64,000 nt of DNA, taken from contig JAWAHN010000002.1 in the NCBI GenBank assembly GCA_038889235.1, positions 14,356 to 78,355 on the forward strand, in the 5' to 3' direction. Each line of letters begins with the position of its first letter. The first letter of the stretch is position 1. The notes beneath the pieces were generated by a model. It saw nothing but the letters and a program-made list of their open reading frames with translations, was not told the origin of the DNA and did no database searches. A program made the position numbers and the translations under genes. Source of the DNA: Candidatus Jordarchaeales archaeon. GTDB lineage: Archaea; Asgardarchaeota; Jordiarchaeia; Jordiarchaeales; Freyrarchaeaceae. Positions 1 through 64,000 of the stretch are shown here, piece by piece.

Positions 1-401
1 CTCATCATCTGCTCGTGCTGAACTGTCATCTCCATTATGTCGTCCGAGCTTGCAAGCTTCATGGCGCTCTCCATGAGCCGGCCAGCTGCCTCCACGCTCT
101 CCTTAACCTGCACTATGTCGTGGGCCTGTTCTATGGCGAAGAGGCGCGCCTCAAGGTTCTCTATGAAGCCCGCATACCTGTTAAGGGCCCCAAGGTAGAA
201 GTAGTACCTTTTCAGGGCGAGCTCCGCGCCCTTCCTGTTCCCTGCCTTGAGGTAAGCTTTAGCGGTCTCCCTAGCCTTCAACGCCTGCTGCTCATACCTT
301 TTCGACTTAACTATCAGACTGTTAATCGTGGCCCTAATCTCACTAATCACTTGGTCCTTTGTTTTCGCCCTCTTGCCAAACAACTTTTCTCTGAAGCTCA
401 T
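1..401 (-). CDS. ESCRT-III (Snf7-fold) protein, partial
   Basis: The first 133 residues are visible; the gene runs off the left edge. It starts at ATG 401-399, preceded by a GGGAGGCG ribosome site. A basic N-terminus (MSFREKLFGKRAK) is followed by a long helical hairpin with the Snf7 pattern: AKAYLKAGNRKGAELALKR, then a second helix with LEARLFAIEQAHDIVQVKES and later MESAMKLA. This matches the alpha1-alpha2 core of eukaryotic CHMP/Snf7 and archaeal CdvB proteins, which polymerise on membranes to drive scission. It is the third gene of a minus-strand run, behind a HerA-type ATPase and a second ESCRT-III protein. The C-terminus, where a Vps4-binding motif or a winged helix would lie, is outside the window. 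Family assignment is by motif reading. Confidence 0.82.
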   Translation of the reverse strand, partial: MSFREKLFGKRAKTKDQVISEIRATINSLIVKSKRYEQQALKARETAKAYLKAGNRKGAELALKRYYFYLGALNRYAGFIENLEARLFAIEQAHDIVQVKESVEAAGRLMESAMKLASSDDIMEMTVQHEQMM

Positions 402-457
402 CTAAACGCCTCCCATCAAAACTAAACTTCGCCTCCCCCAGTTATTAAACCTCTCCC

Positions 458-3301
458 TCAAGGCATCCTACTGAGCATCTGCTCGAGCTCCCTGATCTTC
501 CTAAGCGCCTTCCTCATAAGGAAAGTGTACTCCTCCTCGCTCATCCTCCCGAGCGAATAGTACTCGTGCAGGCTCTGAAGGTACTTCCGAATCCGCTGTA
601 TCTTGGCGGCAACCTCCTCGCGCGAAGGAACCTCCTCGTCCCCCCCTCTACCAACACCGCCCTCAACCTCCTCAGCCTCTCTCTTCGCCGGCGGCGCCTC
701 AGCCGCGGTTTCAATTGGAGCCACCGGCGGAGCTACAACCCTCCTCCTCTCCCTCCTCGGTGGGGGCACCCACTCCCCCTTCACCTCTTTCAGCTCCTTC
801 TCCAAGGCACCTTTAAGCCTAGCCGCCTCCTCCCTACTGGGAGCGGTGACCTCAACGGCGACCAGCGTAGCGTCAACACTCAAACCCACTGCTGCAGCCA
901 GCCTCGCCGCACCTCTCCCCGCCAGGACCACTACCTCCTCCCCGGGTTGCTCGGAGACCTCCCATCCTTGGGACGCCAACACCTCCTTCAGCTTCCCGAC
1001 GACGAGCGACGGGTTAACTTTAACAGCCAACTGGAACCCCGACGACTCGGCCTTCTGCGACGGGTAGAGGTGTTCGTGAAACCTGTACTTAACCAGCCTG
1101 GAAAGGTAGTCGAGCGCCAAATCCTGCGGCACGTCGAGAACCCTGACGCCCACTGTTGGCTCAATCGTGGCTTCAGGCGGCCTAGCAGCCTCGCCCCCCT
1201 CCACGCCCCTAAATATATCCACCGCCTTTGTTTCGCTTACTTCAGACGGCTTAGCAGCTCCCTCAGCAGCCTCACCTCCTACCCCTTCAGCCGCTGTGCT
1301 GGGTGTGGCCTCCCTTCCGGCGTGTTTGCTCACACGCGGCCTAACCTTCACCACGAAGGCTCTCCCGGTCTCCGCCGACACGTCTGAGACCACTGCTACC
1401 CCGGTCGGAAGTCTGCGTATTAAGTCCTCAGCCAATTTTGGAACCACGTTAGGCGACCTCCTCCTGAAAGCCTCCACGTCCGCCTCGAAGACCAGTCTGT
1501 GTGCGATCACCACGTCTACTTGGGACAACACGCGGTCGTCTGTGGCTGAGGGCTGCTGTGTGGCGAGGACGAGGGCACACCCAGGCTTCCTCCCGAGAGT
1601 GGCGTACTCCACTAGAGGCTTTGAGGCAGCGGTCTCCCCCTTGGCTGGGATTAGCGTGTGCGCCTCGTCCACCATGAGCCACGTGACAGGTATACCCCCC
1701 GCCCCCTTACGCCCCGCCTCCTCAGCCCTCGCTTCCCTTTTCCTCCTCTCCAGTATCTTCCTCGCCAGCAGTCCTACCACGAGCCCCCGCAGCTCCCCGG
1801 TCAGCGTGCTGACATCTACCACCGACACGGTGTTCGGCTTAACTATTTCCTCCAAGGGTGTGCCTTCCTTCGAGAAAATCCCCCACCCCTTTGCCGCCAG
1901 CAGTCTCGAAACCACCGCCCTCCTCGTGTCCGGCTTAAACCCCCTCTCACGCGACAGTATCTCCTTTGACGTCTCAATGCACTCGATTAAGTCGTCGACG
2001 GAGTACTCGTCACCCTTACCCTCAACCTTCACCTCTCTCCCTTCTATGAAGGCGGCATACCCCTCCCTAACCTGTACCAGTGCCTTCTCGATCAGAAGTC
2101 CGGGTGGGCTGAACCTTTCAACACCGAAAGCGTAACACCAGTCGTCAACCGTCAAGTCCGACGGCTTCACGGAGAACGGCACATCCCTAGTTGTCTCCGG
2201 CAGCTCTCCATAAACCCCCAACGGGACGAAGACCCTGACATTGCTAAACCCCTTAGGCTCCAGCCCCCACTCCCTAACCCTCCTCAGCTCATCCGCCTCG
2301 CTGCTCGGCTGCTTCACGCTCCAGAACACACCAATCGGGTCAACTATGACGACCGCCACCCCAAGACCTGAACGCGCAATCTCCTCGGCTAGGACGCCCA
2401 GCGTGTAGGACTTCCCCGACCCCCGCTGGCCGCATATGAAGACAACGTGCGGCTTAAGCACGTCGAGAAGCACAGGGCGCCCCGCCAGCTCCCCCCTCTC
2501 CCATACGCGTCCAATATAGGCGAGCCCACGGCTCACCTCGCGCTCCTCCCTAGTCCTGCCGAGCACCACCCCCTCCCCCACCTCGTCCAACATCACCTCC
2601 AAGGGTGCCCCAACATCGAACACGTCTCCCGGAGCATCCCTCCTCCGCGCCCTCAACTCCCCTAAGAGAGCGGAGAGAGCCCTCCATACGTCTTCAGCAT
2701 TGTCCAAGCTCAGGGATTCAAACACCTTCTCCCGGTCACGCACCCCTTCCGGGTAAAAATTCGGGTCGAAGTTGCAGACCTCCCAGCATGCGAGCGCGGC
2801 ATCCTCTCCAAGCACGCCTGCTGCTTCATCGAAAAACCTTCTCTCTCCCGTCGCCCCGTAGAGCGCCAGAACCCCCCTGGCCCTCTCCACCCCGCTCAGC
2901 CTGTCCACAGCCTCCCTCATCTTCGACAATAACTCCCCACGCCCGGTAGCCCAGTAGACCTCCAGGAGTACTTGGAGGAGTGCCACGTCGACGTACGTTG
3001 TTCTGAAGGCGTAGTCGGCCAGTCTTCCAAGTGCCTCCTCAGTCCTCCCCCCGGGAGCCAGCCTTAGGGCGCGCGCTGCAGCGTTCAGCCTGCCCCCCGC
3101 ACTTCCTCCTTCAAGTATCATGCCGGCCAGCTTGTCCGCTTCGGCCACCGCTCTCTCCAAGAACTCTCTTCTACCGGTCAGCTGGTAGACTGCAGCGAGG
3201 GCGCAGGTTCCCTCCCCTCCCGAGAGGCTTAACACGTCAACCTTTCCCAGAATGGTGTGGAGTAGCTCGCAGACGGGTCTTCCTCTTTCAAGCATAGGCA
3301 A
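458..3301 (-). CDS. HerA/FtsK-type ATPase between two ESCRT-III genes
   Basis: A protein of 947 residues. Residues 1-220 are helical and repeat-like (TPR-like helical pairs, no firm family). Residues 228-285 look like a HAS-barrel, as in HerA. The RecA-type core follows, with Walker A GQRGSGKS at 291-298, Walker B WLMVDEAH at 541-548 and the sensor-like ATQQP at 580-584, all typical of HerA/DUF87 hexameric pumps. An alpha/beta region (about 710-840) leads into a proline/arginine/glutamate-rich linker (about 845-890) and a C-terminal helical hairpin resembling SHOCT (GRMSEEEY). The start is TTG 3301 or ATG 3295, just after the upstream ESCRT-III stop. HerA usually pairs with NurA in end resection; no NurA is present, and the flanking ESCRT-III genes suggest a membrane or cell-division role. 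That role is inference. Confidence 0.85.
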   Translation of the reverse strand: MPMLERGRPVCELLHTILGKVDVLSLSGGEGTCALAAVYQLTGRREFLERAVAEADKLAGMILEGGSAGGRLNAAARALRLAPGGRTEEALGRLADYAFRTTYVDVALLQVLLEVYWATGRGELLSKMREAVDRLSGVERARGVLALYGATGERRFFDEAAGVLGEDAALACWEVCNFDPNFYPEGVRDREKVFESLSLDNAEDVWRALSALLGELRARRRDAPGDVFDVGAPLEVMLDEVGEGVVLGRTREEREVSRGLAYIGRVWERGELAGRPVLLDVLKPHVVFICGQRGSGKSYTLGVLAEEIARSGLGVAVVIVDPIGVFWSVKQPSSEADELRRVREWGLEPKGFSNVRVFVPLGVYGELPETTRDVPFSVKPSDLTVDDWCYAFGVERFSPPGLLIEKALVQVREGYAAFIEGREVKVEGKGDEYSVDDLIECIETSKEILSRERGFKPDTRRAVVSRLLAAKGWGIFSKEGTPLEEIVKPNTVSVVDVSTLTGELRGLVVGLLARKILERRKREARAEEAGRKGAGGIPVTWLMVDEAHTLIPAKGETAASKPLVEYATLGRKPGCALVLATQQPSATDDRVLSQVDVVIAHRLVFEADVEAFRRRSPNVVPKLAEDLIRRLPTGVAVVSDVSAETGRAFVVKVRPRVSKHAGREATPSTAAEGVGGEAAEGAAKPSEVSETKAVDIFRGVEGGEAARPPEATIEPTVGVRVLDVPQDLALDYLSRLVKYRFHEHLYPSQKAESSGFQLAVKVNPSLVVGKLKEVLASQGWEVSEQPGEEVVVLAGRGAARLAAAVGLSVDATLVAVEVTAPSREEAARLKGALEKELKEVKGEWVPPPRRERRRVVAPPVAPIETAAEAPPAKREAEEVEGGVGRGGDEEVPSREEVAAKIQRIRKYLQSLHEYYSLGRMSEEEYTFLMRKALRKIRELEQMLSRMP

Positions 3302-3306
3302 CCCGG

Positions 3307-3918
3307 TTACAGCTCCTCTTTAAGCTTCTTGATGTCTTTCTCCAGCTCGGCTATCTTTCCAGCCGGCACGGAGGGCAGCTTAACCCCTGTCTCGACGCCT
3401 ATCTCCTGGTCTATCTCGGTCAGCACGTCCACTACTTCTTTCGTGGTGACGTCGGTGGACATGGCCATTTTCTCGAAGCCAGCTTCAGTCATGTCGTGAG
3501 CTATGTCGAACTCCCTCATCGAAGCATCTATCTCGTCCACAAGTTGAGCGACGTCTGGGAGGCTAACCGTGCTCTTCAACCCTTCAAGGGCCGCCTTTAT
3601 TCCGGAGAGCGTGCTGGCGACCTCGTAAACCGACTGGCTCTGCCTCAGCCTCACAACCATCCCTTGGATCCTCATTCTGTAAGCGTCTGTAGCCAGAGCC
3701 CACTTCTGGTACCTTAGGAAATGCTCGGCGTACATCTTCGCCGCGTCGTTGTTTCCAGCCATGCGGTAGCGCTTAGCCTCTTCCCTGCTCCTCTTAGCCT
3801 CCCTCTCGAGCTCCTTCTTGTGGTACTCGAGCTTCCTCGTGAAGACCTCCAGCTTGAATATAACGTCTTTGAGGTTTGGCCCCCCTTTGAGCCAGCTCAG
3901 AAACTTCTTGAATGACAT
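3307..3918 (-). CDS. ESCRT-III (Snf7/CdvB-like) protein
   Basis: About 203 residues from ATG 3918. An in-frame ATG at 3927 sits directly against the AGGTGG ribosome site, so the later one (MSFKKFLSWLK, parallel to the MSF start of the gene at 401) is preferred. The basic N-terminus precedes a long helical hairpin with the Snf7/Vps2 signature: AKRYRMAGNNDAAKMYAEH, then MRIQGMVVRLRQSQSVYEVA and an acidic third and fourth helix (LVDEIDASMREFDIAHDM). The tail AELEKDIKKLKEEL loosely resembles a MIM1 motif, which binds MIT domains. No winged-helix domain of the CdvB type follows. It is the first gene of the run ESCRT-III, ATPase, ESCRT-III. Family knowledge: membrane-remodelling filaments in division, budding and repair. 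Confidence 0.87.
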   Translation of the reverse strand: MSFKKFLSWLKGGPNLKDVIFKLEVFTRKLEYHKKELEREAKRSREEAKRYRMAGNNDAAKMYAEHFLRYQKWALATDAYRMRIQGMVVRLRQSQSVYEVASTLSGIKAALEGLKSTVSLPDVAQLVDEIDASMREFDIAHDMTEAGFEKMAMSTDVTTKEVVDVLTEIDQEIGVETGVKLPSVPAGKIAELEKDIKKLKEEL

Positions 3919-3958
3919 GGAGACCATCCACCTAAGTGAAGTTTAGGGAAGCGGCGGG

Positions 3959-4534
3959 TTATAACGCTTTCCTAGAGTGCATCCTGCAGTCGATCTCGTG
4001 GTGAACCAGCGTCACACAGTGGCTGGCTAGGTATCTTCTCGGGCCAAGGGACACCCTTACAGCCCCAAGCCCTCCTAGGACATCTTCGTACTCCGGTGGG
4101 AGGTCCAGGTGGCTTCCCAGCACGAAAGCTGCATCAACAGGAAGGTCGACGCTCCACAAAGGAGCCCCCTCCTCGTGCAGGTAGAAGAGGGGCAACCCCC
4201 CGGCAACCATTCCTACGACTTCCCTGAACCCCGCGCGCTCCAACCTGAACCCGTCAACGCGCTCCCCGGCAAAAACCCTCCTGAGGACTCTGGCAACTCC
4301 GAGCTCTGAGCGCGGGACAGTCCCAACCTTCCAACCCTCGACAATGAGCGCGCTCGCTCCCTCATCGAGCACCGCGCAGAACAACGTGTCCCTCCTAACG
4401 CCGCCAGCCCCCGTCAGCGCCGCCACCAGGCATCTGCAGACGACGTCAAGCCTCCCCGAAGACCCAGGAAGGTTCTTCAAGCTGAACCCAGGCGAAGACC
4501 TCGCAGTTAAAGCCACGACGATGAACGCCCTCAA
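3959..4534 (-). CDS. trmY: tRNA (pseudouridine(54)-N(1))-methyltransferase TrmY
   Basis: 191 residues. TrmY is a SPOUT methyltransferase that makes N1-methylpseudouridine at position 54 of archaeal tRNAs using S-adenosylmethionine. The N-terminus MRAFIVVALTARSS and the segment LPGSSGRLDVVCRC match the family. The C-terminal trefoil-knot signature is present as LGSHLDLPPE and SLGPRRYLASHCVTLVHHE. The start is TTG 4534, immediately after the TGA of the upstream permease gene, so the two are translationally coupled or at least co-transcribed. Length is normal for TrmY. Nothing suggests damage. Confidence 0.92.
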   Translation of the reverse strand: MRAFIVVALTARSSPGFSLKNLPGSSGRLDVVCRCLVAALTGAGGVRRDTLFCAVLDEGASALIVEGWKVGTVPRSELGVARVLRRVFAGERVDGFRLERAGFREVVGMVAGGLPLFYLHEEGAPLWSVDLPVDAAFVLGSHLDLPPEYEDVLGGLGAVRVSLGPRRYLASHCVTLVHHEIDCRMHSRKAL

Positions 4535-5326
4535 TCAACCCACCACCATGTGAACCCCTACGCAGCACAATAAAACGCCGAAAATCCTCCTCAGCCAAAC
4601 ACCGCTAATCTTGCCTGAAAGCGCGGAGCCAACTTGCCCCCCAATAGCCCCCCCAACACCCATAGCCAAGGCCAGCGCCAGGTTCACGTGGCCGAGGGAA
4701 ACGTGCACCAGCACCCCGGCAGCCGTCATAAAAATCATCGCGAGACACGATGTGCCGACAGCCACGTGAACCGGGACGCCGAGGCAGACGAGGAGAGGAA
4801 CCTGCACTACGCCCCCTCCAATACCCAGAAACCCTGAAGCCAAACCCGCTGAGAAGCCTCCAACCGTGACCAGCAAGAGGTTTAAGCCGCGACTCCTAAT
4901 CCGCCCCCCTCCCCCAAACCTACCGAAGCCCAAAATCATCGCCACCCCGACAGCCACGAGGCTTAAGGCGAACAACCAGCCAACCACCCTGCCGCTAACA
5001 ACACCGGTGAGCAGAGAGCCAAGCAGCGACCCGGGGATTGCCGACAACCCCAAGACCACCCCAAGAGGCCAGTCAAACCTCCCCCGCCAAATGTGGCCGA
5101 CAGCCGAGGACAAGGCGTTCATCCAAACGGCGACAAGACTGGACCCAACGCTGTCAACCACGCTCAAACCCCCCAAGTAATGCAGCAGCGGGACGTACAG
5201 GAAACCCCCACCGACACCGAGAAAGCCGCCAATCACTCCCACAAAGAAACCCAAAACAGACAGAAGAGCCAGCTCCAACGCCGACACCCCAGCCGCAGAC
5301 GACACACCAAAACACACCAAAAACAT
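4535..5326 (-). CDS. TauE/SafE (DUF81) family membrane permease
   Basis: Up to 263 residues of alternating hydrophobic segments with the twin glycine-rich repeats typical of TauE/SafE permeases: GVIGGFLGVGGGFLYVPLL near the N-terminus and GLASGFLGIGGGVVQVPLL in the second half. About eight membrane helices are apparent. Family members are thought to export sulfite, sulfoacetate or other organic anions; the substrate here cannot be told. The start is uncertain: the annotated ATG overlaps the likely eS26 promoter, and a start about 13-16 residues later (GTG or TTG) is equally possible. The + strand across this gene is strikingly poor in T (see the composition finding). Confidence 0.85.
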   Translation of the reverse strand: MFLVCFGVSSAAGVSALELALLSVLGFFVGVIGGFLGVGGGFLYVPLLHYLGGLSVVDSVGSSLVAVWMNALSSAVGHIWRGRFDWPLGVVLGLSAIPGSLLGSLLTGVVSGRVVGWLFALSLVAVGVAMILGFGRFGGGGRIRSRGLNLLLVTVGGFSAGLASGFLGIGGGVVQVPLLVCLGVPVHVAVGTSCLAMIFMTAAGVLVHVSLGHVNLALALAMGVGGAIGGQVGSALSGKISGVWLRRIFGVLLCCVGVHMVVG

Positions 5327-5334
5327 AAATATAA
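5325..5334 (+). promoter_or_regulatory. TATA box for eS26
   Basis: The AT-rich stretch ATAAATATAA lies about 50 bases before the eS26 start. This is a suitable distance for an archaeal TATA box giving a leader of 20-25 bases with a GAGGT ribosome site. It overlaps the first codons of the divergent permease gene. Confidence 0.5.
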
Positions 5335-5380
5335 CTTCTCACTACAAGGAACCAGACAAACGATACGAGGTAGGAAAAAT

Positions 5381-5662
5381 ATGCCCAAAAAGCGCAAAAG
5401 CAGAGGGAGATCTAAGGGCTCGTCTGGGAGAAAGGAGCTCGTAGCATGCGCCTTCTGCGGCAAACTAGTACCCAGAGACAAAGCCAAGAAAATAACAAAG
5501 TATGTCACACCAGTAGACCCAGCGCTCGCACGTGAACTCAGAAAGCAAGGAGCATACATACCGCGAGAAAAAGTAGTCCTACACTACTGCATAAGCTGCG
5601 GAATATACCGCTCACTCATAAAAATAAGGGCAGAAGAGGAGAGAAAGACATCACAACAGTAA
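5381..5662 (+). CDS. rps26e: Small-subunit ribosomal protein eS26
   Basis: 93 residues starting MPKKRKSRGRS, with a GAGGT ribosome site about 10 bases upstream. The zinc-finger signature CAFCGKLVPRDKAKK and HYCISCGIY, spaced as in S26e, is intact. The basic N-terminus and charged tail are typical. eS26 binds the 3' end region of small-subunit rRNA near the mRNA exit. It is confined to eukaryotes and a subset of archaea, mainly TACK and Asgard lineages, so it helps place the organism. It lies directly upstream of the 16S promoter, in the same direction. Confidence 0.93.
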   Translation: MPKKRKSRGRSKGSSGRKELVACAFCGKLVPRDKAKKITKYVTPVDPALARELRKQGAYIPREKVVLHYCISCGIYRSLIKIRAEEERKTSQQ

Positions 5663-5667
5663 CCGAA

Positions 5668-5678
5668 AAAAATATATT
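5668..5678 (+). promoter_or_regulatory. Promoter of the 16S rRNA gene
   Basis: The sequence AAAATATATTC follows the eS26 stop by a few bases and has the form of a strong archaeal TATA box preceded by a purine-rich BRE-like run (CGAAAAA). Transcription would begin near 5700. That leaves a leader of about 200 bases containing the 5' arm of the processing stem. Confidence 0.6.
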
Positions 5679-5823
5679 CTCCTGCCAATCATCCACTTTA
5701 GTGGAAACCGCAGCCCCGGTCCAGCCCCGAAACACGCCGAAAAGGCAGCCCATGAGGGAGCTGAGTCCGGCTGCGGGTAAAACCTGCGGGTCCGAGCAAC
5801 CCGGGCAAACCGAGCGACTCGGG

Positions 5824-5863
5824 CCCAAGGAAAGCCCAAACCACGCAAAACAGCCCAAACCCA
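5824..5863 (+). other. 5' arm of pre-16S processing stem with BHB motif
   Basis: This arm pairs with 7405-7444 downstream of 16S. Bases 5824-5843 pair perfectly with 7425-7444, and 5851-5863 pair with 7405-7417. Between them 5844-5847 (CGCA) pair with 7418-7421 (TGCG). This leaves three unpaired bases on each strand, AAA at 5848-5850 and GTT at 7422-7424. Two three-base bulges on opposite strands separated by a four-base-pair helix is the canonical archaeal bulge-helix-bulge cut by the tRNA splicing endonuclease. It therefore defines the pre-16S excision sites. Confidence 0.9.
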
Positions 5864-5905
5864 TAAAAAGCCTTGCGGCAACTCGGGGAGCACCCCTCCC
5901 CCAAA

Positions 5906-7401
<1,496 letters not shown>

Positions 7402-7404
7402 CCG

Positions 7405-7444
7405 TGGGTTTGGGCTGTGCGGTTTGGTTTGGGCTTTCCTTGGG
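7405..7444 (+). other. 3' arm of pre-16S processing stem
   Basis: This is the complement of 5824-5863, as described there, beginning four bases after the mature 16S 3' end. The GTT bulge at 7422-7424 is the expected endonuclease cut site. Confidence 0.9.
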
Positions 7445-7623
7445 TTCGGGTTTTCTGTTTGTTTTCGTTGTTGTTTTATGTGGAGTGTATTCTCTTTTTG
7501 CTTGTGTGTTTGGTGGGCTGTTTTAGTGGTTTGTGGGTGTTTTGCTGTGTTGTTTTGTGGGTTTTTGGTGGTTTGTGGTCGGTTTGTTTGGGTTGCTTCT
7601 CGTTTGAATTGTTTTGGGTGTTG
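7445..7623. other. G+T-rich spacer between 16S and thyA
   Basis: No gene is seen. The + strand of 7441-7620 contains only six A residues in 180 bases and many T runs (TTTT near 7451, TCTCTTTTTG near 7491), which could serve as terminators for the rRNA transcript. The mirror-image bias (A+C-rich + strand) occurs upstream of 16S. Confidence 0.6.
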
Positions 7624-8793
7624 TTAGTGTGGTTTTAGTGGGGTTATGATGGCTGTTAGGGGTCCTTGTGGTGTGTGTGCTTTTTCTGAGACTATTTTTT
7701 GTATTCCTGCTGCTTTCGCTATTTGTTGGGTTATTTCGTCTAGGCTTATGTTGGTGTAGAGTGCTATGGTGTGGTTTTCTCTCATTCTTGGGAGGAATTG
7801 TAGTAGTAGTGGGTTTGCTTGTTTTCCGGTTTTGGGGTTGCATGGTGTTACCAGTATTCTTCTGCTTTCTGGTGTTGTTGCTGTTTTTTCGGTTGCGTAT
7901 TGGAGCTGGTTTACTGTTACTTTTTCTCCTAGGTCTGTTGTTCCTTCGTAGTTTTCGAGTTCTTCTACTAGTTCTTGGTCTGGTTGGAATGGTTCTGGTT
8001 TGTGGATTTTGAGCACGAGGTATAGTGGTTCGGGGTATTTTTCCGCGGCTTTTTTGGCCCTGCTGGCTGCATCTTTCACTGTTGCTGCCTCCACGATTAC
8101 GGGGCCTCCTGTGGTTTTCCTTTTTCCTCCGGTTGTCGGGGTTGTGGTTTGGCTTAGCGCGCTTTTCAGCTCTTCTTCGGCTGTCTTGTAAATGTGTGCT
8201 GACGCTGATATCGTGGTGGTTGTCCCAACGGATTCCACTCCTTTAATGTGTGAGGCTGCCTCTGTGAGGAAGGCCATGTTTATCCCTGCCACGTCTTCCG
8301 GCCATGCTCTCGCCATGTCGTTGCTTCTGATGTACGCGATGGCGTTGACCGTGTCTCCAAACCTGTGGAGAATTATCATGCTTATGCATGGCGGGTTAGG
8401 GTTGGAGGTGTCGGACGCCGGGTTCCAGAACTGTATCAGGGCGGTGTCGCTCCTCTTGAGCGCCTCTCCCGCTTTCACGACTTGGTTGACCCCGAACCTC
8501 TTTCTCGCGCACCACCCGTAGGTGTAGGTGTGCCCGCCTTTTTCAGCCGTCAGGTACTGGGGTATGTAGCTTTCCTTGAGCGTTTTCTCGTCCATTCCTA
8601 TGTAGCCGCGGGGGAGTATGGGTCCGCTCCTCCATGCTGTTAGGTGTATCACGCATCCTATTGTTTCGAGCGTCTCCTGCCTTTTGTCTTCCGTCGTCAC
8701 GGGTATGCCTTTCTCCAGTATCAGCCTGTTAGCCTGCCTCCAGGCTGCGTCCACGTGGCGCGCTCTTATAACGTATGGGCCGTAGGGTTTCAC
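7624..8793 (-). CDS. thyA: Archaeal-type thymidylate synthase with C-terminal extension
   Basis: 389 residues. Residues 1 to about 225 are a ThyA-family thymidylate synthase, which methylates dUMP to dTMP using a methylene-pterin. The catalytic cysteine lies in NPNPPC (Cys136), the substrate motif YIRSNDMARAW at 154-164 and the C-terminal signature SASAHIY at 196-202. Residues 226-389 form an added domain (GGPVIVEAATVKDAASR onward) that I cannot assign firmly. A DUF4346-like domain known from MtrA-type proteins is one possibility. The ATG start overlaps the stop of the upstream MtrA-MtrH gene by four bases, so the two are translationally coupled. The 3' half of the gene shares the strong strand bias of the rRNA flank. 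Confidence 0.85.
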   Translation of the reverse strand: MKPYGPYVIRARHVDAAWRQANRLILEKGIPVTTEDKRQETLETIGCVIHLTAWRSGPILPRGYIGMDEKTLKESYIPQYLTAEKGGHTYTYGWCARKRFGVNQVVKAGEALKRSDTALIQFWNPASDTSNPNPPCISMIILHRFGDTVNAIAYIRSNDMARAWPEDVAGINMAFLTEAASHIKGVESVGTTTTISASAHIYKTAEEELKSALSQTTTPTTGGKRKTTGGPVIVEAATVKDAASRAKKAAEKYPEPLYLVLKIHKPEPFQPDQELVEELENYEGTTDLGEKVTVNQLQYATEKTATTPESRRILVTPCNPKTGKQANPLLLQFLPRMRENHTIALYTNISLDEITQQIAKAAGIQKIVSEKAHTPQGPLTAIITPLKPH

Positions 8794-10391
8794 TTTGCCT
8801 CCCTCACCTTATAGTATGGGTGGACTGGCCTAGGAAGTGTTCCGAGGACGTTGCGTGCCTCATCCGCCACGGCGGCTTCGGCTGCTGCCACTAGTGGGAA
8901 GACTTTCTCCGCGTTCCTGATGGGCCCGTAAAGATTGAGGTCCACTCCGTATAGTGACGGTAGAGCGTATATGAAGGAGAAGTCCATTTTCTGTCTGAGC
9001 TCGCGCGGCACCCCTGCAACCATGTTGTGTATGCCTATGGCTGTAGGGTAGCCGTAAAGCTCTTTAAACACCCACGCGGCGTGAAGTGCCTCTATGCCGC
9101 CCTCACCGAGTATCGGGACTCCTGGGTCCAGTATGGCTCCCTCAACAACCCCCCCAACCCCTGACAGCATAGTTTCAGCCTTCTTCAACCTTTCCTCTAG
9201 CGTGAAGCCGTAAGCCAGGATTATGGCGTACCTTACCGGCGCTATTCTGTGTAGGAGCTCAGTCTCCCTCCCACCGGACCCCGTAACCGAGTTGTACACG
9301 GTTCTGTGATCCAGCCCCACCTCCTTCGCCGTCTCCATCGCTTCGACGCGCGCCTCGAGACTTGTCGAGTCAATTATTATAGGCGCGTCTGTCACATCTG
9401 CTACGAAGAGCAGATACCTGGATAGTGCTTCACCCGTCTCGCCAACAACGTGGACCATTGATGGTATGCAGTACTCGTCTGAGAGCTCCGCCTGTCTGAC
9501 AACAAGCCCCTCGGCGGCCTCCTCGTCGAAGACCCCTCTAACTGGGTCCTTAACCACGGGATCCTTCCTGTAGAACAGCGTGCCAGCCAGAACAATGGAG
9601 TACTCACCCCTCTGCCCGCCGAGCTTAACCCCCGCCACGTCGTAAACCCTCAGCTCACTTCTCCTATAGAACAGTGCGCTCAAGGGCTCAGCCCCCCTCT
9701 CCCTCCACCATCCCCCCTCCATTAGGCGTGCAAGCGCCCCCCTCCAGTCGTACTTCTCCTCTTCGAGGGGCGGAATCAGGGGTGGCTCAGGGTACTCTTC
9801 AACATGCCTCTCGGCGAGCAGGCGCATTTGCGCCACTATCTTCTCCGGGCTCCTTTCCCCCCGCAAGTCCACCAGTTCGACCTGCCTCCTAAACCTCTCG
9901 ACGACCACGTGTGGCTCCCCCACCCTGAAGTACTTGGGGTGAAGGAATGGTATAGTCCCCTCGCTCCCGATAACCCTGTAATCCTGCCCTATGCCGTTTT
10001 TGTAGAGGGCCACGAGCGTCTGTCCCGGGGCGTGCCCCACAACCTCCTCACCACAGACGACTAGAAACCTTATTCTGTTGTTGGAAACTATGTTCTGAAT
10101 AACCCTGGCAACCCCGTCGTTCTCCGTCTCACACGGCCCAGCTATGGCTACGAGGTCGGCTGCCAGAGAAACAATTTTCTCCGGCAGGTCGTGCGAGCCA
10201 CACGTGACCACAGCGAAAGCCGCGTCATCCCTCCCAACCACGTAGTCCCCTGAAATGTACGGCCATTTCGCCACATCAACCACCGCGTTGAAAGGTGTTC
10301 GCCCAAACAACACGGCTACATCAAACTCAGAAAGAGCCGAGTTACATTTTTTACGCTCGGACTCAGCCCCTCCCGGGTTTAAGGAGCTCAC
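8790..10391 (-). CDS. MtrA-MtrH fusion: corrinoid protein joined to methyl-H4MPT methyltransferase
   Basis: 533 residues. Residues about 38-185 match MtrA, the corrinoid subunit of tetrahydromethanopterin S-methyltransferase: AIAGPCETENDGVARVIQNI and FLVVCGEEVVGHAPGQT, with His120 at the position of the MtrA axial cobalt ligand. The C-terminal membrane helix of methanogen MtrA is absent. Residues about 235-533 match MtrH, which moves the methyl group from methyl-H4MPT to the corrinoid: VYDVAGVKLGGQRGEY, LFYRKDPVVKDP, FVADVTDAPIIIDS and TVYNSVTGSGG. The protein should be a soluble one-polypeptide methyltransferase module. The GTG start lies 5 bases after the VTT gene, and ThyA overlaps its end. 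No other Mtr subunits occur here, so it is not the sodium-pumping complex. Confidence 0.88.
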   Translation of the reverse strand: MSSLNPGGAESERKKCNSALSEFDVAVLFGRTPFNAVVDVAKWPYISGDYVVGRDDAAFAVVTCGSHDLPEKIVSLAADLVAIAGPCETENDGVARVIQNIVSNNRIRFLVVCGEEVVGHAPGQTLVALYKNGIGQDYRVIGSEGTIPFLHPKYFRVGEPHVVVERFRRQVELVDLRGERSPEKIVAQMRLLAERHVEEYPEPPLIPPLEEEKYDWRGALARLMEGGWWRERGAEPLSALFYRRSELRVYDVAGVKLGGQRGEYSIVLAGTLFYRKDPVVKDPVRGVFDEEAAEGLVVRQAELSDEYCIPSMVHVVGETGEALSRYLLFVADVTDAPIIIDSTSLEARVEAMETAKEVGLDHRTVYNSVTGSGGRETELLHRIAPVRYAIILAYGFTLEERLKKAETMLSGVGGVVEGAILDPGVPILGEGGIEALHAAWVFKELYGYPTAIGIHNMVAGVPRELRQKMDFSFIYALPSLYGVDLNLYGPIRNAEKVFPLVAAAEAAVADEARNVLGTLPRPVHPYYKVREAK

Positions 10392-10396
10392 AATCC

Positions 10397-11233
10397 CTAG
10401 CCGCGCTCGAAGTACACTCTCCTTATAACCTTGTACGACACGTAGAGCAGTGCTAGTATCGCCGCCGCTGTGGCAAAGAACAAGGTGTAGGGGTTGCTCA
10501 TAATAGGGTTGCCGAGCAGGTAGCTGTAGATGTAAAACTGGACTAACGGATTATCGGTGAAAAACAGCAGCCCCCTCAAAACCTGGGGCACAACCACGAA
10601 GGACTCGTAACTCCTCTTACCGATATAAGTGTACATGAGAGCCCTAGGAAACGCGCCGACGGCTGTCGCAGCGATGTAAGGCTTAAACCTTATCTTCGTA
10701 AGTCCCGACCCGTAGGACACCGCGTCGAACGGTATCGGGGGCGCCAGACGGGCTACGAGGACGGCGATAGCCCCCCACCTTTCAATCCAGTTGTCCGCTA
10801 TCAGCATTGCGTCACCCAGCGTCCTAACAACCACTTTTTCGAACCTTCCAAGTACCCCGGCTTCCGGGTCTCCGCGCCCCTCCTCCGCTGCCTTCTCCTC
10901 CAACCTAGCAACGATCGGCCTTCCCACGACCCTAGCTATGTAGAACCCGGCTACGGCTCCAGTCAGCTCGCCAACCCCGCCAACTAACGTGGCCACGAGC
11001 AGGGCGTAGTCGAACCCCATGACCAGGTTAACCGGCCAGTAAATGTACGTGAATGCGACGCCCCCAAACATCAAAATGAGCTCGCTCGGTATAATCGCTA
11101 TTATCGCCTGCACAATCATTGCAGCGTAGAACCCCAGGAAGCCATACTTAAGTATCCAAAAGATGACGCCGAAGAAGAGGCTCTGCATGACCTGCTCAAG
11201 GTCGACGAAAAGCGGAAGCAGCAATTCAACCAA
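10397..11233 (-). CDS. VTT-domain (DedA/SNARE-associated) membrane protein
   Basis: 278 residues, TTG start. Several membrane segments are clear: an N-terminal helix around FFGVIFWILKYGFLGFY, a pair around residues 40-105, and a C-terminal helix near FFATAAAILALLYVSYKV. The VTT core motifs are AIIPSELILMFGG, the GELTGAVAGFYIARVVGRP loop and VLVARLAPPIPFDAVSYGSG. The domain belongs to DedA-type flippases or transporters with reentrant loops. A soluble insertion (AAEEGRGDPEAG) separates the halves. It is the first gene of the run leading into MtrA-MtrH and ThyA. A second VTT protein lies at 37784-38599. Confidence 0.8.
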   Translation of the reverse strand: MVELLLPLFVDLEQVMQSLFFGVIFWILKYGFLGFYAAMIVQAIIAIIPSELILMFGGVAFTYIYWPVNLVMGFDYALLVATLVGGVGELTGAVAGFYIARVVGRPIVARLEEKAAEEGRGDPEAGVLGRFEKVVVRTLGDAMLIADNWIERWGAIAVLVARLAPPIPFDAVSYGSGLTKIRFKPYIAATAVGAFPRALMYTYIGKRSYESFVVVPQVLRGLLFFTDNPLVQFYIYSYLLGNPIMSNPYTLFFATAAAILALLYVSYKVIRRVYFERG

Positions 11234-11305
11234 CCTCTCTATAAAGGCTTCGCATCCTCACGCCAGCCACTAAAATATATAGTTTTTGATAAAGGACACA
11301 TCCAT

Positions 11306-12460
11306 CTACACCACCAGCCCGGTGAGTGCTTTCAACACGAGCCGCGGGTTGGTGAGAAGCTTTTTGATCACTTCAGCCTCGAAGTCCATGTCTCCGTAAG
11401 TTTCAATTATTTCAACCCCACCGTACTCCCGCACCGCCCTGAAAACCCCGTCGAGCCCTTTATCCCCAACCACACCGAGCACCCTACGCGCAGCCTTCAT
11501 GAATAGGAACTCCCTTCCGAGAACCCTTCTCCACCCCTCCTCGTAAGCCTTCAGCGCCTTGTTAACATCCCCCTCAAGCAATACCGCTTCAGCCGCAACG
11601 CGTCCAGCTATCTTCGAACAAATTCCACCGGTCACCACCCCTCCCCCCGTCGTCGGCTTAACCTGCCCAGCAGCGTCTCCAACAACGAGCAACCGGCCGG
11701 AACACGTCCTCCCCACGGGGCCCCCAGTGATTATCACGCCAGCCATCCTGCGAACAACCCTCGCCCCCGAAAACCCCCTCCTCTTAATAAAGCGCCTTAG
11801 TCTCTCCCCTGGACGAGAGTAGGCTCCCAGGCCAACCCTCACCCCACCCTCAACCGGTATAACCCAGGCGAAGAACCCGGGGGCTAAATCGCTCCCAAAA
11901 TGGAGTTCGACAAGCTCCTCGTCCACACAAACACCGGACAGCTCGTACTGAACAGCGGGAATACGCCCCCTAGGCCTAGGGAGGCCCGCAGCTCTTGCTA
12001 TCCTACCCCTACATCCCTCAGCATCCACAACCACTTCACAGCACACCTCAAATCCTCCCCCAGCGCTCACGACAGCCCCCCTGCGCCCCACACTAACCGC
12101 CGTCACCCTTCTACCCAGCATTATCTGCACACCTACGTCCTGCGCGATGGACGCCAACCATTTGTCGAACGCCCTCCTGTCGAGAACCACGGCCTGCGGC
12201 TCCCTACGCCTTACAATAACCTCCTCCCCTGAAGGGGAAACGAAGCGGGCGCCGTACACTTCGTTGAGGACGCACTCTTCTGGGACCTTTAAGCCGAGAG
12301 CTTTGAGTCCGTTGACACTTACCAGTCCAGCGCAGTGGTCCGGCTCTCCGATTGTGCCATGCTCCTCCAAAACTAGGACTCTCACCCCTCTTCCCGCTGC
12401 CTCAAGCGAAGCCAAAGACCCCGCCGGTCCGCAGCCTACAACAACCACGTCGCAGCGCAA
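11306..12460 (-). CDS. Geranylgeranyl reductase family FAD-dependent oxidoreductase
   Basis: 384 residues. The FAD-binding Rossmann motif VVVGCGPAGSLASLEAA is at the N-terminus, followed by EEHGTIGEPDHCAGLVS. This is the characteristic cysteine-containing segment of archaeal geranylgeranyl reductases, which saturate isoprenoid chains of membrane lipids. GDAAGQVKPTTGGGVVTGG binds the FAD diphosphate. A TATA-like sequence (TAGTATTTATG on the minus strand, 12498-12508) lies about 40 bases upstream of the start. Substrate preference (digeranylgeranylglycerophospholipid or a related quinone) cannot be told from sequence alone. Confidence 0.88.
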   Translation of the reverse strand: MRCDVVVVGCGPAGSLASLEAAGRGVRVLVLEEHGTIGEPDHCAGLVSVNGLKALGLKVPEECVLNEVYGARFVSPSGEEVIVRRREPQAVVLDRRAFDKWLASIAQDVGVQIMLGRRVTAVSVGRRGAVVSAGGGFEVCCEVVVDAEGCRGRIARAAGLPRPRGRIPAVQYELSGVCVDEELVELHFGSDLAPGFFAWVIPVEGGVRVGLGAYSRPGERLRRFIKRRGFSGARVVRRMAGVIITGGPVGRTCSGRLLVVGDAAGQVKPTTGGGVVTGGICSKIAGRVAAEAVLLEGDVNKALKAYEEGWRRVLGREFLFMKAARRVLGVVGDKGLDGVFRAVREYGGVEIIETYGDMDFEAEVIKKLLTNPRLVLKALTGLVV

Positions 12461-12497
12461 GGCTTCCCCCTATGGTCAATCAGGTGGCCTTTCACAT

Positions 12498-12508
12498 AAA
12501 TACTAATT
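12498..12508 (-). promoter_or_regulatory. TATA box for the geranylgeranyl reductase gene
   Basis: On the minus strand the sequence reads TAGTATTTATG, about 40 bases before the start at 12460. This position fits a short-leader archaeal transcript. Confidence 0.45.
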
Positions 12509-12745
12509 GCTGCGTGCACTTGCCACATTAGGTTGGAGCTGGGCTGAAGCCACGTGAATGCAAAAGAGCTGAAAGCAGAACTCGTGGTGGAAAGGTTTAA
12601 GGCACCCGCCCGCGGCCCCAAAATTTTTATGGAAAGCGAGAGTAATGTGTTGTCCGAAAGTTCAGAATCGCAGCTGCGTGTGATGTCGAGAGGCGCGTGG
12701 AAGCCGGTTTGTTTTATAGGGTGAACGAGTTGGCGAGATTTTGAG
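12509..12745. other. Intergenic region before the small Fe-S protein
   Basis: A TATA-like run (AAATTTTTAT, 12621-12630, + strand) could serve the gene at 12746. A short open frame (about 12656-12742, reading KFRIAAACDVERRVEAGL and ending at TGA) lies in another phase just before that gene. It may be a frameshifted remnant of a longer N-terminus. No RNA gene was recognised. Confidence 0.35.
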
Positions 12746-12973
12746 ATGAAGGGGGCTCTGAGAAAGGTGAAGGAGCTGCGTAAGGATGAGTGGGCTTACG
12801 GGGATTTCAGCAGTGTTAAGGAGAATGGGATAAGGTGGAATACGTTAGAGGGCTGTCCCTGCTTCACGTGTTCACAGATTTCGCGTTGCGGTGCGGGGCA
12901 ACAGATATCGCCGAACAATTGCTGGAAGCTAACCGAGTACATCGATCGCTGCGCGAGGAAGTCCTCTCGGTAA
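12746..12973 (+). CDS. Small protein with the Fe-S domain of RPC34/TFE-beta
   Basis: 75 residues. The C-terminal part contains CFTCSQISRC and, eleven residues on, ISPNNCWKLTEYID. The cysteine spacing C-x2-C-x5-C-x10-C with ISPxNC is the same as that of the 4Fe-4S cluster domain of eukaryotic RPC39/RPC34 and its archaeal counterpart TFE-beta, which helps TFE-alpha open promoters. The usual winged-helix domain is missing: the gene begins with only about 35 residues before the cluster. Either this is a reduced TFE-beta or its 5' part has been lost or frameshifted. The start codon lacks a clear ribosome site. Confidence 0.55.
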   Translation: MKGALRKVKELRKDEWAYGDFSSVKENGIRWNTLEGCPCFTCSQISRCGAGQQISPNNCWKLTEYIDRCARKSSR

Positions 12974-13130
12974 CACTCAAAAAATACTTATCCTCTCATG
13001 TCTCGGTAGTCTTTAATAGCCGTCCACGAGCGTATTGAAGTGTGGAGGGGCATAAAGATGCAGAGGGATGTAGTTCGTCGTTAGCCCACACATAAAGCCC
13101 GCGTTAAAGTACGCCGCACTCCCCGAGCGA
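12974..13130. promoter_or_regulatory. Leader region of the LeuA-family gene
   Basis: An AT-rich element (AAAAAATACTTA, about 12980-12991) and CTTTAATAG near 13011 are possible TATA boxes for the gene at 13131. A nine-codon open frame (ATG 13058 to TAG) lies in the leader; no regulatory role is evident. Confidence 0.35.
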
Positions 13131-14675
13131 GTGTACATCTTCGACACCACGCTCCGCGACGGGGAACAGATGCCAGGGGTTGCTCTAACCACCGAGGACA
13201 AGAAGAAGATAGCGGAGCAGCTGGCAAAGCTGGGCGTCGACATCATAGAGGCTGGAATGCCCGTCGTCTCCAAGGGAGAAAAGGAGGCCGTTAAGGACAT
13301 AGCGAACATGAGACTGGGGCCAGAGATATGCGCCCTCGCCCGCACCACAAAGGGGGACATAGACACAGCGCTCGAATGTGACGTCGACAGGGTTCACGTG
13401 TTCATAGCGACATCCGAACTGCACATGAAGTACAAGCTGAAAATGAAGCCCGAAGAAGTCCTAGAGAAGGCGGTTGAAGCAGTAGAGTACGTGAAAAGCC
13501 ACGGCGTGAAGGTGGAGTTCTCCGCTGAGGACGCAACTAGAAGCGACCTCGAGTTCCTTAAGAAAGTGTACAGGAGCGTCGTCGAGGCAGGCGCCGACGT
13601 GATAAACATCCCGGACACTGTTGGAGCAACGATACCCACCGCATACGCATACATAGTCGAGGAGATCAAAAAAGCCGTCGGCCCGGGTGTTGTAATATCC
13701 GTGCACACTCACAACGACTTCGGACTTGCGACTGCAAACGCCCTAGCGGCTGTGGAGAAAGGAGCACAACAAGTTCACGTCACGGTGAACGGCATAGGGG
13801 AGAGGGCTGGAAACGCCTCACTCGAAGAAGTGGTGATGTCCCTCTTCGCACTCTACGGCGTGAAAACGAACATTAAAACGACACAGATATACGAGACCGC
13901 GAAGCTCGTTGAGCGGTTGACTGGAGTCAGACTTCAGCCGAACAAGCCGATAGTGGGCGCCAATGCGTTTAAGCATGAAAGCGGAATACACGCCCACGCT
14001 GTGCTAGAAAACCCGCTCACATATGAGCCGCTAACCCCTGAGCTCATAGGACGCAAGAGGGTAAGCATAGTCGACGAGGCAATAGTCATAGGGAAACACA
14101 CAGGAGGCCACTCGCTCAAAGCTAAACTGGAACAGATGGGGATACACGTTACGGAGGACCAGCTCAAAGAGATACTAGATAAGATAAAGGAAGTCGGCGA
14201 CAAAGGTAAGGCGGTTACAGACGCGGACATAATAGCAATAGTAGAGGACATAGTGGGAAGAGTGGCTGAAAGTGAGAGGGTATTGAAGCTCGAAGAGTTA
14301 ACCGTCGTGACAGGAAAGGGAATAACGCCGACGGCGACTGTGAGAATCAAAGTGGGCGGCAAGGAGAAAATAGCGTCAGCGATAGGAGTAGGACCCGTTG
14401 ACGCAGCATGCAACGCTCTTCAAATCGCTGTCAAGGAGTTCCAGGAAATGACGCTTGAAGAGTACAACTTGGAAGCGATAACCGGCGGAACCGACGCACT
14501 CGGCTTCGTCACGGTGAAGCTCAAGGACAAGGATGGGAAAATATACATCGCGAAAGCCGCCGACGGGGACATAGTTATGGCATCCGTGCAAGCGATAATA
14601 AACGCCGTGAACAAAGCTTTACTTATGAAAGGATATAGGACGGGTGCCGAGGCAGACAAGCAGCAGCAAAACTAG
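13131..14675 (+). CDS. 2-isopropylmalate synthase / citramalate synthase family enzyme
   Basis: 514 residues. The DRE-TIM barrel signature FDTTLRDGEQMPGVALT opens the protein; HTHNDFGLATANALAAVEKG supplies the metal-binding histidines and NGIGERAGNASLEE follows. The LeuA C-terminal allosteric domain is present (residues about 390-505). Family members condense acetyl-CoA with 2-oxoisovalerate (leucine) or pyruvate (isoleucine); sequence reading alone does not separate them. The frame stays open upstream (KYAALPER precedes the GTG at 13131) to a TAG at 13071, with no ATG, GTG or TTG in between. The GTG start is therefore kept, although it begins directly at the first barrel strand. The gene converges on uL4. 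Confidence 0.88.
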   Translation: MYIFDTTLRDGEQMPGVALTTEDKKKIAEQLAKLGVDIIEAGMPVVSKGEKEAVKDIANMRLGPEICALARTTKGDIDTALECDVDRVHVFIATSELHMKYKLKMKPEEVLEKAVEAVEYVKSHGVKVEFSAEDATRSDLEFLKKVYRSVVEAGADVINIPDTVGATIPTAYAYIVEEIKKAVGPGVVISVHTHNDFGLATANALAAVEKGAQQVHVTVNGIGERAGNASLEEVVMSLFALYGVKTNIKTTQIYETAKLVERLTGVRLQPNKPIVGANAFKHESGIHAHAVLENPLTYEPLTPELIGRKRVSIVDEAIVIGKHTGGHSLKAKLEQMGIHVTEDQLKEILDKIKEVGDKGKAVTDADIIAIVEDIVGRVAESERVLKLEELTVVTGKGITPTATVRIKVGGKEKIASAIGVGPVDAACNALQIAVKEFQEMTLEEYNLEAITGGTDALGFVTVKLKDKDGKIYIAKAADGDIVMASVQAIINAVNKALLMKGYRTGAEADKQQQN

Positions 14676-14722
14676 ACCTCGGCCCCCAATCGCTTGTTTT
14701 CATTTATATGCGAAAAAGAGGG

Positions 14723-15544
14723 TTACGCGCTCGTTATTATGACTCCTTCTCTCACAGGGAAAAGCTCGTTCAGCGATTTAAACGCGGACTCAGACCAGAT
14801 TGTTAACCTCCCGGGGTGTCCCCCCGGCGCGAGCAGCTCTGCGTTGAGGTTCCTAGCTAGGACAACGTCCACTCCAGGATAATTTCTGGCCGCCTTCACT
14901 ATACCTTCGTCTCTCTCAACGACTACGAGGACGCTGCGCGCCCTCTTTCTCCTTCGCCCCCTCATCTTCCCCTTGCCTGCGCGCACCTTACTCATACGTC
15001 TTTTCGCGCGTAAAACGTCGTCCCACAGTCCAAGCGCCACCAACACCTCCTTAAACTCCCTGGCGCTCCTCAGCCTCTGTATGTCATCGACTACCACCAG
15101 CGGTAGCTCGGGGACCTTGTCTATGCAGTGCCCCCTTCCCTTAACAATTTCTGAAACAGCCGTGGCAGCTATAGCTGAACAGGTGGCAAGCTTTTTCTCC
15201 TTCCTGTTTATCCTCTCAACTAAGATCCTATCCGGCCTAGGTGCATGCGCCCGCCTACCGCCAACAGCCATAGTGACCATTGCACCTCTCCCAGCCTCAG
15301 GGTAGCGGTGTCCTTTAACCCTGGGAACCCTAGCTACTCCAAAGCCAGTTCCCCAACTCTCGGCAGACGTCCTCTTACCAGCCATCGGGTCAACACCGTA
15401 GGGCTGCCGCCTAGCGCTTAGTATTGAGAGCACTGCCCGCCTTATAAGGTCCGGCCTAATCGGAGTGGAGAAAACCTTGGGCAATGGTACCTTTCCAACA
15501 GGTTTCCCCTTCAAGTCGTAAACGTTTACTTCGCTAACGCTCAT
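14723..15544 (-). CDS. rpl4: Large-subunit ribosomal protein uL4
   Basis: 273 residues from ATG 15544; an in-frame GTG at 15553 overlaps the uL3 stop. Archaeal/eukaryotic L4 features are clear: VLSILSARRQPYGVDPMAGK, the basic tunnel-loop segment VGGRRAHAPRP, and AKRRMSKVRAGKGKMRGRR. The protein binds 23S rRNA and lines the peptide exit tunnel. uL23 normally follows L4 in archaea; here L4 ends the cluster and converges on the LeuA-family gene. Confidence 0.95.
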   Translation of the reverse strand: MSVSEVNVYDLKGKPVGKVPLPKVFSTPIRPDLIRRAVLSILSARRQPYGVDPMAGKRTSAESWGTGFGVARVPRVKGHRYPEAGRGAMVTMAVGGRRAHAPRPDRILVERINRKEKKLATCSAIAATAVSEIVKGRGHCIDKVPELPLVVVDDIQRLRSAREFKEVLVALGLWDDVLRAKRRMSKVRAGKGKMRGRRRKRARSVLVVVERDEGIVKAARNYPGVDVVLARNLNAELLAPGGHPGRLTIWSESAFKSLNELFPVREGVIITSA

Positions 15545-15545
15545 G

Positions 15546-16664
15546 TTATACACCCTGCTTGGACGATGTGCTTATGTAGGAGATCATCGGTACCTCCTCA
15601 AAACTCTTCGACGGAGGAGGCCTTATCGGGTAACGCATGAAGACTAACCTCTTAGCTGGCCCCGGAACGCTTCCGAGGAGCAGCACGTAATCGCCTTTCA
15701 CGAGACCATACCTCAGGAAGCCGCCCTCTGGGTTTATGTTCTCGCCCTCATTGTTAACGTTACCTATCTTCAAAATGTACTTGTTATACTCCGTCCTCTG
15801 ATGGTACCCCATCTGCCCGGCACGCGGCGTCGTGTAAGGAACCCTGTTGGGGTGCCAGGCGCCCAAAGATCCTACACCCCTCTTAGTCTTCCTGGACTTG
15901 TGCTGCAGTATGCGGACACCCCAACGCTTAACCGGCCCCTGGAAGCCCTTCCCCTTAGTCACAGCTAAAACGTCGACGTAGAGCCCCTCGCTGAGCACAT
16001 CCCTCACGCTAACACTTTTCACAGCTTGGCCGAGCTCGGAAACGTCTCCTCCAAGCCTCTCCACAGTGTAGCTGTAAAGCTCTTCTCCTAAGAAGCGGGA
16101 GGCATAGAGGATCAAGTCTTTAGTCCCGTCTCCTCCCGCGACTTTTATCTCCAATACCTCCGGCTTCTTTTTCGGGACAGACGCCAACCTGGGTTGGGTG
16201 TGAGCCAGAACACGCACCTCGCTAATTCTATCCAAGTGTTCTATTACATAGTCGAGGTTCTTCTTGAACTTCTCCAGCCTCTCCTCAAAGCTGTACTCGA
16301 AGAGTTTCCTACACGAGATCTTTCTGGATAGATCGCTGGACAGGTCGGGGGACCAAACCTCGCTCAGCGTCCTTAAACCGTAAGGTGTGGACTCATAAAC
16401 CCTCATGGCAAAAACAACTATGGGCGGCGTGTCTAGAACAGTTACGGGGAAAGTGAGCTCTTTCCCATAATACGGGCTGCTCTTCCTATTGTCAACTATC
16501 ACAACGTGGGTCATCCCCGCCTTGTACCCCGGCATGCCGAGCAAAGTTGGGGGTCCCGAATACGACGGCCAGCTTCTAACACGCGGGACTGGTCTGCGCG
16601 CCCTACCCCTCGGCAGGTAAGCCAAGCTTCCTCTTTTTGGAGCATGATATTTCCTATGCGCCAT
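15546..16664 (-). CDS. rpl3: Large-subunit ribosomal protein uL3
   Basis: 372 residues beginning MAHRKYHAPKRGSLAYLPRG, the standard archaeal L3 N-terminus. The conserved core KGFQGPVKRWGVRILQHKS and the tryptophan-finger region around GVGSLGAWHPNRVPYT, which reach toward the peptidyl-transferase centre, are intact. It is followed without a gap by uL4. A stem-loop lies between uL2 and this gene, and a TATA-like GTATAGTTAA on the minus strand about 80 bases upstream may give it its own promoter. Confidence 0.96.
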   Translation of the reverse strand: MAHRKYHAPKRGSLAYLPRGRARRPVPRVRSWPSYSGPPTLLGMPGYKAGMTHVVIVDNRKSSPYYGKELTFPVTVLDTPPIVVFAMRVYESTPYGLRTLSEVWSPDLSSDLSRKISCRKLFEYSFEERLEKFKKNLDYVIEHLDRISEVRVLAHTQPRLASVPKKKPEVLEIKVAGGDGTKDLILYASRFLGEELYSYTVERLGGDVSELGQAVKSVSVRDVLSEGLYVDVLAVTKGKGFQGPVKRWGVRILQHKSRKTKRGVGSLGAWHPNRVPYTTPRAGQMGYHQRTEYNKYILKIGNVNNEGENINPEGGFLRYGLVKGDYVLLLGSVPGPAKRLVFMRYPIRPPPSKSFEEVPMISYISTSSKQGV

Positions 16665-16710
16665 GGTTTATCCCTCAAACACTTCATAAAGCAGTAAAGG
16701 TTATCGTGAA

Positions 16711-16733
16711 AAGAGGATCGTAACACTCCTCTT
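16711..16733 (-). terminator. Stem-loop between uL2 and uL3
   Basis: On the + strand AAGAGGA (16711-16717) and TCCTCTT (16727-16733) form a 7-bp stem with a 9-base loop. Read on the transcribed minus strand the stem is followed by TT, so it could act as a weak terminator or processing signal after uL2. Confidence 0.4.
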
Positions 16734-16765
16734 AACTATACGTCTTGGACGACTTCCCTCCTTTA

Positions 16766-17494
16766 CTACTTTTTCTTCCCTTTCTTTCGTCCAGAGCTGC
16801 GCGCGGCTATTAAGCCGACTTTTGCGCCTGGAGGCGCATTCTTGGACACCGTGGTAGGCTTCCCTGGGTGCTGGTGGCTTCCTCCACCGTGTGGGTGGGA
16901 AACGGGGTTCATAGCGACTCCTCTAACCCTAGGCCACACTCGTCCCCTCGCCTTTGTCCAGTAGTACTTCTTACCAGCCTTCACAAACGGCTTTTCTATG
17001 CGTCCTCCACCTGCAACCACACCTATAGTCGCCCTGCAGTTCGGATCGAAGGCTCTAACTTTCTTAGACGGGAGGAGAACTATCGTCTTGTCAGGTGTGT
17101 GGGAGAGTATCGTAGCGTATGTCCCGGACGCGCGAACAAACTTTCCTCCATCCCCGGGTCTTGCCTCTATGTTGAAAATAGGTGTTCCTTCAGGGATATT
17201 CTTAAGTGGAAGCGTGTTTCCAACATTTATAGACGCGCCCGGGCCAACTTCAATCTCCTGTCCTACAGCGATGCCTTCAGGAGGAAGCATCAACTGCTCC
17301 AATCCGTCCTCAAACTTTACTCTCGCGACAGGGGCTCCCCGCCCCGTTTCGTGCAGCAACTCAACTACCTTACCACGAACAACTACGTCATCGCTCAGTG
17401 CCCTATGCTTGACTTCACCCAGCCGTCTATGGGTCGGTGCCCTAAACGTCGGGGAACCCCTTCCTCTTCTCTGAACTAGTATCCTTTTACCCAT
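16766..17494 (-). CDS. rpl2: Large-subunit ribosomal protein uL2
   Basis: 242 residues, [20 protein letters not shown] at the N-terminus. The L2 signature is present: [20 protein letters not shown] followed by [10 protein letters not shown], including the conserved histidine near the peptidyl-transferase centre. The lysine-rich tail is typical of archaeal L2. In most archaea L2 follows L23 and precedes S19; here it stands alone upstream of L3 with a 100-base gap. Confidence 0.96.
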
Positions 17495-17633
17495 CGGTAG
17501 CCACCACTCGTTCTTAAAAGGGTGAAGTTGTTGTGAATTGCTAACACATCACCATTTTAAAAAGTTTTTCTTATCCCTCGATAACTTAGGCTCGCTTGAC
17601 AGGTCGTTAAGCTGGAGAGGGGTGCTGACACAC

Positions 17634-18560
17634 ATGAATGCAGTCGAAAAGGAGTTGGTTATAGTTGGCGGGGGCCCAGCGGGCCTTTCAGCCGCCATCT
17701 ACGCTTCGAGACTTGGGCTAAATGTCGTGCTCTTTGAAGCTAAGATGGTTGGTGGGCAAGCTGCCGAAGCTGCTGTGGTCGAAAACTACCCTGGCTTCGA
17801 CTCTATAAGGGGAATGGAGCTAGTTGAAAGAATGCGGCAGCAAGCCGAGAAATATGGATGCGAGATAAGGGAAATGGAAGCTGTGAAGAGGATAACGAGG
17901 GAGGGAGAAAAGTTCAGAGTGGTTACTAGTCTGGGAGAGTACCTTGCCAAGGCGGTGATAATCGCCACGGGTAGAGAGAAGAGGAAGCTCGGGGTTCCGG
18001 GAGAGGAGGAGTTCAAGGGGCGCGGGGTCAGCTACTGCGCCACGTGCGACGCCCCCCTTTACCGTGGTAAGAGGGTCCTCGTGGTTGGTGGGGGGAACAC
18101 CGCTGCAAGCGAGGCCCTCTACCTCTCGGAGAACGCTAAGGAAGTCCACCTAGTTCACAGGAGAAGTGACCTTAGAGCTGAAAAAGTGCTAAAAGAGAGG
18201 CTTAAGGAAAGGAACGTGGTATTCCACTGGAACAGCGTGGTGAAGAGAATAGAAGGCGACAAGCTCGTTAGGCGCGTGGTGATCCAAAACTTGGAGAGCG
18301 GGGAAGAAAGGGTGCTGGAAGTAGACGGCGTTTTCATAGCCGTTGGTGAGACACCGTCGAGCAGCATAGCATTGGAGCTGGGAGTGAAGCTCGACGAAGA
18401 AGGCTACATCATCGTTGACAGGAATCAGAGGACGAACGTTGAAGGGGTTTTCGCTGCGGGAGACGTAACAGGAGGAGTAATGCAGATAGTTAAAGCGGCA
18501 GGGGAAGGCGCTGTAGCAGCGGTCAACGCATACCTCTACATACGTAAGGGGTGGTACTGA
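17634..18560 (+). CDS. trxB: Thioredoxin reductase
   Basis: 308 residues from ATG 17634, with a GGAGAGGGG ribosome site upstream; the open frame extends further 5' without support. FAD motif VIVGGGPAGLSAAIYASRLG, redox-active CATC in GVSYCATCDAPLYRGK, NAD(P)H motif VLVVGGGNTAASEALYL and the C-terminal GVFAAGDVTGG are all present. It should reduce thioredoxin or a glutaredoxin-like protein with a nicotinamide or F420-type donor, acting in the cytoplasm. A paralogue without the cysteine pair lies at 31257. Confidence 0.93.
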   Translation: MNAVEKELVIVGGGPAGLSAAIYASRLGLNVVLFEAKMVGGQAAEAAVVENYPGFDSIRGMELVERMRQQAEKYGCEIREMEAVKRITREGEKFRVVTSLGEYLAKAVIIATGREKRKLGVPGEEEFKGRGVSYCATCDAPLYRGKRVLVVGGGNTAASEALYLSENAKEVHLVHRRSDLRAEKVLKERLKERNVVFHWNSVVKRIEGDKLVRRVVIQNLESGEERVLEVDGVFIAVGETPSSSIALELGVKLDEEGYIIVDRNQRTNVEGVFAAGDVTGGVMQIVKAAGEGAVAAVNAYLYIRKGWY

Positions 18561-18657
18561 GAAGCTAACACAACCACCAGCTCGTAAACGAAAATGGTAG
18601 CGAAAGCACCTCAAGGGCATTGTCCAGTCGCCGTAAAATCTGCCTTAAACCGCTAAT

Positions 18658-19266
18658 CTACCTTTTATCGCTTCCTAGGATGAAATCTATGAACTTACGA
18701 GTGCTCGGAGCTAGGGAGCCTGACCTCACTAGGTCGTTCCACTCTTCCACAATAGACCTGTAAGACTCCCACTCTTTTTCAAGCAGCAGCATGTCTTCAA
18801 CCAGTTTGTCGAACTCGAACTTTTTACCCCTACCCACCCCGTCACAAATTAAGAGAGCATCCGGATTAAGTTTAAACCTGCGTCCGCCAAGCCAGAGGAA
18901 CGGGAAAGCCCTACAATTCATCGGTCTAACAGGGTATACCTCACACTCACCTCTGTTAAAAATACACCTTCCACTCTTCTCTTTCAAAGCTAAGACCAGC
19001 TCTTTCCCACGGTCCCCTATAAACCTCGGTATACCTCTGTAGGTGTGAGCCACGCTGCTGGGGACATGTACCCCCTCCAGAAAACTGTGAGGGGAAAAAC
19101 CATAGAAGTTGATGATCCTCTTGACGTCTGCATCCGTCACACAAACCGTGTACTTAGAGCAACAGGCTCCACACTTCTGGCACTCAAAGCTACCTGGCTT
19201 GAAAACGAGCCTCAGCGCCCTGAAAGCAGCCTTAGGGAGGAGTTTGACGTCCAACCAACCGGTCAC
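18658..19266 (-). CDS. YkgJ-family cysteine-cluster protein
   Basis: 202 residues. The UPF0153/YkgJ signature is present: FECQKCGACCSKY near residue 28, then GRCIFNRGECEVYPVRPMNC and the conserved CRAFPF. Eight cysteines in this arrangement are thought to bind zinc or an Fe-S cluster. The family is widespread in archaea, and I know of no established biochemical role. It is divergent from the NAD(P)HX repair gene at 19338. Confidence 0.82.
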   Translation of the reverse strand: MTGWLDVKLLPKAAFRALRLVFKPGSFECQKCGACCSKYTVCVTDADVKRIINFYGFSPHSFLEGVHVPSSVAHTYRGIPRFIGDRGKELVLALKEKSGRCIFNRGECEVYPVRPMNCRAFPFLWLGGRRFKLNPDALLICDGVGRGKKFEFDKLVEDMLLLEKEWESYRSIVEEWNDLVRSGSLAPSTRKFIDFILGSDKR

Positions 19267-19308
19267 CTTTAAAGCCGGAGGGCTCGAAATAACAGTTTTT
19301 AGCTCCTT

Positions 19309-19316
19309 CGTTTATA
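19309..19316 (+). promoter_or_regulatory. TATA box for nnr
   Basis: TTTATAAG lies about 25 bases before the TTG start at 19338, so the transcript is probably leaderless or nearly so. Confidence 0.5.
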
Positions 19317-19337
19317 AGTTAATGGGGGTTTACGCTT

Positions 19338-20849
19338 TTGAAGATTATGACAAGTGGAGAGGTGCGGATAGCGGACTTAAACGCCGAGTTTCTAGGAGTC
19401 CCCCGCCTTCTCCTAATGGAGAACGCTGGGAGAAGCGTTGCAGACGCAATCTGTAATAGGGTTAAAGTTGAAGGGAAAAAGATTGCAGTTTTCTGTGGGC
19501 AGGGGGACAATGGAGGCGACGGCTTCGTCGCCGCGAGACACCTCGCCTTCCGCGGAGCTAAGGTAACAGTGATACTTGTAGGCGACGAGGAAGGCATCAG
19601 AACAAGCGAGGCAAAACGTAACTGGAACGCCATTAAGGCTATGTTTACCGTCGAAAAAATCTTGGTGAGAGATTCTAGGGAGGTAGTAGCACTTGAGGAA
19701 AAACTCGGCAACATAGACATCGTTGTTGACGCGCTGCTCGGAACCGGAGTAAGGGGAGAAGTAAGGGAACCCATCGCGTCGGCAATAGACTTGATTAACA
19801 GGATTAAGGGGTTTAAGGTCTCCGTAGACGTTCCTTCAGGGCTAAACCCGGACACCGGAGAGGTGTGCGGAAGGGCTGTTAAAGCAGACCTAACTGTTTG
19901 CCTCCACGCGGCCAAGCCCGCGCTTCCAAGCTCGCCCTTCACCGGTGAGCTCGAAGTTTATCCGATAGGCATCCCGCCTGAAGCCGAGCTCATAGCAGGT
20001 CCCGGAGACCTGGAAGCAGTGAAGATAAGACGCTTGCCTGAGTCACATAAAGGAGACCATGGGCGTGTGCTCGTCATAGGAGGAGGAAGGGACTATTCTG
20101 GGGCTCCAGCCCTAACCGCGCTCGCAGCTCTAGTTACAGGAGTGGACATAGTAGTCGTAGCAGCCCCATCTAGCGTAGCAGACACTATTCGTGCATACTC
20201 ACCAAACCTCATAGTGCGTCCTCTTCCAGGCGAGGTATACTCTCCCAAAGCACTTGAAAAAGTAAAGCGCCTCATAGACGGCGCGTCCGCACTAGCGATA
20301 GGACCCGGACTTGGGCTAGAGGAAGAAACCGTAGAAGCTGTGGTGGAAACGTTGAAGCTTGCTAGAGAGAAAGGCATGCCTACCGTCATCGACGCTGACG
20401 CGCTAAAAGCCATATCCGGGAAAGCGGAGAAGCTTATAAGCAGAAAAATGGTCTTGACACCACACCAAGGCGAGTTCTTCAGCCTTACGGGGGAAAAACT
20501 CCTCGGCAGGACTTTGGAGGAAAAGATAGAGGCTGTTAAAAGGTGGAGCAGGAATCTCGGAGCAACAATACTGCTCAAGGCGCACTGGGACATAATATCA
20601 GACGGCGAGAAAGTCAAGATTAACATCACGGGAAACCCGGGGATGACTGTTGGAGGGACAGGTGACGTACTCACAGGATGCTGCGCGGCGATACTCTCGT
20701 GGGGGAGAGACGCTTTTACAGCGGCAGTGGCAGCGGCATTCATAAACGGCAGAGCAGGAGACATCGCTGTCCAGCGAAAGGGATACCACATAACCGCAAC
20801 AGACGTGATCTCATACATTCCGCACGCAATGGGCGACGCTAACGAGTAA
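19338..20849 (+). CDS. nnr: Bifunctional NAD(P)H-hydrate epimerase / ADP-dependent dehydratase
   Basis: 503 residues. The N-terminal YjeF-N domain (about 1-215) holds LLMENAGRSVADAI and FCGQGDNGGDGFVAARHLA, and epimerises NAD(P)HX. The C-terminal ribokinase-like domain (about 225-500) holds GDHGRVLVIGGGRDYSGAP, DADALKAISG and the ADP-site motif NPGMTVGGTGDVLTG, and dehydrates S-NAD(P)HX using ADP. The fused form is usual for archaea. The start is TTG 19338, giving MKIMTSGEVR in line with relatives; an ATG at 19347 is the alternative. Confidence 0.95.
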   Translation: MKIMTSGEVRIADLNAEFLGVPRLLLMENAGRSVADAICNRVKVEGKKIAVFCGQGDNGGDGFVAARHLAFRGAKVTVILVGDEEGIRTSEAKRNWNAIKAMFTVEKILVRDSREVVALEEKLGNIDIVVDALLGTGVRGEVREPIASAIDLINRIKGFKVSVDVPSGLNPDTGEVCGRAVKADLTVCLHAAKPALPSSPFTGELEVYPIGIPPEAELIAGPGDLEAVKIRRLPESHKGDHGRVLVIGGGRDYSGAPALTALAALVTGVDIVVVAAPSSVADTIRAYSPNLIVRPLPGEVYSPKALEKVKRLIDGASALAIGPGLGLEEETVEAVVETLKLAREKGMPTVIDADALKAISGKAEKLISRKMVLTPHQGEFFSLTGEKLLGRTLEEKIEAVKRWSRNLGATILLKAHWDIISDGEKVKINITGNPGMTVGGTGDVLTGCCAAILSWGRDAFTAAVAAAFINGRAGDIAVQRKGYHITATDVISYIPHAMGDANE

Positions 20850-20985
20850 GCAAGCCGCCGGCAACACCCAGTGCCACCAGATAACTAGAAAAGGGTCGGT
20901 GATGTGCCTCCCATCAAAGGAGGAGTTGTAGGAAAAGTTTTTAATAGCGTCCCTTAATGATGGAGATGAAAAGGAGGAAGAAAAT

Positions 20986-21204
20986 ATGAGCGCACAGCAG
21001 GACACCGCGACCCCAGCGGAGGTAATAGCTATAGTTGACCGCACGGGAATTTACGGGGAGATAATCCAGGTTAGAGTTAGAGTATTAGAGGGGCCCGACC
21101 GAGGACGCATACTAACGCGCAACGTGAGGGGCCCTGTTAGGATAGGTGACATAGTGATGCTTAGAGAAACCGAGCGGGAAGCAAGAAAGATCAAACCACG
21201 CTAG
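20986..21204 (+). CDS. rps28e: Small-subunit ribosomal protein eS28
   Basis: 72 residues. The OB-fold S28e signature is evident: [20 protein letters not shown], then [18 protein letters not shown] and the C-terminal [14 protein letters not shown]. The protein binds at the mRNA exit side of the small subunit. A strong GGAGG site precedes the ATG, and a TATA-like TTTTTAATAG lies near 20938. In many archaea S28e, L24e and Ndk are adjacent; here they are in the same neighbourhood but separated. Confidence 0.95.
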
Positions 21205-21558
21205 CCCCTTTCTGTCCTAGTTCGCCTCTCAATTAGCTGGGATCTCGCCCACACGAGTTTACATGCTTCATGCTATTTCTCCAGTAATGTTAATTAATAG
21301 ATTTGTGCGCGCTTTTACAGCCTTCTCACCTTTATAAATAACATCGCACAATAACTGGAAGACGAGTGAGAGTTGCACGGCACATCATTTCAGGAAAGTT
21401 TCACTTCCACATATCCCATAGAAAAAAATCGAGTAAGCCCTAGTCCCAGTTCGAGCGCTTAACCACCGCATGAAGCGCAGCTGTGAATCATCCAATGGTG
21501 GTGCCTTACAATCCCCTTGCAGCCTCACTAGTAGTCTAATAGAAGTGGAGGGGGAGAA
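21205..21558. other. Intergenic region with promoter and long leader of the agmatinase gene
   Basis: A good TATA box, CCTTTATAAATAAC, lies at about 21330-21343, placing transcription start near 21367 and a leader of roughly 190 bases before the agmatinase ATG. The leader has no long open frame, and I found no known riboswitch or guide-RNA motif. A GGAGGGGGAG site at 21548-21557 precedes the start. Confidence 0.5.
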
Positions 21559-22455
21559 ATGAAAAACCATGAAGCCCGCAGCGGCTACAAAGGTCTCTAT
21601 GTCACAGCTAGGGAGCCATTTCTCGGGTGTTCCAAAACCTATAATGAAGCACTAATAGTGATCATCGGTGTGCCATTTGACGCTACAAGCACATACAAGC
21701 CTGGCGCTAGGTTCGCTCCCGCAGCCATAAGGGAAGCATCGTGGAACATGGAGAGTTTCAGCATTGAACGTTCGCTCGACGCGTGTTCAATACCCTTCTG
21801 CGATCTAGGAGACTTAGACGTGGTTCCAGGGGATGTAAACGAAACCCTCCGGCGCCTAAAACTAGTAATCTCTGAAATGCTTGAGGATCGCAAGAAGCCT
21901 TTAATCCTAGGAGGCGAACACACTCTAACGCTTGGAGCGGTCGAATGCCTAGGAGACGTAGGTGTGATACAGTTTGACGCACACATGGACCTGAGAGACG
22001 ACTATGCTTGTCAAAAAATTTGCCACGCAACTATTGCTAGAAGGATCACGGAGAAGGGTATCCCCTTAATCCAAGTCGGGGTTAGAGCATGCTCAAAGGA
22101 AGAGTACGAGTATGCCAAGGAAAGCGGTCTCACCCTAATACCAGCGCACGAAGTTCACTACTCTCTAGAAAAAGCCACACGCCAAGTAAGGAAGTTTCAA
22201 GAGCAACATGAAAAAGTGTACGTAACCGTTGATCTAGACGTTTTAGACCCCGCATTCGCACCTGAGGTTGGAAATCCCGAGCCGGGCGGCTTGACAGTTA
22301 TCGAACTACTCACCCTACTAAAAGAGTGCCAGAACATTACCGGAAGTGATATCGTAGAAGTAACCCCATCAGGCGGATTTACCGCCTTTACTGCAGCTAA
22401 AATAACCATCGAACTAATGTTCCAAATGCTAATAAAATATAAAAGGTTAAGGTAA
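21559..22455 (+). CDS. speB: Agmatinase / arginase-family ureohydrolase
   Basis: 298 residues. All binuclear manganese motifs are present: GGEHTLTLG, FDAHMDLRDD, CHATIARRITEKG and VTVDLDVLDPAFAPEVGNPE. Archaeal members of this family usually hydrolyse agmatine to putrescine and urea in polyamine synthesis; some act on other guanidines. The gene stands alone behind its own promoter and converges on a radical SAM gene, so context does not fix the substrate. Confidence 0.92.
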   Translation: MKNHEARSGYKGLYVTAREPFLGCSKTYNEALIVIIGVPFDATSTYKPGARFAPAAIREASWNMESFSIERSLDACSIPFCDLGDLDVVPGDVNETLRRLKLVISEMLEDRKKPLILGGEHTLTLGAVECLGDVGVIQFDAHMDLRDDYACQKICHATIARRITEKGIPLIQVGVRACSKEEYEYAKESGLTLIPAHEVHYSLEKATRQVRKFQEQHEKVYVTVDLDVLDPAFAPEVGNPEPGGLTVIELLTLLKECQNITGSDIVEVTPSGGFTAFTAAKITIELMFQMLIKYKRLR

Positions 22456-22469
22456 GGTTATAATTATAT

Positions 22470-23252
22470 TTACTTCATTTTTAGTTCTTCAAGTCTTACC
22501 ATGAAACCTACGTCTCTTTTTCTAATGTAGACATTAGGTAGTCCAACGGCTTCACCTGCTTTGATCATTTCCTCGAGTGTGGGTCTTCTCATTTTCCTCA
22601 TTTCATCGCTTCTCGCTAAACTTGGCTCGAATTCTTGCAGGGTGTAGCTCGCCTGCCCCTTTAGGGCTTTTTCCACATATCCCAATTTCCTAAGGGTTTC
22701 GCCGATGTTTCTCATGTGTTCTTCACTGTCGTTGACTGTAGGGATGAGGGTGGTTCTAACATCCACGTATGCGTCGCTTAGGAAGAGTGTTCTTAGGGTT
22801 TCCTTTAACCTGTTTATGGCTTCCGCTCCTTTCTCGACCCCTATAATTCTACTGTAAAGGTCGGGGTCGTTGAAGGCAGCCTTAACGTCAACCGAGACTA
22901 GGTTAGTGTGCCCTACGAGGCTCTTAACCACGTCTGGAAAGTACCCGTTTGTGTCGAATCCGAAGAGCAGTCCTCGCCTCTTACAGAACTCCGAAAGCTT
23001 AAGCAGGAACTCTGGGTAAAGTGTAGGTTCGCCCCCTGACATCTTCACGGCATCCACGATGTCGAGTGCCCCCTTGATGCTTGAGACGAACGCGTCGAAG
23101 GTTTTTTCGTGTTCAGGTCTGGCTTCTAGTATAGGCCAGTTTTGACACATTGGGCATTTGAAGGAGCATCCTGGAACAAAGACTACGAGAGCAGGCCTGC
23201 CCGGGTAATCTACGAAGCTCAGCTCAACGACTCCCGCCACAAGAACCTTCAT
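22470..23252 (-). CDS. Radical SAM activating enzyme, NrdG/PflA type
   Basis: 260 residues. The radical SAM cluster motif CSFKCPMCQN lies at about residues 29-38 after the typical LSFVDYPGRPALVVF. SGGEPTLYPEFLLKL and VSVDVKAAFND are the SAM-binding and barrel motifs. Proteins of this type activate glycyl-radical enzymes, most often anaerobic ribonucleotide reductase. No nrdD gene is in the window, so the partner is unknown. Oxygen-sensitive chemistry supports an anaerobic lifestyle. Confidence 0.85.
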   Translation of the reverse strand: MKVLVAGVVELSFVDYPGRPALVVFVPGCSFKCPMCQNWPILEARPEHEKTFDAFVSSIKGALDIVDAVKMSGGEPTLYPEFLLKLSEFCKRRGLLFGFDTNGYFPDVVKSLVGHTNLVSVDVKAAFNDPDLYSRIIGVEKGAEAINRLKETLRTLFLSDAYVDVRTTLIPTVNDSEEHMRNIGETLRKLGYVEKALKGQASYTLQEFEPSLARSDEMRKMRRPTLEEMIKAGEAVGLPNVYIRKRDVGFMVRLEELKMK

Positions 23253-23375
23253 GCCGGAGACACCGAAACGCTTTTTAAAAACAGTTTTGTAAGCACTTTA
23301 TAAATACCTCTGTATGCCTTCTCTTGAAGGCATGCAACTTGTTTTATTTTTGAAAAAGCTGGGAGGAGAGTGGCC

Positions 23376-23798
23376 TTGTCCGTCCTTAAAAAACCGTTTA
23401 TAGCCGAATTCGTCACAGTTGGAGAGAATAACTCCATCATTCTCCCCTCTAGCATCGCTTCTTCTCTCAACATTAAGAAAGGGGTGCGCGTCTTAATAGT
23501 GGCAGACGTCGGCAAGATGAACTTCGTAGCCTACCCCATAGTTAGAGGAGAGAGAATGCTTGCAGAGATAAAGGTGAAGATGCTTGATAAGCCAGGAACA
23601 CTAGGCATGATCGCAACTGAGCTAGGGAAGATGAACATCAACATACAGACTACAATCATCCCGCCTGGGTCCGGAGGCGTAGCCGACGCATACTTCATAG
23701 CAGACTGCACGGAGAGCAAAGTCCCCCTTTCCGAAGTTGAGGAAAGGCTAAAAAAGCTTGAAAACACAATCGACGTTGAAGTTAATCCCCTAGAGTGA
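23376..23798 (+). CDS. ACT-domain protein with AbrB-like N-terminus
   Basis: About 140 residues. The N-terminal 50 residues (FVTVGENNSIILPSSIASSL then KKGVRVLIVADVGK) resemble a SpoVT/AbrB swapped-hairpin domain. Residues about 65-140 are an ACT domain (AEIKVKMLDKPGTLGMIATE). ACT domains bind amino acids or similar ligands, so this may be a small ligand-sensing regulator. TTG 23376 is preferred over GTG 23370 because the GGAGGAG site would touch the latter. It is followed seven bases later by ndk. Confidence 0.75.
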   Translation: MSVLKKPFIAEFVTVGENNSIILPSSIASSLNIKKGVRVLIVADVGKMNFVAYPIVRGERMLAEIKVKMLDKPGTLGMIATELGKMNINIQTTIIPPGSGGVADAYFIADCTESKVPLSEVEERLKKLENTIDVEVNPLE

Positions 23799-23804
23799 CC
23801 GAGG

Positions 23805-24446
23805 ATGGAAGCCACTTTGGTGATACTGAAACCTGACGCTACCGTAAGAAGTTTTGTTGGAGCCTACACTATCAGGGCAATATTGGACCGAGGGTACAAG
23901 GTGACTGCCTTCAAGTGGGTTGAAGTTACAGGTGAGCTTGCGGAGAAGCATTACGAAGAGCATGCAGGGAAGCCATTCTTCAGCTGGCTCACCTTCTACA
24001 TTAGGGCAGCCCCAGTTGTGGCGATGAAAGTGGAAGGAGAAGGCGTAATACAGGGAATACGGAGCATGCTAGGTGCGACAATGGCTCAAAAAGCGGATCC
24101 AGAAACGATCAGAGGAAAGTACGGAATATGGGGTGGTGTGAATGTGGCGCACGCCTCTGATTCTCCTCAGACTGCGAGAAGAGAGCTAGAGCTCTGGATA
24201 ACTAAGGCGGGGTTAAAGGAGGGCGGAGAAGGGGAAGCGGAGGAGTACGCCAAATCATGTAATACCATAAGAGACTACACTAAGAAGCTTAGGGAGACAT
24301 GTAGAACCCTCTCTGAAAGAAAAATAGACGTCAACAGCGCGCGGGAGACCATAAAAAAGCTCCTCGTAGAAGAGAATCCTACGGCAAAGCTTCACCATGT
24401 ACTCAACTTAACAGAAGCAATAGTTCAAAGCTGCCTTTCCCCTTAG
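23805..24446 (+). CDS. ndk: Nucleoside diphosphate kinase with C-terminal extension
   Basis: 213 residues. The first 140 are a normal NDP kinase that exchanges gamma-phosphates among nucleotides: TLVILKPDATVRSFVGAY, MLGATMAQKADPETIRGKYG and the catalytic histidine in NVAHASDSPQTA. Archaeal Ndk usually ends near residue 150. Here about 65 further helical residues follow (KSCNTIRDYTKKLRETC to the end), with no family I recognise. It follows the ACT protein in the same direction and converges on eL24. Confidence 0.93.
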   Translation: MEATLVILKPDATVRSFVGAYTIRAILDRGYKVTAFKWVEVTGELAEKHYEEHAGKPFFSWLTFYIRAAPVVAMKVEGEGVIQGIRSMLGATMAQKADPETIRGKYGIWGGVNVAHASDSPQTARRELELWITKAGLKEGGEGEAEEYAKSCNTIRDYTKKLRETCRTLSERKIDVNSARETIKKLLVEENPTAKLHHVLNLTEAIVQSCLSP

Positions 24447-24468
24447 ACTCGATCTCACATAATTCTGG

Positions 24469-24672
24469 CTACTGACCGCTCTTCCCTTTCTCGTAGAAGT
24501 TTGTCCACTTGATTTTCCTCGGCTTCCTGCCCAAGTCCAGCATATTCTTTCTGCACTTGCTTGAGCAAAAGTGCAGCACCACTCCGTCACGTCTCACAAA
24601 GTTGATACCGGTTCCCGGCTCTATGTCCCTACCACAGAAGGAGCAAGTGTACTTCTTCAATCCAACCACCAC
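24469..24672 (-). CDS. rpl24e: Large-subunit ribosomal protein eL24
   Basis: Up to 67 residues. The treble-clef zinc finger is complete: [15 protein letters not shown] and [12 protein letters not shown], followed by [13 protein letters not shown]. The exact start is either GTG 24672 or a TTG a few codons later. The gene sits 22 bases downstream of the Rab-like GTPase gene and is probably co-transcribed with it. Confidence 0.93.
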
Positions 24673-24694
24673 TCCAACGGAAAAACACTACAAC

Positions 24695-25249
24695 TTAAAT
24701 TTTTCCCTCCTGCGAGCCCTGACTACTCTTCTTAAATATAATCATCCTAGCTAAGTCGGCGAAAGCCTCGTTTATGTTCAAGCCCGTTTTAGCGCTAGTT
24801 TCGAAGTACAGCATATTATTCTTTATGGCGAACTCGAGCGCGTCTTCTAGGGGGACAGCTCGGGGCATATCACGCTTGTTCCCGATAAGGATTAACGGCA
24901 CACTACCACAATGAGTTCTAACCTCTTTGATCCATAAAGGCAGTCTCTCAAAACTCTCTACTTTGGTCAAATCGTAGACGCAGAAGCCGCCAACCGCACC
25001 CCTGTAATACAGCTGCCTGATGTGGCTGAACCTGTCCTGCCCGCTTTGGTCCCAGATCTGAAATTTAACCACTTTCCTCCCGAGGTGAGTGTCCACCTCG
25101 ATACTCTTCACGGCGAAGTCGACACCAACCGTCATCTTGTAACTTTCCTGGAATACACCCTCACTAAACCGCCTCGTTATAGAAGTTTTTCCAACGCCAC
25201 CGTCGCCAACTATCACAACCTTAAACAAGTACGCGTAATCCGCCGCCAT
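24695..25249 (-). CDS. Ras/Rab-like small GTPase
   Basis: 184 residues from ATG 25249, preceded by GAGGAGGGAC. All five G motifs are present: G1 GDGGVGKTS (15-23), G2 Thr40, G3 WDQSGQDRF (Asp67, in place of the usual DTAGQ), G4 GNKRDM (NKRD 124-127) and G5 ETSAK (150-154). The closeness to eukaryotic Rab/Ras is striking for an archaeal protein. There is no C-terminal CAAX-type cysteine, so lipid anchoring as in eukaryotes is not indicated. eL24 follows on the same strand. The partner could be the Roadblock protein at 43872, but that is inference. Confidence 0.92.
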   Translation of the reverse strand: MAADYAYLFKVVIVGDGGVGKTSITRRFSEGVFQESYKMTVGVDFAVKSIEVDTHLGRKVVKFQIWDQSGQDRFSHIRQLYYRGAVGGFCVYDLTKVESFERLPLWIKEVRTHCGSVPLILIGNKRDMPRAVPLEDALEFAIKNNMLYFETSAKTGLNINEAFADLARMIIFKKSSQGSQEGKI

Positions 25250-25358
25250 AGTCCCTCCTCTCTCCACCGGTACATTCTGTAATACCCCTCTAGCAAAAGC
25301 CTAAACGACCAAAGCACCAAGTAAATTGGTCTTCGCCTTAATTATTAAGATTTTTTAT

Positions 25359-26054
25359 CTATGTTTTACCGTTCCTCTTCAAAGTTTTGTCTCGCCCTAA
25401 GTAAGCCAACTTCGCGATTTCAACGAAAAGCCCGTTCTCGACTACGCCCGGTATATTGTTTATCTTCTCCTCCAACTCCCCGGGGTCGTCTATTCTGGGA
25501 AACTTCGCGTCAAGAATGAAGTTCCCGTTGTCCGTCACCGTCGGCCCAACTTTTCCGCTCCCATGGCGTAACTCTACTCTCGCCCCAAGCTTTGCCAGCT
25601 TCGCAGCGACAGTCTTCCAAGCCACTGGTATGACTTCCACAGGTACTGGCGTTTTAACGCCAAGTTTCTCTACCAGCTTCGAACTATCAGCTATGACTAT
25701 CATCTCTTCGGAAGAAGAAGCCACTATTTTTTCCAAAGTGAGCGCTCCCCCTCTACCCTTAATCAGGTTAAGGTTAGGGTCTATTTCGTCTGCTCCATCC
25801 ACAGTCAAATCGAGTGTCGGGTGCTCGATCAGTGACGTTAAAGGTATCCCGTGCTCCGCTAACAGTATCGCCGATTGGTAGGACGTGGGGACGCATAAAA
25901 TCTCCAACTTCTCCTTCTTCACAGCGGACGCCAAAACCTCTATGAAAAAGGCCACAGTAGACCCGGAACCAACACCCAAAATCATACCATCCCTAACGTG
26001 TCTGACAGCTGCAAGCGCAGCAGCCTTCTTCTCTTCCTCAACTTCCACGCTCAC
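25359..26054 (-). CDS. rpiA: Ribose-5-phosphate isomerase A
   Basis: 231 residues. The RpiA signatures are all present: LGVGSGSTVAFFIEVL, TVDGADEIDPNLNLIKG and RGGALTLEKIVASSS, with the substrate loop PVPVEVIPVAW. It interconverts ribose-5-phosphate and ribulose-5-phosphate for nucleotide synthesis. The gene is a single unit. On the minus strand a TTTTTTATTAG stretch about 40 bases upstream could be its TATA box. Confidence 0.96.
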   Translation of the reverse strand: MSVEVEEEKKAAALAAVRHVRDGMILGVGSGSTVAFFIEVLASAVKKEKLEILCVPTSYQSAILLAEHGIPLTSLIEHPTLDLTVDGADEIDPNLNLIKGRGGALTLEKIVASSSEEMIVIADSSKLVEKLGVKTPVPVEVIPVAWKTVAAKLAKLGARVELRHGSGKVGPTVTDNGNFILDAKFPRIDDPGELEEKINNIPGVVENGLFVEIAKLAYLGRDKTLKRNGKT

Positions 26055-26195
26055 ACCTCCTCCCAGAACCCCCCGCTGTTCTACTAATAAAAAATTTTGG
26101 AGTGTATACCGCGCTGCTGAGAAAAAAGGCTACCAACTAGCCTGGATTTACGCTTACTAGCAAGTGTAACCTTTAACGAGAGAAGTAGAAAGTTA

Positions 26196-26318
26196 AGCCC
26201 CGGCCGGGCTTTGAACCCGGGACCTTCTCATTTCTGGCATACCACCACTATAACGGGTACCAGTGAGACGCTCTAACCAGGCTGAGCTTTCCCGCTATAG
26301 ATGAAGGGGTACCGGGGC
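26196..26318 (-). tRNA. tRNA-Thr (GGT) with two introns
   Basis: The acceptor stem GCCCCGG (26318-26312) pairs with CCGGGGC (26203-26197), with discriminator U at 26196. TA at positions 8-9 is followed by a 22-base insert (26288-26309), then the D arm GCTC-AGCCTGGTTA-GAGC. The anticodon stem is TCTCA/TGAGA. After CTGGTA comes a second insert of 26 bases (26232-26257) at the canonical 37/38 site, flanked by a BHB motif (CTGG pairs CCAG, bulges TAC and AAA). Removing both gives a 75-base tRNA with loop CTGGTAA, anticodon GGT, and T arm CCGGG-TTCAAAG-CCCGG. CCA is not encoded. Confidence 0.85.
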
Positions 26319-26438
26319 GCTCTCCGGGGCACTAGTTTCCTAAGAAGACTACTGGATATAAAAACCTTTTCTGGAACACAAAATGCGTTAATATTATATC
26401 TGCTTGCAAGCAGTTCTATTCATGGCGTTCGCATAGCG

Positions 26439-26550
26439 GCGGGGGTTGCCGAGCTGGTCAAAAAGTTGTTTGGGGTCAGAGACTAAAGGCGCCGGACTTA
26501 AGATCCGGTCCCGTAGGGGTTCGTGGGTTCGAATCCCACCCCCCGCACCA
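26439..26550 (+). tRNA. tRNA-Leu (TAA) with D-loop intron
   Basis: The acceptor GCGGGGG (26439-26445) pairs with CCCCCGC (26540-26546), followed by A73 and an encoded CCA. The anticodon stem-loop GCCGGA-CTTAAGA-TCCGGT gives TAA, and the long variable arm (CCCGTAGGGG) is of the leucine type. A 25-base intron (26462-26486) interrupts the D loop. GGTC (26456-26459) pairs with GACT (26481-26484), and AAA bulges follow on both strands, a canonical BHB. Splicing restores GGTCAAAGGCGCC. The mature RNA is 87 bases with CCA. Confidence 0.93.
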
Positions 26551-26796
26551 CTTAGAATATCACTTCTTAGCATCCTAACGAAAAATTAAACGTTCCCGTC
26601 ACTCTCCTGTAAATTGTATCTTTGCGTCACCTTTTTCACAGCCTTTGGGCTCGAAAAGTTTTCCCGCTAACCTAAGGGTGATGCTTTAAGAGACGTGAAT
26701 GGCTTATCATCGGCTTATATCTCAAGCTGTGTGTGGAGGAACTTTAAAAAGGAGTTGCTGTTTGTCGTTTTTCATACACATTTACTGGGTGTTATC

Positions 26797-27978
26797 ATGG
26801 TTCGCAAGGTTGCTGTTGTAGGCTACGGGTGCCTAAAGATCGGCAAATATGGAGCCGAGCTTTCAGAGAACGAAATGGCGATTAAGGCGATAAAGTTGGC
26901 TTTGGAAGACGCTGGGATCTCAAAGGAGGACGTTGACGGTTTCGTCACAACTCCAAACTACCTTTTGACACTGGGCCTTCAGCTGTCTGTAGTCTCGGAG
27001 TACCTTAGGGTTTCGCCTAAGGTTGCGGCTGAGATCGCATGCGGCGGCATAGCTGCTGGTCTAGCGTTAAAACACGCGGTGAACGAAATAATGCTCGGCT
27101 ACGCTGACATCGTGGTTTGTTACGGCTCAGTTAAGGAGTCCATACGCTTCAAGAACATAGCGTTAATTGAACCAGGGATGGGCATTGAAATATACGACCC
27201 CGTTGTCCAACCCTACGCTGTGGCGGGCGTCATATGGGCTTATGCGTGCTCGGCTAGAAGGTACATGCACGAGTATGGCGCAACCGAAGAACACTTCGCT
27301 GCAGCCTGCGTGAGGGATAGGAATAACGCTAGATATAATCCCTGGGCGGCGTTCACCACTCCAATCACCGTTGAAGACGTATTAAAGTCCCCTGTCTTGT
27401 GTTCACCGTTAAAGCTCCTAGACTGCTCAGCTGCAAGAGATGGGGCTGCTGCAGTGATACTAGCGTCGGAAGAAAAAGCCCGAAAGATAACCGATACTCC
27501 AATATACATTGCTGGCATCGGGGAACATCACGACAATTCGAGCTTCATACCGACTGACAGCTGCGATAAACCTATAACATCATTCGTAGCTACTCGTGAA
27601 GCAGCCAGGCGAGCGTTAGACATGGCGAAGGTGGACGTTAACAACGTCGACGTAGCCGAACTTTACGCCCCCTTTAGCCCTCAAGAGCTCATGCTCCCAG
27701 AGGACATTGGATGGTTTAAGAAAGGAGAGATGGTTAAGGCGATAATGGACGGTTCCACAGAAATAGGTGGAAAAATTCCGATAAACACCGATGGCGGGCT
27801 CCTTTCTAGGGGGCATCCAGCCATGGTCACCCCCCTATACGAGGTAGTGAACATTGTGAGGCAGCTTAGGGGAGAAGCTGGGAAGCTTCAGGTGAGTGGC
27901 GCCGAGGTAGGTTTGATGCACTGTGAGGGAGGTATGCTCAACAACTGCATGGTTTTCATTTTCAGGAGAGGTGATTAA
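26797..27978 (+). CDS. Thiolase-family acetyl-CoA acyltransferase
   Basis: 393 residues from ATG 26797. The SCP2-type thiolase features are present: catalytic cysteine in AEIACGGIAAGLALKH, and GGLLSRGHPAMVTPLYE near the C-terminus. In archaea this type, paired with a DUF35 protein as here, condenses two acetyl-CoA to acetoacetyl-CoA and hands it to HMG-CoA synthase in the mevalonate pathway for isoprenoid lipids. The HMG-CoA synthase gene usually alongside is absent from this window. TATA-like CTTATATC lies near 26713. The next gene starts two bases after this stop. Confidence 0.9.
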   Translation: MVRKVAVVGYGCLKIGKYGAELSENEMAIKAIKLALEDAGISKEDVDGFVTTPNYLLTLGLQLSVVSEYLRVSPKVAAEIACGGIAAGLALKHAVNEIMLGYADIVVCYGSVKESIRFKNIALIEPGMGIEIYDPVVQPYAVAGVIWAYACSARRYMHEYGATEEHFAAACVRDRNNARYNPWAAFTTPITVEDVLKSPVLCSPLKLLDCSAARDGAAAVILASEEKARKITDTPIYIAGIGEHHDNSSFIPTDSCDKPITSFVATREAARRALDMAKVDVNNVDVAELYAPFSPQELMLPEDIGWFKKGEMVKAIMDGSTEIGGKIPINTDGGLLSRGHPAMVTPLYEVVNIVRQLRGEAGKLQVSGAEVGLMHCEGGMLNNCMVFIFRRGD

Positions 27979-27979
27979 T

Positions 27980-28426
27980 GTGGCATATCACCCGGAAATA
28001 CTGTATCTTCAACCAAAGATCACAAGCGCGACGGCAAAATTCTGGGAGGGCCTGAAGAGCAGGAAGCTTCTAGCACCAGTGTGCAACGACTGCGGTGAAG
28101 TATTCTTCCCGCCAAGAGCGTTCTGTCCAAGATGCCTTTCAGAGAACTTAGGGTGGAGGGAACTCAGCGGCAAAGGGAAGCTTCACAGCTGGACAGAAGT
28201 CCACTATTTAGCCCCAAAACCTTACATACTCGGAGTCATAGACTTAGCGGAAGGCATAGGTAGAATGATCTCCAGAATTGAAGCGAAAAGTGATGAGCTA
28301 GAGATAGATATGCCAATGAAAATAGATTTCGTCGACGTTTCAGATAAACTCACCCTCTTCGTGTGGAAACCAGACAGGAGCAAAAGCAAAAACACCGAAA
28401 CAAAAAGCAGCCCTCAGCCACCTTGA
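27980..28426 (+). CDS. DUF35 zinc-ribbon/OB-fold acyl-CoA partner protein
   Basis: 148 residues from GTG 27980 with a GGAGAGGTG site. An N-terminal rubredoxin-like zinc ribbon (CNDCGEVFFPPRAFCPRC) precedes an OB fold (GKGKLHSWTEVHYLAP). DUF35 proteins bind CoA and bridge thiolase and HMG-CoA synthase, channelling acetoacetyl-CoA. It is in the same transcription unit as the thiolase. The C-terminal tail is short and polar. Confidence 0.9.
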   Translation: MAYHPEILYLQPKITSATAKFWEGLKSRKLLAPVCNDCGEVFFPPRAFCPRCLSENLGWRELSGKGKLHSWTEVHYLAPKPYILGVIDLAEGIGRMISRIEAKSDELEIDMPMKIDFVDVSDKLTLFVWKPDRSKSKNTETKSSPQPP

Positions 28427-28879
28427 GTAAACCAAAACCCTTGCACGCTCAAAACAATTACCCCCAACCCCTGCCATCAGACTACTAAAACTTCCAAGTG
28501 CGTCGGCCTTACCCAAAAAAAAAGATTGCATGTGCTCGAAAAACAAGCGATAACTCCAAAAACTTCCTCAGTTGCTACAAACCCGATAAAAAGTTACCTA
28601 AACGCGCCAAAATGACGCCCACCTCAAATGACCACTAAGCGCTCCATAGAGCTCGAAGCCCTCAAGGCGGAAGTGCAGGCCGCTTAGAACGAGTTACACG
28701 TCATCCTTGTTCCGGCTCAGCGAAATCCCTGCTAACATAGTCCCCCGCGAGAAGTGAACTCGGCGACTGATGAAGGTCCTCAAACACTAAGCTTATAGGA
28801 ACAGAAGTTACGGGGGGCGCATCTAATGTCCCTAGGCAGGTTTTAGTGGAAGCAACCATTGTGCCTCAAATACTTGAAA
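28427..28879. other. Intergenic region without recognisable gene
   Basis: About 450 bases between convergent genes. No convincing open frame, tRNA or guide RNA was found. A TGATGA at about 28770 resembles a C box, but no matching D box follows. Confidence 0.5.
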
Positions 28880-30607
28880 TTATTTTCCTTGCGAAAGCAT
28901 GTCCACTATGGTTAACGCGAGCACTTTGGCTGCCTCTAGCACTTCCTTAATTGACACCCTTTCGTTCGGTTGGTGTTTTTGGCTCTCTTCGCCTGGCCCG
29001 AAGGAAACCGCAGGAATCCCGCTTAGCATGCACGCTTTCACCATCATGACTTCCCTATCGCTCGTCACTTGTGCCTCCTCTCCCGTTACCTCCTTAATGT
29101 TCTTCTTCAAGACCTGCACTAAAGGATGCTCCTGCTGCACTTCTGTCGGAGGCTCCAAGATGAGTGTTTCAACCGTTACCTCAATGCCCTTGTCTTCCCC
29201 CTCTGTGACCCTTATGGCGTCCATTAAGCGATTGAACACTTCCTCCTCTTTCACCGTTGGGGGATACCTTATATCTATTGTTGCCTCAGCCTTGTTTGGA
29301 TCAGCGCCAGCCACAAGCCCTCCCTGCACGTTGCATATCTCTACGCTCACGCCTCCCATGAGAGGGTGTGGTGTCACGTCGAATTTGATTTCCGATATCC
29401 TCGATAGGAGCTTTACTAACGCCTGTAGAGCATTTGCCCCCTTGTAAGACATGGACGCGTAAGTCGATCGGTTTTTACAAGTAACTTTAACCCGCAGCAC
29501 CCCTCTTTCCGCAACGCATATACACTTGCTTCTCGTGCTTCCTCCAACTATCGCGTAATCCGCCCTTAATTTCTCCTCTCTTAGAAGATACCTTATTCCG
29601 AGCTCCCCTGTCCTTTCTTCATCCGCCGTAGCTGCAAGCAACACGGTGCCATTAAGTTGAATGTTTAGCTTCTTGATTGCGCGGAGGGCTAGGAGCATGG
29701 AAGTTAGGGGGCCTTTAGCGTCCACGCACCCTCTCCCTATAACATAATCGTCCTTCACAGTAGCCCTGAAAGGCGGATATATCCAGCCGTTCCCTGGTAC
29801 TACAACGTCGAGGTGGGCGGCCAGCAAGATCCTGGGCTCTCCTTCCCCCATCTTACCTATAACGTTCGTTCTTCCCTCAACTTTCTCGTACACTTCTGTT
29901 TGCGCTCCGATCTTGTACAGCTCACTTAACACTATTTCCGCAGCGCTTCTTTCATTACCAGGAGGGTTAACCGACTGTGCGGACACGAGGTCTCTTAGTA
30001 GGTCAATGGCGTAGTCCTTATCTTCGTCCACGGCGTTGAGGAGCTGTTTTCTGACTTCCTCCGTTATAACCAATGGAGCTGCCTTCTTCGCTTCCTCCTT
30101 AATTCCTAGGACGAGCCTGGCGATGGCCGTGAATGCTTGGTCAACCATGTACCTCGTCTTCGCACTCGTTTCGAAGTACAATGCTCCAATCTTTCTTGCT
30201 ACGCGCTCTGCTTCATATCTTGGAACACGCCTTTCGTTAACTAGGTCGTGTTTGTTTCCCACAAGTATTACTGGAACCTTGCCACACACGCTCGTGAGCT
30301 CATCATACCACTTTTCAACGTTCTCGAAACTTTTCACATTGGTTAGGTCAAAAACTATTACTCCGCCCTTCGCCTCAGTGTAAAAAAACGAGCGAAGGTG
30401 AGCGAAGCTTGGCTGGCCACCCAAATCCCAAAGTTGCAACGTGACTATCTTGTTATCTAGTTCTATCTTGTAAGAGGCAAAGTCTGCTCCCAGCGTTGGG
30501 CGGTAACTGGTCGGAAAAACATTCCTTGTGAGCCTCAGAATAAGGCTTGTTTTCCCTACACCTCCATCGCCTATAACAACTATCTTGAAGACGTATTCTT
30601 CTTGCAT
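28880..30607 (-). CDS. Fusion of a Rab-like GTPase and an M20 family metallopeptidase
   Basis: 575 residues from ATG 30607 (GAGAGG site 8 bases upstream). Residues 1-175 are a Ras/Rab-like GTPase: GDGGVGKTS (13-21), Thr38, WDLGGQ (G3 at 61), GNKHD (NKHD 118-121), ETSAK (146-150). Residues about 190-575 are an M20 peptidase like ArgE/DapE/carboxypeptidase G2: metal ligands in LLAAHLDVV (His265), GRGCVDAKGP (Asp296) and ATADEERTGE (Glu330 general base, Glu331 ligand), with a lid domain about 365-480 and the last ligand in HQPNE. Both halves look catalytically intact and the reading frame is continuous. A GTP-controlled hydrolase is the simplest inference; the substrate is unknown. Confidence 0.92.
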   Translation of the reverse strand: MQEEYVFKIVVIGDGGVGKTSLILRLTRNVFPTSYRPTLGADFASYKIELDNKIVTLQLWDLGGQPSFAHLRSFFYTEAKGGVIVFDLTNVKSFENVEKWYDELTSVCGKVPVILVGNKHDLVNERRVPRYEAERVARKIGALYFETSAKTRYMVDQAFTAIARLVLGIKEEAKKAAPLVITEEVRKQLLNAVDEDKDYAIDLLRDLVSAQSVNPPGNERSAAEIVLSELYKIGAQTEVYEKVEGRTNVIGKMGEGEPRILLAAHLDVVVPGNGWIYPPFRATVKDDYVIGRGCVDAKGPLTSMLLALRAIKKLNIQLNGTVLLAATADEERTGELGIRYLLREEKLRADYAIVGGSTRSKCICVAERGVLRVKVTCKNRSTYASMSYKGANALQALVKLLSRISEIKFDVTPHPLMGGVSVEICNVQGGLVAGADPNKAEATIDIRYPPTVKEEEVFNRLMDAIRVTEGEDKGIEVTVETLILEPPTEVQQEHPLVQVLKKNIKEVTGEEAQVTSDREVMMVKACMLSGIPAVSFGPGEESQKHQPNERVSIKEVLEAAKVLALTIVDMLSQGK

Positions 30608-30737
30608 TATTTTTCCTCTCAACATTTGTGGAAAAAATATCAATTAGAATTAAGACTTCTCCTGCAATAGATTATAAACACCTTATTTGTTATAAAGTTT
30701 AGGTGTACTGCGTCAAACATGCTGCCTGCCGAAACGA

Positions 30738-31139
30738 CTAGAGGTACACAGTGAAACCACCACTCTTTCTGATATCTTTCACTCTGAATTTGGAAGCTCT
30801 AACGAGTTCCAGTGTTTCAGGATACCCTGCCTTTTCGCCGACTTCCTCCTCGGTGAACCATCCAAACTTCAGTCTTCCCTCGCCGCTCCTTCCCTCAACT
30901 TCACCTTTGAAAGCGAATATCACTGGAGATGACGGGTGGCAGACTTGTTGATAAATGCTCACAGTCCCCTCTATCCGCACATCGTACCCGGTCTCCTCCC
31001 TAACCTCGCGCCTTGCCGCCTCTGTGATTTCCTCTCCCTCTTCAACTCTTCCTCCGGGGAGAGCCCAGAATCCTTCCTTCTCCTCCACGAGAAGATATTT
31101 ACCCGAATGCTCAACAACGACGACAACCACCAGGCTCAA
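30738..31139 (-). CDS. NUDIX hydrolase
   Basis: 133 residues. The NUDIX box GGRVEEGEEITEAARREV continuing into REETGYDV is complete (GX5EX7REUXEEXGU). Size and the YLLVEEKEGFWALPGG lead-in fit MutT/ADP-ribose pyrophosphatase-like enzymes that cleave nucleoside diphosphate derivatives. The substrate is not predictable. It is divergent from the flavoprotein at 31257 across a short AT-rich region (ACATATTTATGTG near 31178-31190). Confidence 0.9.
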   Translation of the reverse strand: MSLVVVVVVEHSGKYLLVEEKEGFWALPGGRVEEGEEITEAARREVREETGYDVRIEGTVSIYQQVCHPSSPVIFAFKGEVEGRSGEGRLKFGWFTEEEVGEKAGYPETLELVRASKFRVKDIRKSGGFTVYL

Positions 31140-31256
31140 CGCGCCTCACGCCCACTTGCCAACTTCTGGGCACAACATATTTATGTGCCCTTTTCATGTC
31201 ATCGCTAGATAGTTGTCGGAAGGCTCGTCTGCTGAAAAATTGGCGGAGGACGAGCA

Positions 31257-32192
31257 GTGCTCGACGTTATAATCGTTGGGGCAGGACCTGCTGGGCTTGC
31301 AGCTGCGGCATTCACTGCAAGAAAAAAACTTAAAACTCTTGTGCTTGAAGCTGCCTCAACGGCAGGGGGTAAACCTGTCCTTCTCTATGCAAACAAAAAG
31401 GTCGATGACTTCATAGGTTTCCCTGACGGAGTCACAGGGCTCGAAATAGGGCAAGCCCTTGAACGCCACGCCAGGAGGTTCGGAGCCGAAATTAAGTGCA
31501 ATTCAAGGGTCGTAGACATATGTAGGACTGAAAATGGTTTCGTGGTAAAGGATGAAAACGGCGCAGAGTATTATGCTAAAGCTGTTATAATTGCTTTCGG
31601 TGTCCAGCCGCTTACCCACGCCGGTGTCAAGGGGGAAGACCTGTTTAAAGGTAGAGGGGTAAGGTACATTCTAGATGACGTTTCAGAGGTTAAGGGGAAG
31701 CGTGTCATAGTTGTTGGGGGCGGAGAAACTGCGGTCGAGACTGCGCTAAGAGCCAGCGGAGTTGCAGCTTCGGTCACACTAGTCCATAGGCGTAACATGC
31801 TGAGGGCTGATGAGTCCACAGTGGAACAATTAGTTGGTAGGGTCAAAGTTCTCTATGACACCATAGTTGAGGAATTAAGGGGGAATGGGTGGGTAAGAGA
31901 AGTCGTGACACTAAATTTGGAGACCGGGGAGAGACAAACGGTGGCCGCTGACGAAGTTATTTTTTGCGTAGGTCACAGCCCAGAAACGAACCTTTTATCT
32001 CGCCTAGGGGTTCAACTTTCAGATAAAGGGGAGGTTATCGTTAACCGGAGGCAGGAGACAAATGTCCCAGGCGTCTTCGCCGCAGGGGATGTGACTGGCG
32101 GCGTCATGCGCCTCTCGGCAGCCATAGGGGAAGGAGTGATAGCCGCTCTGAGCGCTTATGAGTACTTGAGAAAGCCTTACTGGCGGAAGTAA
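31257..32192 (+). CDS. Thioredoxin-reductase-like flavoprotein lacking the CxxC pair
   Basis: 311 residues, GTG start with GGAGGAC. The FAD motif VIIVGAGPAGLAAAAFTARK and nucleotide motif VIVVGGGETAVETALRAS are intact, as is GVFAAGDVTGGVM. Where thioredoxin reductases have CATC, this protein reads GRGVRYILDDVSEVKGK, so it cannot reduce thioredoxin in the usual way. Its type resembles ferredoxin-NAD(P)+ reductases of the YumC group or NAD(P)H oxidase-like flavoproteins. It converges on the beta-CASP RNase gene. Confidence 0.85.
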   Translation: MLDVIIVGAGPAGLAAAAFTARKKLKTLVLEAASTAGGKPVLLYANKKVDDFIGFPDGVTGLEIGQALERHARRFGAEIKCNSRVVDICRTENGFVVKDENGAEYYAKAVIIAFGVQPLTHAGVKGEDLFKGRGVRYILDDVSEVKGKRVIVVGGGETAVETALRASGVAASVTLVHRRNMLRADESTVEQLVGRVKVLYDTIVEELRGNGWVREVVTLNLETGERQTVAADEVIFCVGHSPETNLLSRLGVQLSDKGEVIVNRRQETNVPGVFAAGDVTGGVMRLSAAIGEGVIAALSAYEYLRKPYWRK

Positions 32193-32215
32193 TCTGGACC
32201 AAAAGGATCGCATGA

Positions 32216-33478
32216 TTAAAGCGTGTAAGTCTCTCCAACTTTAGGATTTATCGCTTGGCTACCATACTTATCCTCTATTTCTTCTGCCAGAGTGGTGCAC
32301 GCTTCTTTCTCACCGTGAACCGTGAAGAATATTGTCGAGTAGTCGGCGGTAGACTCTATGAAGGAGTGCAGTTGCTTCCTGTCAGCGTGTGACGAGAAAT
32401 TGAAGAACTTGACTTCTGCGTTAACGCGTTCAAGCTTCCCGTAAAGGGGGAAGTACCCTGTGTCCAGAAGCATTCTTCCAGGGGTGCCTGGAACTTGGAA
32501 GCTTACGAGAAATATGGCGTTTTCATAGTCTTTCGCGAGCATCCTCATGTAGTGGAGTGTAGGGCCTCCTTTTAACATTCCTGCAGTTGAAATTATTACA
32601 CCGGGGCGGGAGGCCGCTTCAACCCTGTCGTGGAAGCTTCGCACCCACCGGCATTTGCTTAACGCTCTAAGGAGGGTTTCGTAGTCTCTTATGTAGTTTG
32701 GGTGTTGGAGGAGGAGACGGCTCGCGTCGCGCGTCATCCCGTCAATTGTTATGTTGCACTCGACGTTATACCTTTCAAGAACGCAAAGTATTTCCTGTGA
32801 CCTAGCGAATGCGAACGCCGGGATCAAAACTACTCCTCCATCCTCGACGACGCTGAGCACTGCGTCTACAAATTCGCGCTCAGTCTGAAACCTTTCAGGA
32901 TGCTCCTCTAACGCGTACGTGCTCTCCATTATGACAACATCGGGCTTCAGTCCATCGAAGTCAGCTTTTTCGACAAGGCGCGTCCTGTTCATGTTGAAGT
33001 CTGAGGTGTAGAAAATCTGTTTGCCGTCCACTTTGATTAGCGTAGAGTATGCTCCTGGAACATGCCCTGCATTTATTATTTCCACCTCTAAGTTGTTCAC
33101 TTTGATCGTGTCACCGTAGTTTACAACGCGCGTGCTTCTAAGAAGTCTATCTATCTCCTTCCTTCCGAAGGGAAGCTTCTTCAGCTTCAGCATGTCTTCT
33201 ATGAGTAGTGGAAGCAGGCTCCGAGTGGGAGGCGTAACGTAAACTGGCGGCTCCCTCGAGCAATAATCGGTGAAAAGGGCGGGCGCCCCCCCAGCGTGGT
33301 CTAAGTGAACATGTGTCAAAAAAACGGCGTCTACATCAACAGGCAACCGTTCAGGCATGGGGTTATCTTTCTTCCCCATGTAGACGCCATAATCAATTAA
33401 TATGTTCGTGTCACCATCTGATATGACGATTCCCGAACCACCTACTGTTTGGCATCCTCCGAGAAACGTTAACTCCAA
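32216..33478 (-). CDS. Beta-CASP metallo-beta-lactamase ribonuclease (CPSF-like)
   Basis: About 420 residues. TTG 33478 is preferred because GGAGG sits at the right distance; a TTG at 33487 touches it. The metal motif FLTHVHLDHAG, the ligand in INAGHVPGAYST, YTSDFNMN, and the beta-CASP motifs (VIISTAGMLKGGPTLHYM, FSSHADRKQL, FFTVHGE) are present. The protein resembles archaeal aCPSF2 rather than aCPSF1, since it lacks N-terminal KH domains. It probably acts in RNA 3'-end processing or decay. A paralogue lies at 45422. Confidence 0.9.
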   Translation of the reverse strand: MELTFLGGCQTVGGSGIVISDGDTNILIDYGVYMGKKDNPMPERLPVDVDAVFLTHVHLDHAGGAPALFTDYCSREPPVYVTPPTRSLLPLLIEDMLKLKKLPFGRKEIDRLLRSTRVVNYGDTIKVNNLEVEIINAGHVPGAYSTLIKVDGKQIFYTSDFNMNRTRLVEKADFDGLKPDVVIMESTYALEEHPERFQTEREFVDAVLSVVEDGGVVLIPAFAFARSQEILCVLERYNVECNITIDGMTRDASRLLLQHPNYIRDYETLLRALSKCRWVRSFHDRVEAASRPGVIISTAGMLKGGPTLHYMRMLAKDYENAIFLVSFQVPGTPGRMLLDTGYFPLYGKLERVNAEVKFFNFSSHADRKQLHSFIESTADYSTIFFTVHGEKEACTTLAEEIEDKYGSQAINPKVGETYTL

Positions 33479-33618
33479 AAGAAACAACCTCCAGTATAAT
33501 GCGGCCTCGTTTGTAGAGTTACGTAGTCAACGCTGGTAGTCCAGCCGCACGACATGTTAGCGATAAAAGGTTTCTCATCTAGTTTTCCTCACAAGCCATC
33601 TTTTTTAAAATTCTTGTA

Positions 33619-34485
33619 TTAACTTTCAGCTTTCTTATTTATAATTCTTACTATGTCTAAGCTTAAATCTAGGGATTTTGACGAATGGGTTATGTGCCCA
33701 GCAGAGATCACATCGACGCCTAGTGCAGCATAGTCTTCTACGTTATCGGGTTTGATTCCGCCCGAAACCTCTATTATCACTTTATCTCTTAATCCATGCT
33801 CCTCTAAAATTCGGATTGTTTTCTCCACTTCTTCCACGCTCATGTTGTCGAGCATTATTGCGTCAGCTCCCGAGACAGCTGCCTCTAAAGCTTCGTCCGG
33901 AGTGAAAACCTCCACTTCTATCTTTTTCGAGAAACTGGCTTTTTCTCTGGCGCGCCTGACGGCTTCCGCTATACTTCCAACTATTTTGATATGGTTGTCC
34001 TTTATCAAGACCATGTCGTCGAGGCGAAGCCTGTGTGTGTCTCCCCCGCCTATCTCTATGGCCTTCTTTTCGAAATATCTGAACCCTGGTGTAGTTTTCC
34101 TTGTACCAGCTATTCTGACTTTTTCGTTGATTCTCCTAGCTTTTTCCACGAGCTTTGCTGTCTCAGTTGCCACCCCGCTCATAGTCATCATGAGGTTGAG
34201 GACTGTTCTTTCAACACTTAAAATAGTCTTGGCGTCACCCCTTATCTCCATTATGACGCTCCCTTTCTTGACCTTTTCACCGTCCCTGACTTTCGCCGTC
34301 GCCTCCACCCCAACCATTTTGAAAAGTTCTAAGGCCTCTGATACCCCTGCTATGACTCCCTCATCCTTACAAATGATTTTAGCATCAACAATGACTCCCT
34401 CTGGAATAACTGCCTCACTAGTGATATCTCCAAAACCTAAGTCTTCAAGTAGAAAAAATGTTAGGAAGTTTCTAATGACATTCAC
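33619..34485 (-). CDS. nadC: Nicotinate-nucleotide pyrophosphorylase (carboxylating)
   Basis: 288 residues. NadC makes nicotinate mononucleotide from quinolinate and PRPP in NAD synthesis. Signatures: FFLLEDLGFGDITSEAV, TRKTTPGFRYFEK, GGGDTHRLRLDDMVLIKDNH and DAIMLDNMSVEE, followed by EVSGGIKPDN. The length is normal. The ATG overlaps the stop of the upstream glycosyltransferase gene by four bases. nadA and nadB are not in the window. Confidence 0.96.
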   Translation of the reverse strand: MNVIRNFLTFFLLEDLGFGDITSEAVIPEGVIVDAKIICKDEGVIAGVSEALELFKMVGVEATAKVRDGEKVKKGSVIMEIRGDAKTILSVERTVLNLMMTMSGVATETAKLVEKARRINEKVRIAGTRKTTPGFRYFEKKAIEIGGGDTHRLRLDDMVLIKDNHIKIVGSIAEAVRRAREKASFSKKIEVEVFTPDEALEAAVSGADAIMLDNMSVEEVEKTIRILEEHGLRDKVIIEVSGGIKPDNVEDYAALGVDVISAGHITHSSKSLDLSLDIVRIINKKAES

Positions 34486-35678
34486 GAGGTTCCCTCCCTG
34501 GCATTGGAAAGCGAGATTATTTCTCGTACCACCAAATCAACCGAGTTATTCTTAAGTATCTCTTTCTGAATGCGTGCGGCTCTCTCACGGTACGAGCCAT
34601 CTTCCAGAATATCGCTTATTGCCTTTAGGAGGGTTTCACGGTTGAGGTCTTTTTGGCGTATCACTTTCGCGATACCCATAGCCTCAGCAGAACGGGCGTT
34701 CATTTCATGCTCTGTATGCGCCGGCGTCGGAATGAGTATGGAGGGGACACCGTAGTACATGGACTCAGCAATAGTGTTATGCCCAGATCTGGAGACAACA
34801 ACATCGCACGCTTTGAGAACGAGGTATCTGTCGGGGATCCAGTTGTAAACCCTCACGCCATCCTTTCTAAAGACCTCTTTCACTTCCCCCGGGTATCCCA
34901 TGCTCATTATCACTTGATATTTTTCAGGGAGCCTAGAGATAATGTCCAGCAATAAAGCATTTAGAGAATCTCTCTCGATTCTGGTTCCAGATATCCCGAC
35001 GTAAATTAAGGGGCGCTCGTCGAAACCCAGCATGCGCTTGGCTTCCTCCTTGCTTGGAAGCTCATGGGGTAACTTGTCAATTATTTGCCCTACGAATTTT
35101 ACTCTCCTCAAAAATTTCACAGGTATTTTCAAGTGCTCCTTAGCTACAGTGTATGGAAATGGGAAATCGGGAACGAGCATCGAGGTGCTCCTACTCCACA
35201 TGAGCCACAAGATGCAAAGGATAATGTGCTCGCCAAACGACTTGATTTTCATTTTAACCTTGCCCAAGGGCTTCTTGTGCGGTATGAGAAGCTTAATCTG
35301 GTGTAGGAGAAGGACACATGGAACCCCTAGCAGAATGGATGCGAGAATAGGCGAAAGACGTGAGTCTGAAACAACCACATCTGGTTTAAACCCTTTAATG
35401 TTCCTTATCTCGCACACAAGCTGTTTTATAAATGTTAAAAGGTACTTGGGCCACCTTATGCTCGTCTGTAGCATTTCAATAGTTCCGTCTCTCCCCTCAA
35501 CCAATTTTATCTCCGGGACCTTAACTACCGGCAGTCTTAGAGCTGAAATAAACTCGACGGCGTCCCCATACGTGGAAAACAAAATTTGCGCACCAAGCTC
35601 CCTCAACCTTTTAGCTATGGGGAGACATCTACCTGCATGCCCCAAAGCCATGCCATTAGGAGCGAAGTACACTTTCAT
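34482..35678 (-). CDS. GT28/MurG-like glycosyltransferase
   Basis: 398 residues. A two-Rossmann GT-B fold is indicated by the N-terminal FAPNGMALGHAGRCLPIAKR (the glycine-rich GHAGR loop of the GT1/GT28 superfamily) and the C-terminal nucleotide-sugar motif CDVVVSRSGHNTIAESMYYG followed by PTPAHTEHEMNA. It should transfer a sugar from a UDP-type donor to a lipid or other acceptor. It is translationally coupled to nadC, although no functional link is obvious. Acceptor unknown. Confidence 0.85.
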   Translation of the reverse strand: MKVYFAPNGMALGHAGRCLPIAKRLRELGAQILFSTYGDAVEFISALRLPVVKVPEIKLVEGRDGTIEMLQTSIRWPKYLLTFIKQLVCEIRNIKGFKPDVVVSDSRLSPILASILLGVPCVLLLHQIKLLIPHKKPLGKVKMKIKSFGEHIILCILWLMWSRSTSMLVPDFPFPYTVAKEHLKIPVKFLRRVKFVGQIIDKLPHELPSKEEAKRMLGFDERPLIYVGISGTRIERDSLNALLLDIISRLPEKYQVIMSMGYPGEVKEVFRKDGVRVYNWIPDRYLVLKACDVVVSRSGHNTIAESMYYGVPSILIPTPAHTEHEMNARSAEAMGIAKVIRQKDLNRETLLKAISDILEDGSYRERAARIQKEILKNNSVDLVVREIISLSNAREGTS

Positions 35679-35680
35679 CT

Positions 35681-36319
35681 TTACTCCCTCTCGTGCAGGA
35701 GCTCCTTCCGCGTTATCTTCCCACGCGGCTCCTCCTCTTCAAATATTACCCCGCGAAACACGTAGACCTCTGTGTCCTTGTCGAGCCAAGCATCAGGGGG
35801 CAAACCCGCCTTCATGCAACATTCGCACAGAAACGTTTCGGCATCCCAATTCCACTCAACGGGAACCTGTGGCAGTAGGAGTCCTCTAAAGGGCCCCCTT
35901 GCAACCATGAGTCCGTCACGTCCAATCTTGATTTTCTCAACGTACTCCCTTGGGTCCCTCACTTTAAGCAGCTCCGGTACAGATAGCACGGTAACCTCGA
36001 CAACTATGTTGTCGAGCTCATCTTCTCTGAGAGGAGGGAATCGTGGGTCGCGCGTTGCCTCTACAGCAGCTCTCATCGTGGCTTCAACGAGGGGGAAGTA
36101 TGGGAGAGGGTAACCTATGCACCCGCGAAGGTGCCTACTTCCACGAATCTGCTTGTTTATGGTGACAAAAACGCCCCCTTTCTCCTTAAGCTTGGGCGGT
36201 GCATCCTTCGGGAGGCTCCCCATTTTTCCCGTCCGAACGAATCTCTCAATGGTTTCCCTTGCAAGCCTAACGAGGAAGATTCCTTCTTCATCGCTAAGGT
36301 CTAAGACGTCCTTTGCCAA
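35681..36319 (-). CDS. AMMECR1-domain protein
   Basis: 212 residues, TTG start. The AMMECR1 core is clear: GGVFVTINKQ, the invariant LRGCIGYPLPYFPL, RDPRFPPLREDEL, and PQVPVEWNWDAETFLCECCM near the C-terminus. The family is universal in archaea and present in humans, and its biochemical role is unsettled. It recurs with Memo and a radical SAM enzyme (AmmeMemoRadiSam); the radical SAM member is at 39614 in this window, although not adjacent. Confidence 0.93.
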   Translation of the reverse strand: MAKDVLDLSDEEGIFLVRLARETIERFVRTGKMGSLPKDAPPKLKEKGGVFVTINKQIRGSRHLRGCIGYPLPYFPLVEATMRAAVEATRDPRFPPLREDELDNIVVEVTVLSVPELLKVRDPREYVEKIKIGRDGLMVARGPFRGLLLPQVPVEWNWDAETFLCECCMKAGLPPDAWLDKDTEVYVFRGVIFEEEEPRGKITRKELLHERE

Positions 36320-36359
36320 CTAAACCGCCCCTTAAACATTAACTGGAAAGATTAACGTT

Positions 36360-36911
36360 TCAATTAATATTAAATATTTCCCGGTCGCCCAGCGCTCGTT
36401 TAAACCTCACCTTCTCTAAAACTTTCTTCATAGACTTCCACATAGAACCCTTCCAATAAGTTTTACCGCAGGACGTGCAAATCCAAAATTCCCCGTATTT
36501 TTCAAGTATGCTCGGTGGGAGGTGATCAACCACTTCGTCCTTCTCAGCCTCCCTAACCTTGCCCCCGCACTTCGGGCAAAAAGAACGGCTAGGGTCTATT
36601 TCTAGGTTCAACTTAAACTCGCAAGCAATCTTGTGAAACTGATCGTAAAAGTCGTCGTTCTCCACGTAAAACGCCTTAACCCCGTGTCTCAAAGCCCGCC
36701 TGTAAAGGTGCATATCTCTAGTTAAAAGAACGCCTCCACTTTTCTCAGCAACCTTGATAAGAAAGTCGTCGCATCCGTCAGGATCATAGTAAACCTCATA
36801 TCCCAGTAACCTCAACCAGCGGCAGACCCTGCCAAGCATTGCGTCACAGACAAATTGGAGAATGGAAGACACCCCACCTAGATGAAGCCAGTTCCCCGGA
36901 GTGGTCTTCAC
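36360..36911 (-). CDS. Mut7-C RNase domain protein
   Basis: Up to 183 residues. The PIN-like Mut7-C domain is recognised by FVCDAMLGRVCRWLRLLG and LLTRDMHLYRRALRHG, with acidic residues for metal binding. A C-terminal zinc ribbon follows (FCPKCGGKV and ICTSCGKTYWKGS). The family is predicted to be ribonuclease. The GTG 36911 start lies two bases after the eS6 stop, but a start about 13 codons later fits the conserved N-terminus better. Confidence 0.85.
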   Translation of the reverse strand: MKTTPGNWLHLGGVSSILQFVCDAMLGRVCRWLRLLGYEVYYDPDGCDDFLIKVAEKSGGVLLTRDMHLYRRALRHGVKAFYVENDDFYDQFHKIACEFKLNLEIDPSRSFCPKCGGKVREAEKDEVVDHLPPSILEKYGEFWICTSCGKTYWKGSMWKSMKKVLEKVRFKRALGDREIFNIN

Positions 36912-36913
36912 TT

Positions 36914-37366
36914 CTAGGATTCAGAGGACGCCGACTTCCCTGTTTCCGCACTAAAGATATCCTTAGCACCCTTCTTAACAACTTTCATGTTTACCTGATA
37001 TATGTCGTACGAGATTGTATTCCCTCTAACTAGCTTCCTCCTGCGTTCCCCCTTCTTCTTAGGCCTAAATCCGGGACCCGAGCTAAGCAGCACCCTTTTC
37101 CGACCCGGTCCCTCTATGTCTGGCCTCATAGGAAAGCCGTCTTTATCCGAGCCGCCAGTAACTTGTAACTCGTAGCCTACTAGGCCTAAGGGGTCTCCCT
37201 TAACTATCTCGCCTATCTTTACGTCTATTAAGCTTCTGAACTTTACATCATCAACACTTATGGTGACGCTTCTACCCGTCTCAGGGTCGCTTACAACGAG
37301 CTTGCGTACATACTCTTCGCCTGCACGCTTCACTTCAACCACTCCTAGTAGCTTTGTAAGACTCAA
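36914..37366 (-). CDS. rps6e: Small-subunit ribosomal protein eS6
   Basis: 150 residues, TTG start. The diagnostic S6e stretches are present: VVSDPETGRSVTISV, GGSDKDGFPMRPDIEGP, RKRVLLSSGPGFRPKKKGER and RKLVRGNTISYDIYQVNM. The C-terminus is a short lysine/serine-rich tail, as in archaea rather than the long phosphorylated eukaryotic tail. It is followed directly by the Mut7-C gene. TATAA at about 37382-37386 may belong to its promoter. Confidence 0.96.
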   Translation of the reverse strand: MSLTKLLGVVEVKRAGEEYVRKLVVSDPETGRSVTISVDDVKFRSLIDVKIGEIVKGDPLGLVGYELQVTGGSDKDGFPMRPDIEGPGRKRVLLSSGPGFRPKKKGERRRKLVRGNTISYDIYQVNMKVVKKGAKDIFSAETGKSASSES

Positions 37367-37412
37367 AACAAGATATCCTCTTATAAACTAAGCGCTCAAA
37401 TTCAGATTTGAA

Positions 37413-37479
37413 AGAGGGTTCTGAGTTAAGTAGGGATGTATAGTGGGTTGTTTTCGCTCCTACTTAACCCTTTCCCTCT
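37413..37479. terminator. Long imperfect hairpin, possible terminator
   Basis: GTTAAGTAGG (37425-37434) pairs with CCTACTTAAC (37459-37468), ten base pairs. Outside it AGAGGG (37413-37418) pairs with CCCTCT (37474-37479) across a small internal loop. The apical loop is 24 bases. It lies immediately downstream of the small minus-strand gene at 37483 and upstream of eS6, so it may terminate the former. A structured small RNA is the alternative. Confidence 0.4.
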
Positions 37480-37482
37480 CGA

Positions 37483-37677
37483 TTAACCCATTGAGGGCCT
37501 GGGTGAAACCGCATCTGAAGGCTCAAAACAGCTACAACCCCCATCCAACATCAAACCGCATCTTTCACATTTAACGACCCTGCCCCGGATATGAAGCCGT
37601 GCTTCCAGAGCAAACTGGACAGGTTTTAGATGACCTAGCCAAGTTAACCTAAACGCCACTGAGAACAAAGCAGTCAA
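37483..37677 (-). CDS. Possible small zinc-binding protein
   Basis: A 64-residue open frame whose centre reads LEARLHIRGRVVKCERCGLM then DGGCSCFEPSD. The cysteine pairs CxxC and CxC separated by about seven residues could bind zinc. I recognise no family. In favour: the hairpin just past its stop and a TATA-like GGTTTAAATG on the minus strand near 37690. Against: no clear ribosome site and an unconserved-looking N-terminus. It may be a gene remnant. Confidence 0.35.
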   Translation of the reverse strand: MTALFSVAFRLTWLGHLKPVQFALEARLHIRGRVVKCERCGLMLDGGCSCFEPSDAVSPRPSMG

Positions 37678-37783
37678 CCCACATTTAAACCCATATGACC
37701 CGAAACCACTGACTACGGCGAGATTTCGGCAAGCAAAACAATGCTCATAAATTTTAAAACATTAATGCCAACTTATCTTTTTC

Positions 37784-38599
37784 TCAAAAATTTTCCTTTT
37801 TTAATTTTTGGCAGACTTTCTCCCAGTCAACGAGCAATATTGCTGCAATAACTAGAATTATGAATGCTATACTTACCAACATCGCTAACAAACCGGTTTC
37901 ACCAGAATACCATTCAAGTATTGTTTTACCAAATATTTTAACTCTTGAAAACATTCGTGCGGCATATGTTATCAAAGTGCACATTATAATCTTCCCCGTG
38001 AAACATCCCAAGATTGTCTTTTTATAAGAGTACTTGATCATTCCCAAAGCCAGTAGCAATACGTCGTCAGGTAAGGGAGTTGCTGAAAAAAATATGATTA
38101 AAGGGATGGCCCAGCCCTGCTTTACGAGAGATTGGATGCGTTCAATTCGCTGATTGTAACGCGTGTTTTCAAGTGCTTCAGCTGCGCCTCGCCCAAGAAG
38201 CCAAGCAACGGTCTCTCCTATAGCGGCCCCTCCTCCAGCAGCGATTCCCATAAGCAGAGGGTTGATCCAGATATTAAAAATGACCAAAAACCATAGGAAG
38301 ACGACGTAGGGCACAGGGAAGATCACAGATAAGTTGCCAAAAATGCTGACGAGGAAAACTGCAAAATACTCCCCGAGGTCGCCGCCGGGAAAAAAATTTG
38401 CGAAACAAAACATCCACCAAGCTAAGGGATTCATCCACAGCATCAACAAGTCCCAGAGGAGGAAAGTAGGTTCAATAAAGTACGAGAGGTATGGATTGAT
38501 GAACGAGTAAACGTACCATGCTAAGAAGTGATCTGTCAGAAGAAATAGTGGAGTAGAAAAAATCCAATACTTGGTGATTGACTTTATCAGTTTAACCAC
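37784..38599 (-). CDS. VTT-domain (DedA/SNARE-associated) membrane protein
   Basis: 271 residues with GTG start. Several membrane helices are separated by the VTT features GIAAGGGAAIGETVAWLLGR and IPLIIFFSATPLPDDVLLL (compare APPIPFD in the protein at 10397). The C-terminal helix LVSIAFIILVIAAILLVDWE ends in a lysine-rich tail. It is probably a lipid flippase- or transporter-like protein. It lies 12 bases downstream of the small zinc-ribbon gene and is likely co-transcribed with it. Confidence 0.78.
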   Translation of the reverse strand: MVKLIKSITKYWIFSTPLFLLTDHFLAWYVYSFINPYLSYFIEPTFLLWDLLMLWMNPLAWWMFCFANFFPGGDLGEYFAVFLVSIFGNLSVIFPVPYVVFLWFLVIFNIWINPLLMGIAAGGGAAIGETVAWLLGRGAAEALENTRYNQRIERIQSLVKQGWAIPLIIFFSATPLPDDVLLLALGMIKYSYKKTILGCFTGKIIMCTLITYAARMFSRVKIFGKTILEWYSGETGLLAMLVSIAFIILVIAAILLVDWEKVCQKLKKENF

Positions 38600-38611
38600 C
38601 TTAATAGTGGT

Positions 38612-38770
38612 TTAACCCCATGTCTCGCCACACTTCTTACACTTCCACACTTTCTTGTAGATTGGTTGTCCTCCGACATAGCTGAGTGGTTTGCTTTTAT
38701 CCTCAACCTGTTTCACATCAATACTGCCGCACTTAGGGCATTTTACGCGCGAAGGAGTTACCTCACTCAT
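38612..38770 (-). CDS. Small zinc-ribbon protein
   Basis: 52 residues from ATG 38770, preceded by GGGGAGGAT. It reads MSEVTPSRVKCPKCGSID at the start and WKCKKCGETWG at the end: two CxxC knuckles 32-33 residues apart forming a single zinc ribbon. Such proteins often bind nucleic acid or act as transcription-related adaptors. No specific family is recognised. The VTT membrane protein follows on the same strand. Confidence 0.75.
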   Translation of the reverse strand: MSEVTPSRVKCPKCGSIDVKQVEDKSKPLSYVGGQPIYKKVWKCKKCGETWG

Positions 38771-39016
38771 GATAATCCTCCCCTTAAAAGGTTTCTTTTA
38801 CCTTTTTTGTTTCTTTCCTTATTTAATTTTTTCTTTCTTCTCCTTTCAGAAAAATTGAATCTCTCAACTAGAAGGCGAAGTCTGGTGCGCAAAGCTTTTG
38901 AGTTAAACGAAAAATAGTGGAAAATCTGTCCATGAACTCGAGAGACAGAAGGTATATTTAGTACTGTTGATAGTTCTTGTTTACTCGAAGAATGGGTAGC
39001 TTTGGAGGCTTAAATT

Positions 39017-39526
39017 TTGCAAGAGAAGACTGTCGTTATTAGAGAAGCACGCCACGACGACTTACTAAGAGTGGTTGAAATTAACAGGATTTGCCTTCCT
39101 GAAAACTACCCCTACTACTTCTTCCAACACTTGCTTGAAAGTTACCCGGAGTGTTTCATTGTCGCCGAGGTCGACGGAGAAATCGTAGGGTACATAATGA
39201 ACAGAATTGAGAGGGGTTTGTCCTCCCTAAACCCATCACCTTTCAGGATCGTGAAAAAGGGGCATGTTGTTTCCATAGCCGTGATGCCCGACTATAGAAG
39301 AAGGGGCATAGGTAGAATGCTCTTAGAACGCGGTCTTCAGGCGATGCGAAAATATGGGGCAGAAGAGGCGGTACTAGAAGTCAGGGTCTCTAACGAGCCT
39401 GCTATAAGTCTTTATAAGAAGATAGGTTTCGTTGTGGTAAAAACCATTAAGGGATACTACCACGACGGAGAAGACGCCTATCTCATGTGCAAGAAGCTTG
39501 TTGAAGAGTCGGAGCAAACAGGCTAA
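39017..39526 (+). CDS. GNAT N-terminal acetyltransferase (RimI/Ard1-like)
   Basis: 169 residues. TTG start at 39017, with GGAGG eight bases upstream. It begins VVIREARHDDLLRVVEINRI, and NYPYYFFQHLL is typical of archaeal Ard1/NatA-like enzymes. The acetyl-CoA loop is SIAVMPDYRRRGIGRMLLER, followed by VSNEPAISLYKKIGF and GYYHDGEDAYLM. It should acetylate protein N-termini co-translationally. It stands alone upstream of the radical SAM gene. Confidence 0.92.
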   Translation: MQEKTVVIREARHDDLLRVVEINRICLPENYPYYFFQHLLESYPECFIVAEVDGEIVGYIMNRIERGLSSLNPSPFRIVKKGHVVSIAVMPDYRRRGIGRMLLERGLQAMRKYGAEEAVLEVRVSNEPAISLYKKIGFVVVKTIKGYYHDGEDAYLMCKKLVEESEQTG

Positions 39527-39613
39527 AAGGAACCCCTAGGTCTTCGGGATCTTTTTCGCCGCGCTCCATTTTTCAAATCTTCCTAGTACTTGTAGGGGTA
39601 GGAGGGGATACCC

Positions 39614-40750
39614 ATCTTCCCTTGGAGAAAGCCTGCTAGATGTGTTGTTTGCGGCAAGGAAAGCCCCTTAATCTCTGCTAATCTCACAGTGTGCGGTCCC
39701 TGCCTGAAGGAAAGGGCTGAAGACGCCCTCCCTGTAATTATGAAGGTTCACGCTGAAAGTCGAAGTCGCTTTGGTTTACCCTCCCTTCCCCCGAGAGAAA
39801 AGAGTGGGGTTAAATGTCACCTCTGCGTTAACGAGTGCAGCATCCCTCAAGGGGGGCGGGGGTTCTGTGGTCTAGTCGAGAACAAAGATAAGCGGCTTGT
39901 TAGGCTTAGAGGAACCCCTTCAAGGGGCCTATTGGAGTGGTATTATGACCCACTTCCGACAAACTGTGTGGCAGCGTGGGTTTGCCCGGGATGCACGGGG
40001 GCGGGATTTCCGAAGTACTCTTATAGTCCTAGAGCCGAGTATGGTTATTTCAACTTAGCAGTCTTCTACGCGGCGTGCTCATATGACTGTCTCTTTTGTC
40101 AGAACTGGACTTTCAGAGAACATGCTAGAAGCCTTAAACCCGTAGTGAGCTCGTGGGATCTAGCAGGCAAGTGTAATGACAAGGTTTCCTGCATCTGCTA
40201 TTTCGGAGGGGACCCGGCAGTTCAAATGGCTCACTCAATTAAGACTAGTGAGCTGGCTGTAAGAATGGCAGAAGAGCGGGGACTTATAATGAGAGTGTGC
40301 TGGGAGACGAATGGAACCATGAGTTGGCCCCTCCTGAAGAAAGCCGCGTCACTGGCATACGAGACGGGGGGATGCATAAAGTTTGACCTGAAAGCCTGGA
40401 CTGAGACGCTAAACATCGCCCTCTGCGGGGCGACAAACAAGCGTACGCTCGACAACTTCTCAAGACTAAAAGTTTTTCTAAGAAAATCACCTGACCCCCC
40501 TTTCCTAGTGGCAAGCACGCTCCTTATACCTGGATACATAGATGTTGAAGAAGTCCGCTGCATAGCTGGCTTCATAGCGGACGTGGACCCAGAAATACCA
40601 TACTCTCTGCTCGCCTTTTATCCTCAATATGTCATGGATGATCTGCCGACAACAAGCAGGAAGCTTGCACTGGAATGCGCCGCCGCCGCAAAGAAGGAAG
40701 GACTAGTCAATGTAAACATAGGAAATGTCCACTTGCTCGCAAACTACTAG
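39614..40750 (+). CDS. AmmeMemoRadiSam system radical SAM enzyme
   Basis: About 378 residues if begun at ATC 39614. The frame upstream of GTG 39689 encodes a conserved-looking zinc knuckle (CVVCGKES, later TVCGPC), and there is no ATG, GTG or TTG between the TAG at 39599 and 39689. A GGAGGGG site at 39601-39607 supports a rare ATC or ATA start; GTG 39689 is the conventional alternative. A second zinc region (CHLCVNECSI, GRGFCG) precedes the radical SAM motif CSYDCLFCQNW. The family accompanies AMMECR1 and Memo proteins; AMMECR1 lies at 35681. The reaction is unknown. Confidence 0.85.
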   Translation: MFPWRKPARCVVCGKESPLISANLTVCGPCLKERAEDALPVIMKVHAESRSRFGLPSLPPREKSGVKCHLCVNECSIPQGGRGFCGLVENKDKRLVRLRGTPSRGLLEWYYDPLPTNCVAAWVCPGCTGAGFPKYSYSPRAEYGYFNLAVFYAACSYDCLFCQNWTFREHARSLKPVVSSWDLAGKCNDKVSCICYFGGDPAVQMAHSIKTSELAVRMAEERGLIMRVCWETNGTMSWPLLKKAASLAYETGGCIKFDLKAWTETLNIALCGATNKRTLDNFSRLKVFLRKSPDPPFLVASTLLIPGYIDVEEVRCIAGFIADVDPEIPYSLLAFYPQYVMDDLPTTSRKLALECAAAAKKEGLVNVNIGNVHLLANY

Positions 40751-40764
40751 CCGGGTGAGCTCTC

Positions 40765-42219
40765 TTGAAGAAAAAGGATTGGATGGAAGCTTACAGCCGC
40801 AGCCTAGAAGCCGTCACCCGAATAGGTGAAAAACTTGAGTTCATAATTGGGTTTAACGTCAACATAGACGCGGTCAGGCACGTTGACAAGAGCGTCATCG
40901 AAAAACTGGCTTCAAGCGCGTCACTAAGTAAGGTTCTCGGTAAGATCTCAGATCCCCCGCTCAGAGTTGAATCCTTGGAAGACTTTTTGGCTGGATTACT
41001 CGTCTGCATAAGGGATGGAATCGGGGAAGAGTGGATCATAACAAACGAGCGTGTCTCGGCGGAACTTGAAAGGCTGCTTGGATGGGATGAAAGACGCATG
41101 GGGGGCCAGGGAGGCAATATGAGTAATGTGCTCGCCAGACTCGGACACAGAGTGGTGGTGAACGCTCCTTCACTCCCGAAGCAGCAAGCTGAGCTCTTTC
41201 ACAGCGAAAACATAGCGATACCGGTCCCCACGAGTGGGGGGATAGTTTTCAAGCATCCACGTGAAGCGGTAAGGCCCGGAGACACCCCCCTGATACACTG
41301 GATTTCTGAGTTCAAGAAGGGTTTCAGCGTAAAGTTGGGTGATTTGTTCATCGAAGCCCCTCGGGATAACAGGTTCATAGCCTCCTTCGACGACGTGAAC
41401 ACACGCCTCCTTCTCGCACCCGGATTTCGGGAGGGAAGCGTCATGAAAGCCGAGGATGCTGCGGCCGCCATAGTCTCAGGCTACCACTTACTCAGAGAAA
41501 CATATCCCACCGGTGAAACGTGTGAAAGCGTGATCAAACAAGTGAGGGAACTGATTAGCGAGTGGAAAAAAGTTAACCCGGAGCTACTTATCCACGCAGA
41601 AATGGGGTTTACCAGTAGCTGCAGAGTAAGGAAGGCTATACTCGACGCAGTTTTCCCACGTGTGGATTCAGTGGGCTTCAACGAGGTGGAACTTCGAATG
41701 TTCAACTCACCTGACCACACCACTTTCCCGGCATCATATTCTGCACCAGAACTTTACCTCGAAGCAAAGAGCGTGCTCGAAAAACATAACCTAAAAAGGG
41801 TTTTCGTACATACTAGGGAATACTCTATGAGCATCCTGAAACAAGAGTATGGGGTTAACCTGGAAGAAGAGCTCGCATCCCTCCTCTTCGGCGCGTTGAT
41901 CGCAGCCACACTAGCTTCCACAGGGACGCCAACACTCAGCTCGGCGAGAGAAATACTAAGAAGCAAAGAGCTTACCGTCTGCGAAGACGGCATAAGGGAA
42001 CATGAAAAACTGGCATTGCTCTTGGACTCTGAAGGCGAATGCGGCTACGAGTCGTTCCTAGAGCTTGGATTTGCTGAAGGGGACCCGGGAGTCGTATTTA
42101 TCCCTTCACTTATCTCGAAAAGGGTCAAAGCAACAGTTGGTCTCGGCGATGCCATCTGCTCCGCAACACTTGCCGGAGAAAGTCTCTTAAGAAGAAGTTC
42201 TAAACTACGCAGCCATTAA
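40765..42219 (+). CDS. ADP-dependent phosphofructokinase/glucokinase
   Basis: 484 residues, TTG start 14 bases after the radical SAM stop. The ribokinase-like ADP-kinase family is recognised by IIGFNVNIDAVRHVD at the N-terminus, GGQGGNMSNVLARLG (sugar site), IHAEMGFTSS, VGFNEVELRMF and the catalytic GLGD motif in ATVGLGDAICSAT. These enzymes phosphorylate glucose or fructose-6-phosphate with ADP in the modified Embden-Meyerhof pathway. The glucokinase, phosphofructokinase and bifunctional types cannot be separated by eye. Confidence 0.88.
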   Translation: MKKKDWMEAYSRSLEAVTRIGEKLEFIIGFNVNIDAVRHVDKSVIEKLASSASLSKVLGKISDPPLRVESLEDFLAGLLVCIRDGIGEEWIITNERVSAELERLLGWDERRMGGQGGNMSNVLARLGHRVVVNAPSLPKQQAELFHSENIAIPVPTSGGIVFKHPREAVRPGDTPLIHWISEFKKGFSVKLGDLFIEAPRDNRFIASFDDVNTRLLLAPGFREGSVMKAEDAAAAIVSGYHLLRETYPTGETCESVIKQVRELISEWKKVNPELLIHAEMGFTSSCRVRKAILDAVFPRVDSVGFNEVELRMFNSPDHTTFPASYSAPELYLEAKSVLEKHNLKRVFVHTREYSMSILKQEYGVNLEEELASLLFGALIAATLASTGTPTLSSAREILRSKELTVCEDGIREHEKLALLLDSEGECGYESFLELGFAEGDPGVVFIPSLISKRVKATVGLGDAICSATLAGESLLRRSSKLRSH

Positions 42220-42268
42220 AAACATACGTGAACTGCGGTCTTCATAAATTGAAGAAGTCTTTATGCGG

Positions 42269-43111
42269 TCAACTTAGGTATACTGGCTGCTCATTGTTTT
42301 GAAAACTTGCAAGCCCGCATCTAACCCTAAAGGCCTCTAAATCCACACTCAGCATGAACTTGTTAAAGAGAAGCTCGGCTAGGACGTAGGACGCCCTCGC
42401 GTCCCTTTCGAGGACACTTAATGTTTCTGAAAGAAAAATCAGTCCACTAATACCGTAAAGGTTGTTCGCGAAACATGGAATAAGCCCGTTCATCCCTATT
42501 ACAACCCCGCTTTTAAGAACTTCAACGCCTTTCAACAGCTCACCGTACTCCTTAAGAACGTTGGCGTTTGTAGCAGCTGCAAATATCCGTGGTTTGCTCT
42601 TCACTCTATCCGTGGGCATAGCTCCCAGCGACAAGATCATTTTAACCTTTAAGTCGTGCAGCAGACTAGCTATGTGTTTCGAGAGAATGTTGGCACCTAT
42701 ATTAGACGTCGGTTGAACGTCACCAGTCAAGAGGAAAACATGTCTATCAGCTCTCTTATCCCAGTACAAGTATATCTCGCTCCTCAACGCCTTTACCCGT
42801 CCTGCGTCGTCAACAGAGACGTGCGATGGAAAATCCGAGAAGTATATTTGAAGCACCTTTACAGCACCGTTGTGCTCAATCAGGAAGTCGACCACTCCTT
42901 TTCCGACGTTTGCTATTCCAGGCATTCCCTGAATACAAATGGCTTTTTCAACGTTCTTCAGCTCATCCTCCATTAGCAGCTCGCTCTTAACAGTTAGCAC
43001 GTTAAATTTGCTAACCTCCATGTTCAATGGCAAAGCCTCACCTTCCTCCCACACAGAAAAGTGCTCCTCTGAAAGCCGACCCAAATGATCGCGCTCGGAA
43101 GTAAAAAACAT
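42269..43111 (-). CDS. PAC2-family proteasome-assembly chaperone-like protein
   Basis: Up to 280 residues; a start at ATG 43018 (MEVSKFNVL) is as likely as 43111. The PAC2 signature ICIQGMPGIANVGKGVVDFL is followed by FLLTGDVQPTS, KMILSLGAMPTDRVKSKPRI and GMNGLIPCFANNLYGISG. Relatives (PbaB/PAC2) assist assembly of the 20S proteasome in eukaryotes and archaea. The gene is isolated, divergent from tmk. No proteasome subunit gene is in the window. Confidence 0.85.
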   Translation of the reverse strand: MFFTSERDHLGRLSEEHFSVWEEGEALPLNMEVSKFNVLTVKSELLMEDELKNVEKAICIQGMPGIANVGKGVVDFLIEHNGAVKVLQIYFSDFPSHVSVDDAGRVKALRSEIYLYWDKRADRHVFLLTGDVQPTSNIGANILSKHIASLLHDLKVKMILSLGAMPTDRVKSKPRIFAAATNANVLKEYGELLKGVEVLKSGVVIGMNGLIPCFANNLYGISGLIFLSETLSVLERDARASYVLAELLFNKFMLSVDLEAFRVRCGLASFQNNEQPVYLS

Positions 43112-43148
43112 ATCTATTATCTAGGTTAGCTTCCTCTAGGTGGGTTGA

Positions 43149-43754
43149 TTGAAAAAACTCAAACGTGGACTATTAATAGTATTCGAAGGGATAGACGGTG
43201 CCGGAAAAACCACTCACGCCAAACTACTCGCAGAGTGGTTGAGCGAAAAAGGATACGAAGTGCATCTGACGAAGGAACCAACAAACGGAGAAATAGGGGC
43301 AATGCTTCGCAGACAACTAGCGGAAAAGGTTTTCCACCCAGCTACGTTGGCCCTCCTCTTTGCGGCGGATAGGGTTGAACACACTGAGAAGGAGATAAAA
43401 CCAATGATTGAGGCAGGGAAAATCGTGGTTTCAGACCGCTACCTGGAATCGTCCATCTGCTACCAGGCAGCATCAGGTTTAAGCGTGGAATGGATTGAGA
43501 ACATAAACAGGTGGGCGCTAAAAGCGGACTTAACGATTCTACTGGATATTGACGTTCAAACAGCTATAAGCCGTCTGGGAAATAAGTCAAGGGACAAGTT
43601 TGAAGAGGAAGAATTCCTTGTGAAGGTTAGAGAAATATACCTTAAAAGAGCTAAACGCAAGGGTTACCATGTGATTGACGCCACCCCTCCAATAGGAGAG
43701 GTGCAAGCAAAGATAAGGAAAACTGTGGGTTCGTTCATCGAGCGCATCAAATGA
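43149..43754 (+). CDS. tmk: Thymidylate kinase
   Basis: 201 residues, TTG start after GGTGGG. P-loop FEGIDGAGKTTHAKLLAEWL, EPTNGEIGAMLRR, the DRYLESSICYQ segment that contacts dTMP, and LLDIDVQTAISRLGNK are all typical. It phosphorylates dTMP to dTDP and so works one step after the ThyA at 7624. It stands alone. Confidence 0.95.
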   Translation: MKKLKRGLLIVFEGIDGAGKTTHAKLLAEWLSEKGYEVHLTKEPTNGEIGAMLRRQLAEKVFHPATLALLFAADRVEHTEKEIKPMIEAGKIVVSDRYLESSICYQAASGLSVEWIENINRWALKADLTILLDIDVQTAISRLGNKSRDKFEEEEFLVKVREIYLKRAKRKGYHVIDATPPIGEVQAKIRKTVGSFIERIK

Positions 43755-43790
43755 AAAGGTTTATTTCTGAGGATGATACATCAAGTGTTT

Positions 43791-43846
43791 GGCGATGAAG
43801 AATTATGTACTCCTGACTAGATGAAGAACGACAGGCGGCCTGAGCC
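43791..43846 (+). ncRNA. Candidate C/D box guide RNA
   Basis: Boxes occur in order: C-like GCGATGA (43792-43798), D' CTGA (43813-43816), C'-like TAGATGA (43818-43824) and D CTGA (43840-43843). Flanking GGC (43791-43793) and GCC (43844-43846) could close the terminal stem. The size, 56 bases, is normal for archaeal C/D RNAs. The spacers (14 and 15 bases) are slightly long and both C boxes deviate. The D guide ends CAGGCGGC, complementary to GCCGCCTG at 6744-6751 in 16S; eight pairs may be chance. Confidence 0.4.
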
Positions 43847-43871
43847 TGTACTTACATGAATCCTGAGAAGC

Positions 43872-44246
43872 TTACTCTTCTTCTAACAATCTTTTGACCT
43901 CTTCAGATACGCGCTTCAAAGTCATTAGTATGAGCCCTAAGTTGGCATTGTTCCTCGCGAGAACAGTTAGCAGCGCGCTCTCCCCCGCACCCTTTATTAT
44001 TACGTACCCGTTCTCCCCCTGCAACAAGACTTGCTGCAGTCTCCCCCTAACAAGCTCAGCACTAACCTTTTCTGAAACGCTAAGTATAGCTGACGCCATA
44101 GCGGCAACAACTGCCTCATCTATCTCCTGAGGCATAGCTGATACTATTGGAAGCCCCTCAGTACTTACTATCGCGCTAGCTTCTATTCCAGGGGTGGTAG
44201 CCTCCATGTTCCTGAGCAACTCTAAAAGTTCCTCAATTTTGGTCAC
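43872..44246 (-). CDS. Roadblock/LC7 domain protein
   Basis: 124 residues, GTG start after AGAGGGG. The Roadblock fold is recognised by the N-terminal helix EELLELLRNMEATTPGIEAS, the strand AIVSTEGLPIVSAMP, LQQVLLQGENGYVIIKG and the closing helix LGLILMTLKRVSEEVKRLL. Roadblock proteins dimerise and act as regulators (often activators) of small Ras-like GTPases in archaea, bacteria and eukaryotes. GTPases at 24695 and 28880 are potential partners, although the genes are distant. Confidence 0.9.
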   Translation of the reverse strand: MTKIEELLELLRNMEATTPGIEASAIVSTEGLPIVSAMPQEIDEAVVAAMASAILSVSEKVSAELVRGRLQQVLLQGENGYVIIKGAGESALLTVLARNNANLGLILMTLKRVSEEVKRLLEEE

Positions 44247-44439
44247 ACATACCCCTCTTAGATTATTCTTACTGCCTGTTTTCCGAAAAAGGTTATTTCC
44301 ACCACCAGCTTCATGGATGCTGTATCTTAAAAAGTTATCTTTCTATGTGGCAGGCAGCGAGCTTTTTGAATGGAATCATGTCGTTTCAGAATACACGTAA
44401 ACTGAAGCTCGGCTAAATAATAAGCTGGCTAGAGAGAAC

Positions 44440-44450
44440 TTTTAAATATA
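44440..44450 (+). promoter_or_regulatory. TATA box for map
   Basis: TTTTAAATATA lies about 50 bases before the map ATG, with a GGAGG ribosome site (44484-44488) between them. Confidence 0.55.
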
Positions 44451-44495
44451 GACTTCCTTTCTCCACCACATTAGGGTTTCAGTGGAGGTTTAGTG

Positions 44496-45413
44496 ATGTC
44501 CGACGAGAAGAAGAGTGGGGATAAAGCAGAGGCGTTAGAGAAGCATCGCCAGGCAGGAAAAATTGCGAGGGAAGTTAAAAACGCAGTTAAAAGCCTAGTT
44601 AGGCCTGGAGTCAAATGCATTGAAATATGTGAAAGCGTTGAGCGGTTAATAGTGGAGAAGGGCGGAAGACCTGCTTTCCCCTGCAACGTTTCAATTAACA
44701 ACGTCGCGGCACACTACACTTCACCACCTGGAGACAGCCTAACCATAAGCGATGGTGACGTAGTTAAGGTTGACTTTGGCGTTCACGTGGACGGCTACAT
44801 TGCTGACACCGCGTTAACATTTTGCATGAACAAGGAAGCCGAAAAGCTAGTTGAAGCCGCAAGGGAAGCGCTGAAAAAAGCCCTCGAGATCATAGCCCCA
44901 AGAGTGAAAACGAACGACGTCGGGAGAGAGATAGAAGCGGTCATTAAGGAGTATGGTTACCGCCCAATACGTGACCTGTCGGGCCATATATTAGAGCAGT
45001 ACTTCCTTCACGGGGCTAAGATAATTCCAAATGTAGCTCTCCCGCACGGAGAGGTCATAGAGGAGGGAGAAGTCTACGCTGTGGAAATATTCGCATCGAA
45101 CGGGTCTGGAAGCGTGAGCGAAGCGCCCTATGCCTATATCTTCAGCCTTCAGCCGTTCCTCGCTCCTTTAAGACTCAAAGAAGCAAGAAGAATAGTAATG
45201 CTTGTTGAGGAGGAATACAAGACTTTACCTTTCGCCGAGAGATGGCTAGCGGACAAGTTTTCAAGGGGGAAGTTGAGGGTTGCTCTGAGGGAACTCGTGT
45301 CAAAGGGGGCGTTACGCCAGTACAGGGTGCTTTCCGACAGGAAAGGTAGTTACGTTGCCCAAGCGGAAGAGACCGTAATAGTTACGGATAGTGGTTGTGA
45401 AGTTATAACTTAG
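44496..45413 (+). CDS. map: Methionine aminopeptidase, type II
   Basis: 305 residues from ATG 44496; GTG 44493 is adjacent. It removes initiator methionine. Ligands of the dimetal centre are all visible: His in SINNVAAHYTS, two Asp in VDFGVHVDGYIADTA, His in DLSGHILEQYFLH, Glu in YAVEIFAS and Glu in QAEETVIV. The inserted helical subdomain between the last two makes it the type II enzyme found in archaea and eukaryotes. A beta-CASP RNase gene follows eight bases later. Confidence 0.95.
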   Translation: MSDEKKSGDKAEALEKHRQAGKIAREVKNAVKSLVRPGVKCIEICESVERLIVEKGGRPAFPCNVSINNVAAHYTSPPGDSLTISDGDVVKVDFGVHVDGYIADTALTFCMNKEAEKLVEAAREALKKALEIIAPRVKTNDVGREIEAVIKEYGYRPIRDLSGHILEQYFLHGAKIIPNVALPHGEVIEEGEVYAVEIFASNGSGSVSEAPYAYIFSLQPFLAPLRLKEARRIVMLVEEEYKTLPFAERWLADKFSRGKLRVALRELVSKGALRQYRVLSDRKGSYVAQAEETVIVTDSGCEVIT

Positions 45414-45421
45414 GTGGTGTC

Positions 45422-46738
45422 TTGGCTGTAGAAATAACTTTTTTGGGTGGAGCTAGGCAGGTTGGCCGCTCCTGCGTCTTCATTAAAGCGGATGGTAGGA
45501 AGATTATGTTGGACGCAGGAGTGGATGTGGGCTCCACTGAGAACGCTTTCCCCCTAGAGCCGCCGGAGCCACTAGACCTACTTATACTCACGCATGCACA
45601 CTTAGACCACGCAGGTTACACACCGTACATAGTGGCAAAATACCATGTGCCTTTGATAAGCACCCCGCCCACCCAGGACCTCTCAGAGATACTTAACATA
45701 GACTATTTGAAGCTTAGGAAAGAAGAGGCACCTTACACGTTCACCGAAATAATGAACGTTCGGAAGCACGCTGTAGACTTACTCTACAAGCAACCTGTGA
45801 ACCTTGGAAGCGGGGTTGAAGCCACCCTTCTCAGGGCTGGACACATCCTTGGAAGTGCAATGATCCGTCTTAAGACCGAAAAACACATCATTCTTTACAC
45901 TGGGGACATATGTACCAGAAATACGAGAACACAGACCATGGTCGATCTTTCAATGTGTGACGCGGACACCGTAATTATAGAGTCAACGTACTCCTCTCCG
46001 TCAGACCAGCATCCAAGTCTCCAGAAAACGGAGAGAGATTTCATTTCAGCCGTCGCGGATACCCTAAAAGGCGGCGGCATCGTCTTAATACCTGTCTTCG
46101 CCGTTGGTCGAGCTCAAGAGGTCATGCTTTGCCTTGAAGCATACATAAGAAGCGGCGTGGTGCCCGAAGCCCCAATATTCATAGATGGCATGATACGTAA
46201 AGTTAACACTATATACCGCATGTACTGGGAGCACCTAAGCGACCCGATTAAAAAGCAGATACGTTACACCAAGCAGAACCCTCTAGAATCTAGCGTGTTC
46301 ATTGATGTTGAAGAGCGAAAAGACCTGCTGAAGATGGAAGGACCCATGATAATAATCAGCACCTCCGGCATGCTGGAAGGAGGACCTATAATCTACTACT
46401 TGAAGAACTTCGGTGATGACCCAAAAAACCTGATATGCCTCACAGGGTACCAGGTTCCCGGTACGCGGGGGCGTATGCTTTACGACGGGGTGCGCGAACT
46501 GGATCTAAACGGAGAGAAAGTTAAGATCGAGGCAAAAGTGTGTTTTTTCGACTTCAGCGCCCACGCTGACTATCCCGGCTTGCTCCGCTTTCTCAGTGCC
46601 TTCAAAAAATTGAAAAGAGTGCTTTGCGTTCACGGAGAGGAGAAAAAGATTCTAAGTTTTTGCGAGAGAGTTAAATCTCTCAGAGATGTGGAGGCATACG
46701 CGCCCTCTAATGGGGAAACTGTTATACTTCAAGATTGA
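45422..46738 (+). CDS. Beta-CASP metallo-beta-lactamase ribonuclease (CPSF-like)
   Basis: 438 residues, TTG start after GGTGG. It begins TFLGGARQVGRSC, with LTHAHLDHAG, LRAGHILGSAMIRL, YTGDICTRNTRT and the beta-CASP motifs IISTSGMLEGGPIIYYL, FFDFSAHADY and CVHGEEKK. There are no KH domains, so it belongs with aCPSF2 or archaeal RNase J-like enzymes. It is roughly one-third identical by eye to the protein at 32216, so the window carries two paralogues. Its 3' end overlaps the convergent GlyRS gene by ten bases. Confidence 0.9.
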   Translation: MAVEITFLGGARQVGRSCVFIKADGRKIMLDAGVDVGSTENAFPLEPPEPLDLLILTHAHLDHAGYTPYIVAKYHVPLISTPPTQDLSEILNIDYLKLRKEEAPYTFTEIMNVRKHAVDLLYKQPVNLGSGVEATLLRAGHILGSAMIRLKTEKHIILYTGDICTRNTRTQTMVDLSMCDADTVIIESTYSSPSDQHPSLQKTERDFISAVADTLKGGGIVLIPVFAVGRAQEVMLCLEAYIRSGVVPEAPIFIDGMIRKVNTIYRMYWEHLSDPIKKQIRYTKQNPLESSVFIDVEERKDLLKMEGPMIIISTSGMLEGGPIIYYLKNFGDDPKNLICLTGYQVPGTRGRMLYDGVRELDLNGEKVKIEAKVCFFDFSAHADYPGLLRFLSAFKKLKRVLCVHGEEKKILSFCERVKSLRDVEAYAPSNGETVILQD

Positions 46739-48279
46739 AGTTCCTCCAAGCTGCTAAGGCTTATCCTTCCCTCAGCGAGGTCTGAGAGAATTTTCGGGAC
46801 AAGCTCCGCTTTAACGCGAACCTGTTTCCTAGTATCTCTGCTTCTTAGAGTTACGGTGTTATCTTCAATGGTCTGGTAGTCCACGGTTACGCAGACAGGT
46901 ACTCCTATTTCGTCCGCCCTAGCATATCTCTTCCCTATGCTCCCTCTATCATCGTATTCGACGAAGATCCCGCTTTTTCTAATGTTTCTAAACAACTCTT
47001 TGGCTTTAGACACTAATGGCTCTTTCTTCATTAATGGAAGGACGAACGCAATTATCGGCGCTATTTCTGGTGGAAATTGGAACCAGCTCCACCCTCTTCC
47101 GTCGTCCTCCCTGTAGCAATGTTCTAGTATGCAGTAGACTATCCTTTCAACGCCAAAAGAGGGCTCAACAACCTCTGGAATCACCTTTTCCCCGTTAAAG
47201 TCAACTGAAAGGTCTTCGCCGCTGTGCTTCATGTGACACTTAAGGTCGTAGTCTGTCCTGTAAGCGTTACCGACAACTTCCTTTACCCCTATGCTCAGCT
47301 CAACTTCAAGATCGAAGTTCCCTCCAGAGTAAAACGGGGTCTCCTCGGGAAGCATGTGTCTGAAGCGGAACTTTTCTCTTGGTATCCCTATTTTTTCGAA
47401 AAACTCCGCCTCCCTAGATAGGTAGTATGCGATGTACGCGTTGGGTACAATCCCCTTCTCGATAGCCTCTTTAACGGTCACCTCGACAACGTCGCCTCCC
47501 TTGATCTGGCTCTCCCTGGTAAGGATCCTAAACTTGGAGTTTGCAACTTCGTTAATCCAAGAGTGATCTTTTGCTTCCTTAGGGTTTATGAAAAGTTCAA
47601 TTTCCATCTGTGTGAACTCGCGTAGACGAATTAAACCCTGCCTAGGAGATATCTCGTTCCTGTACGCTCTTCCTATCTGCGCAATGCCAAACGGAAGCTT
47701 CCCCCTCATGACTTGGAAAACTCTCTTGAAATCTATGAAAATAACTTGGGCTGTTTCAGGCCTTAGAAAAGCCACCTTTCCTCCGAGGGGTCCAACTTCT
47801 GTCCTAAACATCAGGTTGAAAAGGGATACGTCGGAAAGCTCGCCTCCACAGTTTGGGCAACGCAACTTGTTTTCCCGTATGATCCGCGTGAGCTCTTCAA
47901 CACTCGCCCCCTCAACCTTGATTCCCAACTCTTCCTCAATTAAGTGATCCGCCCTCAGCTTTGTTTTACATTTCAAGCAGGAAGTCACCGGGTCAACAAA
48001 TGCCTCAACGTGCCCCGAAGCTGCGAGAACCTCATAGGGAAGTATCGTTGACCCGTTTATCTCGTAGATCGGGAAGTTCGTCTCCTCAATTATGAAAAAC
48101 TTCCGCCAGAAATCAATCAGCCTTTTGACTAGAAGGGTTCCTATTGGGCCGAAATCGTAAAAGCCAGCTACCCCACCATAAATCTCCGCCGTTGGAATTA
48201 CGAAACCCCTGTGGAGCGCTAAGGTCCATACTTTCTCAAACAGAGTTTTCCCCTCAGCGACTTTTTCCACACGCTCCAA
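46729..48279 (-). CDS. glyS: Glycyl-tRNA synthetase (archaeal alpha2 type)
   Basis: 516 residues from TTG 48279, placed correctly after the AGGTGGTG site; GTG 48291 is the alternative. Class II motifs are present: IYEINGSTILPYEVLAASGH, the motif 2 loop AYRNEISPRQGLIRLREF, and motif 3 EPSFGVERIVYCILE. A zinc knuckle (CLKCKTKL and CPNCGGEL) is inserted after the first motif. The anticodon-binding domain lies at about residues 410-505. RpoP is encoded just upstream on the same strand. Confidence 0.95.
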   Translation of the reverse strand: MERVEKVAEGKTLFEKVWTLALHRGFVIPTAEIYGGVAGFYDFGPIGTLLVKRLIDFWRKFFIIEETNFPIYEINGSTILPYEVLAASGHVEAFVDPVTSCLKCKTKLRADHLIEEELGIKVEGASVEELTRIIRENKLRCPNCGGELSDVSLFNLMFRTEVGPLGGKVAFLRPETAQVIFIDFKRVFQVMRGKLPFGIAQIGRAYRNEISPRQGLIRLREFTQMEIELFINPKEAKDHSWINEVANSKFRILTRESQIKGGDVVEVTVKEAIEKGIVPNAYIAYYLSREAEFFEKIGIPREKFRFRHMLPEETPFYSGGNFDLEVELSIGVKEVVGNAYRTDYDLKCHMKHSGEDLSVDFNGEKVIPEVVEPSFGVERIVYCILEHCYREDDGRGWSWFQFPPEIAPIIAFVLPLMKKEPLVSKAKELFRNIRKSGIFVEYDDRGSIGKRYARADEIGVPVCVTVDYQTIEDNTVTLRSRDTRKQVRVKAELVPKILSDLAEGRISLSSLEELQS

Positions 48280-48352
48280 ATGAAACACCACCTAGATTAG
48301 AAGACTGGCACTCGAAAATAATCTACCCTATTAACTCAGTGATGGTGAAAAA

Positions 48353-48493
48353 CTATCTAGCTATAACTTTTTTGGTGACAGGTGGTCTTGTCTTAAATAA
48401 GACGCGTGAACCACACTTACATCTGACTCCCTGTATACTGCTAAGCTCTTCTTCCTTTATCTCTGATCCACACTTCCAACAAACATAGGGCAT
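48353..48493 (-). CDS. rpoP: DNA-directed RNA polymerase subunit P (Rpb12-like)
   Basis: 46 residues from ATG 48493. The zinc ribbon reads YVCWKCGSEI and VRCKCGSRVLFKTRPP, the hallmark of archaeal RpoP/Rpb12, which helps assemble the Rpb3-Rpb10-Rpb11 platform. Length and the basic C-terminus are typical. The GlyRS gene follows about 75 bases later, and the usual neighbour eL43 (L37Ae) is not here. Confidence 0.93.
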   Translation of the reverse strand: MPYVCWKCGSEIKEEELSSIQGVRCKCGSRVLFKTRPPVTKKVIAR

Positions 48494-48571
48494 GGTGCCC
48501 CACCAGCCTGAACACCGTTAACTCCATTCTAACCTCACAATTTAAACCTTACTCAGTCAGCATTCACAACC

Positions 48572-50182
48572 TTACCCCGGCGTTCCTCCGCTGTTACCCA
48601 CTATGACCCCCTCAGTAAGCTTATCCCCTAGCACGTTTGTAATCTTCACCCTAGCTACGTCCCCTATCCTTGCCTTGCCTGAAAGGACAACAATCGGCCC
48701 CTCTCGTAGCGGGTAACCTACGAGTCTACCTTTAAAAATGCCTCTCCCTCTTTCAGCGACCAAAACATCTATTACACTGCCAACAAGCTTTCTCTTCAGA
48801 AGCTTGTTCACCTTTATCACTTCCTGCACTATTAACCCTCCAGCCTTACTCCTTGACGCCGAGGGCGCCTCCCTAAATCCCTCGAAAGCAGACATAGGAA
48901 GCGGCTTAAACCGGTAAACTGTTATCTTTTCCGCCCCCAGCCTTGCTACATCCCTTATCATTTTGGCAGTTTCACGTGCCACTCTAACCGTCTGTCCAGG
49001 AAGACCATGAATGAAATAAACATAGGGGCGAAGGCCTGTTTTAACTGCCGTTTTCACAGCCGCGACTACTTCGCTTGGAGTCGACGGGCGACCTAAGAGG
49101 TAGGCGTGCTTAGCGTTTCCAGTCTCTCCACCTATGTGGATCGTTGAGTTAGGTAGGTATTCCGAGATGATTGACGCAGCTTCTTCAGTTAAAAGGCACG
49201 GCTTGGCGTTCTCAACGCTAATATAAGCTTTTCCCTCAGCGAGATCTTTCAAGTTTGAAAGAAGTTCCTCTATTCGGTCATAGTTTGCTTCTGGCTCGCG
49301 TGGGTCGGTTAGGGGGCCACTAACTTTCTCATCTCTGTGAAAATCTAGGAAGCAGCTTGCTCCAAGGTATATTCTTTTCACGCCTTGCTCAAGGAGCCCC
49401 TCAACCTCCACTAATACGCTTTCTATCTCCCTACTCCTTGGTGGTCCATACACGTTTGGCACAGAGCAGTAACCGCACCCTGGCGGTATATTGACTGGGC
49501 ACGTAAGTCTATCTTTTAGAGATTTGCTTGTGCACCGTCCGCACTCAATGCACTTCCTTCCATCCGGCAACTGTATCCTAGTTCTGTAGAAGTTCGAGCA
49601 CCCTCTAACGCACCAAACGTAAACTCTGGCAACCGTGTAGAGAGGGTAGTCTTTTATGTGCTTGACTGATGGCTCCCATCGCCCCGTCGTTCGCCGGACA
49701 CCGGAACTGAAGAAGCCGGTGGTCCTAGAAGCAAAGCTGACACCCGGTATCCTTCTCAGCTCTTCTTCGTCTGGGAGAACTCCATCAGACAAGCCTCTCC
49801 TAAACAAGTCTGCAACAGTGTCTTCAGCTTCACCCACCAGAACTAGGTCATAACCTGCATCGAGGAGTTTCTTTGCCTCGAGAGATGCGGGGCCGCCTGC
49901 TATGCAAACTCCGTCGCTCCAACGCCTCCAAAGTCCTGCAATTTTCGCCATAGCGGGGATATCCATGCTCATTCCACCGCACATCAAAACATCAAACTCT
50001 GAGAGTTTGGGCCCAGCTCCAAAGAAAACTTCCGGGACCATTATTCTAACATCTGCTCCTAACTCTTCCAAGACGCCAGCTATCGCTCGTGCACCACTCC
50101 CTATCACATCTCTTGCAAGCCCCCTAATCCCACTACCAGCACCCGTAGCATCGACAAGCAAGAAACGGGTCACTGCTGGCAC
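48572..50182 (-). CDS. Radical SAM protein with B12-binding-like N-terminus and TRAM domain
   Basis: 536 residues. Residues 1-150 form a Rossmann-like B12-binding-type domain (LLVDATGAGSGIRGL; VCIAGGPASLEA; DLVLVGEAEDTV). The radical SAM core follows, with cysteines in CVRGCSNFY, KCIECGRC and CPVNIPPGCGYCSVP; the last group has C-x7-C-x2-C rather than C-x3-C-x2-C spacing. YFIHGLPGQTVRVARETA is typical of the barrel. The C-terminal 65 residues are a TRAM domain (GSVIDVLVAERGRGIFKG; GDVARVKITNVLGD), as in tRNA methylthiotransferases. It may modify RNA. The target is unknown. Confidence 0.8.
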   Translation of the reverse strand: MPAVTRFLLVDATGAGSGIRGLARDVIGSGARAIAGVLEELGADVRIMVPEVFFGAGPKLSEFDVLMCGGMSMDIPAMAKIAGLWRRWSDGVCIAGGPASLEAKKLLDAGYDLVLVGEAEDTVADLFRRGLSDGVLPDEEELRRIPGVSFASRTTGFFSSGVRRTTGRWEPSVKHIKDYPLYTVARVYVWCVRGCSNFYRTRIQLPDGRKCIECGRCTSKSLKDRLTCPVNIPPGCGYCSVPNVYGPPRSREIESVLVEVEGLLEQGVKRIYLGASCFLDFHRDEKVSGPLTDPREPEANYDRIEELLSNLKDLAEGKAYISVENAKPCLLTEEAASIISEYLPNSTIHIGGETGNAKHAYLLGRPSTPSEVVAAVKTAVKTGLRPYVYFIHGLPGQTVRVARETAKMIRDVARLGAEKITVYRFKPLPMSAFEGFREAPSASRSKAGGLIVQEVIKVNKLLKRKLVGSVIDVLVAERGRGIFKGRLVGYPLREGPIVVLSGKARIGDVARVKITNVLGDKLTEGVIVGNSGGTPG

Positions 50183-50456
50183 CTAGCCTCCAAGCATTTT
50201 TCCCTTTCCATACCAAGGAATTACCGAGCTCTAAAGATTTCCGCTAAAACCGTTTCAAAACACCGAAGAGAGTTGGTTAAACGCGATACGCTGCCGCTCG
50301 TTGCGGAGGGAGTCACGCCTCTTCAACAATAAAGCGCCTCAACAACTAGTAACCTCTTAAGGCAAAATTTATTAGAAGGGCACAATCATCTACATTGAAT
50401 CAAGCAATTCCATCCTCAAATTTTCCTGGGTGGTTTAACGCTGGGGGGTTTCTTTA
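50183..50456. promoter_or_regulatory. Promoter region of the four-gene coiled-coil locus
   Basis: The sequence between divergent genes contains CAAAATTTATTAGAAG at about 50362-50377, a plausible TATA box some 90 bases before the first start. A GGGGGGTT ribosome site lies at 50443-50450. No RNA gene is seen. Confidence 0.45.
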
Positions 50457-53072
50457 GTGCGAGAGAGCATGAGTACTGTTGAAGCAATAAGGTTGGCTGA
50501 CTTCTCCGTCCTTGGGTGTTCTATTGACAAGGATGCTTTCGGCTTCTCTGTAGGTCCTCTGGGTCTCAGCGGCCGTGACGCTAGAATGCTTGCGTCAAAA
50601 GTGGCAGAAGCGATACACATGCTCAACAGCCTGCTCTTGGAGGAAAGCGGAGTTAAACTGAAGTACGCTGAGTTCGAATTAACAAGTAGAGAAAGAGGGA
50701 ATTTTCCCGAAGCCATGGTTCTGGTCACAGGCGGCGAAGAGGAAGCCTCAAACTTCATGATGCTTCTGGAGCACGAGAAAGGGCTTGTCGACGTTTTCAA
50801 GTTAATGGATGTTGCCGACGAGATCCTAAACAAGTTAAGCGATGTAAAGCTCGCATGTAAAGCCTCCGGGCTTAGTGAAAACGACGAGAAAAATGTGATA
50901 CAGAAGTTTGTAGAAAGGTTTGCGAGGAAAATGTACGCTGAGGTTTCACAAAGAAAGTACAGGGAAAAATACGCGAGAGACCTTTTAACCCACCTGAATA
51001 TAACGAGTGGTTTGACCGTTGAGGGGAGGCTTGAAACGGACTACAGCGCAAAAGAACCAAGGTATAACTTACTAGTAGAAAAAACATCCCTGGAGCCGGT
51101 TGCCGGAAACTTAGAGTACCTTGAAAGCTTTATATTCACTAAGACAGCTCTCGAAGTGCTCGCCAACGATGTTGCCCTCATTGGGGCAAAAATTCTTTCG
51201 CTCATTAATGATTACACCCTAGACGAAGTTGAAGACGGTGTTGTAACACGCTTAGCCGACGCCTTTTGGTCCCGCGTTAAACTAGGATCTCAAAGCTTAG
51301 AGGAACTACTGGAGGAAGTAAAGTCATTTATGGATGAAGCGAGGAACGCGTTAGACTCAGTGAAAAAAGGAATTGACTCTATATTGTACGCGGGGGAAAG
51401 AAAACAAATAGAAAAGCATTTAGAATCCATTAACGAGACTGGCTTAGCCTCGTGTTTTAAAGAAGTATTGGTTGCCTTCCTTTCAAGAAAGGCTTCTAGT
51501 GAGGATGTATGGGGCTGGCAGCTTAAAGAAGAACTCACATATTTCTTAGACCATGCTGAAAGAGGGTTGAAAAACTTCGAAAGAGCCACATCTGCTTTCA
51601 TATTTGCGAGCGCCGAAAAAAGGGCAGTTAAAGACATTCTCTCGGACTATATCAGGCAAATTGTAGATCCGGTGCGAAAAACGATACTAAACGTTTACCT
51701 CGAAAAAACGGGAAAAATGCTAGAAAATTTCATAGAAGAAAGAAGCTTAACTGTCCCCCTAAAATGGGACGTGAATACCCTAAAAAGCAGGATCAAAGAC
51801 GACCTTTCACTTCACTTAGAGCTTAGGTTCCGTCTTCCACTAGTCGAGTTGCTTAATATAGCTTTCAGTAGTACTTTACTCGAAGTGGGCTCCGAAACAC
51901 GGGAGGCTATTGAAGAAACTTATCGAGAGATTAAGGAATACGTCTCCGAAGTAGTCCCGGGGCTTGCTGACTATCTTCTCAGCCACAACGTCCTGAAAGT
52001 TTTCCTAGAACAAAATCGGGACGTCAACTCTCCTGAACTTTTCTCCCAAAGATATTTCGATTTCATATCGAGCGACGTGAAAGAGTACCCGAAATGGGAA
52101 AAAATGGCTAAAATCTGGCTTGAATCGTTCCCCTCCAGCGTCAAAGGGGCGGTTGACGTGTGCAAGCTGGCAGCGGAGTTCGTGAAGTTCATAAATAAGC
52201 TCAGAGACGAAGGCACTTCCACGGAAAAAGCTAGAGAGCTGATTGAACTAAAAATCAAGATGTACCAGGAAAGGGTGGAGGAGCTTACAAAAAAGCTCTC
52301 AGAGCTTGATATGAAAAAGATAAGCATTGAGAAACAAATAGACGTCCTACAGTCCCAGCTAAGCTCTACAGAACTCATGGAAAGAAACTTGAAAATAGAC
52401 TACAGCGTCAACATAGCAAGTCTTCAAGAACTAAGAAAAACACTAGAAGCGAAAAAAGCAGAACTAAAAGAAATAGAGCAGAAAGCAGTGGAAGCCGCCG
52501 AAGCATCCATCCTAGAAAGAAAAAGCACACTGGAAAAAGAGATAAAAGAAATTGCTGAAAGGTCGCAGTGCTTGCTCTCCGAAATTGAAAGGATAGACAG
52601 AGAGTTAAACGAAGTAGCAAACTCTAAAGAAAGGTTTAAAGATGCTTTAAAGCAACTCCATGCGCATCTCGAAGAAATGGCGAACCAAATAGCAACAGTT
52701 AACGCTGAGATAGAAAAGGAAGAGACGCTCAGAAAAGCGCACCTAAAGTTCCTCGAAAGATACCTACACGTTTTAGAGGAAGAGTTCTTCTTGTCTCACG
52801 TGTTAAAAAACGAGGTGCTCGCCTTCGCACGGGATAAAATCGCGTCACTGCATGCATCAATTACCCTAGATGAGGGATTCCTCAACGAGTTTAAGGATTA
52901 CGCCAGACGTTTGTTTCTTAAGTCTTTCAGCCGCGTGCAGTTGAAGCCACTAAGGCTACTACTCTTAAGCACCGAGAGAAAAGACCTCAACTACGTGGTG
53001 ATGTACAACTATCCAACTGATAACTCTTTCAGAATGATCATAGGAAACAACTTTCTGTCCTTAAAGGAGTAA
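50457..53072 (+). CDS. Large helical/coiled-coil protein of unknown function
   Basis: 871 residues, GTG start (ATG 50469 also possible). I recognise no family. Residues 1-110 look like a small alpha/beta domain (LGCSIDKDAFGFSVGPLGLS; MVLVTGGEEEASNFMMLLEH). Residues about 110-590 are almost wholly helical. Residues about 600-780 form a long charged coiled coil (ELIELKIKMYQERVEELTKK onward). The last 90 residues return to a compact fold (KSFSRVQLKPLRLLLLSTER, then VVMYNYPTDNSFRMIIGNN). There is no Walker motif, so it is not an SMC or Rad50 protein, and no membrane segment. It is first of four same-strand genes with gaps of 17, -4 and 75 bases. Confidence 0.8.
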   Translation: MRESMSTVEAIRLADFSVLGCSIDKDAFGFSVGPLGLSGRDARMLASKVAEAIHMLNSLLLEESGVKLKYAEFELTSRERGNFPEAMVLVTGGEEEASNFMMLLEHEKGLVDVFKLMDVADEILNKLSDVKLACKASGLSENDEKNVIQKFVERFARKMYAEVSQRKYREKYARDLLTHLNITSGLTVEGRLETDYSAKEPRYNLLVEKTSLEPVAGNLEYLESFIFTKTALEVLANDVALIGAKILSLINDYTLDEVEDGVVTRLADAFWSRVKLGSQSLEELLEEVKSFMDEARNALDSVKKGIDSILYAGERKQIEKHLESINETGLASCFKEVLVAFLSRKASSEDVWGWQLKEELTYFLDHAERGLKNFERATSAFIFASAEKRAVKDILSDYIRQIVDPVRKTILNVYLEKTGKMLENFIEERSLTVPLKWDVNTLKSRIKDDLSLHLELRFRLPLVELLNIAFSSTLLEVGSETREAIEETYREIKEYVSEVVPGLADYLLSHNVLKVFLEQNRDVNSPELFSQRYFDFISSDVKEYPKWEKMAKIWLESFPSSVKGAVDVCKLAAEFVKFINKLRDEGTSTEKARELIELKIKMYQERVEELTKKLSELDMKKISIEKQIDVLQSQLSSTELMERNLKIDYSVNIASLQELRKTLEAKKAELKEIEQKAVEAAEASILERKSTLEKEIKEIAERSQCLLSEIERIDRELNEVANSKERFKDALKQLHAHLEEMANQIATVNAEIEKEETLRKAHLKFLERYLHVLEEEFFLSHVLKNEVLAFARDKIASLHASITLDEGFLNEFKDYARRLFLKSFSRVQLKPLRLLLLSTERKDLNYVVMYNYPTDNSFRMIIGNNFLSLKE

Positions 53073-53089
53073 AGGGGGGCAATTTTTCT

Positions 53090-55459
53090 ATGGATGTCCC
53101 GATACAAAAAGACGTTTTGAGGGAAGTCGCGCCTGGGTTTGCCGTAAGGAGGGCACTAAGCAGCTTTCTGGTTTCAAGGCCCAATTGGCCTCAAATTACC
53201 AAAATAGCCGGAGAACGGGCAAGCATACAGGACTTTGTTAAAGCGGCAATGGCCGCGTACATTTACAATTACATCGGAGTACGCACTATACCCCTAGAAT
53301 CGGAAGAAGCCGCATCTAAAGAGGCCGCTGAAAAAGAGGCCAAAGATCTTTTTGCAGAGATAACCAAGATTCTAAAAGACAGCTTTCAAAAAGACGTACA
53401 AATTCTTGAGAAGAAAACTCTCCTCGAATTGGCTGCTCTAAAGGCTAAGCTCTCCCAGAAGGAAGGAGAGGTTGAAGAGCTCGTCTTAAGCTACTTAAAT
53501 GATGTCCTTGCGCGCTTCTCTAAAACATATTTGGTAGATTTCTTAGGGGATTTGTTAGGTGTCTCGTATAGGTTTAGGTCAGAATTTATCAAGATGACAT
53601 ATGGATTAAAGCCGTCATCGATAGACGTAGAGGAGGAAGTAAAGAAGCCGCATGAGGAAGAATGCGTGGAAATAGCAACTCACTTAAGGGTCAAGAAGGA
53701 GTTAATGCTAAAGGAAGATGAAAAAACGCTGGAGGCTAAGGAACTTAAACAATTAGCGAAAAAAGTAGCGTCGCACGTTTCAAGTCGCATACCAAAGGAT
53801 GAAACTGATCTGAAATTCTACATTGAAGTTTACGAGTTAAAGCTTCAACTCTTAAAAGTACTCGAAGAATATACGTCCAAGAAGGCTGAGCTAGCTGAAA
53901 TTATCGACAAACTCTCTGAAAAAATTCTCACATACTTGAAGAAAAAGGCTCACGAAAGAACAGTTTTCCGAAAAGTGGTCTCACTGCTCGCCGGATATCG
54001 CACAGAAGAAGAACTAAAGATAAACCTTGACGGCGTCATGATGGCTCTCTCAGAAAATGAGAGCTACAAAAGTGTTAAAAACAAGCTCGAGGAGCTCGGA
54101 ATTGATAAGAAGGAGCTCGTATTCCTCATCGAACGATATAGAAGGCTCGAAAAAATCGAAGACGTACTACTTAACAAGGTCATCCCACGGCTTAGAGGAA
54201 GAGGATACGCTATACAGAAGGTCAGCCTAGATATCTTTGCGCTTCCACCAAACAAACTAAGCGGCTTAGACGAGCTCATATTGAAGGAAGTTAAAAACTA
54301 CGTATCCCCTCCACCGCCAGAAGAATTCAAGCTACTGTTAGAAAACAAGGCTTTACTAGAAAAGGTATTAGAGGCAGCCGGCTTCTCCGACGTTAACACG
54401 TTAAAAGCAATACTTGAAGCTGAAGCCTCGCTGGAAGAGGTAACTAGGGAAGTAATTAGTAGCATATTCTTTGAATGCATGGCTCACGCTTCGCGTGTAG
54501 TGGAGCTATACAATAGAGCTAAGAGGGATGGAGAGCGCTTCAAAATCCTCTTTAAAATCATAAATGATGAGAAAGACGAAAACATAAGGTGCATGAAAGA
54601 AGAACTGTTAGTCGACCTATTACTGCAGAGGTGTAAGGAAATACATGAAGTCTTCCCCGAACTAACCCTGAAGGACATTTACGGATTCATTTGGGCTAGA
54701 CAAATAAACAAAACGCTAAACGATGCTGTAAAAGAGCTAGAAAGCACGGCAAGTCCGCTATTCGCGGGAGTTACCGAAGCTAAATTGAACTTCGACGCGC
54801 TCCCCCTGATGAGCTACTCAGCGGCATTTGACATCTCGCAAAGATATTTAGAATATGGCAGAGAGCAAATGGAAGCCATCCAAAGAGCTAGGGAAAAAGA
54901 GGTTGAAGCAAAAGAAAGGATTAAGAAAGAAGTCTATGAGAAGATTGAACCCACCGGATTACTTGAAAAGAAGCTCACAGTAGCATTAAAGGCGCCAGTA
55001 AGTGTAGCGAAGGCCGAGTTAGAGTGGAGCGAGAGCGACACGAGAAAACTGGAGGCGATGAGCAAAATATTCGTGAGGACTGAAATCGGGAAAAAGATCT
55101 GCCCTAATTGTGCTGTAGAAGTTAAAGATAACTCGTGCCCGGAGCATGGCTATATAGAACCAGTGGTGATGGGATCGTTGGAAGCTCTTGCTAAATTCTA
55201 CTTCCTCTCACTTAAGATCATAAGAGACTTAACCGAGCAGAAAGTGAGAACGAAGATCGGAGAAATCACATTCAGAGACGCGCTGAGGACCGTTAAATCG
55301 ATATTCTTAGAGTTAAAGATGAAAGGAAAGCTTTCACCTAAAAGCACGGAAAAGATGGTAGTAGAAGGAGACTTGGATCGTTATTTGATACCCGAAATAG
55401 CGAACAAAATAGCAGAAGAATATGCCAAAGCTGTAGGGTACATTAGGAAGCTCAAGTGA
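53090..55459 (+). CDS. Large helical protein of unknown function with C-terminal zinc knuckle
   Basis: 789 residues, starting 17 bases after the previous stop (GGGGGG-rich site). It is mainly helical throughout with several coiled-coil stretches (KKTLLELAALKAKLSQKEGE; LAKFYFLSLKIIRDLTEQKV). No known family or nucleotide-binding motif is seen. Near residue 675 a zinc knuckle occurs: KICPNCAVEVKDNSCPEHG. The N-terminal segment EVAPGFAVRRALSSFLVSRP has no assignment. The stop overlaps the start of the HEAT-repeat gene by four bases (GTGA), so these two are translationally coupled and probably form a complex. Confidence 0.8.
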   Translation: MDVPIQKDVLREVAPGFAVRRALSSFLVSRPNWPQITKIAGERASIQDFVKAAMAAYIYNYIGVRTIPLESEEAASKEAAEKEAKDLFAEITKILKDSFQKDVQILEKKTLLELAALKAKLSQKEGEVEELVLSYLNDVLARFSKTYLVDFLGDLLGVSYRFRSEFIKMTYGLKPSSIDVEEEVKKPHEEECVEIATHLRVKKELMLKEDEKTLEAKELKQLAKKVASHVSSRIPKDETDLKFYIEVYELKLQLLKVLEEYTSKKAELAEIIDKLSEKILTYLKKKAHERTVFRKVVSLLAGYRTEEELKINLDGVMMALSENESYKSVKNKLEELGIDKKELVFLIERYRRLEKIEDVLLNKVIPRLRGRGYAIQKVSLDIFALPPNKLSGLDELILKEVKNYVSPPPPEEFKLLLENKALLEKVLEAAGFSDVNTLKAILEAEASLEEVTREVISSIFFECMAHASRVVELYNRAKRDGERFKILFKIINDEKDENIRCMKEELLVDLLLQRCKEIHEVFPELTLKDIYGFIWARQINKTLNDAVKELESTASPLFAGVTEAKLNFDALPLMSYSAAFDISQRYLEYGREQMEAIQRAREKEVEAKERIKKEVYEKIEPTGLLEKKLTVALKAPVSVAKAELEWSESDTRKLEAMSKIFVRTEIGKKICPNCAVEVKDNSCPEHGYIEPVVMGSLEALAKFYFLSLKIIRDLTEQKVRTKIGEITFRDALRTVKSIFLELKMKGKLSPKSTEKMVVEGDLDRYLIPEIANKIAEEYAKAVGYIRKLK

Positions 55460-56670
55460 GAATAGGTGGTCTCATGAAGGAGACTCTCTTCGAAAAGTTA
55501 GGAATACTTTTGCTCAACGGCAAAGAAGAAGAGGCCCTAGACCTCCTAAAAACCCTTATGTGCGACGAGGACCCGGAGGTTAAGGTGGCGTCGCTGGCTG
55601 TGATTAGCACATTAATGCAACGCTTCCGCAGAGTTGTTGAAGGAGTGCTCCCGCTCGTTTTAAGAGCAGCGCTAACCGACCAGCAGACCTATGTGAGGGG
55701 TAACGCATTGGAAGTCCTAGGTAAAGCAGCATGCTACACTCCCAACGCTGTCGTGGACTCCTTGCCTGAAGTGATTTCATGCATAAACTCCCAGGACAGC
55801 AACTTGGCCTGGAATGCCGTCGTCACATTGGGATGGATCGGTGGAAGCAACCCCAAGATAGTAGAACCATTCATGGAAGAAATAGCTAAAAACCTTGACT
55901 CTGAGCACGAAATCGCAAGAGGAGCTTCTGCAATGGCGATGGGGTGGATAGGTGGCGTCCGCCCAGATCTCGTAAAGAAATACGTTCTGAAGCTAGTCAA
56001 AGTAGCCACTTCTGACGAAAAAGAAGAAGTAAGATTGAACGCCATGGATGCATTAGCGTCAATATCTCACGCCGACGCCACACTGCTTAAAGGCTTCCTG
56101 AAAAACATAGCGCTAGCATCTATCACTGATGAAAACGAGAACGTTAGGGGAAGCGCCCTAGAGGCAATAACTGGATTCTGTAAAAGGTTTCCGGATGCAT
56201 CCGCAGAAGTAGTGTTATCCATACTGGATAACGTCTTCGAGAATAGAGATGTTAACTGGAAGGCCATCGCCACCATAGGATTCCTAGGAGCCGGAAACCC
56301 CGACGCCATCCCTTACATTTTAAACACTCTTACTGGACAACTGGGTAATTTAAAAGGCGCTGCTAGGGCGACAGCAATACTGGCGGTGGGGTGGGTCCTA
56401 GGAAACAACCCCGGGTTCCCTACGCGAGAAGCAGAAAAAGTAATTAATTTCCTGGTACGTTTCCTAAAGGACGAGGACTCAAAAGTTAGAGAAAGCGTCA
56501 TTGAAGCCATAGGGTGGATAAGCGCTAACAGCCACGCGTTGTTGAAGAAATATCTGCCAGTTGTATTGAACGTGCTGCGTGACGAGAGAGACAGTGCTGT
56601 TAAGAGAAAATCGGAAGAAGTTGCAGAACTTATGAGCAAAAGGCTATTAGACTATGAAGCGAAAAGTTAA
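55456..56670 (+). CDS. HEAT-repeat protein
   Basis: 404 residues; GTG 55456, or ATG 55474 after GGTGG. Nearly the whole length is about ten HEAT repeats of roughly 38 residues, with recurring units such as AWNAVVTLGWIGGSNPKIVE, GASAMAMGWIGGVRPDLVKK and GNALEVLGKAACYTPNAVVD. HEAT solenoids act as protein-interaction scaffolds. The repeats are unusually regular, with WIGG or a similar turn recurring. Being coupled to the preceding gene suggests it scaffolds the two large helical proteins. No catalytic motif is visible. Confidence 0.88.
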   Translation: MRIGGLMKETLFEKLGILLLNGKEEEALDLLKTLMCDEDPEVKVASLAVISTLMQRFRRVVEGVLPLVLRAALTDQQTYVRGNALEVLGKAACYTPNAVVDSLPEVISCINSQDSNLAWNAVVTLGWIGGSNPKIVEPFMEEIAKNLDSEHEIARGASAMAMGWIGGVRPDLVKKYVLKLVKVATSDEKEEVRLNAMDALASISHADATLLKGFLKNIALASITDENENVRGSALEAITGFCKRFPDASAEVVLSILDNVFENRDVNWKAIATIGFLGAGNPDAIPYILNTLTGQLGNLKGAARATAILAVGWVLGNNPGFPTREAEKVINFLVRFLKDEDSKVRESVIEAIGWISANSHALLKKYLPVVLNVLRDERDSAVKRKSEEVAELMSKRLLDYEAKS

Positions 56671-56703
56671 AATGTGAAGGCAATGTGATGCAACCTCACT
56701 CTT

Positions 56704-56711
56704 AGTATAAA
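56704..56711 (+). promoter_or_regulatory. TATA-like element before the zinc-ribbon/HTH gene
   Basis: AGTATAAA lies about 40 bases before TTG 56746. The last gene of the locus may therefore have its own promoter as well as read-through from upstream. A second AT-rich run, ACATATAAAAG, follows at 56722-56732. Confidence 0.4.
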
Positions 56712-56745
56712 TCACCTCTTTACATATAAAAGGGTGGTTGAAAAA

Positions 56746-57087
56746 TTGTCAAGAGAAAGACAGCGCTCTATTAGGTATACAAGACAGAGGTGTGAGTTTT
56801 GCGGCGGACAAGTAATCTTTGACTTCTCTCAAAGAGTGCGCGTTTGCAGCTCGTGCGGGTTAGTCCAGGAGGGCAAAAGTGGATCTGAAATATCTCTTGA
56901 CGAATTTTTGAGGGAGCTTCAATTTGCAAACACTATCGAAGAACTGGCTGCCCGTCTCGGTATAAGCGACTGGGAGATCGAGCGCAAGTTAGTATTGATG
57001 CAAAAAGAGGGACTAGTTGAAATTAAAGATAATAAAGTTTTTTTAACCACTAAGGGACGCAGAAAGCTACATAAAGATATCATATAA
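56746..57087 (+). CDS. Zinc-ribbon winged-helix protein
   Basis: 113 residues from TTG 56746 (GGGTGG site eight bases upstream); GTG 56734 is in frame. The N-terminal TFIIB-like zinc ribbon reads RCEFCGGQVIFDFSQRVRVC then SSCGLVQEG. The C-terminal winged helix reads NTIEELAARLGISDWEIERK then LVEIKDNKVFLTTKGRRKL. The combination suggests a DNA-binding regulator, or a small basal-factor-like protein, of the preceding locus. It is 75 bases downstream of the HEAT gene on the same strand. Confidence 0.8.
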   Translation: MSRERQRSIRYTRQRCEFCGGQVIFDFSQRVRVCSSCGLVQEGKSGSEISLDEFLRELQFANTIEELAARLGISDWEIERKLVLMQKEGLVEIKDNKVFLTTKGRRKLHKDII

Positions 57088-57195
57088 AAATCAGCTCTCA
57101 AGATCTCCGATGAATGCAAGCAGTAAAACCGTTGTAAGTTTCTCACTTGTACATGGTGTATGAAAGCTTCGTTGAGATAAGTGCGTGCAACTATC

Positions 57196-58353
57196 TTACC
57201 TTTCTAGGAGTACCTCCTTTAGGGGGAAGTTTAGCTCTATGAGCGCTTGTCTAATGGCGTTTAATGTTATGTTAATTTCTTGCTCTGTTACGCGGCCCAT
57301 GTGTCCAATCCTGAATATTTCCCCTGTTAGCTTGTCCTGTCCTCCTGATATTACGACACCGTGCTCTCTTACTTTTTGGCGTAACTCCTGATCCTTTATT
57401 CCCTTCGGCATTTTAACTGCCGTAACCGTAACAGAACATATCTCTTCCCTGACAGGGAAAAGTTCAAGACCCATTTTCTTTATACCCTCTCTCGTTAGCT
57501 TAGCTAACCTGTGGTGCCTCGCTATAACATTATCCAGTCCCTCTTCAAACATCAAGTTTAAAGCGTCATCCAAGGCATAAAGCAAGGTTAAGCATATCGT
57601 GTAAGGCGTCTGAGGCGGGCTCTTCTCTAAACTTTTCTTATAGCTTACAAGGTCGAAGTAAAATGCTCTCCTTTTAGTCCTGTGTATGACCTCCCATGCC
57701 TCATCTGAGACCGATATAAAGGAGAACCCAGGTGGTATGGCAAAGCATTTCTGGCTTCCGGCGAGGCAGAAGTCGATTTTCCACTTGTCAACAGGGATAT
57801 AGTCGCCTCCCATGCTGGAAATAGCGTCCACGATTAAGAGTGCGCCATAATCCTTAACTATCCTCGCTATTTCCTCTACAGGGTTCTTCACTCCAGTTGA
57901 CGTCTCGTTATGCGTTACAGTGACTGCTTTGATGTCTTCGTGCTCCTCTAAGGCAGCTTTGACTTTCTCTGGGTCTACGGCATCTCCCCATTCTGAAGAG
58001 ACCTCAATTACTTCAGCCCCAAAGACCTCAGCTATTTTCTTAAACCTCTCACTAAACTTTCCGCACGTCGTGCAGAGTATCTTGTCCCCTGGCTCGGTTA
58101 TGTTTGCTATCGCCGCTTCCATAGCCCCAGTTCCTGACGCTGTAAGTATGAACAAGTCGTTGTCTGTTCTGAAGATCTTCTTTAGTCTCTCTATGCAGCT
58201 TGTGAGGAGCGCGCCCGTCTCTTTACCCCTGTGAGAAATCATCTGTCTACTCATTGCCTTAAGCGTGGACTCTGCTAGGAACGTTGGACCGGGAATCATT
58301 AATAGTTCTTTTCCGGTCACAGTTAACACACCTTCAATTTTTTTAAACGACAA
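57196..58353 (-). CDS. Class V aminotransferase (alanine/serine-glyoxylate type)
   Basis: 385 residues. The PLP-binding lysine lies in CLAGSQKCFAIPPGFSF; LLMIPGPTFLAESTLKAMSR at the start, TASGTGAMEAAIANITEPGD and VDAISSMGGDYIPVDKWKID are typical of alanine-glyoxylate / serine-pyruvate / aspartate aminotransferases of fold type I class V. In archaea these often supply serine or glycine, or act in phosphoserine synthesis. The exact donor and acceptor cannot be told. It is a single gene with an AT-rich upstream region. Confidence 0.92.
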   Translation of the reverse strand: MSFKKIEGVLTVTGKELLMIPGPTFLAESTLKAMSRQMISHRGKETGALLTSCIERLKKIFRTDNDLFILTASGTGAMEAAIANITEPGDKILCTTCGKFSERFKKIAEVFGAEVIEVSSEWGDAVDPEKVKAALEEHEDIKAVTVTHNETSTGVKNPVEEIARIVKDYGALLIVDAISSMGGDYIPVDKWKIDFCLAGSQKCFAIPPGFSFISVSDEAWEVIHRTKRRAFYFDLVSYKKSLEKSPPQTPYTICLTLLYALDDALNLMFEEGLDNVIARHHRLAKLTREGIKKMGLELFPVREEICSVTVTAVKMPKGIKDQELRQKVREHGVVISGGQDKLTGEIFRIGHMGRVTEQEINITLNAIRQALIELNFPLKEVLLER

Positions 58354-58456
58354 TCCTTGAAAGAGTTAATAAAAATTACTAATCACGCCCTTTCGACCGT
58401 GAAGGTTAAAAAGGGAGCTGCAATTAACTGTGTCAAAACAAGCAAAAGGGAGCGCA

Positions 58457-58633
58457 ATGACGGAAGTAAAGTTGCCTATATGTAGTAGTTGTTCCAGACC
58501 AATTCACCCAGATACCGGAGGCGTAAAATTCCCCTGCCCTAACTGCGGCAAAATAACTATCTGGCGCTGCTATAAATGCAGGCAACTAGGAAACCCCTAC
58601 AAGTGCCCGGTTTGCGGCTTTGAGGGACCATGA
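58457..58633 (+). CDS. Zinc-ribbon RNA-binding protein associated with translation
   Basis: 58 residues from ATG 58457, preceded by AGGGAG; an in-frame GTG at 58430 would add nine residues. It contains four CxxC knuckles: LPICSSCSRP, FPCPNCGKI, WRCYKCRQLG and YKCPVCGFEGP. Archaeal genes of this kind almost always precede aEF1-beta, as here (20-base gap), and are considered translation-related RNA-binding proteins. Function beyond that is unknown. Confidence 0.9.
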   Translation: MTEVKLPICSSCSRPIHPDTGGVKFPCPNCGKITIWRCYKCRQLGNPYKCPVCGFEGP

Positions 58634-58652
58634 AGAAGGAGGACGAGAAATT

Positions 58653-58919
58653 ATGGGAAAAGTAGTTATAACTGTGAAGGTTTTCCCCACATCAACCGAC
58701 ATACCGCTAGACCAACTGCTAGATAAAATCAAGGCGTCCCTTCCAAGCGAAGCCAAACTGCACAGCTCGGAAAAGGTGCCTATAGCTTTCGGGTTAAACG
58801 CGCTGAGACTCAACATACTAGTCCCAGAAGAGGAAAAAGCAGCGTCACAGGTCGAAAGCGCCATAGCAAGCACAGAAGGCGTGAGTGAAATAGAAGTTGA
58901 AATGGTTAGAAGGATATAA
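58653..58919 (+). CDS. ef1b: Elongation factor 1-beta (aEF1B)
   Basis: 88 residues from ATG 58653, which has a GGAGG site at 58638-58642. The start MGKVVITVKVFPTSTDI, central PIAFGLNALRLNILVPEE and C-terminal EGVSEIEVEMVRRI match archaeal aEF1-beta, the nucleotide exchange factor for aEF1A. It is paired with the preceding zinc-ribbon gene. Confidence 0.95.
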   Translation: MGKVVITVKVFPTSTDIPLDQLLDKIKASLPSEAKLHSSEKVPIAFGLNALRLNILVPEEEKAASQVESAIASTEGVSEIEVEMVRRI

Positions 58920-59022
58920 AAGCGAGAATTAAGAGATGAAGGGGGCTTTAAACCGCACAGTTTAAAAAGAGATTTTTATCAATAAACCACGTGACGCCAT
59001 TAAGTAATTGAAGGTGATTTAC

Positions 59023-59553
59023 GTGTCCCTTGGTCCTATCCCCTGGCAGCTGGCTAACGTTCAAGGACCGAAGACGGCAAAGACCATAAACAATGCGAAG
59101 GTCGTGGCGGCGCGCATAAAGAAGAAAAAGAACCCCATATTGATAGCTGGTCCGAACATTACAAAAGAGGTTGAGGGCAAAAAGCTTATCGACTACGCTA
59201 TCGAAATGGGGAAAGCAGGAATAACTATAGTCGCAACAGCGCACACTGTTCGAGAGTTCATAAAGGCCGGCTTCCCAAATGTGGTGTCCTTGGGCCTCTC
59301 TGATATAACCAACCGTTTGAGAGACCCGAACTGGAAGGGATTTGATGGCAAAGGAAAGCCGGACTTAGTACTCTACCTCGGTGGATTGTACTACACGCAA
59401 AACCAGTCTCTCTCAGCTTTAAAACACTTCTCAGACGTGGAAACAATAAGCTTGGATAGAGAATACCATCCGAACGCTGACTGGAGTTTTGGAAACCTGA
59501 ACCCTAAAGAGTGGAAAGAAATAATGGACGAGCTAATCAGCCTCCTCAAGTGA
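59023..59553 (+). CDS. CO dehydrogenase/acetyl-CoA synthase epsilon subunit-like protein
   Basis: About 176 residues. GTG 59023 has GAAGGTGA five bases upstream; TTG 59008 is the other candidate. The sequence fits CdhB, the epsilon subunit of the archaeal acetyl-CoA decarbonylase/synthase complex: PWQLANVQGPKTAKTI, KNPILIAGPNITKEVEGKKL, GKAGITIVATAHTVREFI, and the ending REYHPNADWSFGNLNPKEW. Epsilon has a DHS-like NAD-binding fold and supports electron transfer to the alpha subunit. No cdhA, C, D or E gene is nearby. It may serve a complex encoded elsewhere, or have been recruited for another role. Confidence 0.8.
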   Translation: MSLGPIPWQLANVQGPKTAKTINNAKVVAARIKKKKNPILIAGPNITKEVEGKKLIDYAIEMGKAGITIVATAHTVREFIKAGFPNVVSLGLSDITNRLRDPNWKGFDGKGKPDLVLYLGGLYYTQNQSLSALKHFSDVETISLDREYHPNADWSFGNLNPKEWKEIMDELISLLK

Positions 59554-59776
59554 AGGAAACCTTCTCCATTAAACCCACTTTTATTACATTTTTGTCCATT
59601 ACCTTTGTCCGCCCTCTTAAACCCGGCAAAACACTTTTATGTTACGTCTGTTTTTGACTAGTTTTTCGTTAATATCCCATGTCTCCTCCTATCATTGGGG
59701 TCCTCGATTCATAAAGAAAATTTTTTAAGGTTTTCCTTCTTTGTTAATCGCAAGGCTAAAGTGGAGACTTGGCCGG

Positions 59777-60286
59777 ATGAAGACGCCGATATGTACCTTC
59801 TGCCTGAAAAGTGGTGTATTGTGTTCTAGGTGTCAGGAGAAAATTGAGAAAGGAGAGGTAAGCGACCTGGACATAAAGGTAGCTAAGCGTCTCGTTGAGC
59901 TAGAGGAGCGTTTCTCCAGCCTTAAGGACGTGAAGTTTGTTAAAGCCGTTGAGTCAAACAACTTGATAGTAATAGTTGTTGGCGAAGGTGACACTCCAAA
60001 CCTCGTTGGGCCCAAGGGACGCGTCATCAAGAGCCTAAGCGAGGAACTAGGTAACAAGAAGATACGTATAGTGGAAGAGACTTCTCCCCTTAAAAAGACA
60101 ATAGAAGACATAATCTCTCCGGTCAGTCTCTTAGGCGTGAACACCGTCTGGCTCCCCGACGGAAGCAATGAAAAGAAAGTGAGAATCCGGCAAAGTGAAA
60201 GCAAAAAGCTCCCGGCGCCTACACAGGTGCTAGAGAAGCTAATATACGACTTAACAGGTGAAAGAGTGAGGTTTGTTTTTGAATAA
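59777..60286 (+). CDS. NusA-like KH-domain protein
   Basis: 169 residues from ATG 59777; the frame is open further upstream without a ribosome site. An N-terminal zinc motif (CTFCLKSGVLCSRC) precedes a KH-type domain with NLVGPKGRVIKSLSEELG and KKIRIVEETS. This is the archaeal NusA-related RNA-binding protein, usually near rpoH/rpoB or translation genes. A longer C-terminal region includes a second small fold (VNTVWLPDGSNEKKVRIRQS). It converges on AspRS. Confidence 0.85.
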   Translation: MKTPICTFCLKSGVLCSRCQEKIEKGEVSDLDIKVAKRLVELEERFSSLKDVKFVKAVESNNLIVIVVGEGDTPNLVGPKGRVIKSLSEELGNKKIRIVEETSPLKKTIEDIISPVSLLGVNTVWLPDGSNEKKVRIRQSESKKLPAPTQVLEKLIYDLTGERVRFVFE

Positions 60287-60288
60287 TT

Positions 60289-61599
60289 TTACGGAACAAG
60301 TCTATCTCTGTCTCTGGGATAGAACACGCACTCTCTGATGTTTTCTACTCCTGTTATCACCATCAAGAGTCTGTCCAGTCCTAATCCCCAACCGGCGTGA
60401 GGTGGCATTCCCCAGTCAAAAGTCTTCAAGTGAAAGTCGAAGGAAAGTGGGGATAGGCCTTGCTCCTTCAGTCTCTTAATTAGCAGTTCCTTTTCATGTA
60501 TCCTTGTGCCTCCCGACGCTAGTTCAATCCACTCGTGCATTAAGTCAAAGGCTTCGCAGATCTCCGGCTTATCCTCTCTCGGCTTTATGTAGAATGGTTT
60601 CCCCCTCGTGGGCCACTCCGTTATGAAGTAGAACCCTTTAATCATCTTTCCAAGCTCACGGTAAGCTGGAGTAGGAATGTCTTCACCCCAAGCCATTGGG
60701 ATGCCGCTCTTTTTGAGCATCTCAAGGATCTCGCTGTAAGTGTACCTGGGGAATGGTGGCTTTTGAATATCGAGGCTTCTCTCGAGCACGCTTAACTCTT
60801 CAGTGCACTCCTCAGCCGTCCTACGGAAAACGTGGTATATCAGTCGCTCAAGGAGATCCATGACGTCCTCGGCGTCGGCAAAAGCGACTTCAACGTCAAC
60901 CACGTATATTTCACTTAGGTGCCTAACAGTCCTACTCTCCTCGGCACGGTAACATGGCCCTATCTCGAAAACTTTTTCGAAGACGCTTGACAGCTGCTCT
61001 TTGTAAAGCTGCGCTGACTGGCTCAGGAAAGCCTCACGCTCGTAATATGATATGGGAAAAAGGTCTGCTCCCCCCTCAGTAGCCGCGGCTATTATCTTCG
61101 GTGTCTGTATCTCGATGAATCCCTCCTCTAAAAGGAACTCCCTTATAAACCTGAGAACATTGTGCCTTATCCTGAATATAGCGTTCACTTTTGGTCTCCT
61201 GAGGTCGAGGACTCTATTGTCTAGGCGCGTGTCGAGGTTCGCATCAGTCTTCCCAGAAGGGTCTAATGGAAGGGGAGACGTGGCAACGTTTAGAATAACT
61301 AGTTCCTGTGGGATTACCTCAGCACCTCCGGGAGCATTCTCCATTGCTTTAACAATTCCTCGCACAGCTATCACGTATTCTTTCCCTAACTTTTTGGCTC
61401 TCTCGTAAAGCTCCTTGTTCTTCTTGGAAACAGTAACCTGAACCTTTCCCTCTCTGTCTCTTAGAATCACGAAGACTATGCCTCCCAAGTCCCTTACACG
61501 TTCAACCCAACCGCAGACAACGACCTCTTTTCCGTCGAGTTGCGGGGTCACTTCCTTCGAGTAGTGCGTTCTTTTGAGTCTGGGTGAGCTGCAAGCCAA
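60289..61599 (-). CDS. aspS: Aspartyl-tRNA synthetase
   Basis: 436 residues. The N-terminal OB anticodon-binding domain (VVCGWVERVRDLGGIVFVIL) is followed by the class IIb catalytic core: RIRHNVLRFIREFLLEEGFI (motif 1), FEIGPCYRAEESRTVRHLSE (motif 2), GGTRIHEKELL and GWGLGLDRLLMVITG (motif 3). The size and lack of the bacterial GAD insert mark it as archaeal/eukaryotic type. Whether it also charges tRNA-Asn cannot be read with confidence. The start is TTG 61599. Confidence 0.95.
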   Translation of the reverse strand: MACSSPRLKRTHYSKEVTPQLDGKEVVVCGWVERVRDLGGIVFVILRDREGKVQVTVSKKNKELYERAKKLGKEYVIAVRGIVKAMENAPGGAEVIPQELVILNVATSPLPLDPSGKTDANLDTRLDNRVLDLRRPKVNAIFRIRHNVLRFIREFLLEEGFIEIQTPKIIAAATEGGADLFPISYYEREAFLSQSAQLYKEQLSSVFEKVFEIGPCYRAEESRTVRHLSEIYVVDVEVAFADAEDVMDLLERLIYHVFRRTAEECTEELSVLERSLDIQKPPFPRYTYSEILEMLKKSGIPMAWGEDIPTPAYRELGKMIKGFYFITEWPTRGKPFYIKPREDKPEICEAFDLMHEWIELASGGTRIHEKELLIKRLKEQGLSPLSFDFHLKTFDWGMPPHAGWGLGLDRLLMVITGVENIRECVFYPRDRDRLVP

Positions 61600-61656
61600 T
61601 GCCTATCACCTTTTGCACTCTCAAAGGGGCTTAAGTGGTGTTGGAGCTCGTAGCTA

Positions 61657-62994
61657 TTAATACTTTGCCGGATCTGTTTTCATTATTTCGCGCATGAGGC
61701 AAGTAGCGTAGCTTCCCTTTGGAAGGGAGAACGAAAGTAATGCCATGACACCTTTCAACTCGTCATCCTCTGAAACTCTCAAAAGTTTCAGTATTGGCGG
61801 GTTAACTAAAGCTTGCCTAAAGCTCCCCCTAGCTCCAAGCTCCGGCATTGACTTCATCTTAAAAGACTCTAAACTTATTCCAAGCGTTGACAAAATACGT
61901 CTAACTATCATTTCAGAAGGTGATCCAGCTGGAAGAGACGTGTCGTAACCAACCACGGGGAGGGCTAGTGCTGCTTGGCCCATCTCGATCCAGGAATTAA
62001 TTTTATCTACGTTGCTCTCATCGACCAGCGTTACGGAATCCGGCAGGCTGTTTTTTAGCGTCATCGCGAAGTCACCTACAACGACACGGTTTAGTGGTAA
62101 GCCAAGCTCCCTCCTATGGCTCAGAACTAGGTTAAATATGTACGACTGGGCGGCATGGACAAACATCAAGGTAAGCCCCCTCGGAAGCTTCCTGAATGCG
62201 CCCACAAAGTCGTTCGGAAATTTAACTAGATGGTTAAGCATAGCACGCTCGTATACTAAATACTTGGGGAAAACCTTCAACGCCTCCCTAAAGTCCAATG
62301 TCTCCGCCAGATGCTTTCTTGCCTCCCTTGCCTCCTCACTTTCAGCCTCATAGGCGCGAGAAAGAAAGTCCAATGCAGCCTCTCTAAACTCTCCTCTAAG
62401 AAGCCGTAAGCCAACCAGGTGAGTTATAGGGCGTGTCACACCGAAGCGTTGGTGCCCGTAAAAGTTCGGGATTCCCCCCTCACTCCTTATCTCCTGAATT
62501 ATCCTCACTATTCTCTCTTCAGCCCTCCACTCCGGCAGGCGTATGCCACGCACATTAATTCTGAAAAAGTTCCCCCAAAGGTCACCCATCTTGACCCCAT
62601 CACTAGAACGCCAAGCCCCCCTTATAATGACACCCCTAATCTTCAAGGCCATCACATCCTCGGGGTCAACTCCCCACACACTCATTCTCTGAACGACAAT
62701 AGCCCTCTTGTCTTTAACCCCAGCATAGGAGAAGCGTTTCCGGCTAACCTTCAGTCTCCTTGCCATCTCTCTTATCATTTCAAACGTATCATATGTTCCA
62801 TGGCGCTCTACTATGAAGACGCAGTACTTTCCCTCTCCTCCTCGCGCGCCCCAGTCGAACCCGCTACGCAGAACCTCCCCCTCAGAAGTCACCTCTTCGA
62901 CGATGAAGTCTTTCAACTTATATCTAAGGCAGCCTCCAACGCCCGGCGTTTTCGTAATGAAGAAGCGCATCCCCATCTCGGGCTCTAAGCTCAA
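61657..62994 (-). CDS. truD: tRNA pseudouridine(13) synthase TruD
   Basis: 445 residues. The catalytic aspartate lies in FSYAGVKDKRAIVVQRMSVW, and the TruD-specific FYGHQRFGVTRPITHLVGL and GDFAMTLKN are present. Archaeal TruD/Pus7 makes pseudouridine 13 (and sometimes 35) in tRNA. The N-terminal PGVGGCLRYKLKDFIVEEV matches the family. The start may be TTG/ATG 62994 or the internal ATG nine codons in. Pth2 lies upstream on the same strand (25-base gap). Confidence 0.95.
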   Translation of the reverse strand: MSLEPEMGMRFFITKTPGVGGCLRYKLKDFIVEEVTSEGEVLRSGFDWGARGGEGKYCVFIVERHGTYDTFEMIREMARRLKVSRKRFSYAGVKDKRAIVVQRMSVWGVDPEDVMALKIRGVIIRGAWRSSDGVKMGDLWGNFFRINVRGIRLPEWRAEERIVRIIQEIRSEGGIPNFYGHQRFGVTRPITHLVGLRLLRGEFREAALDFLSRAYEAESEEAREARKHLAETLDFREALKVFPKYLVYERAMLNHLVKFPNDFVGAFRKLPRGLTLMFVHAAQSYIFNLVLSHRRELGLPLNRVVVGDFAMTLKNSLPDSVTLVDESNVDKINSWIEMGQAALALPVVGYDTSLPAGSPSEMIVRRILSTLGISLESFKMKSMPELGARGSFRQALVNPPILKLLRVSEDDELKGVMALLSFSLPKGSYATCLMREIMKTDPAKY

Positions 62995-63019
62995 AGTGAA
63001 CCATCTCGCGCTCTGATTG

Positions 63020-63376
63020 CTAAAGCAAAGACAGGTGTCCCGTCAACTGGTCTATAATTTCGTTTGGGGCTGGTCCTATAGCTAGAGCTGTCACTGTTCC
63101 AGGAGGAACTTCTGTCAAGCCCATGTCACAGATTTTCGCATGGGGTAGCCCCTTTTCCTCAGCCTTTCTCTCGAAGAATTCAAGCTCCTCTAGAGAGGAA
63201 ACTTTCAATGCAACCTTCTTTTGCCCTTCTTCCATCCATTTTTGCCACCACTCAGGCTTGCTTCGCCTAGCCTCCTCCGCAGCCGAGACAGCTGCATGTG
63301 CTACTTGGACCGCTGTTTTACCCTTACTCATTTTCAAGTCACTTCTAACCAGTATAACCATCTTGTACTCGAACAA
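63020..63376 (-). CDS. pth2: Peptidyl-tRNA hydrolase, archaeal/eukaryotic type
   Basis: 118 residues. The Pth2 signature VRSDLKMSKGKTAVQVAHAA is intact, with the conserved QKKVALKVSSLEELEFF, GLTEVPPGTVTALAIGP and the C-terminal LTGHLSLL. It recycles peptidyl-tRNAs that drop off ribosomes. TruD follows on the same strand, so the two tRNA-related genes probably share a transcript. Confidence 0.95.
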   Translation of the reverse strand: MFEYKMVILVRSDLKMSKGKTAVQVAHAAVSAAEEARRSKPEWWQKWMEEGQKKVALKVSSLEELEFFERKAEEKGLPHAKICDMGLTEVPPGTVTALAIGPAPNEIIDQLTGHLSLL

Positions 63377-63527
63377 GCGCCGCCACCTCTAGTGAGCAAC
63401 CATCACTTTAAACTGCGTGCTTAAAAATGCTACAGAGGCCTCGAAATTAAGTAAGTAAAAGTCCACTCTGCGACAACTTCCATGGGTTTAAAGCCCTCGT
63501 AAGCGCCACCGAAATTCGCTGTCTAAG

Positions 63528-64000
63528 CTATAGAGCAGCCAACATCACTATGTCGTTTACATTCGTCCCCGTCGGCCCCGTCACTATGAGTCCATCCCCT
63601 ATTTCTTCAAAAAAGCTTGTCGTATCATGCCTTCGCAAGTACTCTTCTGCCATAGCTCCGCGCATAACCCCCCTTTTCACAGTTCTTCCATTGACGAGCG
63701 CTCCTGCAGCATGGGAAGCCCCATCCACTCCGTCGGTGCCAAAACTGACGACGAAAACCTTTCTCAAACCCGCTATCTTCAATGCCGCGCTGAGGGCAAG
63801 CTCTTGATTTCTTCCCCCTCTCCCTGCATCGCCATGTATTGTTACTGTTGTTTCACCGCCCATCACTATTAAAGCAGATCTCCTAAGCGGCTCACCGTTT
63901 AACGCCACACTCCTAACAATCCCCCCAGCTAGGCAGCCAACTTCTCTAGCCTCTCCCTCCATATGAGTCGTCAGGATGAACGAGTTTAATCCCCTCCTAG
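63528..64000 (-). CDS. Glycerate 2-kinase, MOFRL family, C-terminal part
   Basis: About 157 residues are visible; the frame is open to the right edge (LNSFILTTHMEGEAREVG near the border), so the N-terminus lies beyond the window. The C-terminal MOFRL domain is recognised by VMGGETTVTIHGDAGRGGRN, VVSFGTDGVDGASHAAGALV and the ending GTNVNDIVMLAAL. The enzyme phosphorylates glycerate to 2-phosphoglycerate, as in the non-phosphorylated Entner-Doudoroff route or serine-linked metabolism. Confidence 0.9.
   Translation of the reverse strand, partial: RRGLNSFILTTHMEGEAREVGCLAGGIVRSVALNGEPLRRSALIVMGGETTVTIHGDAGRGGRNQELALSAALKIAGLRKVFVVSFGTDGVDGASHAAGALVNGRTVKRGVMRGAMAEEYLRRHDTTSFFEEIGDGLIVTGPTGTNVNDIVMLAAL

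Follow-up and report, generated by a model that had tools for sequence, protein, structure and literature searches.

Organization of the locus

The window (the whole 64,000 nt stretch of DNA that was analysed) comes from a Jordarchaeial (Asgard) genome and carries at its left end three minus strand open reading frames, called at positions 3–401, 458–3301 and 3307–3927. In order of transcription, and head to tail, they encode a Snf7 protein (E1), an ATPase of the HerA/FtsK superfamily and a second Snf7 protein (E2) (Table 1). A sequence-only reading of this DNA had described an ESCRT-III pair flanking an ATPase on one strand, and this arrangement stands.

Table 1. Genes of the locus (window positions) and domains of the ATPase (residues)
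Feature	Position	Strand	Length or extent	Basis
ESCRT-IIIA-like protein E1, Snf7 fold	3307–3918	−	203 aa from ATG 3918 (206 aa from 3927)	Pfam Snf7, PDB matches, tail conservation
HerA/FtsK-superfamily ATPase	458–3295	−	945 aa from the likely start, ATG 3295 (947 aa from TTG 3301)	Pfam, AlphaFold, Foldseek, alignment
ESCRT-IIIB-like protein E2, Snf7 fold	3–401	−	N-terminal 133 codons; remainder left of the window, past a scaffold gap	
Upstream neighbour, putative SAM-dependent RNA methyltransferase (PF04013)	3959–4534	−		Pfam, 130 bits
ATPase domains	N-terminal alpha/alpha-repeat ~1–222; HerA-type core ~245–660; linker; small alpha/beta ~720–840; linker; helical hairpin ~894–945			

The frame called for the ATPase opens at TTG 3301, and from this codon the 947 residues and the spacing of about 5 bases first reported are correct. 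In the alignment, relatives begin at MLxxGRP, which places the likely start at the in-frame ATG at 3295. From this likelier start the protein is 945 aa long and the gap to the ESCRT-III stop codon is 11 nt.

A scaffold gap of 98 Ns (L012:14258–14355) lies inside the E2 gene and abuts the left window edge. About 125 bp are repeated on both flanks, and the gap is therefore likely an assembly artefact, i.e. a false gap between overlapping contigs, which makes one gene mimic two Snf7 hits. Read across the gap, E2 is 213 aa. A candidate third Snf7 gene at G000:C2:13987–14220 was dropped, since past the scaffold gap these bases complete E2 at its 3′ side, and a genome-wide search showed no further Snf7 genes besides E1 and E2.

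The left edge had been singled out as a place to look for Vps4. The extended sequence has no Vps4 there and shows instead the rest of E2 and a convergent gene with zinc-finger, PH/Vps36-like and CdvA-like hairpin matches, each below the Pfam cut-off. The C-terminal hairpin of this neighbour aligns with Helarchaeal UEV proteins (hhalign 97%, E = 1e-11), and from its sequence the protein fits the ESCRT-I Znr_PH_CC_SB family of Makarova et al. (PMC11188069). On the other side of the locus, the PF04013 methyltransferase gene is a neighbour conserved in L048–L051, and the sister family f2 likewise has it ahead of E1. It is listed as a neighbour only, with no claim of module membership.

A CRISPR-like array is present about 10 kb to the left of the ESCRT locus (L012:1–3900, the start of G000:C2). 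It consists of at least 42 copies of a repeat of ~37 nt (GAAACAAAAACAGTCCCCCACAAATGGGGATTGAAAG) with a spacing of ~76 nt.

The two ESCRT-III proteins

Pfam Snf7 (PF03357) scores are 69.9 bits for E1 and 68.7 bits for E2 in its 213 aa reading, against a curated cut-off of 27.3, and the Snf7 fold proposed from the sequence is borne out. The best PDB sequence matches of E1 are CHMP1B, CHMP1A and CHMP3 (human CHMP1/CHMP3). An E2 orthologue gives the Heimdallarchaeal ESCRT-IIIB 9ftl as its best match (3e-13), together with other ESCRT-IIIB/Snf7 matches. A tree that spans the loci resolves E1 and E2 as two clades (support 98/93), therefore the gene order is orthologous between loci. On the basis of the PDB matches and the two clades, E1 and E2 are assigned as the normal Asgard IIIA/IIIB complement.

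Read by eye, the C-terminal helix of E1 (IAELEKDIKKLKEEL) resembles MIM1 and this tail is kept in relatives, and the E2 tail displays a proline-rich VP motif. Both ESCRT-III tails appear to retain MIM-like motifs.

The ATPase

The ATPase is above the Pfam cut-offs for the HerA central domain (PF01935, 41.1 bits vs 23.2) and HerA_C (PF05872, 26.3 bits vs 22). The Walker A (GQRGSGKS), Walker B (WLMVDEAH) and TQQP motifs are present and are near-invariant in an alignment of the family. An AlphaFold model built with 26 sequences has a mean pLDDT of 82, with low confidence in the linkers between domains, and its top Foldseek matches are HerA structures (E = 7e-18). The HerA fold is backed by Pfam, NCBIfam and Foldseek, in accord with the HerA/FtsK class originally assigned. 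The protein scores 58.9 bits against an NCBIfam HerA equivalog cut-off of 800, and its Pfam FtsK_SpoIIIE match is not significant (E = 0.11, 12.4 bits vs a cut-off of 24). No MIT or Vps4_C domain is found by Pfam at E-values up to 1.

The N-terminal domain, modelled separately, gives a pLDDT of 88. It shows no significant fold match in the PDB, the best being alpha/alpha-barrel glycosidases, a weak alpha/alpha-toroid similarity (E = 5e-3). A profile of the domain matches the ESCRT-linked Asgard ATPases and one unlinked Bathyarchaeal ATPase, and no f4 (see below) or euryarchaeal members. In the sets compared, the alpha/alpha-repeat domain is thus shown at the sequence level to track ESCRT-III linkage. 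In the linked Bathyarchaeal ATPase (L069:6086–8398) a weak NucS-like N-terminal match replaces it.

The C-terminal hairpin is present only in families f1 and f2 and in L061, among the sets compared. By eye it suggested an ESCRT-I steadiness box. In hhalign comparisons with the steadiness boxes of the zinc/PH neighbour and of UEV proteins, the similarity was not significant (E-values of 0.02–0.04, probabilities of 1–3%); the positive control was the match between the zinc/PH neighbour and a UEV protein given above.

Several other HerA-like ATPases are encoded in the same genome. In a core-domain tree a long branch parts the ATPase family from the genome's own HerA proteins, and the deep order within the family is unresolved. 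Neighbour annotation, used here in place of a dedicated NurA profile, recognised no NurA beside the ATPase in the window, in L012 or in related ESCRT-linked loci.

Recurrence of the gene order

Conservation of the three-gene order in related genomes had been proposed as a check on the locus, and the order is indeed conserved. IIIA-ATPase-IIIB is found in Jordarchaeia f1 and f2 (some genomes being fragmentary), in Helarchaeota Hel_GB_A and Hel_GB_B, and in Wukongarchaeum; the relatives sharing it include Ca. Jordarchaeum and Jordarchaeia MAGs. The ATPase is linked to IIIB in another Asgard family and in a 'Sigynarchaeota' MAG as well. In one Bathyarchaeote it shares a locus with Vps4, ESCRT-III and Vps25-like genes. 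The ATPase is found in 5 of 257 Bathyarchaeia genomes, and one of these five carriers is seen linked to ESCRT-III.

Several variants occur. Family f24 and L061 have the order ATPase-X-IIIB, and in f24 E1 is away from the ATPase locus (G104:C17). Protein X lies between the ATPase and E2 in f2, f24 and L061, and the f2 and f24 forms can be aligned with about 20% identity and common motifs. X is about 315–350 aa in length (L062:6933–7970, L128:11342–12370, L134:3158–4108), shows conserved DFEKR and DDPSL and has no significant Pfam match. In G107 inserted genes separate the ATPase and E2 by ~12 kb. In G109 and G110 the ATPase and Snf7 genes are on different contigs, the G109 ATPase being near a contig end. 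A single 1169-codon frame in Hel_GB_A (L064) has the appearance of an ESCRT-III-ATPase fusion; this was ruled out, as the frame crosses Ns between two genes.

Across several Asgard families the arrangement is held wherever the contig is long enough. By the authors' own estimate, with two ESCRT-III genes in a genome of 2–4 Mb, placement within 10 kb has a chance of about 1% per lineage. Because the arrangement recurs in five or more families, chance adjacency of the ATPase and ESCRT-III is considered excluded on gene order.

ATPase relatives without ESCRT linkage

No ESCRT-III linkage is found for f4 (five genomes checked against Snf7), G012, G116 or G146. The f4 group (L053, L054, L055, L138, L139) is a large Asgard family whose HerA-like ATPase falls in the same branch of the superfamily and has a shared gene context. 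Its ATPases are about 680–770 aa, have no N-terminal repeat domain and are situated away from ESCRT genes. Among 20 sampled non-Asgard genomes that carry the ATPase, mostly euryarchaeal and DPANN, none has a Snf7 match above the cut-off. The core ATPase family thus appears to be older than, or independent of, the ESCRT link, and its core function need not involve ESCRT. Two euryarchaeal relatives that were scanned show C-terminal winged-helix matches. The conserved neighbours of the euryarchaeal relatives are only genes common to close relatives, none hinting at function. Monophyly of all ESCRT-linked ATPases was considered and set aside: the core-domain tree has no single clade for them (5 changes, deep forks unresolved).

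Vps4 in the same genome and in relatives

The suggestion that the ATPase is present instead of Vps4 fails. A canonical Vps4 (MIT-AAA-Vps4_C) is encoded at G000:C1, about 976,713–977,882, on a separate contig from the locus, and is followed by an ESCRT-II (Vps25-like) gene. Open reading frames of ~390–408 codons with both MIT and Vps4_C occur in 12 of the 17 genomes that carry the linked ATPase, or 13 of 17 if a 386-codon Bathyarchaeote frame is included, most of the remaining genomes being fragmentary. Vps4 is divergently oriented and directly beside the locus in Helarchaeota and the Bathyarchaeote and, as a fragment, also in Wukongarchaeum; in f1, f2 and f24 it is on another contig. Since this genome and most related ones encode Vps4, which adjoins the locus in three of these lineages (in one as a fragment), the HerA-type ATPase is, as judged from gene content, additional to Vps4.

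Comparison with known systems

Hatano 2022 (PMC9192718) and Makarova 2024 (PMC11188069/PMC10936438) describe Asgard loci that combine ESCRT-IIIA/IIIB with Vps4 and Vps25. Asgard ESCRT neighbourhoods were analysed in two of these papers (PMC11188069, PMC9192718), and the analysis of Hatano 2022 includes Hel_GB_B. The present locus resembles the published ones in having the same two ESCRT-III classes, a Vps4-Vps25 pair and an adjoining Znr_PH_CC_SB-like protein. It differs in the HerA-family ATPase between the ESCRT-III genes and, in Jordarchaeia f1 and f2, in the separation of Vps4 from ESCRT-III. Within the available running text, figures and supplements aside, Makarova 2024 (PMC11188069) does not mention HerA or FtsK and Hatano 2022 (PMC9192718) does not mention a helicase. 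The full-text literature on HerA or FtsK with ESCRT in archaea, a scope exclusive of figures, supplements and most subscription papers, likewise yielded no description. The locus is real and conserved, and its ATPase component is probably undescribed, as far as the text literature shows.

The ATPase shares with the HerA helicase of HerA-NurA (4d2i, 7wrw, 9x1m) the P-loop core, Walker A/B and the predicted fold. Unlike HerA, it displays an N-terminal alpha/alpha-repeat domain, a short region replacing the HAS barrel, TQQP and long C-terminal extensions. It also differs from HerA-NurA in having no recognised NurA beside it and in its deep branch from the genome's own HerA. As in CdvABC of TACK archaea, ESCRT-III genes share a locus with an ATPase; however, CdvC is a Vps4-type AAA ATPase and the ATPase here is of the HerA class. 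Among the genes of the locus no CdvA is recognised, and a weak match to CdvA covers only the steadiness-box hairpin of the neighbour. By functional analogy, a DNA pump beside membrane-closure machinery would recall FtsK/SpoIIIE at the bacterial septum, but the present ATPase goes with ESCRT-III and not FtsZ, and differs also in its lack of a significant FtsK_SpoIIIE match.

Proposed role of the ATPase

In its limited form, the claim that the ATPase serves the ESCRT-III module as an accessory motor alongside Vps4 is probably correct, to judge from sequence evidence. A fuller form, to which the balance still leans, makes it an accessory motor, presumably a hexameric ring, that docks and threads a polymer beside Vps4 in the Asgard ESCRT-III module. 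The motor would be co-expressed with the cell's only two ESCRT-III proteins and would dock on the ESCRT-III assembly by way of its N-terminal repeats. This docking is a guess, because no fold in the PDB matches the repeats significantly. In Jordarchaeia the C-terminal hairpin may help in docking. The motor would spend ATP on threading a polymer through the membrane site of ESCRT-III closure or away from it, the likeliest polymer being double-stranded DNA, and Vps4 would meanwhile disassemble filaments as usual.

A DNA-handling role is plausible. DNA is favoured as the substrate because the ATPase belongs to the HerA family and because relatives carry winged-helix or weak NucS-like domains. Among substrate models, a step in which DNA is cleared or moved is the likeliest, though a tentative one. 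The specific form of it, in which a dedicated HerA-family ring motor on the ESCRT-III filament clears a closing membrane neck of DNA or moves DNA through it, in division or vesicle release, is somewhat doubtful. The link between chromosome movement and membrane scission proposed in the sequence-only reading is retained as a hypothesis. Two FtsZ-family genes are present in the genome, and a review (PMC7617429) infers that Asgard archaea divide by means of FtsZ/SepF and that their ESCRT serves in sorting. For these reasons any DNA step may belong to late abscission or to the release of vesicles, and not to division as a whole.

The HerA/FtsK superfamily includes protein-secretion ATPases, relatives can move polypeptides, and a polypeptide is thus a possible substrate. 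The ATPase would then be a second translocase of ESCRT-III or of cargo proteins (VirB4-like), active in membrane-protein sorting and not on DNA. A Znr_PH_CC_SB-type ESCRT-I neighbour with a predicted membrane-binding PH domain agrees with such a role, as does the proposed action of Asgard ESCRT in protein sorting (PMC9192718; PMC11188069); the two FtsZ-family genes also suggest that division does not depend on ESCRT alone. However, the nearest folds and profiles are those of DNA-acting HerA, and the winged-helix or weak nuclease domains of relatives point the same way, which makes a protein translocase unlikely. Quite improbable is a general HerA with a DNA-repair or anti-element role, whose gene merely happens to be in a conserved housekeeping neighbourhood. 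The genome does have its several other HerA-like ATPases, PADLOC HerA models match the ATPase core, and housekeeping-type genes are near the locus (an eS26-like ribosomal protein, the RNA methyltransferase and a proteasome gene). But the ESCRT-III linkage is also kept in loci with other flanking genes (Helarchaeota, Wukongarchaeum, f24 and the Bathyarchaeote), the N-terminal domain tracks that linkage, and no NurA, SIR2 or Mre11-like partner is recognised beside the ATPase.

Least probable of these readings is replacement of Vps4 by the HerA-like ATPase as the disassembly motor of ESCRT-III. It is the sole ATPase in the Jordarchaeial ESCRT-III locus, with Vps4 on another contig in f1, f2 and f24. 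Against this, the genome itself and most related genomes encode a canonical Vps4, whose gene adjoins the locus in Helarchaeota, in the Bathyarchaeote and, as a fragment, in Wukongarchaeum. Both ESCRT-III tails appear to retain their MIM-like motifs, and Pfam reports no MIT domain in the ATPase at E-values up to 1. As a genome-wide reading, replacement is already refuted by gene content.

No known prokaryotic system is more closely related to the membrane-scission machine of eukaryotes than Asgard ESCRT. The conserved presence of a DNA-pump superfamily motor between its two ESCRT-III genes points to a testable link of ESCRT-III to the movement of DNA or another polymer. The same question arises for eukaryotic abscission and for DNA-carrying, ESCRT-dependent archaeal vesicles. 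If the DNA model is true, some Asgard archaea, members of the lineage closest to eukaryotes, would couple DNA translocation to ESCRT-III membrane scission and so possess a counterpart of septal FtsK.

Other genes near the ATPase loci

In several lineages that are not related to each other, two-domain AAA ATPases resembling Cdc48 are encoded less than 10 kb from the HerA-like ATPase (L012:8144–10315, L081:10853–13078, L090:3868–6201 and L128:14245–16446), which may be coincidence. A small protein in G007 (L050:1639–2283), encoded a few genes from the ESCRT locus, displays weak MIT and HEPN-like matches below cut-off. A similar gene is also present in L051 and L061.
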